DNA from: Desulfuromonadales bacterium
GTDB lineage: Bacteria > Desulfobacterota > Desulfuromonadia > Geobacterales > Pseudopelobacteraceae
Length of the DNA stretch: 64,000 bases
Reading direction: 5' to 3'
Assembly (NCBI GenBank): GCA_013349325.1
Contig: DUZX01000010.1
Span: 37,027-101,026 of the forward strand
The position numbers and the translations under genes were made by a program. Below the pieces are notes generated by a model, which was given only the letters and a program-made list of their open reading frames with translations, ran no database searches and had not been told where the DNA came from. Numbering within the stretch: position 1 is the first letter of the stretch; every line of letters begins with the position of its first letter. Shown piece by piece: positions 1-64,000 of the stretch.

Positions 1-511
1 TAGCCAGGGTCTCCTTTCGTGTTTAGTATTTAATTCCCAACAAGATGTTTTTTATCTTAATACTATTTTTCGACATGTCAAGCGGGAAAACTTCAAAAGA
101 TCTTTTTTTATGGATTTAGTGTCACTACAGGCATAACTTTTCAAAATTGCCACTTTATGCATTTTTTTCTATTGACACATTATCCTAGAAAAAGCATTTG
201 AAACACAGAGCAACTGAGCAAAAACAAAAAAGATTTCAGAATAAAACGAGAAAAAGTCACTCACCATTTTGGTTATGTCAGTTGTTGATATAACTGCCTG
301 ATTTCTCTGCTTCTCAGTTGCACTGTGGTTCATGAACTGCCGTTTTTAGACATTCTATCCGCATTTCAAACTAACTACAAAAAGCATAGATATTATATTT
401 AGTATTTGATAATCTGAAACCGCTTTGATAGTTTGGCCGCAACAAACGCACCGACCGGGCTTCACTGCCGGTACATCACCGCACACAACCAGCGACTGAC
501 CAGAAAAACTG

Positions 512-560
512 GAGGTCAAGGAAAGAGCGCTCCTGCACTCGATCCTTGACCTCTTTTTTT
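512..560 (+). terminator. Intrinsic terminator-like hairpin in the leader of the ABC transporter operon
   Basis: 11-bp stem gaggtcaagga (512-522) / tccttgacctc (543-553) followed directly by a T run, 33 nt upstream of the 593 start codon. Confidence 0.75.
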
Positions 561-592
561 GTCCAAAAGTCTCGCGCGTCGGAGTTGCAGAT

Positions 593-1369
593 ATGGAACT
601 CGTATTTGAAAAAACCCAGAAGACATTTACGGTTCGTGGATCAAAAGATCGTCTGACCGCATTGGAGAATGTAACCTTTTCTGTCAGCGGAAAAGAGCTG
701 GTCTGCCTTTTGGGCCCTTCCGGGTGCGGTAAGTCGACCCTGCTCAAAATGGCGGCCGGCCTGGAGTTTCCGGATAGCGGCAGCGTTACCGCCGACGGCG
801 TAGCCATCAAAAAACCGCACCCGGACCGGGGTATGGTTTTTCAGGATTACGCACTCTTTCCCTGGCTGTCGGTCGAACAGAATATCGCCTTCGGTTTTGA
901 AGTAAATGGCGTAGACCGGGACATTGCGCGTGAAAAGATCGACCGTTTCATTGCGCTGGTCGGACTCAGGGGGTTTGAGAATGCACACCCGTATCAACTG
1001 TCAGGCGGCATGAAGCAAAGAGTCGGCATCGCGCGTATGCTGGCCATGTTTCCCAAGCTGCTACTTATGGATGAGCCGTTCGGGGCACTGGATGCTTTCA
1101 CCCGTATGGAGATGCAGGAGGAGTTGACCAACCTCTGGCTGGACGATCCCTTTACCACCATCTTCGTGACCCATGATGTCGAAGAGGCGGTCTTCCTGGC
1201 CGACCGTATTGTCGTTATGACCAGTCGCCCCGGCAGGATCAAGACTATCGTGCCGGTGCCATTGGCGCGTCCGCGTCAACGTACCGACTACGATTTTGTT
1301 AAAATCCGCAACCATGTCCTCAAACAGTACGAGAGGACGCCGGTGCCGACAGCGGAGTATTCAATCTGA
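593..1369 (+). CDS. ABC transporter ATP-binding protein (nitrate/sulfonate/taurine type)
   Basis: Walker A GPSGCGKST, signature LSGGMKQRVGIARM, Walker B LLLMDEPFGALD. Confidence 0.93.
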   Translation: MELVFEKTQKTFTVRGSKDRLTALENVTFSVSGKELVCLLGPSGCGKSTLLKMAAGLEFPDSGSVTADGVAIKKPHPDRGMVFQDYALFPWLSVEQNIAFGFEVNGVDRDIAREKIDRFIALVGLRGFENAHPYQLSGGMKQRVGIARMLAMFPKLLLMDEPFGALDAFTRMEMQEELTNLWLDDPFTTIFVTHDVEEAVFLADRIVVMTSRPGRIKTIVPVPLARPRQRTDYDFVKIRNHVLKQYERTPVPTAEYSI

Positions 1370-2964
1370 TGAGCAACGACACCTCGCATAATCACACAGT
1401 CGAAGCAGTTCCGGCTTCCCTGCGGGAGTTGCTCGAACTGCGCGGCAGAGAACAAGCCGATACCGTATTTATTTTCGCACCCGAACATTCGAAATCGCTG
1501 ACCTACGGGGCATACCGGACGGCTGTTTTTGAATTGGCAGCAGTTCTGGGTCAACAGGGGTTGAAACGCGGCGGCAGAGTTGCCCTTCTGCTTGCCAACG
1601 GACTTAATCCGGTTGTAGCCATTCTGGCTGTTATGGCGGCCGGTGGAGTCGCGGTTCCTATCAATCCGCGTCTGACCGGGCCTGAAATTCACGGAATACT
1701 GACGCATTCTGGCGCAGAACTGCTGCTCAGCGACCGGAATCATGGAGATAGCGTACAATCCGGTCTGGAGAGTGGCGAATGGTGCGATCTGGAAAGTCCT
1801 GAAGAGGGGAATGGCTACCGTGTGCTGCAGGTTAGAGAACCTGCCGCTACAGGCACTGCACCGGAAACAGAACTGCCGCTGCGCAGCGAGGATCCGGCAC
1901 TGATTCTGTACACATCCGGAACCACCGGGCACCCCAAAGGTGTTGTCCTGTCGCACGGCAACCTGCTGGCAAACGCACAGTACATCGTCAGCGCTCACCG
2001 TCTGACAGCTGCCGACAGAGCACTGTGCGTGCTGCCGCTCTTTCACATCAACGGCTTGGTCGTCACGCTGCTGGCACCACTGCTTTCAGCCGGCAGCGTA
2101 GTTATGCCTGAGCGTTTCAAAGCCGACCGTTTCTGGGGCTGGCTGCATGATTATCAGGCGACCTGGTTCAGTGCCGTGCCGACTATCTTTTCAATCCTGC
2201 TCTCCCACCAGGAACCACCACGAAATTATGCGTACTCGCTCCGGTTTGCCCGCTCTGCTTCAGCGCCCCTGCCGGTGGCGGTGCTGGAAGAGTTTGAACA
2301 GCGCTACGGGATTCCGGTCATCGAGACCTACGGAATATCGGAAGCGGCCTGTCAGGTAACGGCCAACCCGCTACCGCCGCTGCCGCACAAGCCGGGTTCG
2401 GCCGGAATGCCGGTCGGGAATGAGCTGCTGGTGGTTGATGAGCAGGGCGTATCTCAGCCACCAGGGGATGTCGGAGAGGTGCTGATCAGAGGGAAAAATA
2501 TTTTCAGCGGGTACCTGAACAATCGCTCAGCTGACCGTGAAGCTTTGCGTAACGGTTGGTTTCATACGGGTGATCTCGGCTATCTGGATCAGGATGGCTA
2601 TCTGTTTCTGACCGGCAGAAAAAAAGAGCAGATCAACCGCTCCGGTGAAAAAATATCACCGCGCGAAGTGGAAGAGGTCATCCACCGCCTGCCAGACGTT
2701 GAATCGGTCGGCGTGGTCGGGTTACCGCACCAGCTCTACGGCGAGGAGGTGGCCGCCTTTATTACGCTGCGACCGGGTAGAAAGCTGGAACCGGAACGGA
2801 TTAGGGAGCATTGTCGCCTGTCACTGGCCGCATTCAAGATCCCGCGCGAAATTATATTTATCGATGAGTTGCCCAAGGGGCCCAGCGGAAAGATACAGCG
2901 TCGTAAACTGGTCGAAACTTATCAACAGATCACATCACATGAGGAAAAGGAGAGCAGCAGATGA
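1369..2964 (+). CDS. AMP-dependent acyl-CoA synthetase/ligase
   Basis: AMP-binding motif LILYTSGTTGHPKGVVLSH, GWFHTGDLGYLDQDGYLFLTGRKKEQINRSGEKISPREVEE, C-terminal PKGPSGKIQRRKL. Confidence 0.92.
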   Translation: MSNDTSHNHTVEAVPASLRELLELRGREQADTVFIFAPEHSKSLTYGAYRTAVFELAAVLGQQGLKRGGRVALLLANGLNPVVAILAVMAAGGVAVPINPRLTGPEIHGILTHSGAELLLSDRNHGDSVQSGLESGEWCDLESPEEGNGYRVLQVREPAATGTAPETELPLRSEDPALILYTSGTTGHPKGVVLSHGNLLANAQYIVSAHRLTAADRALCVLPLFHINGLVVTLLAPLLSAGSVVMPERFKADRFWGWLHDYQATWFSAVPTIFSILLSHQEPPRNYAYSLRFARSASAPLPVAVLEEFEQRYGIPVIETYGISEAACQVTANPLPPLPHKPGSAGMPVGNELLVVDEQGVSQPPGDVGEVLIRGKNIFSGYLNNRSADREALRNGWFHTGDLGYLDQDGYLFLTGRKKEQINRSGEKISPREVEEVIHRLPDVESVGVVGLPHQLYGEEVAAFITLRPGRKLEPERIREHCRLSLAAFKIPREIIFIDELPKGPSGKIQRRKLVETYQQITSHEEKESSR

Positions 2965-3992
2965 AAATGGCATTCAGGAGATTTTTGGCAGTCGGAGTCG
3001 CAGCGGTTATATCAGTCGCAGGCATCAACAGTGCCCTGGCGGCCAAGAAGCAGGCTGATACCGGCATCATCAAGGTCGGCACCAACAAGGCGCTGGGGAC
3101 GGTCACCCCCTACGTGGCCAGAACCCGGGGGATATTTACAAAACGGGGAGTCACGGCGGAGATTGTGGATTTCAGTGACGGTTCGACACTGATGGAGGCC
3201 TTTGCCTCCGGACAGCTGGATGTGGCGCTGCTCGGAATTGCCCCGACCGCCATCTGGCAGGGGAAAGGGGTGCCGCTGAAAATTGTGGCTGCGGCCAACG
3301 GCGGCGGACATGTCCTCTTGACGCGCCAGGACACCGGCATCACCGATGTAAAGCAGTTAAAGGGTAAAAAGGTGGCCACACCCAAGCCGGGGACCGTCGT
3401 TGACACACTCTTTCGTGCCCACATTTCAAAAAAAGTAGCCGGACTTGATCCGGAGAAAGATATCCAGATCGTCTCCGGAGTGGCGCCTGCCGATATGCCG
3501 GCGGCCTTGTTTGTGGCGCGTGAAGTGGATGCCGGCATTACCTGGGAGCCGTTTGCCTCACAGGCCGAAGCAAAATTCAAGAACGCCCGGGTACTGTATG
3601 ACGCCGCCGCTGAGTGGAAAAAGGCCAATCGCAAAGCCGCCAACTTTTATCCGACCAACGTCGTCATCGCACGTCAGTCCTTCATCGATCAGCACCCGGA
3701 AGAGTTGAAACGTTTTCTGGGCGCCTATGTTGAGACGATCGATTTCATCAACACAAAACCGAAAGAAGCCAATGAGATCATAGCCAAAGAGTTGAAACTC
3801 GAAACCGCCATCATCACCAATGCCCGCAAGCGGATTGATTACACAGCTGCGGTAGATGTAAAGGCAGCCCTGGAAACGCTCTCTTGGTCAAACCAACTGG
3901 GTTATCTGAAAGAGATACCGTCCGAGAAAAAGTTGTTTGATCTCAGCTGTCTGCCGGCTAAAGCGGCTCCGCTAAAAAAAGGTAAAAAATAA
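2961..3992 (+). CDS. ABC transporter substrate-binding protein (SsuA/NMT1-like)
   Basis: Signal peptide and NMT1/SsuA-like architecture; operon position between ATPase/ligase and permease. Confidence 0.88.
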   Translation: MKMAFRRFLAVGVAAVISVAGINSALAAKKQADTGIIKVGTNKALGTVTPYVARTRGIFTKRGVTAEIVDFSDGSTLMEAFASGQLDVALLGIAPTAIWQGKGVPLKIVAAANGGGHVLLTRQDTGITDVKQLKGKKVATPKPGTVVDTLFRAHISKKVAGLDPEKDIQIVSGVAPADMPAALFVAREVDAGITWEPFASQAEAKFKNARVLYDAAAEWKKANRKAANFYPTNVVIARQSFIDQHPEELKRFLGAYVETIDFINTKPKEANEIIAKELKLETAIITNARKRIDYTAAVDVKAALETLSWSNQLGYLKEIPSEKKLFDLSCLPAKAAPLKKGKK

Positions 3993-4380
3993 TGCAGCCG
4001 GGATTGTTGCGCTATCTTCAGGGTAGTGTCGGGGTGATCATCTTTATGGCGCTCTGGCATCTGGCATCAACCACAGGCCTGTTCGGCAGGATCGATCCGG
4101 AGTATTCGCTGTTGCTGCTGCCGACCCCCGAAACGGTTCTGAAAGCCATGTTGAAACCACCCGCGACGGAACACTCTGGGGAAATACATCGGTCAGCATA
4201 ATCAGGGTCACGATCGGCTTCACGCTGGCGGTTCTGCTTGGTATTCCGCTCGGTCTGGGTATGGCACTCTCGCCGCTCTGCAACAATATCAGCGAGCCGT
4301 TCGTACGGATATTTTCACCGATACCGGGTATCGCCTGGGTACCGCTGGCTATCCTCTGGTTCGGTCTGGGTGATAATATA
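3992..4380 (+). pseudogene. ABC transporter permease (SsuC/TauC-like), frameshifted and 3'-truncated
   Basis: Frame 1 ends at 4201; another frame continues TRDGTLWGNTSVSIIRVTIGFTLAVLLGIPLGLGMALSPLCNNISEPFVRIFSPIPGIAWVPLAILWFGLGDNI and stops abruptly at ~4380. Confidence 0.85.
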
Positions 4381-4381
4381 G

Positions 4382-5221
4382 TGCATTGAGTCGATTCATA
4401 AGGCTGAGTGGAATAATTACAGCTACGAGATAATTTACGTCGATAACGGGTCTACTGATAATTCCGTTAATGCCGTGAGGATGGCGTACTCTGATACAAA
4501 GCTGATTGTCAACGACAGAAATCTTGGCTACTGCAAGGCCGCGAACCAAGGAGTGGAAATCTCCTCTGGTACGTACTACATGTTTCTAAACGACGATACG
4601 GTTGTGCTTGATAATGCGATACCTCTTCTGGTTGATTTCGTGAAGTGTCATCCTGATGCCGGAGTCGTGGGAAGCAGATTGCTATACCCAGATGGAACGG
4701 AACAGTGGTCGGGGAGAATGTTCCCGTCTCCTCTGAACGGTGTGCTGGGGCGGAACTCTTGGCTGACCAAGAAATTTCCAAACTCTTCGGTCGTCAAGAG
4801 ATATCTCTGCAAGGAAGGGGTCTTTGGATCGGCCGATGCATTCCCTGTTGACTGGGTCTCAGCCGCTGCCATGTTGGTTTGCAAAGCGGATTATGACTTG
4901 GTGGGGGGGTTGGCTGAAGATTATTATTACTGGCACGAAGCGGTTTTTTCTCATCGTCTGTTGAAACGAGGCAAAAAGACCTACCTTCACCCGAAATCTA
5001 AAATTATTCATTATGAAGGTATGGGAAGCGGTCCTCGTCCCTTTGCCCGAAAGAAGTTCCACATCCTTGATTTTCACAAAGGCGCACTTAGATTTTTTGT
5101 TGAGCAGCACGATCTTGGTCTCTTGAGCCCAATCAAGGCGGCCGTTGCAATTGCTCTTTATTCCAGGGCCTCAATGCTTCTGATGGGTGCTTGGCTGACT
5201 TCGCCAAGAGGAAATCAGTGA
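4382..5221 (+). pseudogene. Family 2 glycosyltransferase, 5'-truncated
   Basis: In-frame GT2 sequence CIESIHKAEWNNYSYEIIYVDNGSTDNSVNAVRMAYSDTKLIVNDRNLGYCKAANQG starts at the junction without the N-terminal VSIIIP-type strand. Confidence 0.8.
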
Positions 5222-6180
5222 TGCCTGGCATGATAAATATGCATGAAAAGCGGGTTATTGTTACCGGTGCCGGAGGGTTTATCGGTGGAGCACTAACCAG
5301 AAGGCTAGCCGAGACGGGAGCAATTGTTCTCGGACTTACTCGAAATGAACTGCCAGAACCGCGAGCTGACCTCGCAGTATATATGCGGTGTGACCTCGCA
5401 GATCAGAAAGAGGTCAACAGGGTGTTTCTTGATTTTTCCCCCGAAGTTGTCTTTCATCTGGCGTCTAATCCTGATGCAATCGATTCGTTTTCGCAAATTC
5501 GATCGTCGGTATTCGGAAACCTCCTGCTGACTCTCAACGTACTGGAGTCATTCGCTCACTGTCCAGACCGCCACATGTTTGTTTTTGGAGACTCAACAAA
5601 GGTTTATGGCAATTGCATTCCACCTTACCGGAAGGATCTACCAGTCTTACCCCTATGCTCGTACTCAATTGCCAAGGCTTCGGGATGGGAATACTGCAAG
5701 CTGTTCCAGCTTGTCCATGAGCTTCCATCCGTCTCAATCAGGCCAACCATCACATATGGACCCAGACAGAAGCTTAATCTCGTTGGTTTCGTCATAGATT
5801 CTATATTGAAAGGTGAAAAAGAAATAGTTCTCTCTGGTGGGGATCAGACACGGGATCTGCTTTTTGTGGACGACTGTGTAGAAGCATTTCTTATGGCCGG
5901 AATGCAGTCGCCGGAAAAAGTTGGTGGAGAAGTAATAAACATTGGCGGAGGTAGTGAACTGCCGGTTTTTCAAATAGCTCAAATTATTGCAACTTTAATG
6001 GAGAGTGAAATTCGAATTGTCCCAAGAACTAATTTGCGGCGTCCGACTGAGATCAGCAGGTGCTACAGCGATAACAAGGAGCCATTAGAACTTCTCGGCT
6101 GGAAACCGATGTTTTCACTAACAGAAGGTTTGATTAAAACCATAGAATATCGAAAATCACTACAGGAAATCAAACGATGA
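5221..6180 (+). CDS. NAD-dependent epimerase/dehydratase (extended SDR)
   Basis: Rossmann motif VIVTGAGGFIGGAL; YSIAKASGW catalytic region. Confidence 0.9.
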   Translation: MPGMINMHEKRVIVTGAGGFIGGALTRRLAETGAIVLGLTRNELPEPRADLAVYMRCDLADQKEVNRVFLDFSPEVVFHLASNPDAIDSFSQIRSSVFGNLLLTLNVLESFAHCPDRHMFVFGDSTKVYGNCIPPYRKDLPVLPLCSYSIAKASGWEYCKLFQLVHELPSVSIRPTITYGPRQKLNLVGFVIDSILKGEKEIVLSGGDQTRDLLFVDDCVEAFLMAGMQSPEKVGGEVINIGGGSELPVFQIAQIIATLMESEIRIVPRTNLRRPTEISRCYSDNKEPLELLGWKPMFSLTEGLIKTIEYRKSLQEIKR

Positions 6181-6989
6181 CACCTAAAACTAAAGAGCCG
6201 ATCGGATCGTTGGTTGTTAAACATGGCTTTGCCACGCAGGAACAGATCCATGAGGCAATTGAGGAACAAAATGCTCGTAAGATTGACGGGAAAAACCATG
6301 TCAAACTGGGGCTGCTACTGGTGCAGAAAGGCATCATTTCTCCAGACCAGTTATTAACTGTAGTAGAGAATTACAACCGTAAACACACACCCATTTCAGA
6401 TGATGCCATGAGGATCGCCGTAAAAATAAGGATTGCCACTATGGGTATGAAAGTGATCCTCTTCACTGGTATTGGTACAGATGATTCGGACACACTGCTT
6501 ATGCAAGAAGTCGGATGCGCCATTTCCATGATGGATCAGGGAAAGGTGCTCTTGCTGGATCTTAACTTCAAAGTCCCTACTCTCCATAGCTTGATCGATA
6601 GTCTGCCTAATAGTGGTCGTGATGGTTTTCCGGGAGTACGTGATGTGCTTGAGGGAGTGACACCTTACAGGGAGGCGATACATCACACCGGTCTGAGTTC
6701 GCTGTTCGTGATGCCAACTGGAAACCCTTCCGTCAGCTACAGTTCTATATTTCTTTCATCGGTATTTGTTGATCTCATAAATAAGACAAAGGAGGAATAT
6801 CTTGTCATGGTACAGTGTCCTCCGTTGTTGAAAAATGCAGATACCGCCCTTATTGCTTCTCAGGCGGATGGGGCAGTTGTAATAGTAAGGAGCGGAAGGG
6901 CCCGCAAGAATGATGTCATAGAGGTCCAGCGCACCTTCGACGCGTTAAACGTGCCCATAATCGGTGCGGTGCTTACATCGAAAAAATGA
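6177..6989 (+). CDS. CpsD/CapB-like (BY-kinase fold) protein with MshEN-like N-terminus and degenerate ATP motifs
   Basis: VLLLDLNFKVPTLHSL and DGAVVIVRSGRARKNDVIEVQ match the CpsD family; the canonical P-loop is replaced by TGIGTDDSDT. Confidence 0.7.
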   Translation: MTPKTKEPIGSLVVKHGFATQEQIHEAIEEQNARKIDGKNHVKLGLLLVQKGIISPDQLLTVVENYNRKHTPISDDAMRIAVKIRIATMGMKVILFTGIGTDDSDTLLMQEVGCAISMMDQGKVLLLDLNFKVPTLHSLIDSLPNSGRDGFPGVRDVLEGVTPYREAIHHTGLSSLFVMPTGNPSVSYSSIFLSSVFVDLINKTKEEYLVMVQCPPLLKNADTALIASQADGAVVIVRSGRARKNDVIEVQRTFDALNVPIIGAVLTSKK

Positions 6990-6999
6990 CTGAAAAGAG

Positions 7000-8052
7000 G
7001 TGATGCAATTGGGTTTGAATCTAACCGCACTTCTCGCCAGAGTTCCTCAGTATACGCGAAATGCTAGGCACTTCAGAAGTATGCTCCAGCATAGCACCCT
7101 GAAAAAGCTCTTTAATCTAATCCGTGTGGAATACGCCATGGCTACAAGGCACGAATATGTGTCGGGGAAACCGTATGTTATCATCGTTGATCCTATAAAT
7201 AAGTGCAATCTCCGATGTCCCCTCTGTCCATCGGGTACTGGTGATCTGAACCGCGATCGCACGGTTATGTCTTACCAGCAGTTTACTGAGATTATCCGAC
7301 CGTTCATTAAGTATGCATACGAGATCTCATTTCACAATTGGGGAGAATCACTACTGAACCCGGAGGTTTTTAAAATGATTTCCTTCGCGGCTCAACACAA
7401 CATTGCCAGCAATATGAGTTCTAATTTGAGTATCACGCAAGCTGGGATAATGGGGGAGATAGTCGGGTCAGGATTAGAATATTTAGTGGTATCTCTGGAT
7501 GCAGCATCTCCTGAAGTATATCGTCAATATCGGCGCGGTGGCAATTTTGACCTGGTTATATCCAATCTTCGTTCACTCATCGCCACGCGCAATGCGCGTG
7601 GTTCGAAGACTCCCAGGATTGAATGGCAATTCATCGTCATGAAACACAACATGCACGAAGTTGAGCAGGCGCAAACACTTGCACGAGAAATCGGTGTCGA
7701 CACATTCCGATTGATCCCAGTCGGTTTTCCCTTTGGCGTTAAGAACCTGAACGACTTGCGCCGAGAATGGGCTCCTGACTCCCTGCCAATGTCAGAACCA
7801 ATCGATTCGACATGCTTTTATCTGTACCGCTCAGTGACGATTAACCCTGACGGAGGGGTTTCTCCTTGCTGCATGGTGCCAGATGCTAAATACGATTTCG
7901 GAAACCTTTTGAGTGACGATTTTGAAAACATCTGGAATAATGACTTTTACAGATCGGCGCGGCGGTTATTTTTGTCAAAAACCGGTACGGGTTGTAAGAT
8001 TGTGTGTAACAGCTGCACTAAATTCAGGAAAATGGGAGACGTGTCCTCATGA
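7000..8052 (+). CDS. Radical SAM/SPASM domain protein
   Basis: CNLRCPLCPSG (CX3CX2C) and a C-terminal cysteine cluster SPCCMVPDAKYDFGNL...CKIVCNSC. Confidence 0.9.
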   Translation: MMQLGLNLTALLARVPQYTRNARHFRSMLQHSTLKKLFNLIRVEYAMATRHEYVSGKPYVIIVDPINKCNLRCPLCPSGTGDLNRDRTVMSYQQFTEIIRPFIKYAYEISFHNWGESLLNPEVFKMISFAAQHNIASNMSSNLSITQAGIMGEIVGSGLEYLVVSLDAASPEVYRQYRRGGNFDLVISNLRSLIATRNARGSKTPRIEWQFIVMKHNMHEVEQAQTLAREIGVDTFRLIPVGFPFGVKNLNDLRREWAPDSLPMSEPIDSTCFYLYRSVTINPDGGVSPCCMVPDAKYDFGNLLSDDFENIWNNDFYRSARRLFLSKTGTGCKIVCNSCTKFRKMGDVSS

Positions 8053-8999
8053 ATGCGCTCGTCCTTGGAGGTAACGGCTTCATCGGATCCCACCTGGTTG
8101 ACAGGCTGATCGCCGAGGGACACAACGTCCGCGTCTATGACAAGTACGAGGAGTATTTCAGGCGTCCTCTGCCAGGTGTTGATTACCAGTTCGGCGAGTT
8201 CGGAAATAGGGGGCTCTTGGCAGATGCTCTCCAGGAAATGGAAATTGTCTTTCATCTCATTAGTACTTCAAATCCTAGCACATCCAATGTTGATCCCGCG
8301 TTCGATGTGCAGTCAAATGTTGTCGATTCACTTTTTCTACTGGAAAAATGTGTCGAGATAGGCACAAGAAAGATTGTATATGTTTCAAGTGGTGGAACTG
8401 TATATGGCTCACCTTCGATTCTCCCGGTTCTTGAAACCCACCCCACTGAACCGATGTGTTCTTACGGGATCAGTAAGCTGACAACCGAGAAATACCTTGC
8501 TCTTTACAGGCTTTTAAAACGCCTGGATTATGTCGTGATCAGGCCATCGAACGCATATGGGCCACGTCAAAACCCGACCTCAATTCAGGGCGCAATTCCT
8601 GTTTTTCTAAGCAGAATTGCACGTAACGAAACCATAGAGGTCTGGGGCGACGGATCCGTCATACGCGATTATGTGTACGTCAATGACTTGGTTGACGGCA
8701 TATACAGGGCAACTGTACAAACCGCTCCGTCTCGTATTTATAACTTTGGATGCGGTGTTGGGTTGTCTCTACACGACATAGTCGCATCGGTTCGCAGGGT
8801 GGTTGATCGGGACATCAGCGTTCTTTTTTCAGAAAAACGCGTATTCGATGTTCCGTCAATCTATCTTGATGTTTCGAGAGCTTGGAATGAATTAGGATGG
8901 AAGCCAATGACCCCAATCGATGACGGGATTCGTCAGACATGGCAGTTTATTCTCAGTCAGAAGGAGCAGCCGGATTCACGCTATCCGGCTGAAAAATGA
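8049..8999 (+). CDS. NAD-dependent epimerase/dehydratase
   Basis: ALVLGGNGFIGSHLVDRL; YGISKLTTEKY. Confidence 0.92.
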   Translation: MNALVLGGNGFIGSHLVDRLIAEGHNVRVYDKYEEYFRRPLPGVDYQFGEFGNRGLLADALQEMEIVFHLISTSNPSTSNVDPAFDVQSNVVDSLFLLEKCVEIGTRKIVYVSSGGTVYGSPSILPVLETHPTEPMCSYGISKLTTEKYLALYRLLKRLDYVVIRPSNAYGPRQNPTSIQGAIPVFLSRIARNETIEVWGDGSVIRDYVYVNDLVDGIYRATVQTAPSRIYNFGCGVGLSLHDIVASVRRVVDRDISVLFSEKRVFDVPSIYLDVSRAWNELGWKPMTPIDDGIRQTWQFILSQKEQPDSRYPAEK

Positions 9000-10135
9000 T
9001 AGAAAATAATTTAAACAAAATTAGTGTTTTGCATCTCATTCATACCATGGCTTACGGAGGAATTGAAACCGCTGTCCTTAACTGGCTGAAGTGCATAAAT
9101 AAGACACGATTTAATATCGTCCTAGTTTGTTTCGCCAATTCAGGCGGTAGCGAAGCCCCGTTTGTATCGGCAGCACAATCACTGGGCTTCACAGTGGAGA
9201 AGATTTCCTGGGGAAAGAGAAAGCCGGTTTTGAAAGCCGCTAAATCCTTGGCATCGATAGCTAAAAAACACAGCATAGACATTATTCACACCCACAACTG
9301 TTACGCTGACGTTGTAGGTTTGGTGACTCGATGGATAATACCCTTAAAAATTATCACTACCGTTTATGTCTGGGCTGACTTAGGGTGGAAGCGAAATCTG
9401 ATCCAGTTTATTAATAAAATTGTAGTGCGGCGCTTTGACTGTGTCAGTGCCCATTGTCAAGAAACGTATGAGCAATCTAAAACCTTTATCGATTCAAAAA
9501 AACTTAAACTTCTGATCTGCGGATTTGAGGGGGCCGCCTTTGTCATCACGGAGGAATCGAGGAAGGCAGCCAGGATATCCGAAAACCTGTCGCCTGGCAC
9601 CCCTGTTCTCATAAACATTGCTCGCTTATATCCGGAAAAGGCACATGATATGCTTTTGGAGTGTTTTCGAGAAATAGTACTAGAGATTCCGGAAGCCAGA
9701 TTATTAATCTATGGGGTGGGGCCGCTAGAAACCGAACTTAAGGAACTCTGTAGTAAGCTTGAAATGAATGACTATGTTGTCTTTAAAGGATTCGCCGCTG
9801 ACCTTGGACATGTATTCAGCGTCGCAGACGTGCAGGTACATCCTTCTTATATGGAAGGTGTGCCATTGGCACTCTGTTCAGGAATGGCGGCGGGGCTCCC
9901 AATTGTCGCCTCTGATGTCGGGGGAATAAAGGAAGTAATCATTGACGGTAAAACCGGAAAGCTCATCACACCCAATGACCGCAAAGCCTTTATCCGGGAA
10001 ACGGTTCGTCTCGTGAGAGATGCGTCATTACGACGCGAACTCGGAGACGCAGCCAAGCGATTTATCAATGAAGACTACTCACTCATCAAAGCGGTTTCAG
10101 CCGTGGAAAAGACGTACGAAGAAATGATGTCATGA
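8996..10135 (+). CDS. GT4 family glycosyltransferase
   Basis: GGIETAVLNWL N-terminus; PSYMEGVPLALCSGMAAGLPIVASDVGGIKEVI. Confidence 0.92.
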   Translation: MIENNLNKISVLHLIHTMAYGGIETAVLNWLKCINKTRFNIVLVCFANSGGSEAPFVSAAQSLGFTVEKISWGKRKPVLKAAKSLASIAKKHSIDIIHTHNCYADVVGLVTRWIIPLKIITTVYVWADLGWKRNLIQFINKIVVRRFDCVSAHCQETYEQSKTFIDSKKLKLLICGFEGAAFVITEESRKAARISENLSPGTPVLINIARLYPEKAHDMLLECFREIVLEIPEARLLIYGVGPLETELKELCSKLEMNDYVVFKGFAADLGHVFSVADVQVHPSYMEGVPLALCSGMAAGLPIVASDVGGIKEVIIDGKTGKLITPNDRKAFIRETVRLVRDASLRRELGDAAKRFINEDYSLIKAVSAVEKTYEEMMS

Positions 10136-11250
10136 AGATTGGTATCTTTGTCGTAATGGCCGGAACCAATGCCGGAGGCCCGGAGGTTTACGAAGTCAAT
10201 TTAATAAGAAATCTTGCTCTGATAGACCACGAAAATGAATATCATGTATTTTGCCTCTCCGAAGCGGCACGAAATTCCATAGGGGTAATTAAAGAAAATT
10301 TCATCTTTCATGTTCTGAAACCGGCAAACAGGTGGATCAGCATTCCGGTGTCGCTACCGATCGGGCTCGCACGAACAGGCGTTGATTTTTTCCATGCGAC
10401 CTTTACTCCACCTCCCTTGGCGTCGAAAGAATACCTTTTCACTCACCATTGCTTCAGCACGTTCAGCCATCCTGAGTTTTACGACTCGGGTACATTGTTA
10501 CGGCTGAACAGGCTGATAATGACCGGCCTTAGGAAGAGCAGCGTCTGTATCTGTGTATCTAATTTTGTCATGCAGAAGACGCTTGAGGCATTTGAATTTT
10601 CAAAAGACAGGTTTCAAGTGGTCTACAATGGCATTAGTAATTGTTTTCGCCCCATAGATGCATCTGTGAGAAAAAGGGTATTGAAGGAGCGATACAACAT
10701 AGACTTTCCCTATTTTCTATATATTGGAAAGCTTGACCCTCGTAAAAATATAGCTCGGATCGTGGAGGCTTTTTCCATCTTCAAACAAGAGACCGGCAGT
10801 GACTGGAAGCTGCTTCTAATCGGTAAACGGACACGCCTCATGGACGACCTCGGTACTTTAATTTGTCAGAGTGGACTTGACGGCCACGTGATTCAACCCG
10901 GATATATTGCCAATGAGGATCTACCTGTACTTTATGGTGAAGCGAGAGGCTTTATTTTTCCTTCTATCTGTGAAGGATTTGGGATCCCTGTAATTGAAGC
11001 AATGGCATGTGGAACTCCGGTTATTACCTCGAACGGCTCTTCTTTGCCAGAAATTACTGCAGATGCAGCTTTATTGGTAGATCCGTATGACGTGAACGCT
11101 ATCGCCCACGCTATGCAGAAACTTTATGACGATGAAAGTTTGGTGGAGAAGCTTCATGTAAGGGGACTTCAGCGGGCAAAATATTTTTCATGGGAAAAAA
11201 CCGCGATACAAACACTCGCTGCATATCGTAAAATTGGGAAATTATTGTAA
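10132..11250 (+). CDS. GT4 family glycosyltransferase
   Basis: FLYIGKLDPRKNIARIVEAF; PSICEGFGIPVIEAMACGTPVITSNGSSLPEI. Confidence 0.94.
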   Translation: MKIGIFVVMAGTNAGGPEVYEVNLIRNLALIDHENEYHVFCLSEAARNSIGVIKENFIFHVLKPANRWISIPVSLPIGLARTGVDFFHATFTPPPLASKEYLFTHHCFSTFSHPEFYDSGTLLRLNRLIMTGLRKSSVCICVSNFVMQKTLEAFEFSKDRFQVVYNGISNCFRPIDASVRKRVLKERYNIDFPYFLYIGKLDPRKNIARIVEAFSIFKQETGSDWKLLLIGKRTRLMDDLGTLICQSGLDGHVIQPGYIANEDLPVLYGEARGFIFPSICEGFGIPVIEAMACGTPVITSNGSSLPEITADAALLVDPYDVNAIAHAMQKLYDDESLVEKLHVRGLQRAKYFSWEKTAIQTLAAYRKIGKLL

Positions 11251-11266
11251 TAATTTTATTTAGAGG

Positions 11267-11995
11267 ATGGTATTTATGATTTCAAGTGCACGAACTATGC
11301 TCCTTATTGTTTTGCTGTTTACCTGCGGTTGCGCCAGCGTTCCTGTGTGGCAACAAGATTCCACTGGTAAGCCAATAACTATTAGGGAGGAAAAAATTAC
11401 TCATTACATAATCCAGCCAGGCGATTTGCTTGAGATCAAGATTTTTAACGTGCCGGAATTGAATGATACCGTACGTGTCTACCCCGACGGAAGCGTGAGT
11501 TTTAGGCTTATAGGCAATTTCAATGCGGCGGGAATGACGCTTACTGAGTTCGAAAAAACTTTAAATGACCGTTTGAAAGTTAAAGTTGTGAATCCGGAAA
11601 TAACGGTATTTTTACGAGAATGTGCTAATATGAGAGCTTTTGTGGGGGGTGAAGTTGATAAGCCTCAGTTAATTCTTCTTACAAGTAAGACGGACCTGCT
11701 TCAAGCCATTCTGGCAGTTGGTGGACCCAAAGTCACAGCTAAACTCGATTCCGTTATTTTGATACGCCGTGGTATCGATAATATTGTTAAGGGTGAGGTG
11801 ATAAATCTTGCAGCTTACATCAATGGAATTCCTGGTGCTGAAAGTAGATATCTTCTCCCAAATGATGTTATTGTCGTGCCAAAAACTGGTATCGCGGAGG
11901 TCAATCTTCTTGTGGATCAGTACATTAACAAGCTAATTCCTAACCAAGTTTCATTCCCATTTATGTACAACCTTAATCCGGATGTCATCAGGTAG
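11267..11995 (+). CDS. Polysaccharide export (Wza/GumB-like) lipoprotein
   Basis: Lipobox LFTCGCAS, YIIQPGDLLEIKIFNVPELNDTVRVYPDGSVSF. Confidence 0.92.
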   Translation: MVFMISSARTMLLIVLLFTCGCASVPVWQQDSTGKPITIREEKITHYIIQPGDLLEIKIFNVPELNDTVRVYPDGSVSFRLIGNFNAAGMTLTEFEKTLNDRLKVKVVNPEITVFLRECANMRAFVGGEVDKPQLILLTSKTDLLQAILAVGGPKVTAKLDSVILIRRGIDNIVKGEVINLAAYINGIPGAESRYLLPNDVIVVPKTGIAEVNLLVDQYINKLIPNQVSFPFMYNLNPDVIR

Positions 11996-12099
11996 AGGCG
12001 TACTTTTAAGACATTCACTCAAATTGTTCCGCCTCAGTCGGAATTGGACTTTCAGGACGCTTGATCTAATGGTAAGTCAGTTTCCCCTGAACGCCTGAT

Positions 12100-12424
12100 C
12101 TCAGGATAAGCTTGTTGTCGTTTTTGCTTTCTCAATTCTCTTGCTTCTTAAAGCTTTCTGTCTCGCTCTTTGAATATTTCTTTGTCTCTGCCGTTCAGTT
12201 TGTCAGATGGTGTCACGTAGCCAATGGCGCTGTGCCGTCTCACGGTGTTGTCGTGTTCGATGTGCTTTTCTACTATCTGACGGGCATCGTCAATAGAAAG
12301 CGGAGTGCCGGGGCGGGTGCATTCACTTTTGAAATCGCTCCAGTTTGCCGTTTGACTGCGGATAGAAGGGCGACGTCCGTTGACGTGGCTGGCCTTTGCC
12401 GTTCCAGAGCCACAGCTTGAGTGA
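12100..12424 (-). mobile_element. Degenerate 3' fragment of an IS3-family transposase
   Basis: Reverse-strand pieces in two frames: TSPFYPQSNGKLERFQK then SECTRPGTPLSIDDARQIVEKHIEHDNTVRRHSAIGYVTPSDKL, then an in-frame stop and EARELRKQKRQQA. Confidence 0.8.
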
Positions 12425-12509
12425 ACACAAGTACCGTGGCCAGTACTGAGAGCGCGCCGAGTTTGAACAGGATGATGCCGAATGCAATTATGAGTAGAAA
12501 TGTCCACAT
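12425..12509 (-). pseudogene. Small membrane protein, truncated by the IS fragment
   Basis: MWTFLLIIAFGIILFKLGALSVLATVLVFT then transposase-derived sequence. Confidence 0.5.
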
Positions 12510-12543
12510 TTTTTGATTCCTCCTTTGATGTGATGTTACAAAA

Positions 12544-12574
12544 AAGTCCCAGGACCGGGATAGTCATGGGACTT
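12544..12574 (-). terminator. Intrinsic terminator
   Basis: Stem aagtccca/tgggactt with a T run on the minus strand. Confidence 0.6.
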
Positions 12575-12581
12575 GAATAAT

Positions 12582-12615
12582 AAAAAAAAGGGCCTCCGTT
12601 TCTGGAAGCCCTTTT
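12582..12615 (-). terminator. Intrinsic terminator for the PEP-CTERM gene
   Basis: Stem aagggcctcc/ggaagccctt with flanking A/T runs. Confidence 0.75.
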
Positions 12616-12633
12616 TGTGTATGTCGGTATTCT

Positions 12634-13299
12634 TTACACTGACTTCTTCCGTCTCCAGAAGGCGAGACCGGCAATGCCTCCCCCGAAGAGAAACATGGTG
12701 GATGGCTCGGGGACTGGTTGTGGAAACGAATCTGAAATACTTGTTACTTTTAAGTCAAAAGACTGGAACCTTGTTGCGTTGCCTTTGTCATCAAAAGCAC
12801 GATCATAGCTACTCATTCCTGTATCACCAACAGACAAACCTCTAACATCCGTGATGTTGTAGATTTGAATAAAATGATCATCACTTCCACCATTTAGATA
12901 ACCCTTTGCGGTGTCTGTATTATATACACCATAGTTGTATTCAGCTAAATTGGTTGGATTATTATATGTTCCACCATTGACTTCGTGTAAGAGTAAACGA
13001 CTGACAATATCGTCATAGAAAAGACGGGCGTCGCTGTTGGTTGAGCCGTTGTTTAATGTATTTGAGCCTGGCCTGTCGAAATCAATTAGCCATGTATATG
13101 AGACAGCATCGCCGTAGGTAAGAGACACATCTTTATTCGCGATCATTCTGGCACCATCAGCTATCCATGTGACGGTGCCCTCAAACGTGTAGTACATTGG
13201 TGCAGCTTCCGCTGAACTCACAACCACTGAAAACGCTAAAGTTGAAAAAAATGACAACAAGAGTTTTTTCATCCTTTTCACCACAAATTGCCATTTCAT
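12634..13299 (-). CDS. PEP-CTERM sorting domain-containing protein
   Basis: Signal peptide; C-terminus VPEPSTMFLFGGGIAGLAFWRRKKSV. Confidence 0.93.
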   Translation of the reverse strand: MKWQFVVKRMKKLLLSFFSTLAFSVVVSSAEAAPMYYTFEGTVTWIADGARMIANKDVSLTYGDAVSYTWLIDFDRPGSNTLNNGSTNSDARLFYDDIVSRLLLHEVNGGTYNNPTNLAEYNYGVYNTDTAKGYLNGGSDDHFIQIYNITDVRGLSVGDTGMSSYDRAFDDKGNATRFQSFDLKVTSISDSFPQPVPEPSTMFLFGGGIAGLAFWRRKKSV

Positions 13300-13768
13300 A
13301 GCTTACTACTCCTTTTAGCTGAATTTCAAAATCAGGTTTTATAAAAGCAATTCATGCGCCATCTAAATCATCTTAATATATTAGGTATTTATAGCTATGC
13401 TATAATTGTATTCTCATGGCATTAAAGTAATCCGACAATTACATTAAGTTATTTAGCGTAGTTAATGCGGAATAAGTATCCAAAAGTCGGCCTTTCAAAA
13501 TCTTGACAAGCTCAAAGCGGTTTGTTATCGGGCAGGAGGCGGAGTTATAACCTGAAGGTGTCAATCGGCTTTCAGGTGAGTCAATTGTTCTGCTTCGATT
13601 TCATTCATGATTTACCTCCAGAAACTCATTTGTAACATAGACTTGCCCGCCCCTGTCCATCTCCGGCCAACTTTCCAACTCACTGAAACCTGCTATCTCC
13701 CACCCCCCAGATACCCCTCCAGTACTTCCGGTCTACATTGCTCGCCGAACGCTCTGCCGGTTTTCCCC

Positions 13769-13798
13769 TTGACACACCCCCCCTGCCGGTGCTAGAAA
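13769..13798 (+). promoter_or_regulatory. Putative sigma-70 promoter for tRNA-Pro
   Basis: TTGACA (13769-13774), 18-nt spacer, TAGAAA (13793-13798), just upstream of the tRNA. Confidence 0.5.
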
Positions 13799-13808
13799 AT
13801 GCACTCTT

Positions 13809-13885
13809 CGGGATGTAGCGCAGCCTGGTAGCGCACCTGCTTCGGGAGCAGGGGGTCGACTGTTCGAATCAGTTCATCCCGACCA
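13809..13885 (+). tRNA. tRNA-Pro (anticodon CGG)
   Basis: Cloverleaf: acceptor cgggatg/catcccg, anticodon arm cctgc-ttCGGga-gcagg, T loop ttcgaat, encoded CCA. Confidence 0.95.
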
Positions 13886-14357
13886 GTAAATTCAAGGGGT
13901 TACAGTTAATTCTGTAGCTCCTTTTTTGTTTTTGTTACGTCGTGTAACCTTCCATGTAACCTCTGTAACGCTTGCTAGGGTGAGATACTATGGATAAAAA
14001 TCGGCCTGATAAATGAGACTTGATAACCTTCACCTTGGATAAAATACTTCTTCCGTTACGCCGTAACATTCATGTATCCACGTCGCCCCCACAGCTATAC
14101 AAACTTTGCCAGCACATCTTCTGTCCGCATCCCGCTTCATACATCTCTGCGATAATTCCGGGGCGTATCTGCTCGCGTATCATCATCCCTACCAACTCAA
14201 TCCCCAAATCCCTTGATTTGTGTCTCATTCTTGTTTCCCTCTTTTTAATTTTGTTAAGCATAGCCTGTCATGGTTTCTAACTTGTGTCAATTTTGAAGTA
14301 TATTGACTAGTCTGTTTTTGTCTGATACAAGCAGAGTTCGATGAAAGGAGGTTTAAA

Positions 14358-14531
14358 ATGGGAATTAATCCTGCGGACCAAGTAAATGCATCCGTTGTCC
14401 TGCAAAAAGACGTGTATGAAAGACTAAAAGCGATTGCGAGCCAGCAAAAGCGGAGCATTTCAAAACAGATTGCATTCTGGGTTGAAGAACGCCTGGTTCA
14501 TGAAGAAGAAAAGATTGCTTCAAACAAATAA
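14358..14531 (+). CDS. Small ribbon-helix-helix-like protein (57 aa)
   Basis: MGINPADQVNASVVLQKDVYERLKAIASQQKRSISKQIAFWVEERL; RBS aaaggagg upstream; below the ORF-track length cutoff. Confidence 0.65.
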   Translation: MGINPADQVNASVVLQKDVYERLKAIASQQKRSISKQIAFWVEERLVHEEEKIASNK

Positions 14532-14552
14532 CATGGGGCAGGTGCCTCGCTC

Positions 14553-17450
14553 TTGAACACCCCTTACCACGCCAAATACTATGCTGCCGAACTGTTGCGC
14601 AGGTCTGCGTCCGATGACATTGATAAACTTTCGATGTCATTGTTTGATGCCTCGGTTGACCTGAACCCGCATCAGATTGAAGCGGCCTTGTTCGCCTTCC
14701 GCTCTCCCCTGTCCAAAGGGGTGCTGCTGGCGGATGAGGTCGGCCTGGGCAAGACAATCGAAGCAGGGCTGGTGCTTTGCCAATATTGGGCAGAGCGTCG
14801 TCGCCGGCTTATCGTCATTTGCCCGGCATCGTTGCGCAAGCAGTGGAGCCTGGAACTGGAAGAAAAATTCAACCTGCCGTCGGTCATCCTCGAAGCCAAA
14901 TCCTTTCGCGATGCCATCAATGCCGGTAATGACAATCCGTTCCAACAGAATGCTGTCATCATCACATCCCTGAACTTCGCCACGGTAAAGAAAGAGACCG
15001 TCAAGCTGGTTCCTTGGGACTTGGCGGTTATTGACGAAGCGCACAAGCTGCGCAATGCCTACCGACCAAGCAATCGTATGGGGCAAAGCATCCGCTGGGC
15101 GCTGGAAGACCGCAAGAAACTACTGCTCACTGCGACTCCCCTGCAAAACTCCCTGCTGGAACTGTATGGGCTATCTACCCTTATCGATGACTTCATCTTT
15201 GGCGACCTGCCTTCCTTCCGTGAGCAATACACCGGCGGTAATGCCGACCTGGATAACCTGAAACGTCGTCTTGCCGGTTTCTGCAAGCGCACGCTGCGGT
15301 CGCAGGTGCTGGAATATATCCGCTACACTGAACGTCGCCCTATTACCCGTCCATTTCGCCCTTCCGACCAGGAACAGGCGTTGTATGAGGCAATATCCGC
15401 ATTCCTGCAACGCCCGGACACCTACGCCATTCCCGCCCGGCAGCGAACTCTGACCGTGCTGATTATCCGCAAGCTGTTGGCATCTTCTTCCTCTGCGGTC
15501 GCGGGAACGCTGGATACTATCCGCACTCGGCTGGAAGCCATACGTGCCGGATTGCCGGCACCGGAAAACCTGCTGGAAGAGCTGGTTGATGGCGATGAAC
15601 TGGGTGATGACTTCCTTGAAGAAGAGCAAGAAACAGAAGAAAACCCCTCCCCAGCCCTCCCCTTATCAAGGGAGGGTGCTGAATTTACCCCCCTGACAAG
15701 GGGGGGCGTTGAATTTGACCGAGCCAAGCTGGATGCTGAAATAGCCGAACTTGACCGCTATGCACAATGTGCACGCTCTATCTCTGTGGATACCAAGACC
15801 CGCACCCTCTGCACTGCCATTGATATCGGTTTTGGCGAAATGGAGAAGATGGGGGCACCGCGCAAGGCGCTTGTCTTCACCGAAAGCCGGCGGACGCAGG
15901 ACTATCTGAAATCGTTTCTCGAAGCCAACGGTTTTGCCGGGCGTATCGTTGTTTTCAATGGGACCAACTCCGACCCTGAAAGCAATGCCATATATAACCA
16001 ATGGCTAAACACCAATGCGGGCACTGGTCGTATCAGCGGTTCCAAAACTGCTGACAAGCGCAATGCACTGATTGAACATTTCCGCGATGGTGCTGACATC
16101 ATGCTTGCCACCGAAGCGGCCGCCGAAGGTGTCAACCTGCAATTCTGTTCATTGGTCGTCAACTATGACCTGCCGTGGAACCCGCAACGGATTGAACAGC
16201 GCATCGGTCGTTGCCACCGCTACGGCCAGAAGCATGATGTGGTGGTGATAAACTTCCTCAATGAGCGTAATGACGCTGACCGGCGTGTGTATGAATTGCT
16301 GACCGAAAAGTTCAACCTTTTCTCTGGCGTCTTTGGCGCATCCGATGAAGTGTTGGGCACCATCGAGACAGGCGTGGACTTTGAACGCCGGGTATTGCGG
16401 ATATATCAGGAATGCCGGTCGGAACAAGAGATTGAGACCGCTTTTGCCGCATTGCAGGCAGAAATGGAACAATCCATCGCCTCCCGTATGGACGATACCC
16501 GCAAGGCGCTGATGGAACATTTCGATGAAGATGTGCATACCCGCTTGAAAGTGCGGCTTGACCAGACCCAGCACAGCCTCGACCGGTTCAGTAAACTGTT
16601 CTGGTCAGTCACCAAATCGGTCCTGGCCGAAAATGCCCGCTTCAACGATACGGACATGACCTTTGACCTGCATGCGGCACCGGCTGCCATGTCCATCGGA
16701 ACCTATCATCTCATATCCAAAACCCGCCAGAATGTGGAAGGGGCTTTCCTTTACCGGCTTTCCCATCCATTGGGTGAATATGTTCTGAACAGTGCCTTGG
16801 AAACCGTTACACCCGAAGCCGAACTGCGCTTCAACATTAGCGGTCATCCGACACGGATTGCAATGGTGGAAGCCCTGAAAGGCACTTCCGGCATCCTGAC
16901 GCTGGAACGGTTAAGCATTACCTCCTTTGATACCGAAGAACATCTGCTGTTCAGCGCTCTGACTGACAAAGGTGAAACACTTGACCAGGAACAGTGTGAA
17001 AAGCTTTTTCAATGCGGTGCCGAAGTTCTGCCGACTGTTATCGACAAAGGCATTAAAGAGCTCAGCGTTGCAATTGACCGCCATGCAGTTGCCACGGTCA
17101 ACCGTTCGATTGATGCAAACAACCGCCATTTTATGGATGAAAGAGACAAGCTGGAAAAGTGGGCTGATGATTTGATTATTGCTGCGGAAAAGGATTTGAA
17201 AGACACCAAGGCAAAAATAAAACTGCTGAACCGGCAATCACGACAGGCCACTACAACTATCGAACAGGTTGACCTGCAAAAGCAGATTGCCGAGCTGGAA
17301 AAGAAGCAACGTCGTCAACGGCAGAAGGTCTTTGATGTTGAAGATGAAATAATTGAAAAACGTGATGGCTTGATAAACGGGCTGGAAGAACAGCTATTAC
17401 AAAGAGTTGAGCGGCAACCGTTGTTCACAATTCGCTGGTCAGTGATATAA
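14553..17450 (+). CDS. SNF2/RapA-type DEAD/DEAH helicase
   Basis: Walker A ADEVGLGKTIEAGLV, DEAH box AVIDEAHKLRN, helicase C motif VNYDLPWNPQRIEQRIGRCHRYGQ. Confidence 0.95.
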   Translation: MNTPYHAKYYAAELLRRSASDDIDKLSMSLFDASVDLNPHQIEAALFAFRSPLSKGVLLADEVGLGKTIEAGLVLCQYWAERRRRLIVICPASLRKQWSLELEEKFNLPSVILEAKSFRDAINAGNDNPFQQNAVIITSLNFATVKKETVKLVPWDLAVIDEAHKLRNAYRPSNRMGQSIRWALEDRKKLLLTATPLQNSLLELYGLSTLIDDFIFGDLPSFREQYTGGNADLDNLKRRLAGFCKRTLRSQVLEYIRYTERRPITRPFRPSDQEQALYEAISAFLQRPDTYAIPARQRTLTVLIIRKLLASSSSAVAGTLDTIRTRLEAIRAGLPAPENLLEELVDGDELGDDFLEEEQETEENPSPALPLSREGAEFTPLTRGGVEFDRAKLDAEIAELDRYAQCARSISVDTKTRTLCTAIDIGFGEMEKMGAPRKALVFTESRRTQDYLKSFLEANGFAGRIVVFNGTNSDPESNAIYNQWLNTNAGTGRISGSKTADKRNALIEHFRDGADIMLATEAAAEGVNLQFCSLVVNYDLPWNPQRIEQRIGRCHRYGQKHDVVVINFLNERNDADRRVYELLTEKFNLFSGVFGASDEVLGTIETGVDFERRVLRIYQECRSEQEIETAFAALQAEMEQSIASRMDDTRKALMEHFDEDVHTRLKVRLDQTQHSLDRFSKLFWSVTKSVLAENARFNDTDMTFDLHAAPAAMSIGTYHLISKTRQNVEGAFLYRLSHPLGEYVLNSALETVTPEAELRFNISGHPTRIAMVEALKGTSGILTLERLSITSFDTEEHLLFSALTDKGETLDQEQCEKLFQCGAEVLPTVIDKGIKELSVAIDRHAVATVNRSIDANNRHFMDERDKLEKWADDLIIAAEKDLKDTKAKIKLLNRQSRQATTTIEQVDLQKQIAELEKKQRRQRQKVFDVEDEIIEKRDGLINGLEEQLLQRVERQPLFTIRWSVI
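15643..15712 (+). repeat. Palindromic repeat within the SNF2 helicase ORF
   Basis: ccctccccttatcaagggagggtgctgaattt followed by ccccctgacaagggggggcgttgaattt: two adjacent hairpin units, open in frame. Confidence 0.8.
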
Positions 17451-17489
17451 TAACTTTATTGTTATAAATATCATTGCTTAAAATAATAA

Positions 17490-17524
17490 TTATGTTATTT
17501 TATGTTTATTGCTAAATAACATAA
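17490..17524. promoter_or_regulatory. Inverted repeat upstream of the HTH protein (candidate operator)
   Basis: ttatgttattt (17490-17500) / aaataacataa (17514-17524), perfect 11-bp arms, 13-nt spacer, AT-rich. Confidence 0.6.
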
Positions 17525-17535
17525 AGGTTATCTAT

Positions 17536-18006
17536 ATGCTGCCAAAACATAAGCTGATAGCACGTCAACAGCTTGATAAAGCCTTATCTGGCTATGCAAT
17601 TGCAAAGCAAACCTCCGTGCCGGTCAAAGGATGGGTGCGAGCAATCCGTGAGGCTCTTGGTATGTCAGGCAAACAACTGGCAAACAGACTGAATGTCAGT
17701 CAACCACGCATACCGAAGCTGGAACAGGATGAAGTATCCGGTTCTGTTTCGTTGAAAACCATGCGTCAGGCTGCCGAGGCGATGGACTGCGTTTTTGTCT
17801 ATGCAATTGTTCCCCGCACAACTCTGGAAGAAACTGTCAGGGCACAGGCTCGCACTGTTGCTGCAGCTCGTATGCAGAGTGTATCGCACACCATGATGCT
17901 TGAAGCACAAAGCTTATCTGCCGATGAACAGCGTGCCTCGTTCGATGCTGCGGTTGATGAACTCGTTCTGGAAATGCCCAAAGAGCTATGGAAGCCAGAA
18001 CCATGA
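17536..18006 (+). CDS. Mobile mystery protein A (HTH/XRE-type)
   Basis: HTH IREALGMSGKQLANRLNVSQPRIPKLEQDE; invariant pairing with a Fic protein downstream; family recognised as TIGR02612-like. Confidence 0.85.
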   Translation: MLPKHKLIARQQLDKALSGYAIAKQTSVPVKGWVRAIREALGMSGKQLANRLNVSQPRIPKLEQDEVSGSVSLKTMRQAAEAMDCVFVYAIVPRTTLEETVRAQARTVAAARMQSVSHTMMLEAQSLSADEQRASFDAAVDELVLEMPKELWKPEP

Positions 18007-18587
18007 ACTTCGACTATCCAGAAGGTGCCACACCACTTGACCCGGATGAGGCTCGGGGGCTGCTGCTTTCCCATATCACCAACCGAACGGAGCTTGACCG
18101 CTGGGAGCAGGAGAACATTGTCGAAGCCGAGACATGGGCATTCCGCCGTGCGCCCCGTGACATTCTGACCGAAGATTTCATCAAAAAACTACACAAGCGG
18201 ATGTTCGGTACGGTCTGGCGCTGGGCAGGTGAATTCAGAGCCACCAGCAAAAACATCGGTGTTCCTGCTTGGCAGATAACCACTGACCTCCGTAACCTTT
18301 GTGCTGATTGTGCTACCTGGATTGAACATGGCATCGTTGTGCCGGATGAAATTGCTGCATGTTTCCATCACCGCCTGACAGCCATTCACCCTTTTCCCAA
18401 CGGCAATGGTCGCCATGCCCGACTGATGACAGACGTTTTACTGGTTCATTTGTTAAAGCGACCTCGTTTTTCATGGGGCAGCGGCAATCTGATCAACGCT
18501 GGTGATTGTCGCCAACAGTATATCAAAGCCATCCGTGCCGCCGATGGACACGATTACGCTGCATTGATGCAATTTGTCCGGTCATAG
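18003..18587 (+). CDS. Mobile mystery protein B (Fic/DOC family)
   Basis: Fic motif HPFPNGNGRHAR; ATGA overlap with the upstream HTH gene. Confidence 0.92.
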   Translation: MNFDYPEGATPLDPDEARGLLLSHITNRTELDRWEQENIVEAETWAFRRAPRDILTEDFIKKLHKRMFGTVWRWAGEFRATSKNIGVPAWQITTDLRNLCADCATWIEHGIVVPDEIAACFHHRLTAIHPFPNGNGRHARLMTDVLLVHLLKRPRFSWGSGNLINAGDCRQQYIKAIRAADGHDYAALMQFVRS

Positions 18588-18615
18588 TAACATTCAAACA
18601 TTTACGGGAGCATCT

Positions 18616-21600
18616 ATGTCTGACAACCTGAATAAACTCAAAGCAATTCTGCGGGAAATGTTTCAGCTCGACCAAGCCGACCTGGACTTTGGCATTTACC
18701 GCATCATGAACCAGAAGCGGGACGAGATTGAACAATTCCTCGACCGCGACCTACTGCCACAGGTGAAGACAGTCTTTGCCGGTTTTCAGGGTGATGACCA
18801 GAGCAGCGTCCGGGATGAAATGGACAAACTGAAAAAGACATTGGAAGACGCCGGTGTGGTTGCGGAAACGTCGCCAAAATATCAGGCGCTGCAAGCCAAG
18901 CTGTCTTCATCGGTAGATGTATCGGCACTGGAAAACGAAGTATTTTCTCAACTCACCAACTTCTTCCGTCGCTACTATAATGGGGGAGACTTCCTGTCTC
19001 TGCGCCGCTACAAGGCGGGCGTCTATGCCATTCCCTACGAAGGGGAAGAGGTAAAACTTCACTGGGCGAACGCCGACCAGTATTACATCAAGTCTTCGGA
19101 AAACTTCCGCGATTACACCTTCAAGCTGCCATCCGGCAAGCGGGCACACTTCAAGCTGGTGGACGCCTCCACCGAGCAGAACAACAAGAAGGAGCAAGCC
19201 GGCGCTGAACGGCGATTCTATCTATCAGACGGGGAGACACGGGGACAAGGAGATGGGGGGAGGTTTATTGAGGAGAAGGATGGGGAGATTTATATTTATT
19301 TCCAGTATGCCCCGCATCCGGAAAACAAAAAACAATCTCAGCTCAATACCGAAACAATCGAAGCAGTCAGAGCCTTTTTCTCCCAGTCCCCCAGTCACCC
19401 CTTCCCCCAGTCAGCCTTTCAACCCGCTCCGACCGAGAAGAACACCAAGCGCACCCTGCTGGAAAAGCACCTGAACGACTACACTGCCAAATATTCTTTT
19501 GATTACTTCATCCACAAAGACCTTGGCGGTTTCATGCGCCGGGAGCTGGACTTTTTCATCAAGAACGAAATCCTCTTTATCGATGACCTGGATGCCGACC
19601 ATGTGAAGGCCACAATCTCAAAGGTGAAGGTCATCAAGGAAATCGGGCACAAGGTCATTGCCTTTCTGGAACAGTTGGAAAACTTCCAGAAGAAGCTTTG
19701 GCTGAAAAAGAAATTTGTGGTGGAGACCGGCTATTGCAGCACACTTGACAAAGTGCCGGAAGAGTTGTATCCGGCCATTATTGACAATGCTGCACAGTTG
19801 GAAGAATGGAAGCGGCTCTTTACTATCCAGGATATTGAAGGGGATTTGCACACACCCAAATATACTGACCCGCTGACAGTGGCGTTCCTGAAAGCCAATC
19901 CCTTCCTTGTTATTGATACAGCTTTCTTTGACTGTGAGTTTACGGAAAAGCTGCTGGCGTCGTTTGATAATCTGGACGAGGCAACAAATGGTCTGTTGGT
20001 GCATAGCGAGAATTTTCAAGCGTTAAACCTGTTGGTAGAACGTTTTAGGGGGCAAGTGAAGTGCACTTATATTGACCCTCCCTACAATACTGGAGATGAT
20101 GGCTTTCCTTACAAAGATAATTATCAGTATTCGAGCTGGCTCAGCATGCTGGACAGTAGAATAACAATCTCCCGTGAACTGCTCAGCAGTGAAGGACTGT
20201 TTTTCTTGCAAATCGGTGATGATGAAGCCGGCCGCTCAAGAATTTTAGTGGAAAATATTTTCCCTGAGCGCAAAAACTCTGTAGTTGTGCGCCGTGGGGT
20301 AAAGAATGTTCAAGCTCAGTTTAACGACATTGATAAGCTTAACTTGGGGCATGACGTAATTCATGTTTGTGCCAACAAGGCTGGTACCCGGCTACCACAT
20401 CTACGGCAAAAACTTGAGGCGGAAAAAGCCGGTAAGTTTGATACGTTTTGGAGAGGTACTGATAGAGGCACAATGAGATATGAACTATTTGGTCAAACCC
20501 CTTCTACTGGTCAATGGCGCTGGGAGAAGGGGCGAGCAACTAAGGCAAAAGACGACTACATTTATTATCTGCAAAATGAAAGTGAAAATAAATCCCTTGA
20601 TGATTGGTATGTCGAAAATCTACAAGCTGGCACTGACCTTGATTTTGTTCGCTTGAATGAAGAAAATGTTGTTCAGTATTACGTCCCACCACAAGGACAT
20701 AAGTTAGTAAGCGACAACTGGCTTGATGTTACCTCGACCGGCAGTTTGACTGACTTCCCTCATGAAAAAGGACTGGCGCTTCTACATAGAGTTATTTCAT
20801 GGAATACGGCACCTAACGATTACATCCTTGATTTTTTTGCTGGTTCCGGTTCAGTCGGACATGCTGCATTCTCTTTCCCTTTGGGCCACTCCCAATCACG
20901 TCGATATATTCTTATAGAAATGGGAGAATATTTTGATACGACGTTGAAGCCCCGCTTAAAAAAATATATTTACTCTAAAGAATATATCAACGACAAGCCT
21001 GTCTCACGTAAAGGCTCCAGCCATATGTTCAAATACATCCGGCTGGAGAGCTACGAAGACGCCCTCAATAACTTGCAGCTAAAACGCACGCCGGAGCAGG
21101 GCAGTCTGCTCGAACAGCACGATAAGCTGCGTGAACAGTATATGCTCTCGTATATGCTGGATGTGGAAAGCGCCGGCAGCACATCCCTCTTGAACGTATC
21201 GGCCTTCGCCGATCCGTTCAACTATCGTATGAATATTGCCCGTGGCAATGAAACCAAGGAAACGGTTGTTGACCTGGTGGAAACCTTCAACTGGCTATTG
21301 GGCATCAAGGTGCTGCGTATCAGCCAGAAGGATTGTCGCACGGCTGATTTTGAGCGAGATGGAGAGGGGCGGTTGCAGATTGTCAAGGGGAGTATGCGTA
21401 AGGCAAATCCCCCCCAGCCCCCCTTTATCAAGGGGGGAGCTGAAAACCAATCTTCAGACAATTTTCACTGTAATCAAGGTGTTAAGTCCCCCTTGATAAA
21501 GGGGGATTTAGGGGGATTTGCCTTTCAGGAAGTTGAAGGCCAAACCCTTTCCGGGGATAAGGTGCTTATCATCTGGCGCACCTTGACCGACAACCCGGAG

Positions 21601-21786
21601 CAGGACAATCTGATGCTGGATGCATGGTTCGGCAAGCGCAACTACAACACGCTTGATTTCGAATTCTCCCGCATCTATGTCAATGGCGACAATAATCTTG
21701 AAAACCTGAAAATCGGTGAAGAGCGTTGGAAGGTGGCGCTGATTGAGCAGGAATTCAAGAAGCTGATGTTCGATGTGGAGGTGTAG
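18616..21786 (+). CDS. Type III Mod-like site-specific DNA (adenine-N6) methyltransferase
   Basis: Motif IV TYIDPPYNTGDD precedes motif I DFFAGSGSVGHA (beta-class order); ~450-aa N-terminal region. Confidence 0.92.
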   Translation: MSDNLNKLKAILREMFQLDQADLDFGIYRIMNQKRDEIEQFLDRDLLPQVKTVFAGFQGDDQSSVRDEMDKLKKTLEDAGVVAETSPKYQALQAKLSSSVDVSALENEVFSQLTNFFRRYYNGGDFLSLRRYKAGVYAIPYEGEEVKLHWANADQYYIKSSENFRDYTFKLPSGKRAHFKLVDASTEQNNKKEQAGAERRFYLSDGETRGQGDGGRFIEEKDGEIYIYFQYAPHPENKKQSQLNTETIEAVRAFFSQSPSHPFPQSAFQPAPTEKNTKRTLLEKHLNDYTAKYSFDYFIHKDLGGFMRRELDFFIKNEILFIDDLDADHVKATISKVKVIKEIGHKVIAFLEQLENFQKKLWLKKKFVVETGYCSTLDKVPEELYPAIIDNAAQLEEWKRLFTIQDIEGDLHTPKYTDPLTVAFLKANPFLVIDTAFFDCEFTEKLLASFDNLDEATNGLLVHSENFQALNLLVERFRGQVKCTYIDPPYNTGDDGFPYKDNYQYSSWLSMLDSRITISRELLSSEGLFFLQIGDDEAGRSRILVENIFPERKNSVVVRRGVKNVQAQFNDIDKLNLGHDVIHVCANKAGTRLPHLRQKLEAEKAGKFDTFWRGTDRGTMRYELFGQTPSTGQWRWEKGRATKAKDDYIYYLQNESENKSLDDWYVENLQAGTDLDFVRLNEENVVQYYVPPQGHKLVSDNWLDVTSTGSLTDFPHEKGLALLHRVISWNTAPNDYILDFFAGSGSVGHAAFSFPLGHSQSRRYILIEMGEYFDTTLKPRLKKYIYSKEYINDKPVSRKGSSHMFKYIRLESYEDALNNLQLKRTPEQGSLLEQHDKLREQYMLSYMLDVESAGSTSLLNVSAFADPFNYRMNIARGNETKETVVDLVETFNWLLGIKVLRISQKDCRTADFERDGEGRLQIVKGSMRKANPPQPPFIKGGAENQSSDNFHCNQGVKSPLIKGDLGGFAFQEVEGQTLSGDKVLIIWRTLTDNPEQDNLMLDAWFGKRNYNTLDFEFSRIYVNGDNNLENLKIGEERWKVALIEQEFKKLMFDVEV
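19225..19420. repeat. G-rich / C-rich repeat pair inside the methyltransferase ORF
   Basis: gacggggagacacggggacaaggagatggggggagg (19228-19262) and ttctcccagtcccccagtcaccccttcccccagtcag (~19378-19415). Confidence 0.6.
21400..21524. repeat. MITE-like inverted repeat inside the methyltransferase ORF
   Basis: aaggcaaatcccccccagccccccttt-atcaagggggg near-matches the reverse complement of cccccttgataaagggggatttagggggatttgcctt; read in frame as NPPQPPFIKGG...SPLIKGDLGGFAF. Confidence 0.85.
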
Positions 21787-21822
21787 AATCAGTTATTCGA
21801 AAATTTCGAATAACTGATTCTA
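21784..21822. terminator. Perfect 39-nt palindrome at convergent gene ends (probable bidirectional terminator)
   Basis: tagaatcagttattcgaaa-a-tttcgaataactgattcta; 19-bp arms, contains the stop codons of both flanking genes. Confidence 0.7.
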
Positions 21823-22206
21823 CCATTCTGTTCTCACCGGATAGCGGCTGATATGTGTATCCGGGGTGAGTATGGTCATGCCGCCAGCAATTGCCTGACA
21901 GATGATAATACGGTCAAACGGGTCTTTGTGATATTCCGGCAGGCGGGATAGCTGAAGTACGGCGGCTTCATCAAGCGGCAAGGTTTCTATCCGATGACGA
22001 ATGCGGTTGATTTTGATAAAATCGTGTGGAAGTTCTGGCAACGGCAGCTTACCCAAGTTGTGTTTTACGATAATCTCCCATGCTGATGCTACGCTAAGAT
22101 AAATATCATTTGAGGGGTCTTCAAACAGACGACGGGCAGTCAAGGACAATTCAGGACTATCGGAAACAAGCCAGAGAAACGAGCAGGTATCCAAAAGGAT
22201 GTTCAT
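21820..22206 (-). CDS. PIN domain toxin (VapC-like)
   Basis: MNILLDTCSFLWLVSD, ASAWEI, DPFDRIIICQA acidic PIN motifs. Confidence 0.9.
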   Translation of the reverse strand: MNILLDTCSFLWLVSDSPELSLTARRLFEDPSNDIYLSVASAWEIIVKHNLGKLPLPELPHDFIKINRIRHRIETLPLDEAAVLQLSRLPEYHKDPFDRIIICQAIAGGMTILTPDTHISRYPVRTEW

Positions 22207-22448
22207 AGCGACTTGCCGGAAAACAGCGCGATGGTTTCTTCGGGAAGTTCATCAAAAAATGAGGCGGGCAGCGTGAATGTTCCTTTAGCGAGACCAATCG
22301 GGCGTTTAGTCGCAACCTTGCTCATAATAGGACGTATTTCCGCAATTGGCTTGTTTCGTTTGCAGAGAATAAAGCTCTCTCCCTTTGCAACCTCGTCGAG
22401 ATAGTGGGAAAAATGGGTTTTGGCTTCTTGAACGTTTATAGTTATCAT
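22203..22448 (-). CDS. Phd/YefM-type antitoxin
   Basis: MITINVQEAKTHFSHYLDEVAKGESFILCKRNKPIAEIRPI. Confidence 0.9.
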   Translation of the reverse strand: MITINVQEAKTHFSHYLDEVAKGESFILCKRNKPIAEIRPIMSKVATKRPIGLAKGTFTLPASFFDELPEETIALFSGKSL

Positions 22449-22489
22449 AGTAGTTGAATAGTAAACCAGCTAGTTGGTCAGGTCAAGAA

Positions 22490-22595
22490 ATCTGATGGGG
22501 TGACAAGCAGACTGGGTGATGGGGTGACAGTGAGATGGGGAGACTGGGTGTACTCTGTTTCTCCCGGTCTACCCATCTGCCCATCCCCATGTCAG
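22490..22595. repeat. G-rich then C-rich low-complexity repeat upstream of the four-helix-bundle ORF
   Basis: gatggggtgacaagcagactgggtgatggggtgacagtgagatggggagactgggtg...ctcccggtctacccatctgcccatccccat. Confidence 0.7.
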
Positions 22596-23014
22596 AATCA
22601 AGTGGGAGCAAGGGGCAAAATCTGAAAATTCAAAATCATAAAGACCTGTACGTGTGGCAACTCGCAATGGATTCCGCCATGCATATTTATGAGGCGACCA
22701 AGAAGTTACCGACAGAGGAAAAATACTCCCTTGTTGACCAGATTCGCCGCTCGTCACGTTCAGTTGCGGCAAATATTGCGGAGGCGTGGCGAAAGCGGCG
22801 CTATGAAGCTGCCTTTGTCGCAAAATTGAGCGACGCTGAAGCGGAAGCGTGCGAGACGCAGACATGGCTCGAATTCTGTAAACGCTGCGGATACCTGCCA
22901 GAATCAAGGACAACCGAACTTGACCGGATGTACGATGACATCCTCGGTAAACTTATTGCCATGATAAACGGTGCCAAAAACTGGACAATAATCAAAACAA
23001 AGGATTCTAAATAA
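22535..23014 (+). CDS. Four-helix-bundle protein (S23/IVS family); native start probably internal
   Basis: KDLYVWQLAMDSAMHIYEATKKLPTEEKYSLVDQIRRSSRSVAANIAEAWRKR. Confidence 0.88.
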   Translation: MGRLGVLCFSRSTHLPIPMSESSGSKGQNLKIQNHKDLYVWQLAMDSAMHIYEATKKLPTEEKYSLVDQIRRSSRSVAANIAEAWRKRRYEAAFVAKLSDAEAEACETQTWLEFCKRCGYLPESRTTELDRMYDDILGKLIAMINGAKNWTIIKTKDSK

Positions 23015-26000
23015 TGTCTCCCCGTCTCCAAGTCCCCAGGTCTCCCCATCAGAAGTCTCTCGCTCTGAAATTCGATAAACGCCTGGTGCTGAACCAGTGG
23101 TTGCTGTCGCTCTTTGAAGTCAATAGCATCGACGAATTCTACGGTATTATGCGGGACGCCAGTGAAGGGTATGACGAGAACAATGTCTCCCGCTTCTACC
23201 ATCGCATCACCGAGCAACTCTTTGAACGGAGCGAACTGGATAATGACTTGCTGTTGTCATACGACCAGAACATCTTCCGCCACACCCAGGCAATCGCCGG
23301 GAAACGCGAGCCGGCTGTATCGTGGAAATATTTCCAGTATCTGTCGCTGCTGCTGACGGAAATTTATCTCGACCGCTATTTCTCCGATCCGACCGCGATG
23401 CTGGAAGCGCTGAACAGCCATGTTGCCGCATTCAACACGGACAAGCCGACACGGGACCAGGTGAAGCTTTACTCTCAGACCGACTTGAAAAAGCTGGCTT
23501 TCTGGAATGCTACCGGTTCCGGTAAAACTCTGCTGATGCATGTCAACATTCTCCAATACCGGCACTACCTGGAAAAGCATGGCCGGGAAAGCGAGCTGAA
23601 CCGCATCATCCTGCTGACCCCAAACGAAGGGCTTTCGCTTCAACATCTGGTAGAGTTCTCCCAATCCGGCCTGAAGGCGGAGTTGTTCAATAAGGACGGG
23701 GCAACACTCTTTTCCGGCAAGCACATTGAAGTCATCGACATCCACAAGTTGAAAGACGAGATGGGGGAAAAGACCGTTGCCATTGACTCGTTCGAGGGGA
23801 ACAACCTCGTCCTGGTTGACGAGGGGCATCGTGGTGCCAGCGGCAAAGACTGGATGGAGAAGAGAAACAAGCTCTCGGAAAACGGTTTCTCCTTTGAATA
23901 TTCGGCTACCTTCGGTCAGGCTGTTGCCGGGAATGCCGGGCTGTCGGAAGAATACGCCCGCTGCATCATCTTCGATTATTCCTACAAGTATTTCCACGGC
24001 GACGATTACGGCAAGCACTACGCCATCCTGAACCTCGCGGATGATACCAACGACACGGTTCGTCAAAGCTACCTGACCGCTTGCCTGCTAGCATTTTATC
24101 AACAGCAACGCCTGTATGCCGACAAGGAGCAGGAGTTTGCGACCTATCTGCTGGAAAACCCGCTGTGGGTTTTTGTCGGCGGCAGCGTCAATGCGGTGCG
24201 CACGGAAAACAAGAAGAAGGTATCCGACGTTGTGGATATTCTGCTGTTCCTGAAAGGGTTCGTGCAGAACAAGGCGGAAAGTGTCGCCACCCTGAAACGT
24301 CTGATGGAAGGCACTGCCGGGCTACTGGACGATAAAGGACAGGACATCTTCCGCAAGGCTTTTGATTATCTGCACACGACAAAGTCGGCGCCGGAAGAAC
24401 TGTATCGTTCCATCCTTGCCAAGCTGTTCAACTGTCCGGTGGAAGGTGCGGAACTGCATCTGGAAAACCTGAAAGGTGTTGGCGGCGAAATCGGCTTGAA
24501 GATGGGCGATAATGACTGTTTCGGCGTTATCAATGTCGGAGATGATAGCGCCCTGTTGAAGCTGTGCGAAGAGCAGGGTTTCTCCATCACCCAGCGGGAT
24601 TTTGCCACATCGCTTTTCCAGAAGCTGAACGACAGGAATTCCACCGTGAACATTCTCATCGGTTCCAAGAAGTTTATGGAAGGGTGGAGTTGCTGGCGGG
24701 TAAGCACGATGGGGTTGATGAACGTGGGCAAAAGCGAGGGGTCGGAAATTATCCAGCTCTTCGGCAGAGGTGTTCGGTTGAAGGGAAAAGGGTTCTCCTT
24801 GAAACGGAGCAGCCGTGCCGATTATGAACAACGTGCCCCCAAGTTCATCCGGGTGCTGGAAACACTCAGCATCTTCGGCGTGCGGGCCAATTATATGCAG
24901 GCGTTCAAGCAGTATCTGGAAGACGAAGGTTTGCCGACCGGCAACGAAGATATTGAGGACTTTTTCCTGCCGGTGTATCGGAACATCAGCGGTAAGACTT
25001 TGAAGGTTGTCCGGGTTAAAAAAGGAATGAACTTCAAAAAAGATGCTCCCCGTCCTACCCTTGGCGGATCATCCGCCAAGGGGTGCCGGGTAGTGCTTGA
25101 CTGGTATCCTAAAATCCAAGCGATGAAAAGCGGAGATAAAAAAGCGCCCCTGACGGTTATTGAAAAGAAGCATCACCCGTTGACCGTTGCCAATGTTGCC
25201 TTTATGAACATTGACGCACTCTGGTTCGAGTTGCAAAAGTTCAAAAACGAGCGGTCGTGGTATAACCTGACCGTGACACGGGACGCTATTCCGGCACTGC
25301 TTGCTGATGATGCCTGGTATAAGCTCCTTATCCCGGAAGAGGAACTGCAATTTGCCGGAAGCAACGATTTCAAGCGCATCAGAAGTTGGCAAGAAATAGC
25401 CGCTTCGCTGCTGAAAAAATACTGCGAAGCTTTTTTTGCTGACCAGCAATCCAAGTGGGAAAGCAATCACTCTGAATATGTGGAACTGCCGGAAGAAGAG
25501 TTGGGGCTTCCCCAGGATGCTGACGGCAACCCCGGCTATCGCTTCACTATCGACAAGAGCGAACATCTTGGCGTGCTGGAAAAACTGAAAGAACTGAAAG
25601 AAGCCTTCAAAGCCGGCAAAATGAAGGATTTGGATGTCAAGCAAGGCGTGCTGTCGTCATTCAACTTCAATCGACACATCTATGGACCGCTCATTCATAT
25701 CTCCGGCACTTCCGGCATACAGGTTGCCCCTGTGCATCTGAACGATGGGGAACGGGATTTCGTGCTGCATCTGCGTGAGTTCTTCACTGCCAATACTTCT
25801 TTCTTTGAAGGCAAGGAACTATATCTGCTGCGTAATCAAAGCAAAGGTAAGGGTATTGGGCTTTATACCGAAGGTTCGTCGTTCTACCCCGACTTCATCC
25901 TCTGGCTGGTTGTTGGCGACATACAGTATGTGTCCTTCGTTGACCCGAAAGGCATCCGCAACCTCAACGGGCTGAATGACCAGAAAATTCAGTTTCATAA

Positions 26001-26211
26001 AGGCATCAAAGCGGTTGAAGCCCGCCTGGGAGATACACAGGTGGTGCTCAACTCCTTTATTGTATCCACAACACCATATAAAGATGGTGGTTGGTGGGAT
26101 GATACCTGGTCTCTGGCGGATTTTGAGGCCAACAACGTCCTGTTCCAGAAGGACGACCCGAAGTATATCGGCAAGCTGTTGGCGAAGGTGCTGCCATCAT
26201 CACCGGTTTGA
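23014..26211 (+). CDS. Type III restriction-like Res subunit (helicase + PD-(D/E)XK nuclease)
   Basis: Walker A NATGSGKTLLM, VDEGHRG, QLFGRGVRLKG, C-terminal YPDFILWL...VSFVDPKG. Confidence 0.93.
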   Translation: MSPRLQVPRSPHQKSLALKFDKRLVLNQWLLSLFEVNSIDEFYGIMRDASEGYDENNVSRFYHRITEQLFERSELDNDLLLSYDQNIFRHTQAIAGKREPAVSWKYFQYLSLLLTEIYLDRYFSDPTAMLEALNSHVAAFNTDKPTRDQVKLYSQTDLKKLAFWNATGSGKTLLMHVNILQYRHYLEKHGRESELNRIILLTPNEGLSLQHLVEFSQSGLKAELFNKDGATLFSGKHIEVIDIHKLKDEMGEKTVAIDSFEGNNLVLVDEGHRGASGKDWMEKRNKLSENGFSFEYSATFGQAVAGNAGLSEEYARCIIFDYSYKYFHGDDYGKHYAILNLADDTNDTVRQSYLTACLLAFYQQQRLYADKEQEFATYLLENPLWVFVGGSVNAVRTENKKKVSDVVDILLFLKGFVQNKAESVATLKRLMEGTAGLLDDKGQDIFRKAFDYLHTTKSAPEELYRSILAKLFNCPVEGAELHLENLKGVGGEIGLKMGDNDCFGVINVGDDSALLKLCEEQGFSITQRDFATSLFQKLNDRNSTVNILIGSKKFMEGWSCWRVSTMGLMNVGKSEGSEIIQLFGRGVRLKGKGFSLKRSSRADYEQRAPKFIRVLETLSIFGVRANYMQAFKQYLEDEGLPTGNEDIEDFFLPVYRNISGKTLKVVRVKKGMNFKKDAPRPTLGGSSAKGCRVVLDWYPKIQAMKSGDKKAPLTVIEKKHHPLTVANVAFMNIDALWFELQKFKNERSWYNLTVTRDAIPALLADDAWYKLLIPEEELQFAGSNDFKRIRSWQEIAASLLKKYCEAFFADQQSKWESNHSEYVELPEEELGLPQDADGNPGYRFTIDKSEHLGVLEKLKELKEAFKAGKMKDLDVKQGVLSSFNFNRHIYGPLIHISGTSGIQVAPVHLNDGERDFVLHLREFFTANTSFFEGKELYLLRNQSKGKGIGLYTEGSSFYPDFILWLVVGDIQYVSFVDPKGIRNLNGLNDQKIQFHKGIKAVEARLGDTQVVLNSFIVSTTPYKDGGWWDDTWSLADFEANNVLFQKDDPKYIGKLLAKVLPSSPV

Positions 26212-26418
26212 CGGTAGGAGCGTGCATGGCAAGAAGGAATAAGCCGTATGAAATTGTCATGGAAGGGTTTGATGACTTAAATACACCAGGCATAGATCCC
26301 CCTGATGCAGGGGGGGCTGTGGCCTGCTGATAATTTTATGCCATTCCGCTGTCTCCGGCAGCAACGGAACGTCTATACGCAGCTACCGCCTGGTCCTGCA
26401 CTGAAGCGGGAATGCTTT

Positions 26419-26649
26419 TCATGCCATATCCTCATCCGAAAAGACCTCCCGCATCAGGCGGATCGTCTCTTCGGCATACTCCTCATCCAGTTTTGAAATT
26501 GCGAATCCGGCATGGACGATTACGTAGTCACCGACGGCCACCTCTTCACCCAGCAGCATGATGCTGGCCTCTTTGCTGACGCCGTCCACTTCGGCGACAA
26601 TATCGTCACCATCCCTGCTGATAATTTTCATCGGTACACCAAGACACAT
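26419..26649 (-). CDS. hypC: HypC/HybG/HupF hydrogenase maturation chaperone
   Basis: MCLGVPMKII N-terminus; adjacent to hypF. Confidence 0.95.
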   Translation of the reverse strand: MCLGVPMKIISRDGDDIVAEVDGVSKEASIMLLGEEVAVGDYVIVHAGFAISKLDEEYAEETIRLMREVFSDEDMA

Positions 26650-26650
26650 A

Positions 26651-28978
26651 TCAACCCCTTTTTCCCGTTTTCCATCCGGCCACAGCCGCCTGCCCCAGTG
26701 CGATACAACCATCATTGGGGGGTGTCAGACGATGAGTGAAAACATTCAACCCCTGTTTAGTCAACGCAGTATAAAGCATTTCACTCAAAAGGCGATTCTG
26801 AAAAACACCGCCCGAAAAAATTACCCGGTCAACGCCGGACGATGTGGCGATCTGCAGGCAGATATCAGATGCCGCCGTTGCAATAGTCTGATGGAAACGG
26901 CAGGCAATCTCTGAGTTTGGAACGTCAGCGGCCATGTCAGTCAGAATGTCCGGAAACATCGCAGAAAAGTCGATTTTGAGCGGCATTCCGTTATCGCAGA
27001 GTATGGCATACGAATAGACCCTGCCGTGATAAAGTGAGACCGGGTGGGATTGTACGTCTTCAGCCAACGCCTCCAACTCAATTGCCGCCTGACCATCATA
27101 CGACACAAAATGGCGGAGATTGAGTAGAGCAGCAACGGCATCAAACAGGCGGCCACAGCTGGAAGTCAGCGGCGAATTGATCCCGCGCCGCAGCATCTGG
27201 GCAAACAGTGCCCGCTCGGTCTCTGGTAAAACTGTTGCAACCGGATGATCATTTGTAAAAGCTGCTTCACCCAAGGCCTGATACAGATACGCCATCGCCA
27301 TACGCCACGGCTCACGAACGGCGGCATCACCGCCCGGCATTGGTACCGGACAGAAATGGGCCGCCCGGCGATAGCTGCCATAGCTGCCCGTCAGAAATTC
27401 ACCACCCCAGATAGTGCCGTCGTCACCATAACCGGTGCCGTCAAAGATGATTCCGATAACATCTCCCTCCAGGCCGTTCTCTGCCATACAGGCCGCCAGG
27501 TGGGCGTGGTGATGCTGCACCTTTACCAGCGGAAGCGCGCTATCCTCGGCAAAGCGGGATGAGAGATAATCGGGGTGCAGGTCACAGGCCACCAGTTCCG
27601 GTTTGATGGCTAGAATTTCAGAGAGGTGAGTGATGGTGTGACTGAAAGAGTCAAGCGTCGACTGATTCTGCAGATCACCGATATGCTGACTTAGAAAGGC
27701 GTGATTACCGGTGGCAAGACAGACCGCACTTTTCAACTCAGCACCTGTTGCCAACAGTGGCGGAACTGAGAACGGGAGCGAGACAGTGCGCGGAGCATAG
27801 CCACGGGCTCGGCGGTAAAAGAGCGGTTGTCCCTGAAAAACGCGCATGACGGAATCGTCGCTGCGGATGTGGATCGCCCGATCATGCAGCAGGAAATAGT
27901 CGGCAATGCCGGTCAGACGCTGCTGGGCATCTTCATCATCGTAGGCCACCGGTTCGTCGGAAATATTTCCGCTGGTCATGACGAGAGCTTCGAAAGAGTG
28001 GTGAGGTGTGAGGGGTGAGGCGTGAAACAGCAGATGATGCAGGGGGGTGTAGGGGAGCATGATACCTAGCCAGCCGTTATTCGGGGCAATCAGAGGTGAG
28101 AGTGCCGTACCCGGTTGTTTTCGTGCTATTACGATTGGTGCTTCTGACGAAGATAGTAATCGTTCTTCCATAGCGTTTAGTTGCAGCAGCGCGCGGGCCG
28201 TCTCAAGATCGGCAACCATGATGGCGAACGGTTTTTCATCACGCTGTTTTCGTTCCCGTAGTCTCTGTACGGCGTCATGGTTACCGGCATCAACTGCCAG
28301 ATGGAACCCGCCAACGCCTTTGATTGCAAGGATGGCGCCGTCTATTAGAAGTTGAATGGATTGAGTCAGGGCATCTTCTTTTTCAGAGAGCAGATCACCA
28401 GAGGAGTTCGTGAGCCGTATCTGCGGGCCGCAGGTGTGACAGGCGATCGGTTGGGCGTGAAAGCGCCGGTCAAGCGGGTCGTGGTACTCATGCAGGCAGT
28501 CCGGGCAGAGCGGAAAATCAACCATGGTAGTGTTAGGGCGATCATAGGGAACTCCGGTGATGATGCTATAGCGAGGTCCGCAGTTGGTACAGGTAATAAA
28601 GGGGTAGTGAAAGCGGCGGTTGTCAGGATCGAGGAGTTCACGTAGGCAGTCTTTGCAGAGCGCATAATCAGGGGCGATTCGGGCATCGGCGATGCCATTG
28701 CTGCTGGAAAGAATGACGAATGTGTTTTCATTGCGGAGTGGGATTTCTTCAGCTGAAATCGAACTGATTGCCGCCAGAGGCGGCGCTTCTGAGGAGAGGG
28801 CGCGCTCAAACGTAGCCAATGCCTGGTCAGCTCCCTGGATTTCGATCTCTACTCCGGCAGGGGAATTGCGCACCCATCCGGAGAGCTCCAGTTCATGAGC
28901 CAGGCGGTAGATAAAAGGACGAAAACCGACGCCCTGTACTATGCCGGTGATTTTATAGTGCTGGCGGATCAGAGGCAT
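26651..28978 (-). CDS. hypF: Carbamoyltransferase HypF
   Basis: Acylphosphatase domain GIVQGVGFRPFIYRLA, zinc fingers CKDCLRELLDP/CPDCLHEYHDP, VQHHHAHLAACMAENGL. Confidence 0.97.
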   Translation of the reverse strand: MPLIRQHYKITGIVQGVGFRPFIYRLAHELELSGWVRNSPAGVEIEIQGADQALATFERALSSEAPPLAAISSISAEEIPLRNENTFVILSSSNGIADARIAPDYALCKDCLRELLDPDNRRFHYPFITCTNCGPRYSIITGVPYDRPNTTMVDFPLCPDCLHEYHDPLDRRFHAQPIACHTCGPQIRLTNSSGDLLSEKEDALTQSIQLLIDGAILAIKGVGGFHLAVDAGNHDAVQRLRERKQRDEKPFAIMVADLETARALLQLNAMEERLLSSSEAPIVIARKQPGTALSPLIAPNNGWLGIMLPYTPLHHLLFHASPLTPHHSFEALVMTSGNISDEPVAYDDEDAQQRLTGIADYFLLHDRAIHIRSDDSVMRVFQGQPLFYRRARGYAPRTVSLPFSVPPLLATGAELKSAVCLATGNHAFLSQHIGDLQNQSTLDSFSHTITHLSEILAIKPELVACDLHPDYLSSRFAEDSALPLVKVQHHHAHLAACMAENGLEGDVIGIIFDGTGYGDDGTIWGGEFLTGSYGSYRRAAHFCPVPMPGGDAAVREPWRMAMAYLYQALGEAAFTNDHPVATVLPETERALFAQMLRRGINSPLTSSCGRLFDAVAALLNLRHFVSYDGQAAIELEALAEDVQSHPVSLYHGRVYSYAILCDNGMPLKIDFSAMFPDILTDMAADVPNSEIACRFHQTIATAASDICLQIATSSGVDRVIFSGGVFQNRLLSEMLYTALTKQGLNVFTHRLTPPNDGCIALGQAAVAGWKTGKRG
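28000..28024. repeat. Low-complexity repeat within hypF
   Basis: gtgaggtgtgaggggtgaggcgtga, read in frame as HASPLTPHHS. Confidence 0.5.
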
Positions 28979-29027
28979 TGTCAGGGCTTTGGCAGGTGAG
29001 GCGTCTTTGCGACGGTACCGTCACCCG

Positions 29028-29420
29028 CTACTTTTTTGGCTGTTTGGCGATGATCAGGTCTTTGACCTGTTCGTAGACAAGAGCAGGTAGAATTTTGCGT
29101 GATTTGAGCTGGGCCTTGTTGGCATAGGGGCGGCCGGCAATGATCTTGGCTGCGTAGGCGTCGCCGATGCCGACAACGGCCTTCAGTTCGGCGATAGTTG
29201 CAGAATTGATATCAACAATCTGAGCTTTGACGGCGGCTTTTGTATCCGCAACTTTGCCTTTGGCTGTCTCGGTTACTGCGCTGCCGACCGCTTTCGTATC
29301 TGATTTGACAGCTGAGCCGAGTGCGTTCGCGGCCCCTTTTACGTCAGGAGCAGCGAAGCAGACAGTGGTTGACATGAGAAGGGAAGCGGCGATCAGGGTA
29401 ATTTTGGATAAAAAATTCAT
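29028..29420 (-). CDS. ComEA-like helix-hairpin-helix protein with signal peptide
   Basis: VDINSATIAELKAVVGIGDAYAAKIIAGRPYANKAQLKSRKILP. Confidence 0.88.
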   Translation of the reverse strand: MNFLSKITLIAASLLMSTTVCFAAPDVKGAANALGSAVKSDTKAVGSAVTETAKGKVADTKAAVKAQIVDINSATIAELKAVVGIGDAYAAKIIAGRPYANKAQLKSRKILPALVYEQVKDLIIAKQPKK

Positions 29421-29482
29421 ACGTACATTCCTCCAGGTTGGTTCGTTATGACTCTTGTCAACGTTTATCAGATGTAAAAAAG

Positions 29483-30250
29483 CTATCGACCGGTCAGCCA
29501 GAGAGCCAGGTTGGCTGCCAGTTTGCTGTTGTTTTCATCCAGAAAGCGATTCTGAAACATGGCATCATCACCAAAAACAACGTAGCTGCCGGCACCATAT
29601 TTCCCGGAAACAGCCACCGTAAATTCGCCGACAGAATCTCCGGCCGAGAGAACTTTGTCTCCATTAAGATCAACCCAGGCTTGCGGTGAACTCTGTGCAA
29701 GCTTAATCCCGGTCCTGCCCTGATCGAGAGCCCAGCAGCCATAAACAGAGAACTGAGTTATTCCGGAAAACAAAGGCGACGAAGCCAACTTGTCAACACG
29801 GAAATTAATATCGTTATCGATCACATTGGCGCGCTCATGAATAGCAAAATTGGAGTGGTCCAGATCCAGTTTTTGCAGCAGTCCGACCAGTGGAGGTCCG
29901 ATATGCAGCATAACCGCAATTCGCCCCCCCTTCTCAATAAAACGGGCTACAGCTTCAACTTCTTCCGGTTGCAGTGACTTGAACGGTCCGGAAATAACCA
30001 GCGCTGTTGCGCTTTTCAGGGTTTCATCCGACAAGGGAAGATGTGTCGACGTCACCTGTGCTCCTGTATTCATCATGGTTTCGGCAAGTTTTGATAAATG
30101 CAGATCACCCTTTTTTTCGATTATGAATCGCTGGTTATGTCCCTGGTCGAACAAAATGGTAGCGTGCCTCTCATCGGCGAAGCCGCTGTGCGAGCTGAAC
30201 AGGAGGAACAACAAAAAAGAAACAGCTGAAATCGTACGCATTAGAGTCAT
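29483..30250 (-). CDS. Periplasmic DUF4350-like protein
   Basis: Signal peptide; ILFDQGHNQRF, ALVISGPFKSLQPEEVEAVARFIEKGGRIAVML. Confidence 0.7.
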   Translation of the reverse strand: MTLMRTISAVSFLLFLLFSSHSGFADERHATILFDQGHNQRFIIEKKGDLHLSKLAETMMNTGAQVTSTHLPLSDETLKSATALVISGPFKSLQPEEVEAVARFIEKGGRIAVMLHIGPPLVGLLQKLDLDHSNFAIHERANVIDNDINFRVDKLASSPLFSGITQFSVYGCWALDQGRTGIKLAQSSPQAWVDLNGDKVLSAGDSVGEFTVAVSGKYGAGSYVVFGDDAMFQNRFLDENNSKLAANLALWLTGR

Positions 30251-30406
30251 GCCTCCATAAAAAGACTATTTGGGTCTTTTTATAGCGGGGAATACGGTCT
30301 ATAGCAAGAAAATCTTTTCCTCCTCCTTCGATTATGGTAGGTACACAGGCACTGTTTGCCGGCATGTTGTGCGTGGCAGACATAAACTACATAAGCAGAG
30401 GAGAGT

Positions 30407-30787
30407 ATGGCCATGAGCAGCAAGAAACCAGAGTTGACTTTCAAGTATATTTTTAATTACGGCTTCAACCCATCGTATGTAAACGGTGCCCAGGGTGGCT
30501 TTTCGCCGCGTGGTGAAATGGTGATCAACTTTTATCTTGAACGTCAGCCGCTTCCGGAGTCGATTACTCATGAAATAACCGCCGAAGGGGCCATCGGACG
30601 GGAAACAAAAATGGAGCCGGAAGATCTTGCCAGCAGCATGGTCCGGTTCATCGATACCGGTGTCGTTATGAACTATGAAAACGCTAAGGTTTTCCACTCC
30701 TGGCTGGGCGATAAGCTGCGTGAAGCGGAAGAGATGGTAAAAGCACGCACCCAGTTTGAACAATCAAAAGCTGGAGGACAGGCGTAA
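30407..30787 (+). CDS. Conserved hypothetical protein
   Basis: 126-aa ORF with RBS (gaggagagt); no family recognised with confidence. Confidence 0.7.
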   Translation: MAMSSKKPELTFKYIFNYGFNPSYVNGAQGGFSPRGEMVINFYLERQPLPESITHEITAEGAIGRETKMEPEDLASSMVRFIDTGVVMNYENAKVFHSWLGDKLREAEEMVKARTQFEQSKAGGQA

Positions 30788-30961
30788 CGTCAGGAGTCGG
30801 AAGGGGTGGGAAATGCGGAAAGCTGCGGCAGAGTTGTGATTGCCGTAGTTTTTCTGTTCCACCCCTTGATCTAGTTCTCATCGAAAAACAGTTCATATTT
30901 CACAGGTAGTATGGTAAAAGCGGTAGTATAAGCGAACGCCGTTTGTTTTTCAGGAGATCCG

Positions 30962-31699
30962 ATGATCACCTTCTCTGGTGTGCATAAGTGGTTTAAGAGT
31001 CTGCACGTCCTCAACGATATCAACCTGCATGTTCTGCCAGGGGAGGTGCTGGTCGTCTGCGGCCCTTCCGGTTCCGGCAAGTCAACCCTGATTCGCACCG
31101 TAAACCAGCTGGAGCCGATTAGCTCCGGTACGCTGATAGTAGACGGCAAGGATCTCGCCGATAAAAACACCGATATCAATAAATTGCGGGCCGAAGTCGG
31201 CTTTGTTTTTCAGCAGTTCAACCTCTATCCCCATCTCTCCGTAATCAGTAACATTACTCTGGCACCGATCAAAATTCGCAGTACCCCCAAAGCCGAGGCT
31301 GAAGAGCAGGCCATGCAGCTGCTGACACGCGTGGGACTGGCTGAGAAGCGGGATGCCTATCCGTTGCAGCTGTCAGGAGGACAGCAGCAGCGGGTGGCGA
31401 TTGCCCGTGCGCTGGCCATGAAACCGCGTATAATGCTGTTCGACGAACCGACTTCGGCCCTTGATCCCGAGATGATCGGTGAAGTGCTGGCGGTTATGAA
31501 GGATCTGGCGCTTACCGGCATGACGATGGTTGTCGTAACTCACGAGATGGGCTTTGCCCGTGAGGTTGCTCATCGGGTGGCATTTATGGCCGAAGGCATT
31601 ATCCTTGAGGAGGCCACTCCCGAAGAGTTCTTCCTCCGGCCGCAGCATCCTCGAGCGCAACAGTTTCTGCGCCAGCTTCTGACGCCGATGCAGATGTAG
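30962..31699 (+). CDS. glnQ: Polar amino acid ABC transporter ATPase (GlnQ-like)
   Basis: [42 protein letters not shown]. Confidence 0.95.
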
Positions 31700-31744
31700 T
31701 TCTTCAGCTCCACTTTTCACCACCACTCTAAAGGAGGAAACACG

Positions 31745-32560
31745 ATGAAAAAACTGTTGACGATGTTGATGATGGCGGCTTTGGTTACGGTTACGGTCAA
31801 GGCTGCAGTGGCTGCCGATACGTTGGCAGAGGTTAAGAAGAAAGGGGTGCTGGTGGTTGGCTGCAAGGATTCTCTGCCTCCTTTCGGCTATGTTGATGAA
31901 AAGAGTCGTCAGATCGTCGGATATGACATTGATTTCGTCAACGCCATCGCCAAAAAAATGGGGGTAAAAGTCGAGTTGAAGCCGGTGACCTCCGCGAGTC
32001 GCATGCCACAGTTGCAGGAGGGGCATATCGATATCATAGCCGCCACCATGACCAAGAATGCTGATCGGGCCAAGGTTATCGACTTCAGCCATACCTACTT
32101 TTTCACCGGTCAAAAGTTCATCACCAAAAAAGGAACGGTCAAGAGTCTGAAGGATCTGGAAGGGAAACGCATCGGGACTGCCAAGGGCTCAACTTCCGAG
32201 CAGAACGTCAAGAAAGCTCTCCCGACTTCAACCGTACTCTCGTATGATGATTATCCACAGGCCTTCCTGGCTCTGCAGCAGGGGAAAGTTGCCGCAGTTA
32301 CGACCGACGAAGCGATTCTGGCAGGTATATTGGCCAAGGCACCCAATAAGTCTCAGTTCGAGATACCAGCACTGCAGATATCCGATGAACCGTATGGTCT
32401 CGGTATGCGCAAGGGTGACACCAATTTTGTCAATTTTGTAAACAAGACGATTCTGGAAATGGAAAAGAGCGGCGAAGCGGCCAAGATCTTTAACAAATGG
32501 TTCGGCCCGGGCACTCAGTTCCATCTGCAGAGGAACTTCAAAATTGCCGCAGATAAATAA
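31745..32560 (+). CDS. Amino acid ABC transporter substrate-binding protein
   Basis: SBP_bac_3 motif GYDIDFVNAIAKKMGVKVELKPV. Confidence 0.95.
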   Translation: MKKLLTMLMMAALVTVTVKAAVAADTLAEVKKKGVLVVGCKDSLPPFGYVDEKSRQIVGYDIDFVNAIAKKMGVKVELKPVTSASRMPQLQEGHIDIIAATMTKNADRAKVIDFSHTYFFTGQKFITKKGTVKSLKDLEGKRIGTAKGSTSEQNVKKALPTSTVLSYDDYPQAFLALQQGKVAAVTTDEAILAGILAKAPNKSQFEIPALQISDEPYGLGMRKGDTNFVNFVNKTILEMEKSGEAAKIFNKWFGPGTQFHLQRNFKIAADK

Positions 32561-32561
32561 A

Positions 32562-32632
32562 GGGGCAAGGGGCAAGGGGCAAAAAGGCAGCACTTTTCCT
32601 TGACCCCTTGACCCCTGATCCTGGCCTTTGCC
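32562..32632. repeat. Intergenic inverted low-complexity repeat
   Basis: aggggcaaggggcaaggggcaaaaagg ... ccttgaccccttgacccctgatcct. Confidence 0.65.
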
Positions 32633-32659
32633 ATCTGACCCTCAGTTCAAAAGGTTCAC

Positions 32660-33367
32660 ATGCTCACCTACACGTTCGACTGGTCGATCATAACGTCCGG
32701 TAAATATTTTGAATGGCTGCTTTCCGGTCTGATCGTTACCCTGAAGCTGTCGGCTTTGTCGATTGTGCTGGCGTTTATCCTGGGGCTCTTAATCGCGGTT
32801 ATGCGCATGTCGCATAACCGCGTAGTCCGATGGATTGCACATGCGTATCTGGAGTTTTTCCGTAATACTCCGCTTTTGGTACAGATATTTTTCTGGTATT
32901 TCGGTTCCTATAAAATTTTGCCGTCGGTGGTAAACGACTGGCTTAACACTAACGGCTTCGAATTTGCTGCGGCTGCCACTGCCCTGACTATCTACACCTC
33001 GGCCTTTATTGCCGAAGATATACGTTCCGGTGTGCTTTCGATTCCGAAAGAACAAATGGAAGCGGCCCGCAGCGCCGGTTTTTCCTACCTGCGTTCGATG
33101 CAATACATTATCCTGCCTCAGGCGGTGCGGATTACGATCCCGCCGCTGATCAACCAGTTTCTCAATCTTGCCAAAAACTCATCGCTGGCCATGACCATCG
33201 GCGTCATGGAGATGACCTATCAGGCCCGTCAGGTGGAAAGCTACACCTTTAAAGGCTTTGAGGCCTTCACCGCTGCAACTATGGTCTATCTTGTCCTCTC
33301 AATCGTTATTACCGTGCTGGTCAACATGTATAACGAAAAAGTTCTTAACCTTCACAAGGCGGCCTGA
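32660..33367 (+). CDS. Amino acid ABC transporter permease
   Basis: FFRNTPLLVQIFFWYF; EAARSAGFSYLRSMQYIILPQA. Confidence 0.95.
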   Translation: MLTYTFDWSIITSGKYFEWLLSGLIVTLKLSALSIVLAFILGLLIAVMRMSHNRVVRWIAHAYLEFFRNTPLLVQIFFWYFGSYKILPSVVNDWLNTNGFEFAAAATALTIYTSAFIAEDIRSGVLSIPKEQMEAARSAGFSYLRSMQYIILPQAVRITIPPLINQFLNLAKNSSLAMTIGVMEMTYQARQVESYTFKGFEAFTAATMVYLVLSIVITVLVNMYNEKVLNLHKAA

Positions 33368-33368
33368 C

Positions 33369-34067
33369 ATGGAACCGTTGCTCGATTTTTCCGTCATCAG
33401 CGATAACTTCACCTATTTCATGATCGGGCGCTTTCCGCACGGTCCACTGGGTGGGGTCGGGCTGACACTCTATCTTGCCGTTGTTTCCTGTATCCTCTCT
33501 TTTTTCGGCGGCCTGCTGCTGGCGCTGCTGAGCATATCGCGTTTTTCGATCGTGCGTTATCCTGCATTGGCCTTTATCAATCTCGTGCGCGGCATGCCGC
33601 TTCTGATGGTTATCTTCTGGATGTATTTTCTGATGCCGGCACTGCTGGGGAAAGTTGCTGAGAACACGACCGTCATCATGGCGCTGACACTATTTACGTC
33701 AGCCTACATGTCACGCATCGTTATTGCAGGTATCGAGGGGATTCCCAAAGGGCAGACCGAAGCGGCCGTTTCGACCGGTCTGACCTCCTGGCAGGTAATG
33801 CTCTACATCATTCTTCCGCAGGGATTGCGCAACATGATTCCGTCGTTTGTCAATCAGTTCGTATCGCTGATCAAGGATACATCGCTGGCCTTCATAGTCG
33901 GCGTTTCAGAGCTGACTCATGTCGCCACCCAGATCAACAACCGCACCATGGCGTTTCCTACCGAAATATTTATCTTCATCGCCGTAGTTTACTTCATTCT
34001 CTGCTATGCGTTCACCACTCTATCCCGCTGGCTGGAGGGGCGACTGACATGGTCAAAGGCGATGTAG
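33369..34067 (+). CDS. Amino acid ABC transporter permease
   Basis: NLVRGMPLLMVIFWMYF; EAAVSTGLTSWQVMLYIILPQGLRNMIPS. Confidence 0.95.
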   Translation: MEPLLDFSVISDNFTYFMIGRFPHGPLGGVGLTLYLAVVSCILSFFGGLLLALLSISRFSIVRYPALAFINLVRGMPLLMVIFWMYFLMPALLGKVAENTTVIMALTLFTSAYMSRIVIAGIEGIPKGQTEAAVSTGLTSWQVMLYIILPQGLRNMIPSFVNQFVSLIKDTSLAFIVGVSELTHVATQINNRTMAFPTEIFIFIAVVYFILCYAFTTLSRWLEGRLTWSKAM

Positions 34068-34084
34068 CGGGTGTGCCCCACCGT

Positions 34085-34216
34085 TTACATTTTAAACTGT
34101 GAGACGATCTGTTTAAGCTCTTCCGCCATGGTGGCCAGTTCGTTCGCGGCTCCGGCGGTATCCTGAGAGCTCTTGGATGCATCCCGGACTACGGCGTTGA
34201 TCTGGTACATACTCAT
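34085..34216 (-). pseudogene. C-terminal remnant of a methyl-accepting chemotaxis protein
   Basis: Reverse-strand MSMYQINAVVRDASKSSQDTAGAANELATMAEELKQIVSQFKM*. Confidence 0.7.
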
Positions 34217-34321
34217 GAACTCGTTCCTCTTGTTACAAATAATCGTAGTACTGAATAAAAAACTGATCTATTCAGACAGTAATTTGATTGTGCCGTAAGG
34301 CAATTTGTAATCGGATCTGCT

Positions 34322-35167
34322 TTATTTCAAGGCCTTTAATTCATCATATGCACGTTTGAAATTGCGGTCAAAATGTCTCTTGAATCCGGGGAGGCTTTCG
34401 TACTGCTTCAAAGAAAACCGACTTTTAGCAGTGTCAAAGGGGATATCTTTGTTGGTGTACTGAAGAATTTCGGTAGTAAATGCGCGGAAAAAAGTTTGGA
34501 ATTGTACAATGCCGTCTGTTGTTGTTACTGCTCCCAGGCCGGGAATGACAGAACGGGCGTTGATTTTGACCAGCATTTCCAGAGTGTTACTCCAGTTACG
34601 GAAAGCTCCTTCCCCCATTGCACCGACGACGCTGTTAAAAACAAGGTCTGATGTAAAAAGGACTCCCTCCTCAGGGAGGTAGACAAAAACATCTCCGGTA
34701 GTATGGGCGCGCTCAGTAGCGTTTAAAACAAGCAGCACTGATTCGCGTTTTATGGTGAGGTATCGATCGAAAATGGTTACCGGATTCGCTATCTGGCGGG
34801 GTTCGCTTTTAAGGGCGCTCCAGGTGGGACCTGAAACAATGATTTCGATATTGCGCGGCAGATCTAGGTCGACATTGATGGATCCGCGGTGATGATGAGT
34901 AAGAATAATATAACGTACCGGTATCGGAGTAACCGTTTTAATGAAGTCGAGCAGCTCCCTGGTCGTATCCCGCGTAAAATGGGCTCCCGCCAGAATAACC
35001 TGATAGCGGGTCACTACGATCATTGCATTGCTTTCAGCAGCACAACCCGGTTCGGCAATCGCTGCATACACACCGCTCTGAATATTTTTGAAAGAAAAAT
35101 GAGCTGCTGAAGACGCAACCGGCATTAACAGCATCCAGATGATCAATAACCCTGTCCGACTCATCAC
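34322..35167 (-). CDS. MBL-fold metallo-hydrolase, exported
   Basis: Signal peptide; YIILTHHHRGSINVD; HTTGDVFVYLPEEGVLFTSDLVF. Confidence 0.88.
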   Translation of the reverse strand: MMSRTGLLIIWMLLMPVASSAAHFSFKNIQSGVYAAIAEPGCAAESNAMIVVTRYQVILAGAHFTRDTTRELLDFIKTVTPIPVRYIILTHHHRGSINVDLDLPRNIEIIVSGPTWSALKSEPRQIANPVTIFDRYLTIKRESVLLVLNATERAHTTGDVFVYLPEEGVLFTSDLVFNSVVGAMGEGAFRNWSNTLEMLVKINARSVIPGLGAVTTTDGIVQFQTFFRAFTTEILQYTNKDIPFDTAKSRFSLKQYESLPGFKRHFDRNFKRAYDELKALK

Positions 35168-35257
35168 TACCTCCCGGCTGAGGCGTTACCGTAGCAGAGC
35201 ACCTGCCAAAAAGAAAGTTTTTTGGCTTGAATTGTATTTCGTACATGGGGCCGACCA

Positions 35258-36010
35258 GTGTCTATAACTCTCTTGCCACTCCTCTTTGCAGCTGCATTTG
35301 TCGCCGGTCTGGTAGACTCCATCGCCGGTGGCGGAGGACTGATCACGGTCCCGGTGCTGATGGGTATCGGTCTGCCGCCGCAGGTTGCGCTTGGCACAAA
35401 CAAACTTCAGGCCAGCTTCGGTTCCGGCAGCGCCATGCTGCACTTCGTACGGGCAGGAACCATAAAAATCGGTGATTGCTGGCCGGGCATCCTCTGGACA
35501 GCAGCTGGAGCCACGCTTGGGGTCTGGGCGGTACAGCTTATCGATGCAACACTGCTCAAGCAGCTGATTCCATGGCTGCTGGCCGCCATTGCCATCTATA
35601 CCCTGCTTTCACCGCGTCTGGGCGCCGAAGATTCCCATGCCAGACTGAATCCATGGCTGTTCTACCTGCTATTCGGCCTTTCGATCGGATTTTATGACGG
35701 TTTTTTCGGACCGGGCACCGGCTCGTTCTGGACTATGGCGCTGATGCTGCTTCTGGGCTGTTCCATGCTGCGGGCGACCGCCACCACCAAGGTCATGAAC
35801 TTTACCAGCAACTTTGTGGCACTGATATTCTTTCTGGCTGTCGGGCAGGTGAAATTTACCGAAGGGATTGTCATGGGGGTCGGACAGTTTCTGGGAGCCA
35901 GAGTCGGATCAAAGCTGGTTATCACACGCGGTACAGCCTTTATCCGACCGGTGTTCATAACCATGGTACTGGCGCTGGTTGCACGGCTGATCTACCTCAA
36001 TTTCAGGTAG
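35258..36010 (+). CDS. TSUP/TauE-SafE family transporter
   Basis: FVAGLVDSIAGGGGLITVPVLMGIGLPPQVALGTNKLQ; GFYDGFFGPGTGSF. Confidence 0.95.
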   Translation: MSITLLPLLFAAAFVAGLVDSIAGGGGLITVPVLMGIGLPPQVALGTNKLQASFGSGSAMLHFVRAGTIKIGDCWPGILWTAAGATLGVWAVQLIDATLLKQLIPWLLAAIAIYTLLSPRLGAEDSHARLNPWLFYLLFGLSIGFYDGFFGPGTGSFWTMALMLLLGCSMLRATATTKVMNFTSNFVALIFFLAVGQVKFTEGIVMGVGQFLGARVGSKLVITRGTAFIRPVFITMVLALVARLIYLNFR

Positions 36011-36317
36011 ACTTGGAAAGATACTCCCCCAGCACGCCGCGCGAATGTTCATCATCATGGCAATGCGTGCAGAGATTCTCCCAGTTTGAGCCATCGGGAG
36101 GGTTATAGTTGTGGTTGCCATCCTTATGATGAACCGTCAGCAGATTAATGCTGGCCTGATCAAATTCTCGGCCGCACTTTGCACAGATGGCTCCATTGAT
36201 GCGGAGTGATTTTGAGCGATAATTCTCGTTACTGTCAATGGCGCCACGCATCTTTTTGACCAGCTCTGCCGCCTGAGCCGCCGACGGAAGTACGACCGTT
36301 TTAGGGCGTTTCATCAT
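36003..36317 (-). CDS. HNH endonuclease-like protein (YajD-like)
   Basis: CAKCGREF...LTVHHKDGNHNYNPPDGSNWENLCTHCHDDEH. Confidence 0.88.
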   Translation of the reverse strand: MMKRPKTVVLPSAAQAAELVKKMRGAIDSNENYRSKSLRINGAICAKCGREFDQASINLLTVHHKDGNHNYNPPDGSNWENLCTHCHDDEHSRGVLGEYLSKST

Positions 36318-36330
36318 AATCTGTGGTTCC

Positions 36331-36954
36331 TTATCCCCGCTTGAGCGGCAGTTGCTCGTTCAACAGTTTAACCGTGGCCCGGCCATCATCATAATAATCG
36401 ATGATATTCAGGCAGCCGTAATTCTGCTCTATGTTGAACATACCGGCTAACGGCGCTCCGATGGCGTTCAAGAGCACGATGCGGTTGACGCCGCCATGTG
36501 CAACCACCAGCACCTGCTCACCTTTATGCTGCTCTACAATCTCGCTGATTACCGGCATGACCCGCGCTTCCACATCCAGCAGATTTTCTCCCTGCGGTAC
36601 CCGATAGTTAACCAGCTCGGCCATTCGCGCCTGCCACTCCTCCGGCCAGTTCGCTTTGATCTCCAGCCAGGGTAACCCTTCCCAGACCCCGATATTAAGC
36701 TCACGCAGCGCTGGACGCAGTACCGGTAGCAGTCCGGTCTCACGGCAGATGATCTCTGCGCCGATCGTGCATCGTGAGAGGTCACTACTGTAGCAGGCCG
36801 TGAGCGGCACATCGGCCAAACGCTCTTTAAGCCCATGATACTGTTCAATCCCCAGACCGGTCAGGGCTACATCTGCCTGACCATTATAGCGAGGCTGGTC
36901 GAAACCGGCCACCTGGCCGTGACGGATAAGGTATATGCGGGTGTGCGGTGTCAT
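36331..36954 (-). CDS. cobC: Histidine phosphatase, probable alpha-ribazole phosphatase
   Basis: RIYLIRHGQVAG; ELNIGVWEGLPW; VVAHGGVNRI; near cob genes. Confidence 0.8.
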   Translation of the reverse strand: MTPHTRIYLIRHGQVAGFDQPRYNGQADVALTGLGIEQYHGLKERLADVPLTACYSSDLSRCTIGAEIICRETGLLPVLRPALRELNIGVWEGLPWLEIKANWPEEWQARMAELVNYRVPQGENLLDVEARVMPVISEIVEQHKGEQVLVVAHGGVNRIVLLNAIGAPLAGMFNIEQNYGCLNIIDYYDDGRATVKLLNEQLPLKRG

Positions 36955-36973
36955 GTATGACCCCTGAAAAACT

Positions 36974-39031
36974 TCAGCGTGTACGTTTTTTTGGTTTCTT
37001 GCGAGGGCCGATAACATCATCGACCTTTTTTAAGAGCGACTGCGCCGTGAATGGTTTTTGGATATACGGTGGGATCTCGTCAATCAGTCCCTGCAGCTTG
37101 ATGACATTTTCGGTGTAGCCGGACATGTAGAGAACTTTCAAATCGGCTTTCTGCGCCAGCAACCTCCGATAAAAGAGAGGCCCGTCCATGCCAGGCATGA
37201 TCACGTCGCTCAGAAGAAGATCGACGTTACCCCTGTGTTCCTCAAACAATCTGATAGCTTCATCCGGATCACCAGCCGTCAGAACCTTGTAGCCATATTC
37301 CTGAAGCAATTCGTGCGTCATTTTGCGAACCGGAAGGTTATCCTCCACCAGCAGGATCGTGGCATTGTGGCGCGGCGGCCAGGGCTCCTCCAGCCCATTG
37401 ACGGACGCTGTAGACAGGTGATCTTCAAGGCGGGGAAAGTACAGTTTAAAGGTTGTACCGTGCCCCGTCTCGCTATAGACCAGAATATGCCCACCATGCT
37501 GCTTGATAATTCCGAAGACGGTCGCAAGCCCGAGGCCGGTCCCGAGACCGATATCCTTGGTTGTATAGAACGGTTCGAAAATCTGTGTGCGCACCGTTTC
37601 AGGCATACCGCAGCCGGTATCGCTGACGGACAGCAGTACGTAACGGGCGGGTATCAGCCCGTAGCGTTCGGCGTCAGTTGCGTCCAGCGTAACCTCTGAC
37701 GTCTCAAAGAGTAGATGGCCACCGTTCGGCATGGCATCCTGGGCATTAACGGCCAGATTCATCAGGATCTGCTCCAGCTGCACTTTGTCGGCGTGGATAT
37801 AGAAACTGTCGGGATCGAGGCTCAGCGAGATAGTGACATTCTCACGCACCGTCCGCTGCAGCACCGAAGCAAATGAATCGATAACTTCGTTGAGATCAAA
37901 TACCTTCATTTCAAGAGCCTGTTTACGGCTGTAGGCCAGCAGCTGGCGGGTCAGATCCCTCGCCGAGCGGGCCGCTTCAAGAATGCCGTCAAGTCGTTCC
38001 TTATTGCGTTCATCACAGCCGCAGGATTTACGCAGCATCTCAGAATAACCCATGATCGGGGTAAGCAGGTTGTTGAAATCGTGTGCCACGCCACCCGCCA
38101 GTCGGCCGATCGACTCAAGTTTCTGTGTCTGGAAAAGTCTCTGTTCTAGTGTTTCCCGTTCCCGCTCGGAACGCTTCCGATCACTGATGTCCAGCATGAT
38201 GCCGACCATGCCGCGCACGGTTCCGTTCGGCCGAACGATAGCCGACTTGTAAAAAAGCACGTCATGCAGGGTGCCATCAGCGTAGCGGACTTCGGACTCG
38301 TAGGTCTGGGTTCCGCGATGCTCCATCAGGTCGAGATCGGCTTGATGGTACACGTCAGCCAGGTCTGAAGGAGCCACGTCATGGACAGTCGCTCCGATGA
38401 TCCGCTCTTTGGGGAGCCCCAGAAAATTGCAGAAGGCCTGGTTGCAATCAACGTATATTCCGGCTTCATTCTTGTAAAAGAGTGGATTGGGCAGGGCGTT
38501 GATGATGGTGCTCAAGAGCTCCTGACTCTCCTTGAGCTGCCGTTCGGCGGCCTTGCGTCCGGTAATATCCTCGGCAACACCCAGGTAGCCGCTGGCCGTG
38601 CCCTGTGCGTCACGAATAACTGTTACCGTCAGATACACGAGGATCCGGCGGCCATCCTTGCAGCAATAGGTCCATTCGTGCTGTTCGGAGTTAGGGCTTT
38701 CCGTCTGTTTTATGAAGACGGCAAAACCGGAAATCGTCTCTCCGCATTCATGGCTGAGCAGCTCTGCGCGAGCTGTAATCTCGGATTCAAGATGAAAAAG
38801 AAGCGGGTTATGTTTTCCGATTACTTCAGCACCGCTGTATCCCAGCATTTTCTGGGCTCCGCGACTGAAGATGGTAATAGTACCCTTCGTATCAGTTGCT
38901 ATGATGGATAATTCAGTCGCCGAATCAAGCACCGCCCGCATCTGGCGATTGACGGTATCTGCGGCACGGCGTTCATTGAGTGACGGCACCGGCGCTGATT
39001 TTTTGCTTTTTACTGACGATGGCTGCGTCAT
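36974..39031 (-). CDS. PAS-domain hybrid histidine kinase with C-terminal receiver
   Basis: GGVAHDFNNLLTPIMGYSEM H-box; GLGTGLGLATVFGIIKQHGG; REC ILLVEDNLPVRKMTHELL...LLLSDVIMPGMDG. Confidence 0.95.
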   Translation of the reverse strand: MTQPSSVKSKKSAPVPSLNERRAADTVNRQMRAVLDSATELSIIATDTKGTITIFSRGAQKMLGYSGAEVIGKHNPLLFHLESEITARAELLSHECGETISGFAVFIKQTESPNSEQHEWTYCCKDGRRILVYLTVTVIRDAQGTASGYLGVAEDITGRKAAERQLKESQELLSTIINALPNPLFYKNEAGIYVDCNQAFCNFLGLPKERIIGATVHDVAPSDLADVYHQADLDLMEHRGTQTYESEVRYADGTLHDVLFYKSAIVRPNGTVRGMVGIMLDISDRKRSERERETLEQRLFQTQKLESIGRLAGGVAHDFNNLLTPIMGYSEMLRKSCGCDERNKERLDGILEAARSARDLTRQLLAYSRKQALEMKVFDLNEVIDSFASVLQRTVRENVTISLSLDPDSFYIHADKVQLEQILMNLAVNAQDAMPNGGHLLFETSEVTLDATDAERYGLIPARYVLLSVSDTGCGMPETVRTQIFEPFYTTKDIGLGTGLGLATVFGIIKQHGGHILVYSETGHGTTFKLYFPRLEDHLSTASVNGLEEPWPPRHNATILLVEDNLPVRKMTHELLQEYGYKVLTAGDPDEAIRLFEEHRGNVDLLLSDVIMPGMDGPLFYRRLLAQKADLKVLYMSGYTENVIKLQGLIDEIPPYIQKPFTAQSLLKKVDDVIGPRKKPKKRTR

Positions 39032-39114
39032 TCCGGATCCTCGTAAGATAAGCTGAATCTCATAATGCCGGGACAATGCCATAAAGTGTGGTCGATGTCA
39101 CGATAAAATCCAGA

Positions 39115-40626
39115 CTACATTACAGGGATGTTGTGCAGGCGTTCTGCATATTCGTGTTCTACCTGAGAGATACGCTTCGGGGAGCCGCTGTGAGCGGCAC
39201 GGCAGAGGTCCTGAAAGGCATTTTTGATAAGTTCGTTGATGCTACTGCCCATACCGGGTTGAAGGCACTGCTGCACCGTGGTGCAGCGGGTTGCTGAATC
39301 AGGCATTGCCGGTCGGTTGGCATCCATCGCTCTGAAATAGACGGACGTCAGCCGCCCCATCGCTTCGCAGACCGACGCCACCCGCTCGTCGCGAAACCGG
39401 CAGCGGGCCTCAAACGGTAGGCGCTCATCCAACAGCAGGCGCCCCTGCTTTTCAAAGCTCTCCCAGGCTGACGAGCCGAACAGCACAATCTGGTTGTGGT
39501 AGAGCAGGTTGGCGGTCAGCTCCTGTTCACTCAGTACGCCCAACTCTTCCAGAAAGCGGTAGTTCGCTTCCAGTTCGGCCAGAGTCGAATCCGGTTCAAA
39601 CATGATGAAACCTAGATTGAGGTGCAGGCCGCTCTCCGTGATTATCCGCACGGCCTGGCGGATCTGATCGGTCGTGATGCGTTTATCGATGCGCTTCAGT
39701 ACAGAATCACACCCGGATTCAATGCCGAGAAAGACGGATGTAGCGCCATGTAGCGTCAGTGCTGTCATCAACTGCTCGTCAATGCAGTCCACGCGCGCCT
39801 CGAAACCGAACGGAAGCGCAAGGCGCTGCGCCATCTGTCCGATCTGAAGCGCTCGGTTCCGCTCGCTCTCTCCCCGTCCGATAAAGGTTGGATCGATAAA
39901 ATAGAGGCTCTGTATATCGCGCCGCGCCAAGCGGACCTCCAGTTCCCGTTCCAGCGAGGGGAGGTCCCGTGTCCGGCGACGGCTACAGCCGTAGTAGCGA
40001 TGGATAAAACAGAAACTACATTCACCGAAACAGCCGCGACTGGCGGCGATGTTCAGGCTGGGATAGCTGCAGTTGGCTCCGGTGTCATCCGGGATCGGCA
40101 GTGTGGAGAGATCTTCGATCAAAGGGCGTGGTACGAACGCTCGACCGCGAATAACAACACCCGGTAGAGCTGCAATCGCATGCTCTTTCTCGAAGTGCCG
40201 CAGAAGTGCATTCAGCGAATCCTCAAATTCTCCGGCCAGGATGAAATCGAGCTGCGGGGCATACTGTAAGAGACGGTTGCAAGAGAGGGTCGGAAACAGG
40301 CCAAAAGCGCCTATTCTGGTGCGACTTTCGTTTCGTAGTTGCGTGATGGTTGTCCGAAGCAGCTCCTCATGACCCCAGGCGTAGACCCAGTGAAACAGGA
40401 CGATATCGGCATCCTCGGCCAGGATGCGGGCTGCACTAGCGGAGGCGATGTCACCGCTAGTGCTGAAGTCCAGATGGGCAGTATCCCAACCGGCCTGACG
40501 GGCGATAGCCAGCGCATAGCCGCTGTTCAGGCTGGCCGAGAGCGGCGCATTGGCGACATCATTGTAATGCTCGATAGTCAACGGACGGGGATTTTCGACG
40601 ATAACGATTTTCATGGGAGAACTCAA
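39115..40626 (-). CDS. B12-binding domain radical SAM protein (BzaD-like candidate)
   Basis: Radical SAM CFGECSFCFIHRYYG (CX3CX2C); N-terminal cobalamin-binding-like region; 4-nt overlap with the methyltransferase gene. Confidence 0.85.
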   Translation of the reverse strand: MSSPMKIVIVENPRPLTIEHYNDVANAPLSASLNSGYALAIARQAGWDTAHLDFSTSGDIASASAARILAEDADIVLFHWVYAWGHEELLRTTITQLRNESRTRIGAFGLFPTLSCNRLLQYAPQLDFILAGEFEDSLNALLRHFEKEHAIAALPGVVIRGRAFVPRPLIEDLSTLPIPDDTGANCSYPSLNIAASRGCFGECSFCFIHRYYGCSRRRTRDLPSLERELEVRLARRDIQSLYFIDPTFIGRGESERNRALQIGQMAQRLALPFGFEARVDCIDEQLMTALTLHGATSVFLGIESGCDSVLKRIDKRITTDQIRQAVRIITESGLHLNLGFIMFEPDSTLAELEANYRFLEELGVLSEQELTANLLYHNQIVLFGSSAWESFEKQGRLLLDERLPFEARCRFRDERVASVCEAMGRLTSVYFRAMDANRPAMPDSATRCTTVQQCLQPGMGSSINELIKNAFQDLCRAAHSGSPKRISQVEHEYAERLHNIPVM

Positions 40627-42149
40627 TCTACCAGCAACAGGCCGAAATACTGCACAAAATCATCTCTGTTACGCAGCGGAGCGACCGGAATGCCGCACTG
40701 TTCCGCCAGGGCAAAGACATCGCAGCCGCACGACTCCAGTGACGGACGGCGCTTCTCCGGAAAACGGCACTGCTGATCGTCACAGTTTTCGCACCAACAA
40801 CAGGGACCACCGCTGAAGATCAGTGCTTTTTTGAAACCGGCCAGAAATGCTTCCCGTTCCAGATCAAGCAGATTCTGCTGAAAGTCGCGCAGCGGCGGCT
40901 GACCGGCCACCAGCAGCGCGCGGGAATATGATCCCAGCAGCTCCTTGAAGCCGGCCTGGTCCATGGAGTGCGGAGGACAACTCCAACGTTTGCCGTATAG
41001 CGGACAGCCGTAGGCACATTTAGCGCGCACCCAGGCTTCACAGCGGATGGAGGATGGATCAAGTTCGACGGCGGCGAAGAAGCCGTGATTGATGGCGTAG
41101 TTTTGAAGAGCACGCAGTGATGTTGGTGCTTGATAGGGGTGTGTACGGGTGGCGATCATGGCCAGCGAGCGGGATGGAAGTTCGATGATTGCGGAATGAA
41201 TGAATCCGGCACTCTGCAGCAGATCAGCGGTCTCGGAGGTGGTATAACAGCGTCCGTTCCAGGTGTTAGCCAGCATATGCAGGTCGTAGAGTGCCCCGAA
41301 ACTGTTGGCATCCCGGAAAAAATCATGCACGACCAGCAGTCCGTCCCGCTTCAGCAATTCCGCAGTCTGCAGCAGCAGTTCAGCATTTTCCAGCGGGCCG
41401 TAGCAGTGGCAGAGATTCGAGAACAGCAGCAGGTCGGCGCTGCCGCGATGGTTCGCGACGAGTTCGGCCAGCTCCTGCTGATTAAGGATATTGCAGGGGT
41501 GGATCTTCAGATTCTGAGGGGTGGGCTGAGGCGCCATCCCGTCACAGACATCCGGCAGGTCGCAGGCCAGCGCCTGCCATTGCGGGTGGCGCTGCAAAAA
41601 CTCGCGCAGATAGCTGCCGTTTCCGGCACCGATATCAATGATGAGACCCTGCTCCGGCAGCAGCGTGACGGCATCCCACAACTCGCGGCAACGGACCTGC
41701 GCCGCCTCCGCCATGGCCTGTTGGTAGAGCTGCAGTTGTTTGCGGTAGTCATCCTCCGATTTCTCACGAATCAGCGCGCCCTGTCCCTGCTGCAGGACGC
41801 TCCCCAGCTGGCGCCATGTCTCGATCAAGGTCGGTTCAAACTCCAGCACATGCCGCTGGCTGGTGGCGCTGGTCCGGCTCAGAAAGCTGCGGCTGAAGCG
41901 TGACAGGTACAGCTGATTGTCATACTGCTCCAGCAGGCCGACGTTCAGCAGCAGTTCAATAAAGCGCCGCCCCTCCTCAGGTTGCAGTGCGGTCGCCTGC
42001 AGCAGCTCATTGCAGCTGCATTCCCGCTCCTCCAACCGGTCGATAACACCCGACCGAACCGCTTCGTTCATAACGCAGAACATGCGGTAGCCACCGACCA
42101 GATCGCAGAAGGTTTTATAGCTGTTGTCGGAGGGGAGGATTCGTGTCAA
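40623..42149 (-). CDS. O-methyltransferase-type SAM methyltransferase fused to a DUF2284-like cysteine-rich domain (BzaC-like candidate)
   Basis: LIIDIGAGNGSYLREFLQRHP; C-terminal CAYGCPLYGKRWSCPPHS...GGPCCWCENCDDQQCRFPEKRRPSLESCGCDV. Confidence 0.85.
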   Translation of the reverse strand: MTRILPSDNSYKTFCDLVGGYRMFCVMNEAVRSGVIDRLEERECSCNELLQATALQPEEGRRFIELLLNVGLLEQYDNQLYLSRFSRSFLSRTSATSQRHVLEFEPTLIETWRQLGSVLQQGQGALIREKSEDDYRKQLQLYQQAMAEAAQVRCRELWDAVTLLPEQGLIIDIGAGNGSYLREFLQRHPQWQALACDLPDVCDGMAPQPTPQNLKIHPCNILNQQELAELVANHRGSADLLLFSNLCHCYGPLENAELLLQTAELLKRDGLLVVHDFFRDANSFGALYDLHMLANTWNGRCYTTSETADLLQSAGFIHSAIIELPSRSLAMIATRTHPYQAPTSLRALQNYAINHGFFAAVELDPSSIRCEAWVRAKCAYGCPLYGKRWSCPPHSMDQAGFKELLGSYSRALLVAGQPPLRDFQQNLLDLEREAFLAGFKKALIFSGGPCCWCENCDDQQCRFPEKRRPSLESCGCDVFALAEQCGIPVAPLRNRDDFVQYFGLLLVD

Positions 42150-43456
42150 ATTTTATCGCCCTTCAAATCTCCGGCAAAGAGCTTACCGGCCCCGCGCGAG
42201 GCGCAAAAATCTCCGCACATGGTGCAGGTATCTTCATCTTCAGGAGTTCTGCTGGCACGGATGGCACGGGCATCTTCGGGGTAGAGCGCCAGTTCGAATT
42301 GCCGCTCCCATTTCAGATCGCGGCGGGCCTTGGACATCTCTTTGTCGCGCAGACGCCCTTTCTCGGGATATTTGTTCATATCGCCAATGTAGGCTGCGAT
42401 TTTGGCCGCCTTGACCCCCATGCGGACATCATCTTCATTAGGAAGTGCCAGATGCTCGGCCGGTGTGATGTAGCAGATCAGGTCAGCACCGAAGCGGCTG
42501 GATTGGGCCGCGCCGATAGCAGCGGTAATGTGGTCGAAGCCGGGGGCGACATCGGTGGCGATCGGACCGAGCATATAGTAGGGGGCGCCGCCGCTCATGC
42601 GTTTCTGCAGCTGGATGTTCCCCTCGATCTCGTCCAGCGGCACATGTCCCGGCCCTTCCACCAGCATCTGGCAGCCCATGTCGCGACCAAGTTCGGCCAG
42701 TTCGCAGTTGAAGAGCAGCTCCTGAATCTGGGCCCGATCGGAAGAGTCGTGGATGGCGCCGGCCCGCAGTCCATTGCCGAGCGAGAGCACGGTATCGTAC
42801 TTTTTGAGAATGCCGACCACGCGGTCAAAGTGTTCGTAGAGCGGGTTTTCACGGTTGTTGGCCATCATCCAGGCTACCATCGAGACACCACCTTTACTGA
42901 CCAGGCCACCATAACGGTAGCCCTGTTTGCGCAGGCGCTCGATGGTGCAGAGGTTAATGCCGCAGTGTACCGCCATAAAAGCCATGCCGTCGGCGCACTG
43001 CCGCTCAATGATGTCAAAGAGCATCTCTTCGTCGAGTTTGTTGGGATCGCCGTATTTACGGGCTGCCTCACAGAAAGCCTGATAGAGTGGCACATTGCCG
43101 ACCGGCAGATCAACTGCGGCGATGACTTCACGCCGCACCCGGTCCAGGTCGCCGCCGACCGACAACTCCATCAGCGTGTCTGCGCCCGATTCCTGAGCCG
43201 CCAGCGCTTTATTAATCTCGGCCTGGTAATCGATGATATCGGAGGAGGTGCCGATCGAGGCGTTCACCTTGGTGGAGAGCCCTTTGCCGATGCCGGCAAT
43301 GCGCGTCGGTTTACGGTTGTGGTTCCAGGGGATGACGATTTTCCCCTCGGCGGTCATCTGCAGGACGTACTCGTTACTGAGCTCTTCTTTGGTCGCGACG
43401 GCGGCCATCTGGGGGGTCAGGATGCCCTGGCGGGCGGATTCAATCTGGGTGAGCAT
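42146..43456 (-). CDS. bzaF: ThiC-family radical SAM enzyme, probable 5-hydroxybenzimidazole synthase BzaF
   Basis: ThiC-family sequence (VNASIGTSSDIIDYQAEINKALAAQESGADTLMELSVGGDL; CTMCGDFC); located in a riboswitch-led cobUTS operon. Confidence 0.85.
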   Translation of the reverse strand: MLTQIESARQGILTPQMAAVATKEELSNEYVLQMTAEGKIVIPWNHNRKPTRIAGIGKGLSTKVNASIGTSSDIIDYQAEINKALAAQESGADTLMELSVGGDLDRVRREVIAAVDLPVGNVPLYQAFCEAARKYGDPNKLDEEMLFDIIERQCADGMAFMAVHCGINLCTIERLRKQGYRYGGLVSKGGVSMVAWMMANNRENPLYEHFDRVVGILKKYDTVLSLGNGLRAGAIHDSSDRAQIQELLFNCELAELGRDMGCQMLVEGPGHVPLDEIEGNIQLQKRMSGGAPYYMLGPIATDVAPGFDHITAAIGAAQSSRFGADLICYITPAEHLALPNEDDVRMGVKAAKIAAYIGDMNKYPEKGRLRDKEMSKARRDLKWERQFELALYPEDARAIRASRTPEDEDTCTMCGDFCASRGAGKLFAGDLKGDKI

Positions 43457-43474
43457 GTGAGTGGTTTCCTTGTG

Positions 43475-44224
43475 TTATGAGAAAGTGAGCTGCGTTGCTA
43501 TCGAGATACCTGTCAGGGCCAGAATTTCATTCAGTTCGTTCATACAACCGAGTGTATCGCCGGTTATGCCTCCCAAGCGGTGTTGAAAAAAGAGCCGACC
43601 GGCAGCGGTCAGCAGACAGACTGTTGTCAGGACGATGATGCCGTCTGCACCGAGCAGAAAAAAGCTGGCCGTAGCGGTTGTGCATAAAGAAAACGCCAGT
43701 CCAGAGGTGCTGGTCCCCTGCACGAAAATAATTCCAAGGCCATCCTGGCGGGCATGGCGGGCTCTGGTCATCATCAGCACCTGCCCGAAGCGGGCCAGAG
43801 CCGGGAAGAGCAGCAGCGCCTGCCATTTGAAATCAATCGGTAGTGCCACAAGCGCCTGCCACTTCAGCAGCAATCCCAGTACCAGCCCGACCGCGCCGAT
43901 GGCCCCCACCTGTGAATCTTTCATGACCGCCAGAAAACGCTCGCGTCCGCCACGGGCCGCCAGGCCGTCACAGACATCAGCCAGGCCATCCAGATGCAGA
44001 CCGCCGGTCACAGCCGCCAGGGCGGTAACCAGCAGGGCGTCGCAGAGCGGTCGCGCCAGCCAGGGAGCCAGCAACCAGTTCAGCCCGGCCAGCAGAGCCC
44101 CGATCGTCAGGCCGACCAGCGGAAAGAGTGCCGTCGAGCGCCCCAGATCATCCTTCTGACAGCGGGTGTCGAAGGGGAGCGGGATGATCGTCAAAAATTG
44201 CAGGGCTATCAGATAGAGGCGCAT
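43475..44224 (-). CDS. cobS: Adenosylcobinamide-GDP ribazoletransferase
   Basis: LIALQFLTIIPLPF; GGLHLDGLADVCDGLAARGGRERFLAVMKDSQVGAIG. Confidence 0.95.
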   Translation of the reverse strand: MRLYLIALQFLTIIPLPFDTRCQKDDLGRSTALFPLVGLTIGALLAGLNWLLAPWLARPLCDALLVTALAAVTGGLHLDGLADVCDGLAARGGRERFLAVMKDSQVGAIGAVGLVLGLLLKWQALVALPIDFKWQALLLFPALARFGQVLMMTRARHARQDGLGIIFVQGTSTSGLAFSLCTTATASFFLLGADGIIVLTTVCLLTAAGRLFFQHRLGGITGDTLGCMNELNEILALTGISIATQLTFS

Positions 44225-44231
44225 GACACGA

Positions 44232-45281
44232 TCAGTGCGAAACCCCGGCTTGTTCAAAGGTTGCCATCTCTTTCAGCACCTTTATGCCGGCTTCGATCAG
44301 CGTCATGGCCAGTGCCGCACCGGTTCCCTCGCCGAGACGCAGATGCAGATCGAGAATCGGCTCCAGGCCGATCCGCTCCAGCATAACGTGGTGTCCGACT
44401 TCCACCGACTGATGGGCGGCGAAGATGTAGTCGCGCACGTTGGGATGCAGTTCGCTGGCGATCAGGGCACCGGCGGTGGAGATAAAGCCGTCGATGACCA
44501 CCGGAATCGAATTGGCGGCGCACCCCAGTACCAGTCCGGCTATGGCGGCGATTTCAAAGCCGCCGACCTTGGCCAGCACATCCAGAGGGTCGCCTGGATC
44601 AGGTTTGTTGAGCTCCAACCCTTTCGTGATGACGCGAATCTTGTTTACGAGTGAAGCATCCGAAATTCCGGTGCCGCGATGGGTGACTTCCGTCACGGTT
44701 TTACCGGCGATGGCCGCAATGATGGCCGATGACGGCGAGGTGTTGCCGATCCCCATCTCGCCGGTTCCGATCAGTCCCACCCCTTCCACTTTGCAGTGGT
44801 TGGCCAGTTCGATACCGACCTGCAGGGCGGCCAGGGTTTCATCAGCGGTCATGGCCGGCTTAGCGGTGAAGTTCTGTGTGCCGTAGGCGATTTTGCGATT
44901 GATCAAGCCGGGCGCATCCTTGAAATCAAAATCAACGCCGACATCAACGACACGTACTTCTGCGCCGGCATGGCGGGCCAGCACGTTGACCCCGGCGCCG
45001 CCGGCCAGGAAGTTGAGCACCATCTGGGTGGTGACTTCACGCGGATAGAGTGAAACACCCTCTTCGGTGATGCCGTGGTCGCCGGCGAAGGTGTAAATTA
45101 CCTTTTTGGAAATATCCGGATCGACGCTACCACTGATGGCTGCAACACGACAGGCAAATTCCTCCAGCCGCCCCAGCGATCCGGGCGGCTTGGTTTTGTT
45201 GTCCAGTCTGTTTTGTGTCTGCTGCAGCAGTTCCGGGTTAACCGGCTTGATCCGCGCCAGCGTATCCTTGAGGATGTCCAT
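44232..45281 (-). CDS. cobT: Nicotinate-nucleotide-dimethylbenzimidazole phosphoribosyltransferase
   Basis: [60 protein letters not shown]. Confidence 0.97.
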
Positions 45282-45300
45282 AAAATGCTCCCTTCGCGAC

Positions 45301-45834
45301 TTATTTTAACTGTAATGGAATCCCGCTGATGACAACATGTACTTCATCCGCCAGGGCCGCCAGAAACTGGTTGGTTCTGCCGGCGATGTCGCGAAACTGC
45401 CGTGCCAGCTTATTCTCCGGCACAATCCCCATGCCGACCTCGTTACTGACCAGAATTACCGGCGTCACCATTCGCTGCAGGGTACTCTCCAAAGCCTGCA
45501 GATCCGCGTCAATCGGCGCTTCGCACGGTTTTGCAGAATCTTCATAGAAGAACATCAGATTCGAAAGCCAGAGTGTCACGCAATCGACCAGAATAACCTG
45601 ATGCCGGCCATCACAGCCAGCCAGCGCCGCTGCCAGACGGATCGGTTCCTCGGTGGTGTGCCATTCAGCGCCGCGACGCTGTTGATGCTGTTTGACGCGC
45701 TCTTCCATCTCGCCGTCCAGCGCCCGGGCGGTTGCCAGATAGCCGAGGTTCTCACCAAATTCAGCGGCCCGATTCTCGGCAAAGCTGCTTTTGCCGCTGC
45801 GCGCTCCGCCGGTAACAAAAATGATCTGTGCCAT
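45301..45834 (-). CDS. cobU: Adenosylcobinamide kinase/guanylyltransferase
   Basis: [53 protein letters not shown]. Confidence 0.96.
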
Positions 45835-45847
45835 ACGCGTCTCCACA

Positions 45848-45883
45848 CAAAAAAGCCCCGGTCCAAAAAAGGGGACAGGGGCT
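45848..45883 (-). terminator. Riboswitch-associated intrinsic terminator
   Basis: Minus-strand AGCCCCTGTCC...GGACCGGGGCT followed by a T run. Confidence 0.7.
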
Positions 45884-45954
45884 CGAAAACCGGGTAATCA
45901 GATACGATCAGGCTTCGGCCCCTCGTTCCACGGAGGTCCAAAACTAACATCGGC

Positions 45955-46125
45955 ATGGCAGGTTTCCTGGCTTCAGGGTCATCTTACTAACCGCGCCTTC
46001 CCGGAAAAAATCCAGTGGTATATCGCGGTGTTCATCGCCTGTTTACAGTTGCGGGACAGCGAGGGAGTCACACCCTCTTCCCTTTTACCCGTGCATTGCG
46101 AGGCACGGCACCATATCGGTCTGGT
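45955..46125 (-). ncRNA. Cobalamin riboswitch
   Basis: Reverse strand: GGTGCCGTGCCTCG...GGTAAAAGGGAAGAGGGTGTGACTCCCTCGCTGTCCCGCAACTGTAA...GAAGCCAGGAAACCTGCC (B12 box). Confidence 0.95.
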
Positions 46126-46217
46126 GAAACAATTGTGGTGAAGTTTGTAGCAGACAGGGGTGCTGAAAGTCAAAAAGAAAGTAATCCGCCGCGAAGATAA
46201 TTATCCGTACGATGGAA

Positions 46218-47191
46218 CTAAAGTGCTTTGAATATACTGGTTGATTTTGCTGCAACTCCGATAAATGTACCGTTTGAAGCGAGGTCATTGGCTTCACAGT
46301 CGGAGTTAACCTTACTCTCGGCTTTCCATTTCGACATATCCCATACAATCAGCTTGCAGGAGTTCCCCGAATCCTGCTTGACGGGGATGCCAAATGCAAA
46401 TGTGACGCTGGTTCTGCTGTCAACGCTTATCATCTTTCCACCTGCAAAGGTAATCCCCCTGACCGAACCACCATGGTCATTGAGGATATGGAGCTGTTCT
46501 CCACTCGACGCGTCCCAGGCTATGACAAGATTATCCTGGCCGGCTGAAATAATTTTCTTGCCATCTGGAGTAAACGAAACGCTCATAATGTTATTCGTAT
46601 GACCTCTCAGTATTGATAAAACCTTGCCGGTGGCAAGATCCCATATGATCACAGAATTATCATGTGATCCACTGGCCACTTTCGTCCCGTCAGGAGAAAA
46701 TGCAACACAACGCACATCCTCTTTGTGCCCCTTCAATTTTTTTACCCTTTCGCCTTCTTGATTGTACAGTGCCAAAACCTTGTCTTCTGCAGCTATTGCA
46801 ATCGAAAGACCGTCCGGGGAAACCGATATGTTGCGAACATTGCCATAGGCTTTAAACTTCAATTTCTGCACTCCGCTCGCAACATCCACGCAATAACACG
46901 TTTGTCGCTATCACCGGTATACAGCGTTTTAGCATCAGGTGAAAATGCAGCGGCCCATACGGTTTCACTATGACCCGTAAGGTGCTTCAGTTGCCGAAAT
47001 GTTTTAGCATCCCAGATGATAACCGTCTTGTCGGCGCTTCCCGTGGCCATGAATGAACCATCGCCGGAAAATGCGATCGCAGTTTGATCCTCCTCATGCC
47101 CCATCAGCACCTTAACCTTCTCAATGGATTTGGCCAGAGCGGCAAAGGCGAAAAAGTGAACTGACAAAATAAGAGCTATAAGCAAACGCAT
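46218..47191 (-). pseudogene. WD40-repeat protein with signal peptide, split by a 1-nt frameshift
   Basis: ORFs 46859-47191 and 46218-46889 join as GDSDKRVIAW|DVASGVQKL if one base is added near 46886. Confidence 0.85.
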
Positions 47192-47474
47192 ATTTGAATA
47201 CTCCTTTTGAGCATGTGTGGAGAAACAATCACAGGTGTGTTCTGTAGCAGAGAGCCGGAAAGAAAGTTAAAACCATTCTGTTGAGATGGAGACATGATGA
47301 CTGAAATTCTGAGAAGTATATGATTTTAATTCAGATTGAATATAAATGCATAATTAATTAATTTACTTGTTCATTAGAGATCTTTTGTGTATAGTCCCAC
47401 ATCTTTTGGTAGCACATGAAAAGACTCCGACTGACATCAAGGCGGAGATTCAGAGGGAACAAGGAGAGCATGAA

Positions 47475-48392
47475 ATGAAAATGTGGTTATTGAGAGGAAC
47501 GCTGGTTGTTGCTGTATTAGGTTTGGCTGGGTGTGGTGGCGGCGGAGGTGGTGGAGGTTCCGATATTAGTGCAAGCTATAAGGGTAGTACCTCTCAGGCA
47601 ACTGTGACGACAAGCAACGCAAAGGCAGTATCAGTTGATGCTGTACAGGGTGTCCAGAATATTGCAACGGCGGGTGTACTTGGTAAACAGGTTGATAATA
47701 CATCAGAAGCGACTCCACAAATACAATCAATAGCCAAAGTTCTCGAAGAAAGTGTAGTCAATATTGCCACGAAGAACGTTGCAAAAACTGTTGCAGTAAC
47801 TGTACAAGACACAATTTATGGCTATAGTGGTTCCGCAAGTTTCACTATTAATGGTAATGACTCATCGGGCGCTTTTTCAGGGACGATAACGTTTAGTTCA
47901 TACGTAGAGTCTTTATCTGCTCCGGTAATATCAGGTGCTGTAACATTCAGTGGGGCAGCAAACACTTCAACAGGCACTATTACAAGTATCAATATGTCAC
48001 TTTCCAATTTACGAGGTGTAATTGGTTCACAGCCCTATACTCTCAACGGGAGCATTGCTATAAGCAGCGGCTCTTCTTCTAAAACGCTGAATATTTCAGT
48101 GGTACGTACTGAAGACACAAATAGCAGAACATATTGGGCAAAGGATTTCAGTTTTGTTCTTACCGGTAACAGAATGTCCGTAAGTGGTACGTACTACGAC
48201 CATGTGAACGGTTATGTTGCAGTAACAACGCTTACTCCTCTAACCGTTTCAACATATTCGAGCACTCCAACGTCAGGACAACTCCTGTTTACCGGCAGCA
48301 ACGGATCAAAAGCTCGACTGACTTATACCTATACTGGATACACGTTAGAAATCGATGCAAGCGGTAATAACACATATGTTGTGGTTCCATAA
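47475..48392 (+). CDS. Lipoprotein of unknown function
   Basis: Lipobox VLGLAGC followed by a Gly8 tract; S/T-rich repetitive beta-like body. Confidence 0.75.
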   Translation: MKMWLLRGTLVVAVLGLAGCGGGGGGGGSDISASYKGSTSQATVTTSNAKAVSVDAVQGVQNIATAGVLGKQVDNTSEATPQIQSIAKVLEESVVNIATKNVAKTVAVTVQDTIYGYSGSASFTINGNDSSGAFSGTITFSSYVESLSAPVISGAVTFSGAANTSTGTITSINMSLSNLRGVIGSQPYTLNGSIAISSGSSSKTLNISVVRTEDTNSRTYWAKDFSFVLTGNRMSVSGTYYDHVNGYVAVTTLTPLTVSTYSSTPTSGQLLFTGSNGSKARLTYTYTGYTLEIDASGNNTYVVVP

Positions 48393-48492
48393 AGATGTAA
48401 GTAAATGGACGTCGGTAGTCCTTACTTTGTTAAGAATGTTCAAAATATCATATGCTTGCCCTGCCAGCAGTGTTTTAAACGGAGGAGGTAAA

Positions 48493-49458
48493 ATGTTTAG
48501 TAATCTTAATATTATGTTATGGATTGCACTGTTTTTACTCACGGGGTGCGCCACGGTTTCAACACCTCCTGAACAAGTTGAATCTCCGGTTAGTAAAGTT
48601 CAACAGATTAAAGCACAGGCCGTTGTGCAGCGACCTACTACAAAACTGTACAAGCGTAAAGTTGCGATTGCCAGATTTAGTAACGAGTCTAACTATGGTC
48701 GTTCCTTGATGACAGACCAAGATTATGATCGGATTGGTAAACAGGCATCTGACATGCTTGCTGCAAAATTGATTAAGTCTAATAAATTTGTAGTTTTTGA
48801 ACGTACGGATATCTCTAAAATTCAACGAGAACAGTCAATAAGTGGAGATGCTAAGTTGGTTGGTGTCGACGCACTGATTATTGGTTCCGTTACAGAGTTT
48901 GGACGGTCAGTTGGAGGAAAATCAGGCTTTTTGTCCAGTACTAAAGTGCAAACGGCTAGAGCAAAAGTTGAAGCTAGATTGGTTGATGTCAGGACTGGAC
49001 AAGCTTTCTATTCTGCCTCAGGTACAGGTGAAGCGAATACTGAAACTGGAGAAATAGCGGGATTTGGAAGTCGTGCAGAATATGATGCGACCCTTAATGA
49101 TCGAGCAATATCTGCTGCTATTTCTGACATGCTTGATAAATTAGTGTCAACCTTAGATGAGCGAAAATGGAAAACGGATGTGCTGGAAATACAGGACGGA
49201 AATATTTTTATTAGCGGTGGTCAAAAACAAGGACTGAAAGTTGGAGATGTATTGCAAATCATGGAGCAAGGGGCAGTTGTCAAAAGTAAACAGTCCGGAT
49301 TCGAAATGCACCTTCCAGCCAAAAAAATAGCTGAAATCCGCATTGCTTCATTTTTTGGTGATAATGAGAATAATGAGGGTTCCATTTGTGAAGTTATTAA
49401 TGGAACTACAACGGCTTTAAAGGCAGATAAAATTTTCGTTGAAGAGGTAAGAAAATGA
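48493..49458 (+). CDS. CsgG/HfaB family lipoprotein
   Basis: Lipobox LLTGCAT; VAIARFSNESNYG...QASDMLAAKLIKSNKFVVFERTDISKIQREQ. Confidence 0.88.
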   Translation: MFSNLNIMLWIALFLLTGCATVSTPPEQVESPVSKVQQIKAQAVVQRPTTKLYKRKVAIARFSNESNYGRSLMTDQDYDRIGKQASDMLAAKLIKSNKFVVFERTDISKIQREQSISGDAKLVGVDALIIGSVTEFGRSVGGKSGFLSSTKVQTARAKVEARLVDVRTGQAFYSASGTGEANTETGEIAGFGSRAEYDATLNDRAISAAISDMLDKLVSTLDERKWKTDVLEIQDGNIFISGGQKQGLKVGDVLQIMEQGAVVKSKQSGFEMHLPAKKIAEIRIASFFGDNENNEGSICEVINGTTTALKADKIFVEEVRK

Positions 49459-49751
49459 AAAAATATTATTTTTTAATATTTCTATTATTTATCTTTGGCT
49501 GCTCAATGCCTTCCACCTCAGTAATGTCAGTTGATGCACGCCCGAGTTTAGCTATTAAAGGAGCTTCTGCAACAGCTGACTTACTAATTGATGGACTCAA
49601 TGTGGGTAAGGCCGCTGTATATAGTGGCGACACAAAGACGTTGACCATCGAACCAGGTACGCATCGTGTGACAATTTCTGATAACGGACAAGTTGTATAT
49701 GAACAGAATATTTTTGTGGAAAGTGAATTGAAAACTATAACGGTTCGATGA
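49455..49751 (+). CDS. Small lipoprotein with PEGA-like domain
   Basis: Lipobox IFGCSMP; LLIDGLNVGKAAVYSGDTKTLTIEPGTHRVTI. Confidence 0.75.
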   Translation: MKKYYFLIFLLFIFGCSMPSTSVMSVDARPSLAIKGASATADLLIDGLNVGKAAVYSGDTKTLTIEPGTHRVTISDNGQVVYEQNIFVESELKTITVR

Positions 49752-49763
49752 CAGGAGATTTTA

Positions 49764-50171
49764 ATGAAGAAAGTGAGTGTATGGATGTTTCTCTTTTCAA
49801 TGTTATTGGCAACAGGTTGTGCACCTACCACTAAATATGCCTGGAACAATTATGATCAAAAACTTTATGATCACTATAAAAATCCAGCTGAATACGAACA
49901 GTTTGTAGAGGACCTTAAAAACACCATTGAAGAGGGCGACGAGTCCGGCAGAGTCCCGCCAGGTATTTATGCTGAATATGGCTTTGTACTCTATGAAAGC
50001 GGTAAGACTCAGGAAAGCCTACTCTATTTTCAGAAAGAACATGACAAATGGCCAGAATCTCGGATATTAATGACGAAGATGACTGCAAATGCTCAGAAAC
50101 AAACTAACAAAAATAAAAAGCCAATTACAATAGAGGCACTTCCAGTGCAGACTCAAGGGGCGCCCCAATGA
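49764..50171 (+). CDS. DUF4810 domain lipoprotein
   Basis: Lipobox LLATGCAP; TKYAWNNYDQKLYDHYKNPAEYEQFVEDLKNTIE. Confidence 0.85.
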   Translation: MKKVSVWMFLFSMLLATGCAPTTKYAWNNYDQKLYDHYKNPAEYEQFVEDLKNTIEEGDESGRVPPGIYAEYGFVLYESGKTQESLLYFQKEHDKWPESRILMTKMTANAQKQTNKNKKPITIEALPVQTQGAPQ

Positions 50172-50857
50172 CCAAATTATTGATTTTAATTTCAGTAGTT
50201 ATTCTATTGACGGGATGCGTAACAACACAACCAAAGGATTACACAAAGTTCAATGCTTCTAAACCCAGTTCAATATTAGTGGTACCTGTCGTCAACCGTA
50301 GCGTAGAAATTACTGCACCTGATTATTTCTTATCTACAATATCAGTTCCTTTGGCTGAAAATGGATACTACGTATTCCCTGTCAACCTCGTTAAAAGGAT
50401 GCTAGAAGATGATGGTTTGTCAGATTCAAACCTTGTTCATAGCGCACCAGTAGAGAAAGTTGCGAATCTTTTTGGTGCAGATTCAGTGCTATATGTGACA
50501 ATTAACCAATGGGATGCGGCATATATGATTTTGACTACCCAGGTGACGGTCGATATCTCATACATCATAAAAGCTGGCAAAACAGGTGAAGTGCTTTGGG
50601 AGCACAACCAGAAGATGGTTTACGTTCCACAAAACACAAGTACCGGTAACCCATTTGCAGACTTGATTGTAATGGCGGTAAAGGCGGCTATCGCTAAGGC
50701 CGCTCCCAATTATGTCCCACTGGCACGCCAAGCTAACCTTGCAACTTTTACGTTTCCTGGTTCCGGTATTCCTTACGGTCCATATGCTAAAATAGAGAGC
50801 ATCGAAAATATGTCTTCCAGTTCGAGTAATAATAGTCAAAGCATAATACAGAGGTAG
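50168..50857 (+). CDS. DUF799 (GNA1162 family) lipoprotein
   Basis: Lipobox LLTGCVT; YTKFNASKPSSILVVPVVNRSVEITAPDYFLSTISVPLAENGYYVFPV. Confidence 0.88.
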   Translation: MTKLLILISVVILLTGCVTTQPKDYTKFNASKPSSILVVPVVNRSVEITAPDYFLSTISVPLAENGYYVFPVNLVKRMLEDDGLSDSNLVHSAPVEKVANLFGADSVLYVTINQWDAAYMILTTQVTVDISYIIKAGKTGEVLWEHNQKMVYVPQNTSTGNPFADLIVMAVKAAIAKAAPNYVPLARQANLATFTFPGSGIPYGPYAKIESIENMSSSSSNNSQSIIQR

Positions 50858-51725
50858 TTTGCCAACATCAGTTGTTTGCAACTATCCGCATTTTAATTGT
50901 TCTCAACCATTTCAGGCCCCCTGCCCACCCCTGGTCATGGGGCTTTTCATGCACTATGGATTATTTGCTTGACCAACTACATGGTTTATTAAGCACTGCA
51001 CGTCAAGATAGATAGCACCGTTACTTCTGTATAGCGTCACACTTTCCTACCCCAATTGGCTTTGTTCTGCATTGTCACACCCAAAGATCCTTTCCATCGC
51101 CGTCATGTAACCGTCAACCTTACACCATCTATCTTCCCACCGATCTTCCCGCTATGCTGACCTGAAGTTGATAACTTTCAGGTCAGCAGATGACGGAAGA
51201 GACACCCGGCTGGTCAGCCAGATTATTTTGGGGCACGTATGAATACCTGCTACTGACTGACCGTAAAAGAAAGTAATTAACCGTTTGCTTGAGGTTTGAC
51301 CGGGTGGTTTTGAAGGAGGGCTTTCAACCAAAAAATATGCATCCATGACTCACACCAGTTTTGTGGACCCTTTAGTCAAGACAATAATCCGTAAGGCACA
51401 GACCCATTGAAGATAAAGTGTTACAGTGGTTCACCCTTCAGGGAGATGTCTTTTGCCCTGAACAGGTATTCACCGTTGCAGTAGAACTTCTTCTCCGAAT
51501 CGACGGTGAGCAGATCCCCTTCGTTGCAGCCGAGAATTTTCACGACATCTTCGGACTTTTTCATCCCCATGCGGTCGGAAAGTTCTTTGTGCCGGAACAG
51601 AACGTAATCACCACGCACCACCTTGTCCGGATTCCGCGTGAGCCATCTCCTTTTCAGATTGCTAATGATTTGATTTTTGAATACTATTGCGACATTTTCA
51701 CCATCAAGCTTCGAGGTGAATTGAC

Positions 51726-51914
51726 ATGGCGGCTTCGATACCAGTCACGTATGAAAAGGGAAAGCTGTATGACCTGAACATTGCGGATCTGCAGCCCGAC
51801 TCTGACCAGCCGCGCAAGTATTTTGACGAGCAGGCGCTGGCTGAATTGAAGGCATCGATTGAGAAACTTGGCGCATTGCAGCCGGTTCTCGTGCGGCTGG
51901 GAACGGGCGTCTAA
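51726..51914 (+). pseudogene. ParB/Spo0J N-terminal fragment
   Basis: YDLNIADLQPDSDQPRKYFDEQALAELKASIEKLGALQPVLVR then stop. Confidence 0.75.
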
Positions 51915-51978
51915 ATGGCGGCAATTCTGATGGGCACACTTCGCTTTGCCCTTCCTACTGGTAATTGGGGGGATTTAT

Positions 51979-52314
51979 ATGCTCCAGATAACTGAAAAGC
52001 TCTTGCAAGAAATGACCGACTTGCTTGTACGGGAAGCAAACCCCCGCAAAATCATCCTGTTCGGTTCCCATGCGCACGGCACGGCGCGTGCCGATTCCGA
52101 TCTTGATTTTCTGATTGTCGAGGAAGGGCCATTCAATGCCCAGCGCAGCCGACGGGCGGAAATGACTCGTATGAGAAGCATACTGGGTGATTATTTTATT
52201 CCCATGGACTTTCTGGTGTTCACTCCTCAGGAGATTGAAGAGTGGAAAGATGTCAGGAACCATGTCGTTTCCCATGCATTGCGTGAAGGGAGAACACTGT
52301 ATGAATCACATTGA
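51979..52314 (+). CDS. MNT-type minimal nucleotidyltransferase
   Basis: IILFGSHAHGTARADSDLDFLIVEE (GSX10DXD). Confidence 0.92.
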   Translation: MLQITEKLLQEMTDLLVREANPRKIILFGSHAHGTARADSDLDFLIVEEGPFNAQRSRRAEMTRMRSILGDYFIPMDFLVFTPQEIEEWKDVRNHVVSHALREGRTLYESH

Positions 52315-52503
52315 CCAGGCTGAAATGAGAAGTTCAAACCAATGATCATGCTCAATCCATTTGCCGCACACTTGCGCTACGAACCATTGGAGGCACTGGA
52401 CGAGCCGCTTGACCGGCCAGCCTTGCGAAATGATGTTCAGGCGTTGCATGATCATGTGCAGATGGCTGTTGAGCTAATGAAATCAATAACTGGCGCAGTG
52501 TAA
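52301..52503 (+). pseudogene. HEPN-domain partner with internal deletion
   Basis: MNHIDQAEM start followed by a frameshift, then LNPFAAHLRYEPLEALDEPLDRPALRNDVQALHDHVQMAVE resembling the HEPN C-terminus. Confidence 0.7.
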
Positions 52504-52613
52504 TGAAAAAAAATCAAAATGCCCCACATGGCGGCCTTTGCGACGAAATCAGGTTTTGATGTGACGAACAGATGCGTACTGATCAAAACAAAAAGCACGT
52601 GTAGTCTAAAAAG

Positions 52614-53012
52614 TCAGCAGGGGTAAAGTTTGAGCGATGAAACCGTGGCGAGAGCTTCGAAGTCGCGGTCGTTGTGTAACAGTTCGGCGCTGTTTTCTAT
52701 GGCGGTCTGCGCTATCAGTAGATCAACGGTGCTGCGGATGGTCAATCCTTTGGCTCTGCAGGCCCGGTACATATCGGCTGCCTTGATGTAGGAAGTATGA
52801 TCTGTAAGGGAAAGTACTGGAAACGTTATGAGTGAAGCGCGTACCTCGCGGTAGTCCCGCTCGCTCCGAATGCCCTGCAGTACCTCGGTAAGCGTCATAT
52901 CCGCAACGGCAAGTACGGCATCGCTTGAAATAAGTGTTTCAATCGTTGTGTCATATCGAGAGCCGGTACGGTTCAGAAACTCAATCAGGGCGCTGGTGTC
53001 AAGCAAGATCAT
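52614..53012 (-). CDS. PIN domain VapC-like toxin
   Basis: MILLDTSALIEFLNRTGSRYD; STVDLLIAQTAIEN; LLHNDRDFEA. Confidence 0.93.
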   Translation of the reverse strand: MILLDTSALIEFLNRTGSRYDTTIETLISSDAVLAVADMTLTEVLQGIRSERDYREVRASLITFPVLSLTDHTSYIKAADMYRACRAKGLTIRSTVDLLIAQTAIENSAELLHNDRDFEALATVSSLKLYPC

Positions 53013-53211
53013 GGCGGCTTGCTCGAAGTTCGTTTAAATCGCCTTGCCAAAGCCCTGCATGGCGGATGGCAAGCAGGCGTTTCCGGCTGCGCTGTTTAAT
53101 CAGCTCTTGCAACGCACATACAATGACATCTTTTTTCGTCTTGATCCCGGTCAATCTCCCAGCCTCATCCAGCAGGTCGGTATCTATGATTACGTTCGTC
53201 CTAGCAAGCAT
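52999..53211 (-). CDS. VapB-like antitoxin
   Basis: ARTNVIIDTDLLDEAGRLTGIKTKKDVIVCALQELIKQR. Confidence 0.9.
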   Translation of the reverse strand: MLARTNVIIDTDLLDEAGRLTGIKTKKDVIVCALQELIKQRSRKRLLAIRHAGLWQGDLNELRASRHDLA

Positions 53212-53425
53212 GATGCACCTCATTCGTAATTTTTATACACATTATCTCGTAATTATTATGTGGATTCAAGCGGAAGTTTTAGCCACAAAAGCCCAATTAA
53301 GGGCGGCAACGTTCTGTCTTGATCGCCTTTAAGGTTTTCAGTGGGTATCTCTTGCCATCCACACATTGACGTGACCAACTAAATTTAAAACGAGAAGGAT
53401 AACGGGAGGAGGAATTTATCGGTCG

Positions 53426-55762
53426 TCACGCAGCTGCGCGTATCGCCCGGCTTTTGTGTATGAAGGCGGTCAGTACGGACTGTAACTCGCCCGGCCGGTA
53501 CGGCTTTTGAACAAATCCGGCACAGGGGTCGTTGCCGATACTGTCGAGGACCTCTTCGACGCCGTAGCCGCTGCAGACGATCAGGGGAACGTCCGGTGAT
53601 ATTTTCCGGATTTCATGGTAGGTGGCGATCCCCCCCATCTCCGGCATAATCAGATCCAGGAGCAGGATATCAATGTCTGACGGCCGCTGGCGGTAGATTT
53701 CCAACGCTTCACGTCCGTTGGTAGCGGATATGACGGTGAAGCCCATCGATTCGAGCAGTTCGGCGCCGATGGTTCGCAGCGTCTCTTCGTCGTCTACCAG
53801 CAAAACGCAGCCACTGCCCATTTCAGCGATCTCAAGCGATGGAGTCGGCGTCGTGACCGGTACCACATCACTGATAAGCGGAAAGTAGGTTTTAAAGGTC
53901 GTCCCGATGCCGGGGGTACTAGCCAGCTGTAGCGCGCCATCGTGAGACTTGATGATACCGAGAATGGCCGACATGCCCAACCCGCGACCGGCCGACATGC
54001 CCAACCCGCGACCGGTGAATTTGGTCGTGTAGAAGGGCTCAAAGATCCGTTTCTGAGTGTCCGGATTCATGCCGCATCCGTTATCGGACACCTCCAGGCA
54101 GGCGTATGAGCCGGCGGGAATCTCTCGACTGAGGAAGTCATGTTCTGCTCGCTCGCCGGTGAGACGGGGTGATGTCAAAGCGATCCTGATAGTGCCATTG
54201 GCTTCACCGATAGCTTCGGCCGCATTGATAATCAGGTTCATGACGATCTGCTGGATCTGGCTGGTATCCCCGAGTATCTCCGGTACATCGTCAGTCAGGC
54301 AAAGCTCGACGGTGACATTCTTCTTGATCGCCGACTGGAGCATTTTCACGATATCGGTAACCATGGCGGACATATTTAAGCGGTCCTGTACAAGCGGGTT
54401 TTTACCGGCATAGGCCAGCATCTGCCGACAGAGTTCTGCGGCCCGGTTGGCTGCCATTTCGATCTGTTCAATGCGTTCCCGCTGGTCACTTTCGTCCTGG
54501 TCACTCTCTTTGGAAAGGTAGCAGTGCCCAAGGATGATCGATAAAATATTGTTGAAATCGTGCGCGATGCCGCCAGCCAGAACGCCGAGGCTTTCCAGCT
54601 TTTGGGTCTGCTGAAACTGCTGTTCGAATTTCAGGCGTTCCTCTTCGGCCTGTTTGCGCTCGCTGATATCAGTGTTTGTTCCAACGAAGCGGAGAATATC
54701 CCCCTTTTCGTTACGGGTAATCGGCTTGCCGCGCCACATGATCCAGCGCCAGCTGTCATCTTTGGTGGCAATGCGGAATTCAATGCTGAAATTCCCGTCA
54801 GCAATATTCATCATCTCCCGTATGGTGGCGGCTGCTTCGTCACTATCGCTGGGGTGCAGCAACTCTTTCCACTTCTTGAAGGTCACCGGAAATTCGTTGG
54901 GCTCATATCCCAGCATGGTGTAACAGCGCGGACTCCAGTAAATGCTGCCGTTGGGCACATCCCAGTCCCAGATGCCGTCGCTGGAAGCATCCAGCGCCAG
55001 ACGCAGCAGCTCACTGCTCTTTATCAGAGCCCGTTCGGCCTGAATCCGTTCGCTTATATCGCGGGCAACATGAACGGCAGACGTTATTTCACCGGCTGAG
55101 TTGAAGAGCGGCGACACAGTGACGTCAAAGATGCCGTTGAGGGTGCCCTTTTCTTCTACGACTTCATGGTGGACTTCTTTATCAAGCAGCATTTTAGAGT
55201 AGGGGCAAAACTCGGGGGGGAGATGGAGGGTGTGCATGACTTCATAGCATTTTTTGCCGGCTATCAGTTCCGGGGGTAATCCGCAGCGTTCTGCCATGGC
55301 CCGGTTAACCCGGACAATGGTGTGATTGGTATCAATAATTGAAATCAGATCAGGAACGGAATCAAAGGTCTGTTCCCACTCACGCTTGCCGCGACTGACA
55401 GCCTCAAACATCGCTTTGTTGGCGTGGTATTCATACGCCATAGCCATATCGCGTTCGGCGGCTGAGGTTGTCAGGATCACCACCGGCAGTGCCTGAAGTT
55501 CGGCATTCTCTTTGACCTGTTTCAGAACTTGCAGTCCGTCAACCTTGGGGAGACGCAAATCAAGTAACATCAGCGTCGGCAGGGGGAAGAGTGTCCGGTC
55601 GGCATATGTGCCCCTTCCAAAGAGATAGTCGAGCGCTGCTTCGCCATCTTCTACATGAAAGATCTTGTTTCCGATCTTGAAATCCTCCATGTTACGAATT
55701 ACCAATTCAGCGTGATCAGGATTATCTTCTACCAGCAAAATATGTAATGGTTCTCCGTTCAT
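53426..55762 (-). CDS. Histidine kinase with truncated N-terminal receiver, PAS domains and C-terminal receiver
   Basis: ILLVEDNPDHAELVIRN; AGGIAHDFNNILSIILGH; VLLVDDEETLRTIGAELLE. Confidence 0.93.
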   Translation of the reverse strand: MNGEPLHILLVEDNPDHAELVIRNMEDFKIGNKIFHVEDGEAALDYLFGRGTYADRTLFPLPTLMLLDLRLPKVDGLQVLKQVKENAELQALPVVILTTSAAERDMAMAYEYHANKAMFEAVSRGKREWEQTFDSVPDLISIIDTNHTIVRVNRAMAERCGLPPELIAGKKCYEVMHTLHLPPEFCPYSKMLLDKEVHHEVVEEKGTLNGIFDVTVSPLFNSAGEITSAVHVARDISERIQAERALIKSSELLRLALDASSDGIWDWDVPNGSIYWSPRCYTMLGYEPNEFPVTFKKWKELLHPSDSDEAAATIREMMNIADGNFSIEFRIATKDDSWRWIMWRGKPITRNEKGDILRFVGTNTDISERKQAEEERLKFEQQFQQTQKLESLGVLAGGIAHDFNNILSIILGHCYLSKESDQDESDQRERIEQIEMAANRAAELCRQMLAYAGKNPLVQDRLNMSAMVTDIVKMLQSAIKKNVTVELCLTDDVPEILGDTSQIQQIVMNLIINAAEAIGEANGTIRIALTSPRLTGERAEHDFLSREIPAGSYACLEVSDNGCGMNPDTQKRIFEPFYTTKFTGRGLGMSAGRGLGMSAILGIIKSHDGALQLASTPGIGTTFKTYFPLISDVVPVTTPTPSLEIAEMGSGCVLLVDDEETLRTIGAELLESMGFTVISATNGREALEIYRQRPSDIDILLLDLIMPEMGGIATYHEIRKISPDVPLIVCSGYGVEEVLDSIGNDPCAGFVQKPYRPGELQSVLTAFIHKSRAIRAAA
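53966..54013. repeat. 24-bp perfect tandem duplication within the kinase ATP-binding domain
   Basis: ggccgacatgcccaacccgcgacc twice; protein GRGLGMSAGRGLGMSA. Confidence 0.97.
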
Positions 55763-55883
55763 GGGGTACAGTTCCTCCGTGCAGACGGTGTCAGTAAAAT
55801 ATTAAGTAACATGGTTGTATTTAGCATACTATCCGCGCTTTACAAACGGATTTTTGGAACGGATCGGCGAAATACCGGATCAA

Positions 55884-57476
55884 TCACTTCTTCGGCAGTG
55901 TAAAGCAGAAAGTGCTGCCGGTGCCACTGCCGTGAGACTCCACCCAGATCCGCCCGCCATGTATCTCGACGATTCGTTTGGCCAGTGCCAGTCCAATACC
56001 GGTGCCATCGCTCTTTGTATCCAGTTGGTTGAACAGTCCGAAGATGGTGGCGTGGTACTTTTCATCAATTCCGGTGCCATTATCCTGAACAAAAAAGACC
56101 CGCTGCTCCCCATCAACCCGAACACCGAAACGGATACGCGGCTCTGGCTGGTCACCGATATATTTAATGGCGTTTTCCACAAGATTCTGGACCAACTCGG
56201 CAATCCTCAGGCGATCACATTGCACCATCGGCAGTCCCGGCTGTACGATCAGTTCCGTGCCGGCGGCCTGCAGAGGTCCGGCCAGATCAGCGGCAACACC
56301 CTGCAGCAGCAGGTTCATATCAACCGCTTCCGGTGTATGCATAATACGGCCGATGCGCGAGAGTTCCAGCAGATCGTTTAAAAGGTCGCGCATTTTATCG
56401 GCGGCATTACTGATTCGTTTGAGATCGTTCGGCATCTGCCCGTAGTTCCCGTCAGCCAGCGCCTTTTCCACCGCACCGGTAAACCCCTTGATAGTTATGA
56501 GCGGACTTTTCAAGTCGTGCGAAACGGTATAGGTAAAGCGCTCCAGTTCGGCAACTTTCTGTTTCAACTCCTCTTCGACCCGCCGTCGCTCGGTAATCTT
56601 CCAGACGGCATCCATCAGAAGTGTCAGCTGAAAGAGATTGGCATCATCATAGTCGCTTTCCTTATTGGCCATCCCGACAACGGCAACGATCCTGCCGCGA
56701 TCGATAAGCGGGACGGAAGCGAAACGCTGTAACATGACATGTCCCTCGGGATAGCCCCGTTTAAGCGGATTTTCGGCTGCAAAATCATTCACGACGATCG
56801 ACCTGCGCTGGCGTACAACTTCACCCCACAGGCCGGTCTTGTCGAGATCATATACCAACTGCGCATCCTGTATGCTGCATTCCGGCATCACCCCCTTTGA
56901 CCAGGAATTGAGGGTGAACCGGCGCTTCTCTTCATCATACAGATAGATATAGCCAAAGCGGCTTGAGGTCATTTCCAGCGCCTGTTCGAGGGCGAAATCG
57001 AGCAGATCCTTGATATCTTCGGCTTCGTATTGGAACACCTTCAGCAGAATCAGCTGGCGCTCTTTATTCAGGTTCTGTTCGGCGTTGAGTTCATTCACTT
57101 TTTGCAATGTTTTCGCCAGGCTTGGCAGTTCAATGGCCTCAGGTATGCGTGGGATGAACAGAACCGCAGCGATTGCCGAAACCAGAGCCGTCAGCGCTTT
57201 TACGTATCCCTCCAGCCAGTAGTGCGGCACGTAGACGGTATATGCCGCCAGAAAATGAGTCGTGCCACAGGCAATAATAAACGTGGCAAAGAACGCAAAC
57301 ACATCCTTGAAGAGGATGTCCCGACGTTTGAAGGCAAAGTACGCCATTGCAATTGCAATTGCGTAGTATGACAGTCCCGTCAGTATGTCGGAAGTGACGT
57401 GCAGCCAGACCAGACCTTTTTCCCACGAGAAGCAGTATCCATGGGCCATGTAATCGCTCACCATAGTGTGGTTCAT
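55884..57476 (-). CDS. Histidine kinase with ethylene-receptor-like membrane domain and GAF domain
   Basis: HVTSDILTGLSYYAIAIAMAYF...FIIACGTTHFLAAYTVY...VKALTALVSAIAAVLFIPRIP aligns to the ETR1 N-terminus; HisKA YTVSHDLKSPLITIKGF. Confidence 0.9.
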   Translation of the reverse strand: MNHTMVSDYMAHGYCFSWEKGLVWLHVTSDILTGLSYYAIAIAMAYFAFKRRDILFKDVFAFFATFIIACGTTHFLAAYTVYVPHYWLEGYVKALTALVSAIAAVLFIPRIPEAIELPSLAKTLQKVNELNAEQNLNKERQLILLKVFQYEAEDIKDLLDFALEQALEMTSSRFGYIYLYDEEKRRFTLNSWSKGVMPECSIQDAQLVYDLDKTGLWGEVVRQRRSIVVNDFAAENPLKRGYPEGHVMLQRFASVPLIDRGRIVAVVGMANKESDYDDANLFQLTLLMDAVWKITERRRVEEELKQKVAELERFTYTVSHDLKSPLITIKGFTGAVEKALADGNYGQMPNDLKRISNAADKMRDLLNDLLELSRIGRIMHTPEAVDMNLLLQGVAADLAGPLQAAGTELIVQPGLPMVQCDRLRIAELVQNLVENAIKYIGDQPEPRIRFGVRVDGEQRVFFVQDNGTGIDEKYHATIFGLFNQLDTKSDGTGIGLALAKRIVEIHGGRIWVESHGSGTGSTFCFTLPKK

Positions 57477-59545
57477 ACGCTTTCCTTGATCATGTTTTTC
57501 GGATAATTTTCTGAAGGCGTCGGTAGCGTAAAGCAGAAGGTGCTGCCGGTGCCGCTGCCCTTCGATTCCACCCAGACGCGGCCACCATGAACTTCAATGA
57601 TCCGCTTGACCAGTGCCAGGCCGACTCCGGTCCCTTCACTCGCACTGTCCAGCTTGTTAAACAGGCCGAAGATATTATCATGGAAACGTGCTTCAATCCC
57701 CAGGCCGTTGTCACTGACAAAAAATACGATAGTTGCCCCTTCCTGCCGCGAGCCGATCGTTATATGGGGTGCTAGTTGAAGACTCCGGTATTTAACGGCA
57801 TTTTCCACCAGATTCTGAAGAACCGTCGTGATCCGCTGTTCGTCACCGTAGACAGCAGGAAGACCGGGTTGTACGAGGACGTCGACCTGATGCTCACGGA
57901 GCAGGCCGGCCACCCGTGTCAGGACGTCGGAAACGACCTGCTGCATGTCGACTCGCGCGGGAGTGTCCATGCTCTTGCCGGCCCGTGAAAGAGCCAGAAG
58001 ATCTCTGAGCAGGTCTGCCATTTTAGAGGTGGCGCTGATAATCCTGGCAAGGTCGCCACTGACACGGGAATAGCGCCCGGATTCCACGTCATGCTTGATC
58101 TGGCCTGCAAAGCTCTGAATGGTAATCAACGGACTTTTTAAGTCGTGGGAAACGGAATAGGTAAAACGCTCCAGTTCGGTGTTTTTATCCTGCAGTGCTA
58201 TCTCAGCACGTTTGTGCTCGGTAATATCCCGTGCCGTCGATAGCGTCCCTTTTACAGAGCCGTGCTCATCTTCCAGCACTTTGCACCACCATGCTAAAAG
58301 CCTGATCTCGCCATCTTTGCGCCTCTGCCAGCTTTCGATATAGAGGACTTTTTCAGAGCCTTGAAATAACGGCTGGACGGCATCCAATGTGTTCTGCCCC
58401 TGTTCGATATAAAAAGAAGCCTCTTTGCCGATCACATCTTCTCCGAAGAACTCCCTACCGGCACTGTTTGACCAGGTATACATTTTATTATTATCAACTT
58501 CCATGATGATATCGGGAACAGCGCTCAGGAGCGCATTCTGGCGCGTTGCCAGAATTTTGTATTTCTCCGCAGACTCTGTGATGGCTCTGGTCTTTTTACG
58601 CACTTCCAGGCGGAGCATCCGATTCCAGGTAACTATGCCGGCAATAAGCAGGCAAAACCCCGCTGTTGCCAGCCACAGGCGACGGTCGGAGAACATGCTT
58701 TGTCCCGTGGGATTGACCCATCTCGTGCGGATCTCCTGCCGTTCCGCCTCGGTGATAGCCCGCAGCCCCTTTTGAAGAATGCCGTACAGCACCGGTTCAG
58801 TGTTCGGAACACCCATCGAAAGCTGATAGTCAAAATTGGCTTCACCGGCTACACGAAGATTGGTGATGTTCTTCTTCGTAATCAGGTACGAGGCGGTGGC
58901 AAGATCGATAACAGTGGCATCAGAACGCTTGAATGAAACATTATAGAGCGCAGCCAGGTCATCGGCAGCCAGATCGGTTACAAAGCCGAGATTCTTGTTT
59001 TCAAGGAATTCCGTGACGGCATAACTCTTGACAAGCGAGAGTTTCAAGCCGGAAAGATCCTTTGTGCCGAGTCTGCCCGTGCGCTCACTGCGCACGACAA
59101 TAACACTCGGCACGGTAATAAAAGGGGCGGTAAAGGAGATGAAACCGGATCGCGCGGGGGACTTTGTAACAGCGTTAACGATCTGGACCTCTCCGCTCCG
59201 TACCTTTGCGAGGATATCGTCAAGAGAGGAAAATCGCCGCTGATTGAAGTGAAAACCGATTTTTGATTCGAGCAGCTGTAGAAATTCATGCGCGAGTCCG
59301 GCTGGTTGATCCTGTGAGTCAAGAAAAACAAACGGCGCATAACCAGTTTCAATGGCAAGAACGATTCGGGACTTGTTTTGCATGAGCCAGAGTCGTTCTG
59401 CAGGGGTCAAGATGTCCTTGGTGTCGTCGCCTGCACAGGTGGAAGCATGCAGGGCGATTACCAGCAGCAGAGAAGCGATCAGGCGGCAGAATACTCTGCT
59501 GACTACACCGCTTTTTTGTGGAAGAATGTCAACAGATGCTTTCAT
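57473..59545 (-). CDS. Histidine kinase with periplasmic SBP_bac_3 sensor and PAS domain
   Basis: TPAERLWLMQNKSRIVLAIETGYAPFVFLDSQDQPAGLAHEFLQLLE; SVSHDLKSPLITIQSFAGQI. Confidence 0.93.
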   Translation of the reverse strand: MKASVDILPQKSGVVSRVFCRLIASLLLVIALHASTCAGDDTKDILTPAERLWLMQNKSRIVLAIETGYAPFVFLDSQDQPAGLAHEFLQLLESKIGFHFNQRRFSSLDDILAKVRSGEVQIVNAVTKSPARSGFISFTAPFITVPSVIVVRSERTGRLGTKDLSGLKLSLVKSYAVTEFLENKNLGFVTDLAADDLAALYNVSFKRSDATVIDLATASYLITKKNITNLRVAGEANFDYQLSMGVPNTEPVLYGILQKGLRAITEAERQEIRTRWVNPTGQSMFSDRRLWLATAGFCLLIAGIVTWNRMLRLEVRKKTRAITESAEKYKILATRQNALLSAVPDIIMEVDNNKMYTWSNSAGREFFGEDVIGKEASFYIEQGQNTLDAVQPLFQGSEKVLYIESWQRRKDGEIRLLAWWCKVLEDEHGSVKGTLSTARDITEHKRAEIALQDKNTELERFTYSVSHDLKSPLITIQSFAGQIKHDVESGRYSRVSGDLARIISATSKMADLLRDLLALSRAGKSMDTPARVDMQQVVSDVLTRVAGLLREHQVDVLVQPGLPAVYGDEQRITTVLQNLVENAVKYRSLQLAPHITIGSRQEGATIVFFVSDNGLGIEARFHDNIFGLFNKLDSASEGTGVGLALVKRIIEVHGGRVWVESKGSGTGSTFCFTLPTPSENYPKNMIKESV

Positions 59546-59580
59546 AACACTACTCCCGGGAGTGGCCCGTGAATGATAGT

Positions 59581-61572
59581 TCAGCGCACATGCTCCACCT
59601 GAACTGAAAACGTAAAAAAGAATGTGCTTCCCCGGCCCAGCCCGTCAGACTCCACCCAGACCCGTCCGCCATGAACCTCTACAATCCGTTTGACCAGCGC
59701 AAGACCGACTCCGGTCCCTTCACTCTTATTGTCCAGCTTGTTAAACAGGCCGAAGATGTTTTCGTGGAAACGCGCTTCGATCCCCTGGCCGTTATCGCTG
59801 ACAAAAAACAGTGGCATGGTGCCATTCTGGCGCGAGCCGATCGTTATGCGGGGTACCGGCTGATCTCCCCTGTATTTGATGGCATTTTCCAGCAGGTTCT
59901 GAAGTACGGTTGCGATTCGTAGCCGGTCACCATGCGCAGCCGGGATTCCGGGCTGAACAACGACCTCTATCTGATGTTGCTGGAGTGAACCAGCCAATCG
60001 AGTCAGGACATCGGATATCAGCCGCTCCATATCGATGAGTGACGGAGTGCCCATCATTTTACCGGCGCGAGACAGCTCCAGCAAATCGTTAAGCAGGGCG
60101 GTCATTTTTGAGGAAGCCACCATGATCCTTGTAAGATCGCTGCCGATGCGCGCAGTACGTCCGGTTTCTACATCCTGCATGACCTGTCCGGCAAAACTCT
60201 GAATCGTGATTAACGGGCTTTTCAGGTCATGCGAAACGGAATAAGTGAAACGCTCCAGCTCGGCATTCTTGTCGAGCAGTTCACGTTCAGCCTGCTTGCG
60301 CTTGGTGATATCGTGCCAAGTCACAAACAGTGCCGGTTTGCTATCCAGCATCATTGACGCGACCGATACGTCAACATGAAACAGAGAACCATCCTGGCGG
60401 CGATGCACCCATTCGAAGGTGCTGCTGCCGTTCTGCAACGCTTCTGCAATTCTCTGCTCGGCCGCTTCGGATGAGCTGCTGCCATCAGGCTGAAACTCAG
60501 GTGAATACATTTTAGGATGCTTCCCGATAATATCCACCCGGTCAGCCCGCAGCATGGCTTCTGCCGCACGGTTGCAATCGACGAAAAGGCTGTCGACGAT
60601 GATCAGATATGCATCCGGTGAGTCTCTGAACAGAATGCGGTACTTTTCCTCGCTCTCCCGCAGTGCATCCTCTGTCAGATTACGTTTCTGTTCGAGTGAG
60701 ACGAGCTTGGCCTGCATTTCCGCCAGCCAACCCATCACGCTTACGGTCTGCTGCTTCGGAACGGCAATGTCGGCAGAAAAATCACCCTGACCCATGCGGG
60801 AGAAATGGGCATAGAGGGTGTCAAGGTCTCCTCCGAGTGTGTTACGTAAAGCCCGGTAGGTCCGCCAGAGCATGATCGTCAGCCATGCGGCACATGAAAT
60901 AAATAAAACACGCAGCAGCAGTGCCTGCTTTTCTGCAGCACGGATGGAGTTTTGAGTCCGCGTGTCCATCATCGTGAAAAAGTCGTCTATCGGCTTCATG
61001 ATATCGGCTTTAGCACGGTGATAGTGCTGATCAAACATCAACAGCCGTGCTCTGGCCCGTGAGGACTCAGCGTCCGGGCCGACAGCAACCGCCAGTTTCA
61101 TGGCTTCTTGCTCAATGACAGCCAGCTGATCAGATTTCAGTTTGGCGTCAGAGAGTTTCGCCAACTCCCGGGCCGTAAAGCCGCTCTGTCGCATCAGTTC
61201 GAGCAGAGGAATCGCGTCAGGCGTGTCGGGGCGGGGCGGATTGGAACCATCCAGCACCAGGTCCCAGTATATGCGTGAATACCCTTCCGGGCGCGCTCTC
61301 CTGCCATCACGGATATCAAGCACCGCCTGATACTGCCGTTTGTATTTTGATTCGCCAGTAATGACGAACGTGCGGGCCATGCGGGTCAGGTCATCCGAAG
61401 ATTGGCGCAGTTCACTGGCCAGCAGATACGAGGTGTGCCGCCTGTCGTTGGCGTGATCGATCTCTTTTTCTGCACGAACGTAAATAACAAAAGCAAGAGT
61501 GAGGGGAATCAGCAGAGATGCTGTTACCAGAATAGTGCGGGAGAAGCGGATGAGCGCATTCCGAAAAATCAT
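59581..61572 (-). CDS. PAS-domain histidine kinase
   Basis: HAMP-like region, PAS, YSVSHDLKSPLITIQSFAGQV, GTGVGLALVKRIVEVHGGRVWVESDG. Confidence 0.93.
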   Translation of the reverse strand: MIFRNALIRFSRTILVTASLLIPLTLAFVIYVRAEKEIDHANDRRHTSYLLASELRQSSDDLTRMARTFVITGESKYKRQYQAVLDIRDGRRARPEGYSRIYWDLVLDGSNPPRPDTPDAIPLLELMRQSGFTARELAKLSDAKLKSDQLAVIEQEAMKLAVAVGPDAESSRARARLLMFDQHYHRAKADIMKPIDDFFTMMDTRTQNSIRAAEKQALLLRVLFISCAAWLTIMLWRTYRALRNTLGGDLDTLYAHFSRMGQGDFSADIAVPKQQTVSVMGWLAEMQAKLVSLEQKRNLTEDALRESEEKYRILFRDSPDAYLIIVDSLFVDCNRAAEAMLRADRVDIIGKHPKMYSPEFQPDGSSSSEAAEQRIAEALQNGSSTFEWVHRRQDGSLFHVDVSVASMMLDSKPALFVTWHDITKRKQAERELLDKNAELERFTYSVSHDLKSPLITIQSFAGQVMQDVETGRTARIGSDLTRIMVASSKMTALLNDLLELSRAGKMMGTPSLIDMERLISDVLTRLAGSLQQHQIEVVVQPGIPAAHGDRLRIATVLQNLLENAIKYRGDQPVPRITIGSRQNGTMPLFFVSDNGQGIEARFHENIFGLFNKLDNKSEGTGVGLALVKRIVEVHGGRVWVESDGLGRGSTFFFTFSVQVEHVR

Positions 61573-61729
61573 AGAGGGATCCGATCGTTGATAACAATTC
61601 CAAGAGACCGGCATACTAGCAGCTATGCGATGTTTGTAAAGCGGGTTATCAAACAGCGGTTACCCGGAAACAAAAAAATATTCTCCTACCCCTTGATTTT
61701 TGAAATCGCACTGTTTATATTGCCTTGTA

Positions 61730-61756
61730 TTAGCACTCTGTTGATGTGAGTGCTAA
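61730..61756. promoter_or_regulatory. CIRCE element (HrcA operator)
   Basis: TTAGCACTC-N9-GAGTGCTAA exact consensus upstream of groES. Confidence 0.97.
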
Positions 61757-61802
61757 TTTTGTCTCAGACATCACACCACAAGGATAGAAAGGAGTAGTAC
61801 CG

Positions 61803-62090
61803 ATGAATTTACGACCACTGCAGGATCGCATCATTGTCAAACGAGTTGAAGAAGAAACAAAAACAGCGGGGGGGCTTTTCATTCCTGAAACCGCAAAAGA
61901 AAAACCACAGCGCGGCGAGATCGTGGCTGCCGGTAACGGCAAAAAAACTGATGACGGCAAAGTTCTTCCGCTGGATGTCAAAGTTGGCGATATCGTACTG
62001 TTCGGCAAATACGCCGGCACAGAAATCAAGGTAGACGGCGACGATTACCTGATGATGCGCGAAGACGACCTGTTGGCAGTTGTTCAATAA
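61803..62090 (+). CDS. groES: Co-chaperonin GroES
   Basis: [35 protein letters not shown]. Confidence 0.98.
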
Positions 62091-62102
62091 ATTAAAAAAT
62101 AA

Positions 62103-63773
<1,671 letters not shown>

Positions 63774-63808
63774 TCCGTCTTTATGCAACTCACGTGGTTG
63801 TAGTATAT

Positions 63809-63842
63809 AACAAGGCAGGGAGCTTCGGTTCCCTGCCTTGTT
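63809..63842 (+). terminator. Terminator hairpin of groESL
   Basis: aacaaggcaggga...tccctgccttgtt, 13-bp stem. Confidence 0.75.
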
Positions 63843-63907
63843 GCGTTATACGTGAGTTTCTCGTAGGGGCGCAACGCTAGTACCATGGAACATTTATTAT
63901 TTCGGAA

Positions 63908-64000
63908 AGTTTCCCCCTCCCCTTGCGGGAGGGGGGCAGGGGGTGGGGGAAGCTGCAACGGAGTACTTTCATGGCAACCTCCCCCCCACCCTAACCCTCC
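63908..64000. repeat. C-rich/G-rich palindromic low-complexity repeat at window end
   Basis: cccccctccccttgcgggaggggggcagggggtggggg...ctcccccccaccctaaccctcc. Confidence 0.65.

Follow-up and report, generated by a model that had tools for sequence, protein, structure and literature searches.

The type III DNA methyltransferase gene mod of this Desulfuromonadales bacterium contains an inverted repeat within its reading frame, which raises the questions of what this repeat is and what spreads it. We examined the window, the whole 64,000-nucleotide stretch of DNA analysed here, together with related genomes. The assignment to the Mod class is supported by the N6_N4_Mtase domain, a type III methyltransferase profile, and a nearby Res partner. 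The gene and the parts of its insert are as follows.

18625..21786, + strand: host gene, type III Mod methyltransferase (N6_N4_Mtase), 1053 amino acids, from domain and profile matches
21400..21524, + strand: whole Mod insert, two inverted units and a spacer, covering residues 926-965 and flanking codons
21405..21437, + strand: unit B', tail AAATCCCCCCCAG and then hairpin CCCCCCTTTATCAAGGGGGG (21418-21437)
21438..21483, + strand: spacer between the Mod units, about 46 bp
21484..21519, + strand: unit A', AAGT, hairpin CCCCCTTGATAAAGGGGG (21488-21505), and tail ATTTAGGGGGATTT

The first-pass annotation had described near-identical inverted repeats of about 37 bp with about 50 bp between them, read in frame as NPPQPPFIKGG...SPLIKGDLGGF, and both descriptions were borne out. 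The arms (21400-21436 and 21488-21524, 37 nt each) lie 51 nt apart and pair at 33 of 37 positions (89% complementary). The Mod reading frame is open across the insert, and the peptide K-A-NPPQPPFIKGG...SPLIKGDLGGF forms residues 926-965 of the 1053. The insert is a pair of units of about 35 bp, each with a tail beginning AAATCCCCC and a hairpin CCCCCTTTATCAAGGGGG, and the tails point outward. When at most three mismatches were allowed, the hairpin core CCCCCTTTATCAAGGGGG had 6 matches in the window, compared with 0.03 expected. A single strand of the insert gave a predicted fold of -38.4 kcal/mol as DNA (z -7.2) and of -69.2 as RNA (z -8.3), neither of which was matched by any of 200 shuffles. 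A search of Rfam with the repeat returned only sub-threshold matches to miRNA hairpins, which we read as generic hairpin similarity, and literature searches by the exact sequence and the peptide of the repeat gave no relevant match.

A search of the genome for further copies, as suggested in the first-pass annotation, found four paired copies (C2:39507, C2:41077, C25:8293, and C35:36183), all intergenic and with inward tails, as well as single units at C1:134915 and C1:151353. The hairpin core was present in 36 of 76 genomes of the family, usually as part of an imperfect palindrome, about 86-92 bp long, that joins a type A arm to a type B arm. The order in Mod (B', spacer, A') is reversed relative to this form. 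Among 277 genomes of the class, 20 had the outward two-unit form seen in Mod; a looser pattern found it in 35 of 395 genomes of the phylum. Some units stand alone and others in tandem arrays, and a unit resembling A' is present on cyanobacterial and Acinetobacter plasmids.

In a scan of spaced unit pairs, genes for DUF559 (PF04480, Vsr-like) surfaced unasked between or beside the units. Matched hairpins stood on both sides of 23 of 27 DUF559 loci, compared with 0 of 43 Y1_Tnp loci and 0 of 156 random places; this first test was not fully blind, because the hairpin rule and thresholds were fixed after the first DUF559 loci had been inspected. In an extended set of 61 DUF559 loci, which includes three loci fetched twice, 58 had at least one hairpin, 40 had hairpins on both sides, and 3 had none nearby. 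Hairpin density was 7.45 per kb within 150 bp of DUF559 and less than 0.5 per kb in nearly all bins beyond 300 bp. A plasmid set from other phyla, which is more independent than the first test, gave at least one hairpin at 14 of 16 DUF559 genes and both at 8 of 16, compared with 11 of 320 and 1 of 320 for shuffled flanks.

The hairpins are also matched to the gene that they flank. The left and right hairpins of the same DUF559 gene agreed at 0.92, compared with 0.75 after shuffling, and hairpin flavour clustered on the DUF559 tree (17 changes versus 31.7); in one clade (100/97), 12 of 14 rows carried the Mod flavour. The DUF559 genes of the window's own genome that were placed on the tree all fell outside this clade; the matches on C18 and C29 sit in longer open frames, and that of C29 was not on the tree. 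Two-unit repeats flanking one own-genome DUF559 gene are multicopy in the genus. A search for an empty site of an own-genome DUF559 cassette was negative, and neither a target-site duplication nor an empty site was seen for any other DUF559 cassette. The copies in G616 were rejected as proof of transposition, because the multicopy cases there, like some in G282 and G461, are located inside larger duplicated segments. A DUF559 protein of Caulobacter, VsrA, has been described as a Vsr-like PD-(D/E)XK protein (PMC12907096), and 3hrl is a solved endonuclease-like relative. A literature link between DUF559 and palindromic repeats was not found in open-access full text, and a published report elsewhere is possible.

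The Mod insert probably belongs to a superfamily of palindromic repeats associated with DUF559, as a non-autonomous member made of two units, which DUF559 would have spread and which is tolerated in Mod. The members of this superfamily would be short C-run/G-run palindromes, and each flavour tends to flank a separate clade of DUF559, a Vsr-like PD-(D/E)XK family. We infer that DUF559 is the mobiliser of the units: in a cassette of the form units-DUF559-units, the nuclease would spread the units, perhaps through cuts in target DNA and subsequent repair from a unit-bearing copy.

Alternatively, the units may have spread by other means, and DUF559 may be a passenger gene that landed in them or is carried by them. 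Two genomes hold units without DUF559 (G001, and G576 with 24 inside-out matches), and neither excision nor insertion of a DUF559 cassette was observed. We nevertheless consider this alternative unlikely. Against it stand the agreement of left and right flavours at one DUF559 gene, the tracking of DUF559 phylogeny by flavour, the nearly uniform spacing (0-21 bp) that separates the unit cluster from the open reading frame, and the recurrence of the DUF559-hairpin pairing across phyla.

The units resemble the REP and REPIN sequences mobilised by RAYT (Y1 transposase, TnpA-REP) in being palindromic, 20-40 bp long, multicopy, and mainly intergenic, with a conserved one-sided tail and a frequent arrangement as inverted pairs. 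REPs inside genes, sometimes DNA repair genes, are also already known (PMC3733652). However, the tail here is AAATCCCC, not GTAG or CGTC, and the units are tied to DUF559 genes rather than to Y1 transposases. When we started from the elements, 10 of 136 two-unit clusters lay within 21 bp of DUF559 and none of the 136 within 300 bp of a Y1 gene, the general hairpin rule found hairpins on both sides of none of the 43 Y1 loci, and a direct scan beside Y1/RAYT genes found no units. A RAYT/Y1 partner was rejected on 60 loci from 19 other genomes and 5 own-genome loci, essentially none of which was flanked. Mobilisation as a classic REP or REPIN is thus very improbable.

The first-pass annotation had called the element MITE-like, which is apt for its dispersed copies and inverted ends; nevertheless, it is composed of two REP-like units with outward tails, and no transposase with matching ends was found. 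We give very little credence to a classic MITE, left by deletion from a DDE-type insertion sequence whose ends it would share. The elements do have terminal inverted repeats, dispersed copies, and a length (80-125 bp) within the 70-300 bp of MITEs, but no recognisable transposase lay between unit pairs 0.5-2.5 kb apart at the loci examined, no target-site duplication was found at the sites compared, and the units also stand alone or in tandem arrays. As for a possible autonomous partner with the same ends, DUF559 cassettes share the units. The MITE Chunjie of Geobacter uraniireducens, which was inserted into an operon (PMC10969869), is likewise short, dispersed, and bounded by inverted repeats; it differs in its length of 178-235 bp and its direct repeats, and in that the units here are also solitary.

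Comparison of Mod homologues supported an insertion, though not a clean one. The insert is absent from the nearer orthologues of G134 and G084, which both have the short loop PRTC(A/T)(A/V)GEGWTF, and from all 39 distant homologues aligned, in which the site is a length-variable loop. The site measures 122 bp in the window and 26 bp in G134, a net gain of 32 codons, and about 26 bp were replaced. The target-site duplication for which the first-pass annotation had proposed a search was not visible at the Mod insert or at that of HypF, in comparisons of genomes that are not near-identical strains. Ordinary length variation of a low-complexity loop, with no inserted repeat, would fit the variability of this loop among homologues but is scarcely credible and already contradicted by the near-identical units found elsewhere in the genome and genus and by the one short loop that the two orthologues share.

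The insert, as a member of the DUF559-associated superfamily, would have entered mod in the window's lineage or, alternatively, would have been lost in two others. It appears to have landed in the variable loop ahead of a beta strand in the C-terminal region; in an AlphaFold model of residues 790-1053, the insert is a low-confidence coil followed by a confident strand. Most reading frames of the units are open, which would explain why the Mod frame was kept. Changes in the flanks of the site are mainly synonymous (pN/pS 0.19/0.77 upstream and dN/dS 0.063/1.08 downstream). These ratios suggest that both flanks are under purifying selection, although most of the divergence may predate the insert, and Mod is presumably still functional with it. 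In the Mod protein of Luteimonas (L084), the corresponding loop holds a different C-run/G-run peptide, PHPNPPPPAGEG.

A second gene of the window carries a related insert.

14553..17450, + strand: SNF2/DrmD-like helicase gene, containing the second insert
15643..15711, + strand: second-flavour in-frame insert in the SNF2 helicase gene (CCCTCCCCTTATCAAGGGAGGG ... CCCCCCTGACAAGGGGGG), from hairpin comparison

The core of this insert had been thought to resemble that in Mod, as if one repeat family had hit both genes. The likeness holds at the level of the C-run/G-run hairpin, whereas the unit sequences differ; the SNF2 insert is of a second flavour, and therefore "one family, two genes" is only loosely right. 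Its first unit is identical at 22 of 22 positions to the hairpin adjoining a DUF559 gene of G061. In the SNF2 orthologue of G134 (L085), the site is occupied by an outward two-unit element of the first (Mod) flavour; as judged from these sequences, the SNF2 site has hosted two repeat flavours.

In-frame copies are not limited to these two genes. An open frame, with at least 40 codons on either side, ran through 28 of 131 two-unit clusters, which were selected by pattern rather than at random; 2 of the 28 were taken as spurious. Besides Mod, about 20 gene families have in-frame units, and a Pfam check of 20 insert-bearing proteins gave domain matches in all 20, including MmeI-type, HsdM, and Eco57I methyltransferases, UvrB, UDG, Cas4, GlnE, AcrB, CobB, HypF, and others. 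When the UvrB of G041 is aligned with its closest solved relative, the match extends to either side of the insert and skips it. Five relatives hold a full in-frame two-unit element in HypF, and the window's own hypF probably retains a decayed single unit, to judge by its sequence.

27014..27051, - strand: probable decayed single unit in hypF

A restriction of in-frame inserts to DNA-processing genes was considered and dropped, as HypF, GlnE, AcrB, CobB, and others also carry them. DNA-processing genes are possibly over-represented, at about 9 of 19 host families, a raw count without a background rate. The palindromic elements of Rickettsia are likewise selfish DNA that has entered unrelated protein genes in frame (PMC10969869, PMC3733652), and here too the element is open in frame inside otherwise conserved genes (Mod, UvrB, HypF, MmeI, and others); the organisms differ, and the likeness is one of description.

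In-frame palindromic inserts are thus known, and the matched, phylogenetically coherent tie to a small Vsr-like nuclease offers a testable candidate for what spreads many such repeats. We tentatively suggest, with less confidence than for the Mod insert itself, that DUF559 genes and their cognate palindromic units may constitute a kind of very small mobile element, about 0.5 kb long and present in several phyla, that has so far gone unrecognised. Non-autonomous derivatives of two units would then seed bacterial genomes and insert in frame into protein genes. This wider link is the part most worth following: if true, it would give a widespread domain of unknown function a role and would account for inserts of the NPPxPPFxKGG type, rich in proline and glycine, that occur in annotated proteins.

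Several minor observations were made. On C25 of the window's own genome (G000, L024:12270-15260), an MmeI-type restriction-methyltransferase gene carries an in-frame element of the second flavour, which separates the target-recognition domain from the C-terminal one. In G061 and G062 (L235, L247), DUF559 is fused in frame to a Cas4-like protein via a unit-encoded peptide. On Sphingomonas plasmids (L471, L477), DUF559 lies within operons, where it separates sufB from sufC or the subunit genes of a transhydrogenase from each other, and a GIY-YIG nuclease gene is listed at sufBC in Azospirillum lipoferum. A search for DUF559 relatives on viral contigs gave only 3 weak matches. The phage-like contig IMGVR_UViG_3300035670_001258 (L285, L287) has arrays of units between genes, some in tandem, and DUF559 adjoins one array. 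Near the host gene, a perfect 20-bp inverted repeat with 1 base between the arms (21783-21823) spans the Mod stop codon beside the convergent vapC and is a possible terminator. The vapBC-like genes and a four-helix-bundle (23S IVP) gene (21820-23014) separate mod from res, whereas in G134 mod directly adjoins res, and a vapC homologue lies downstream of res.
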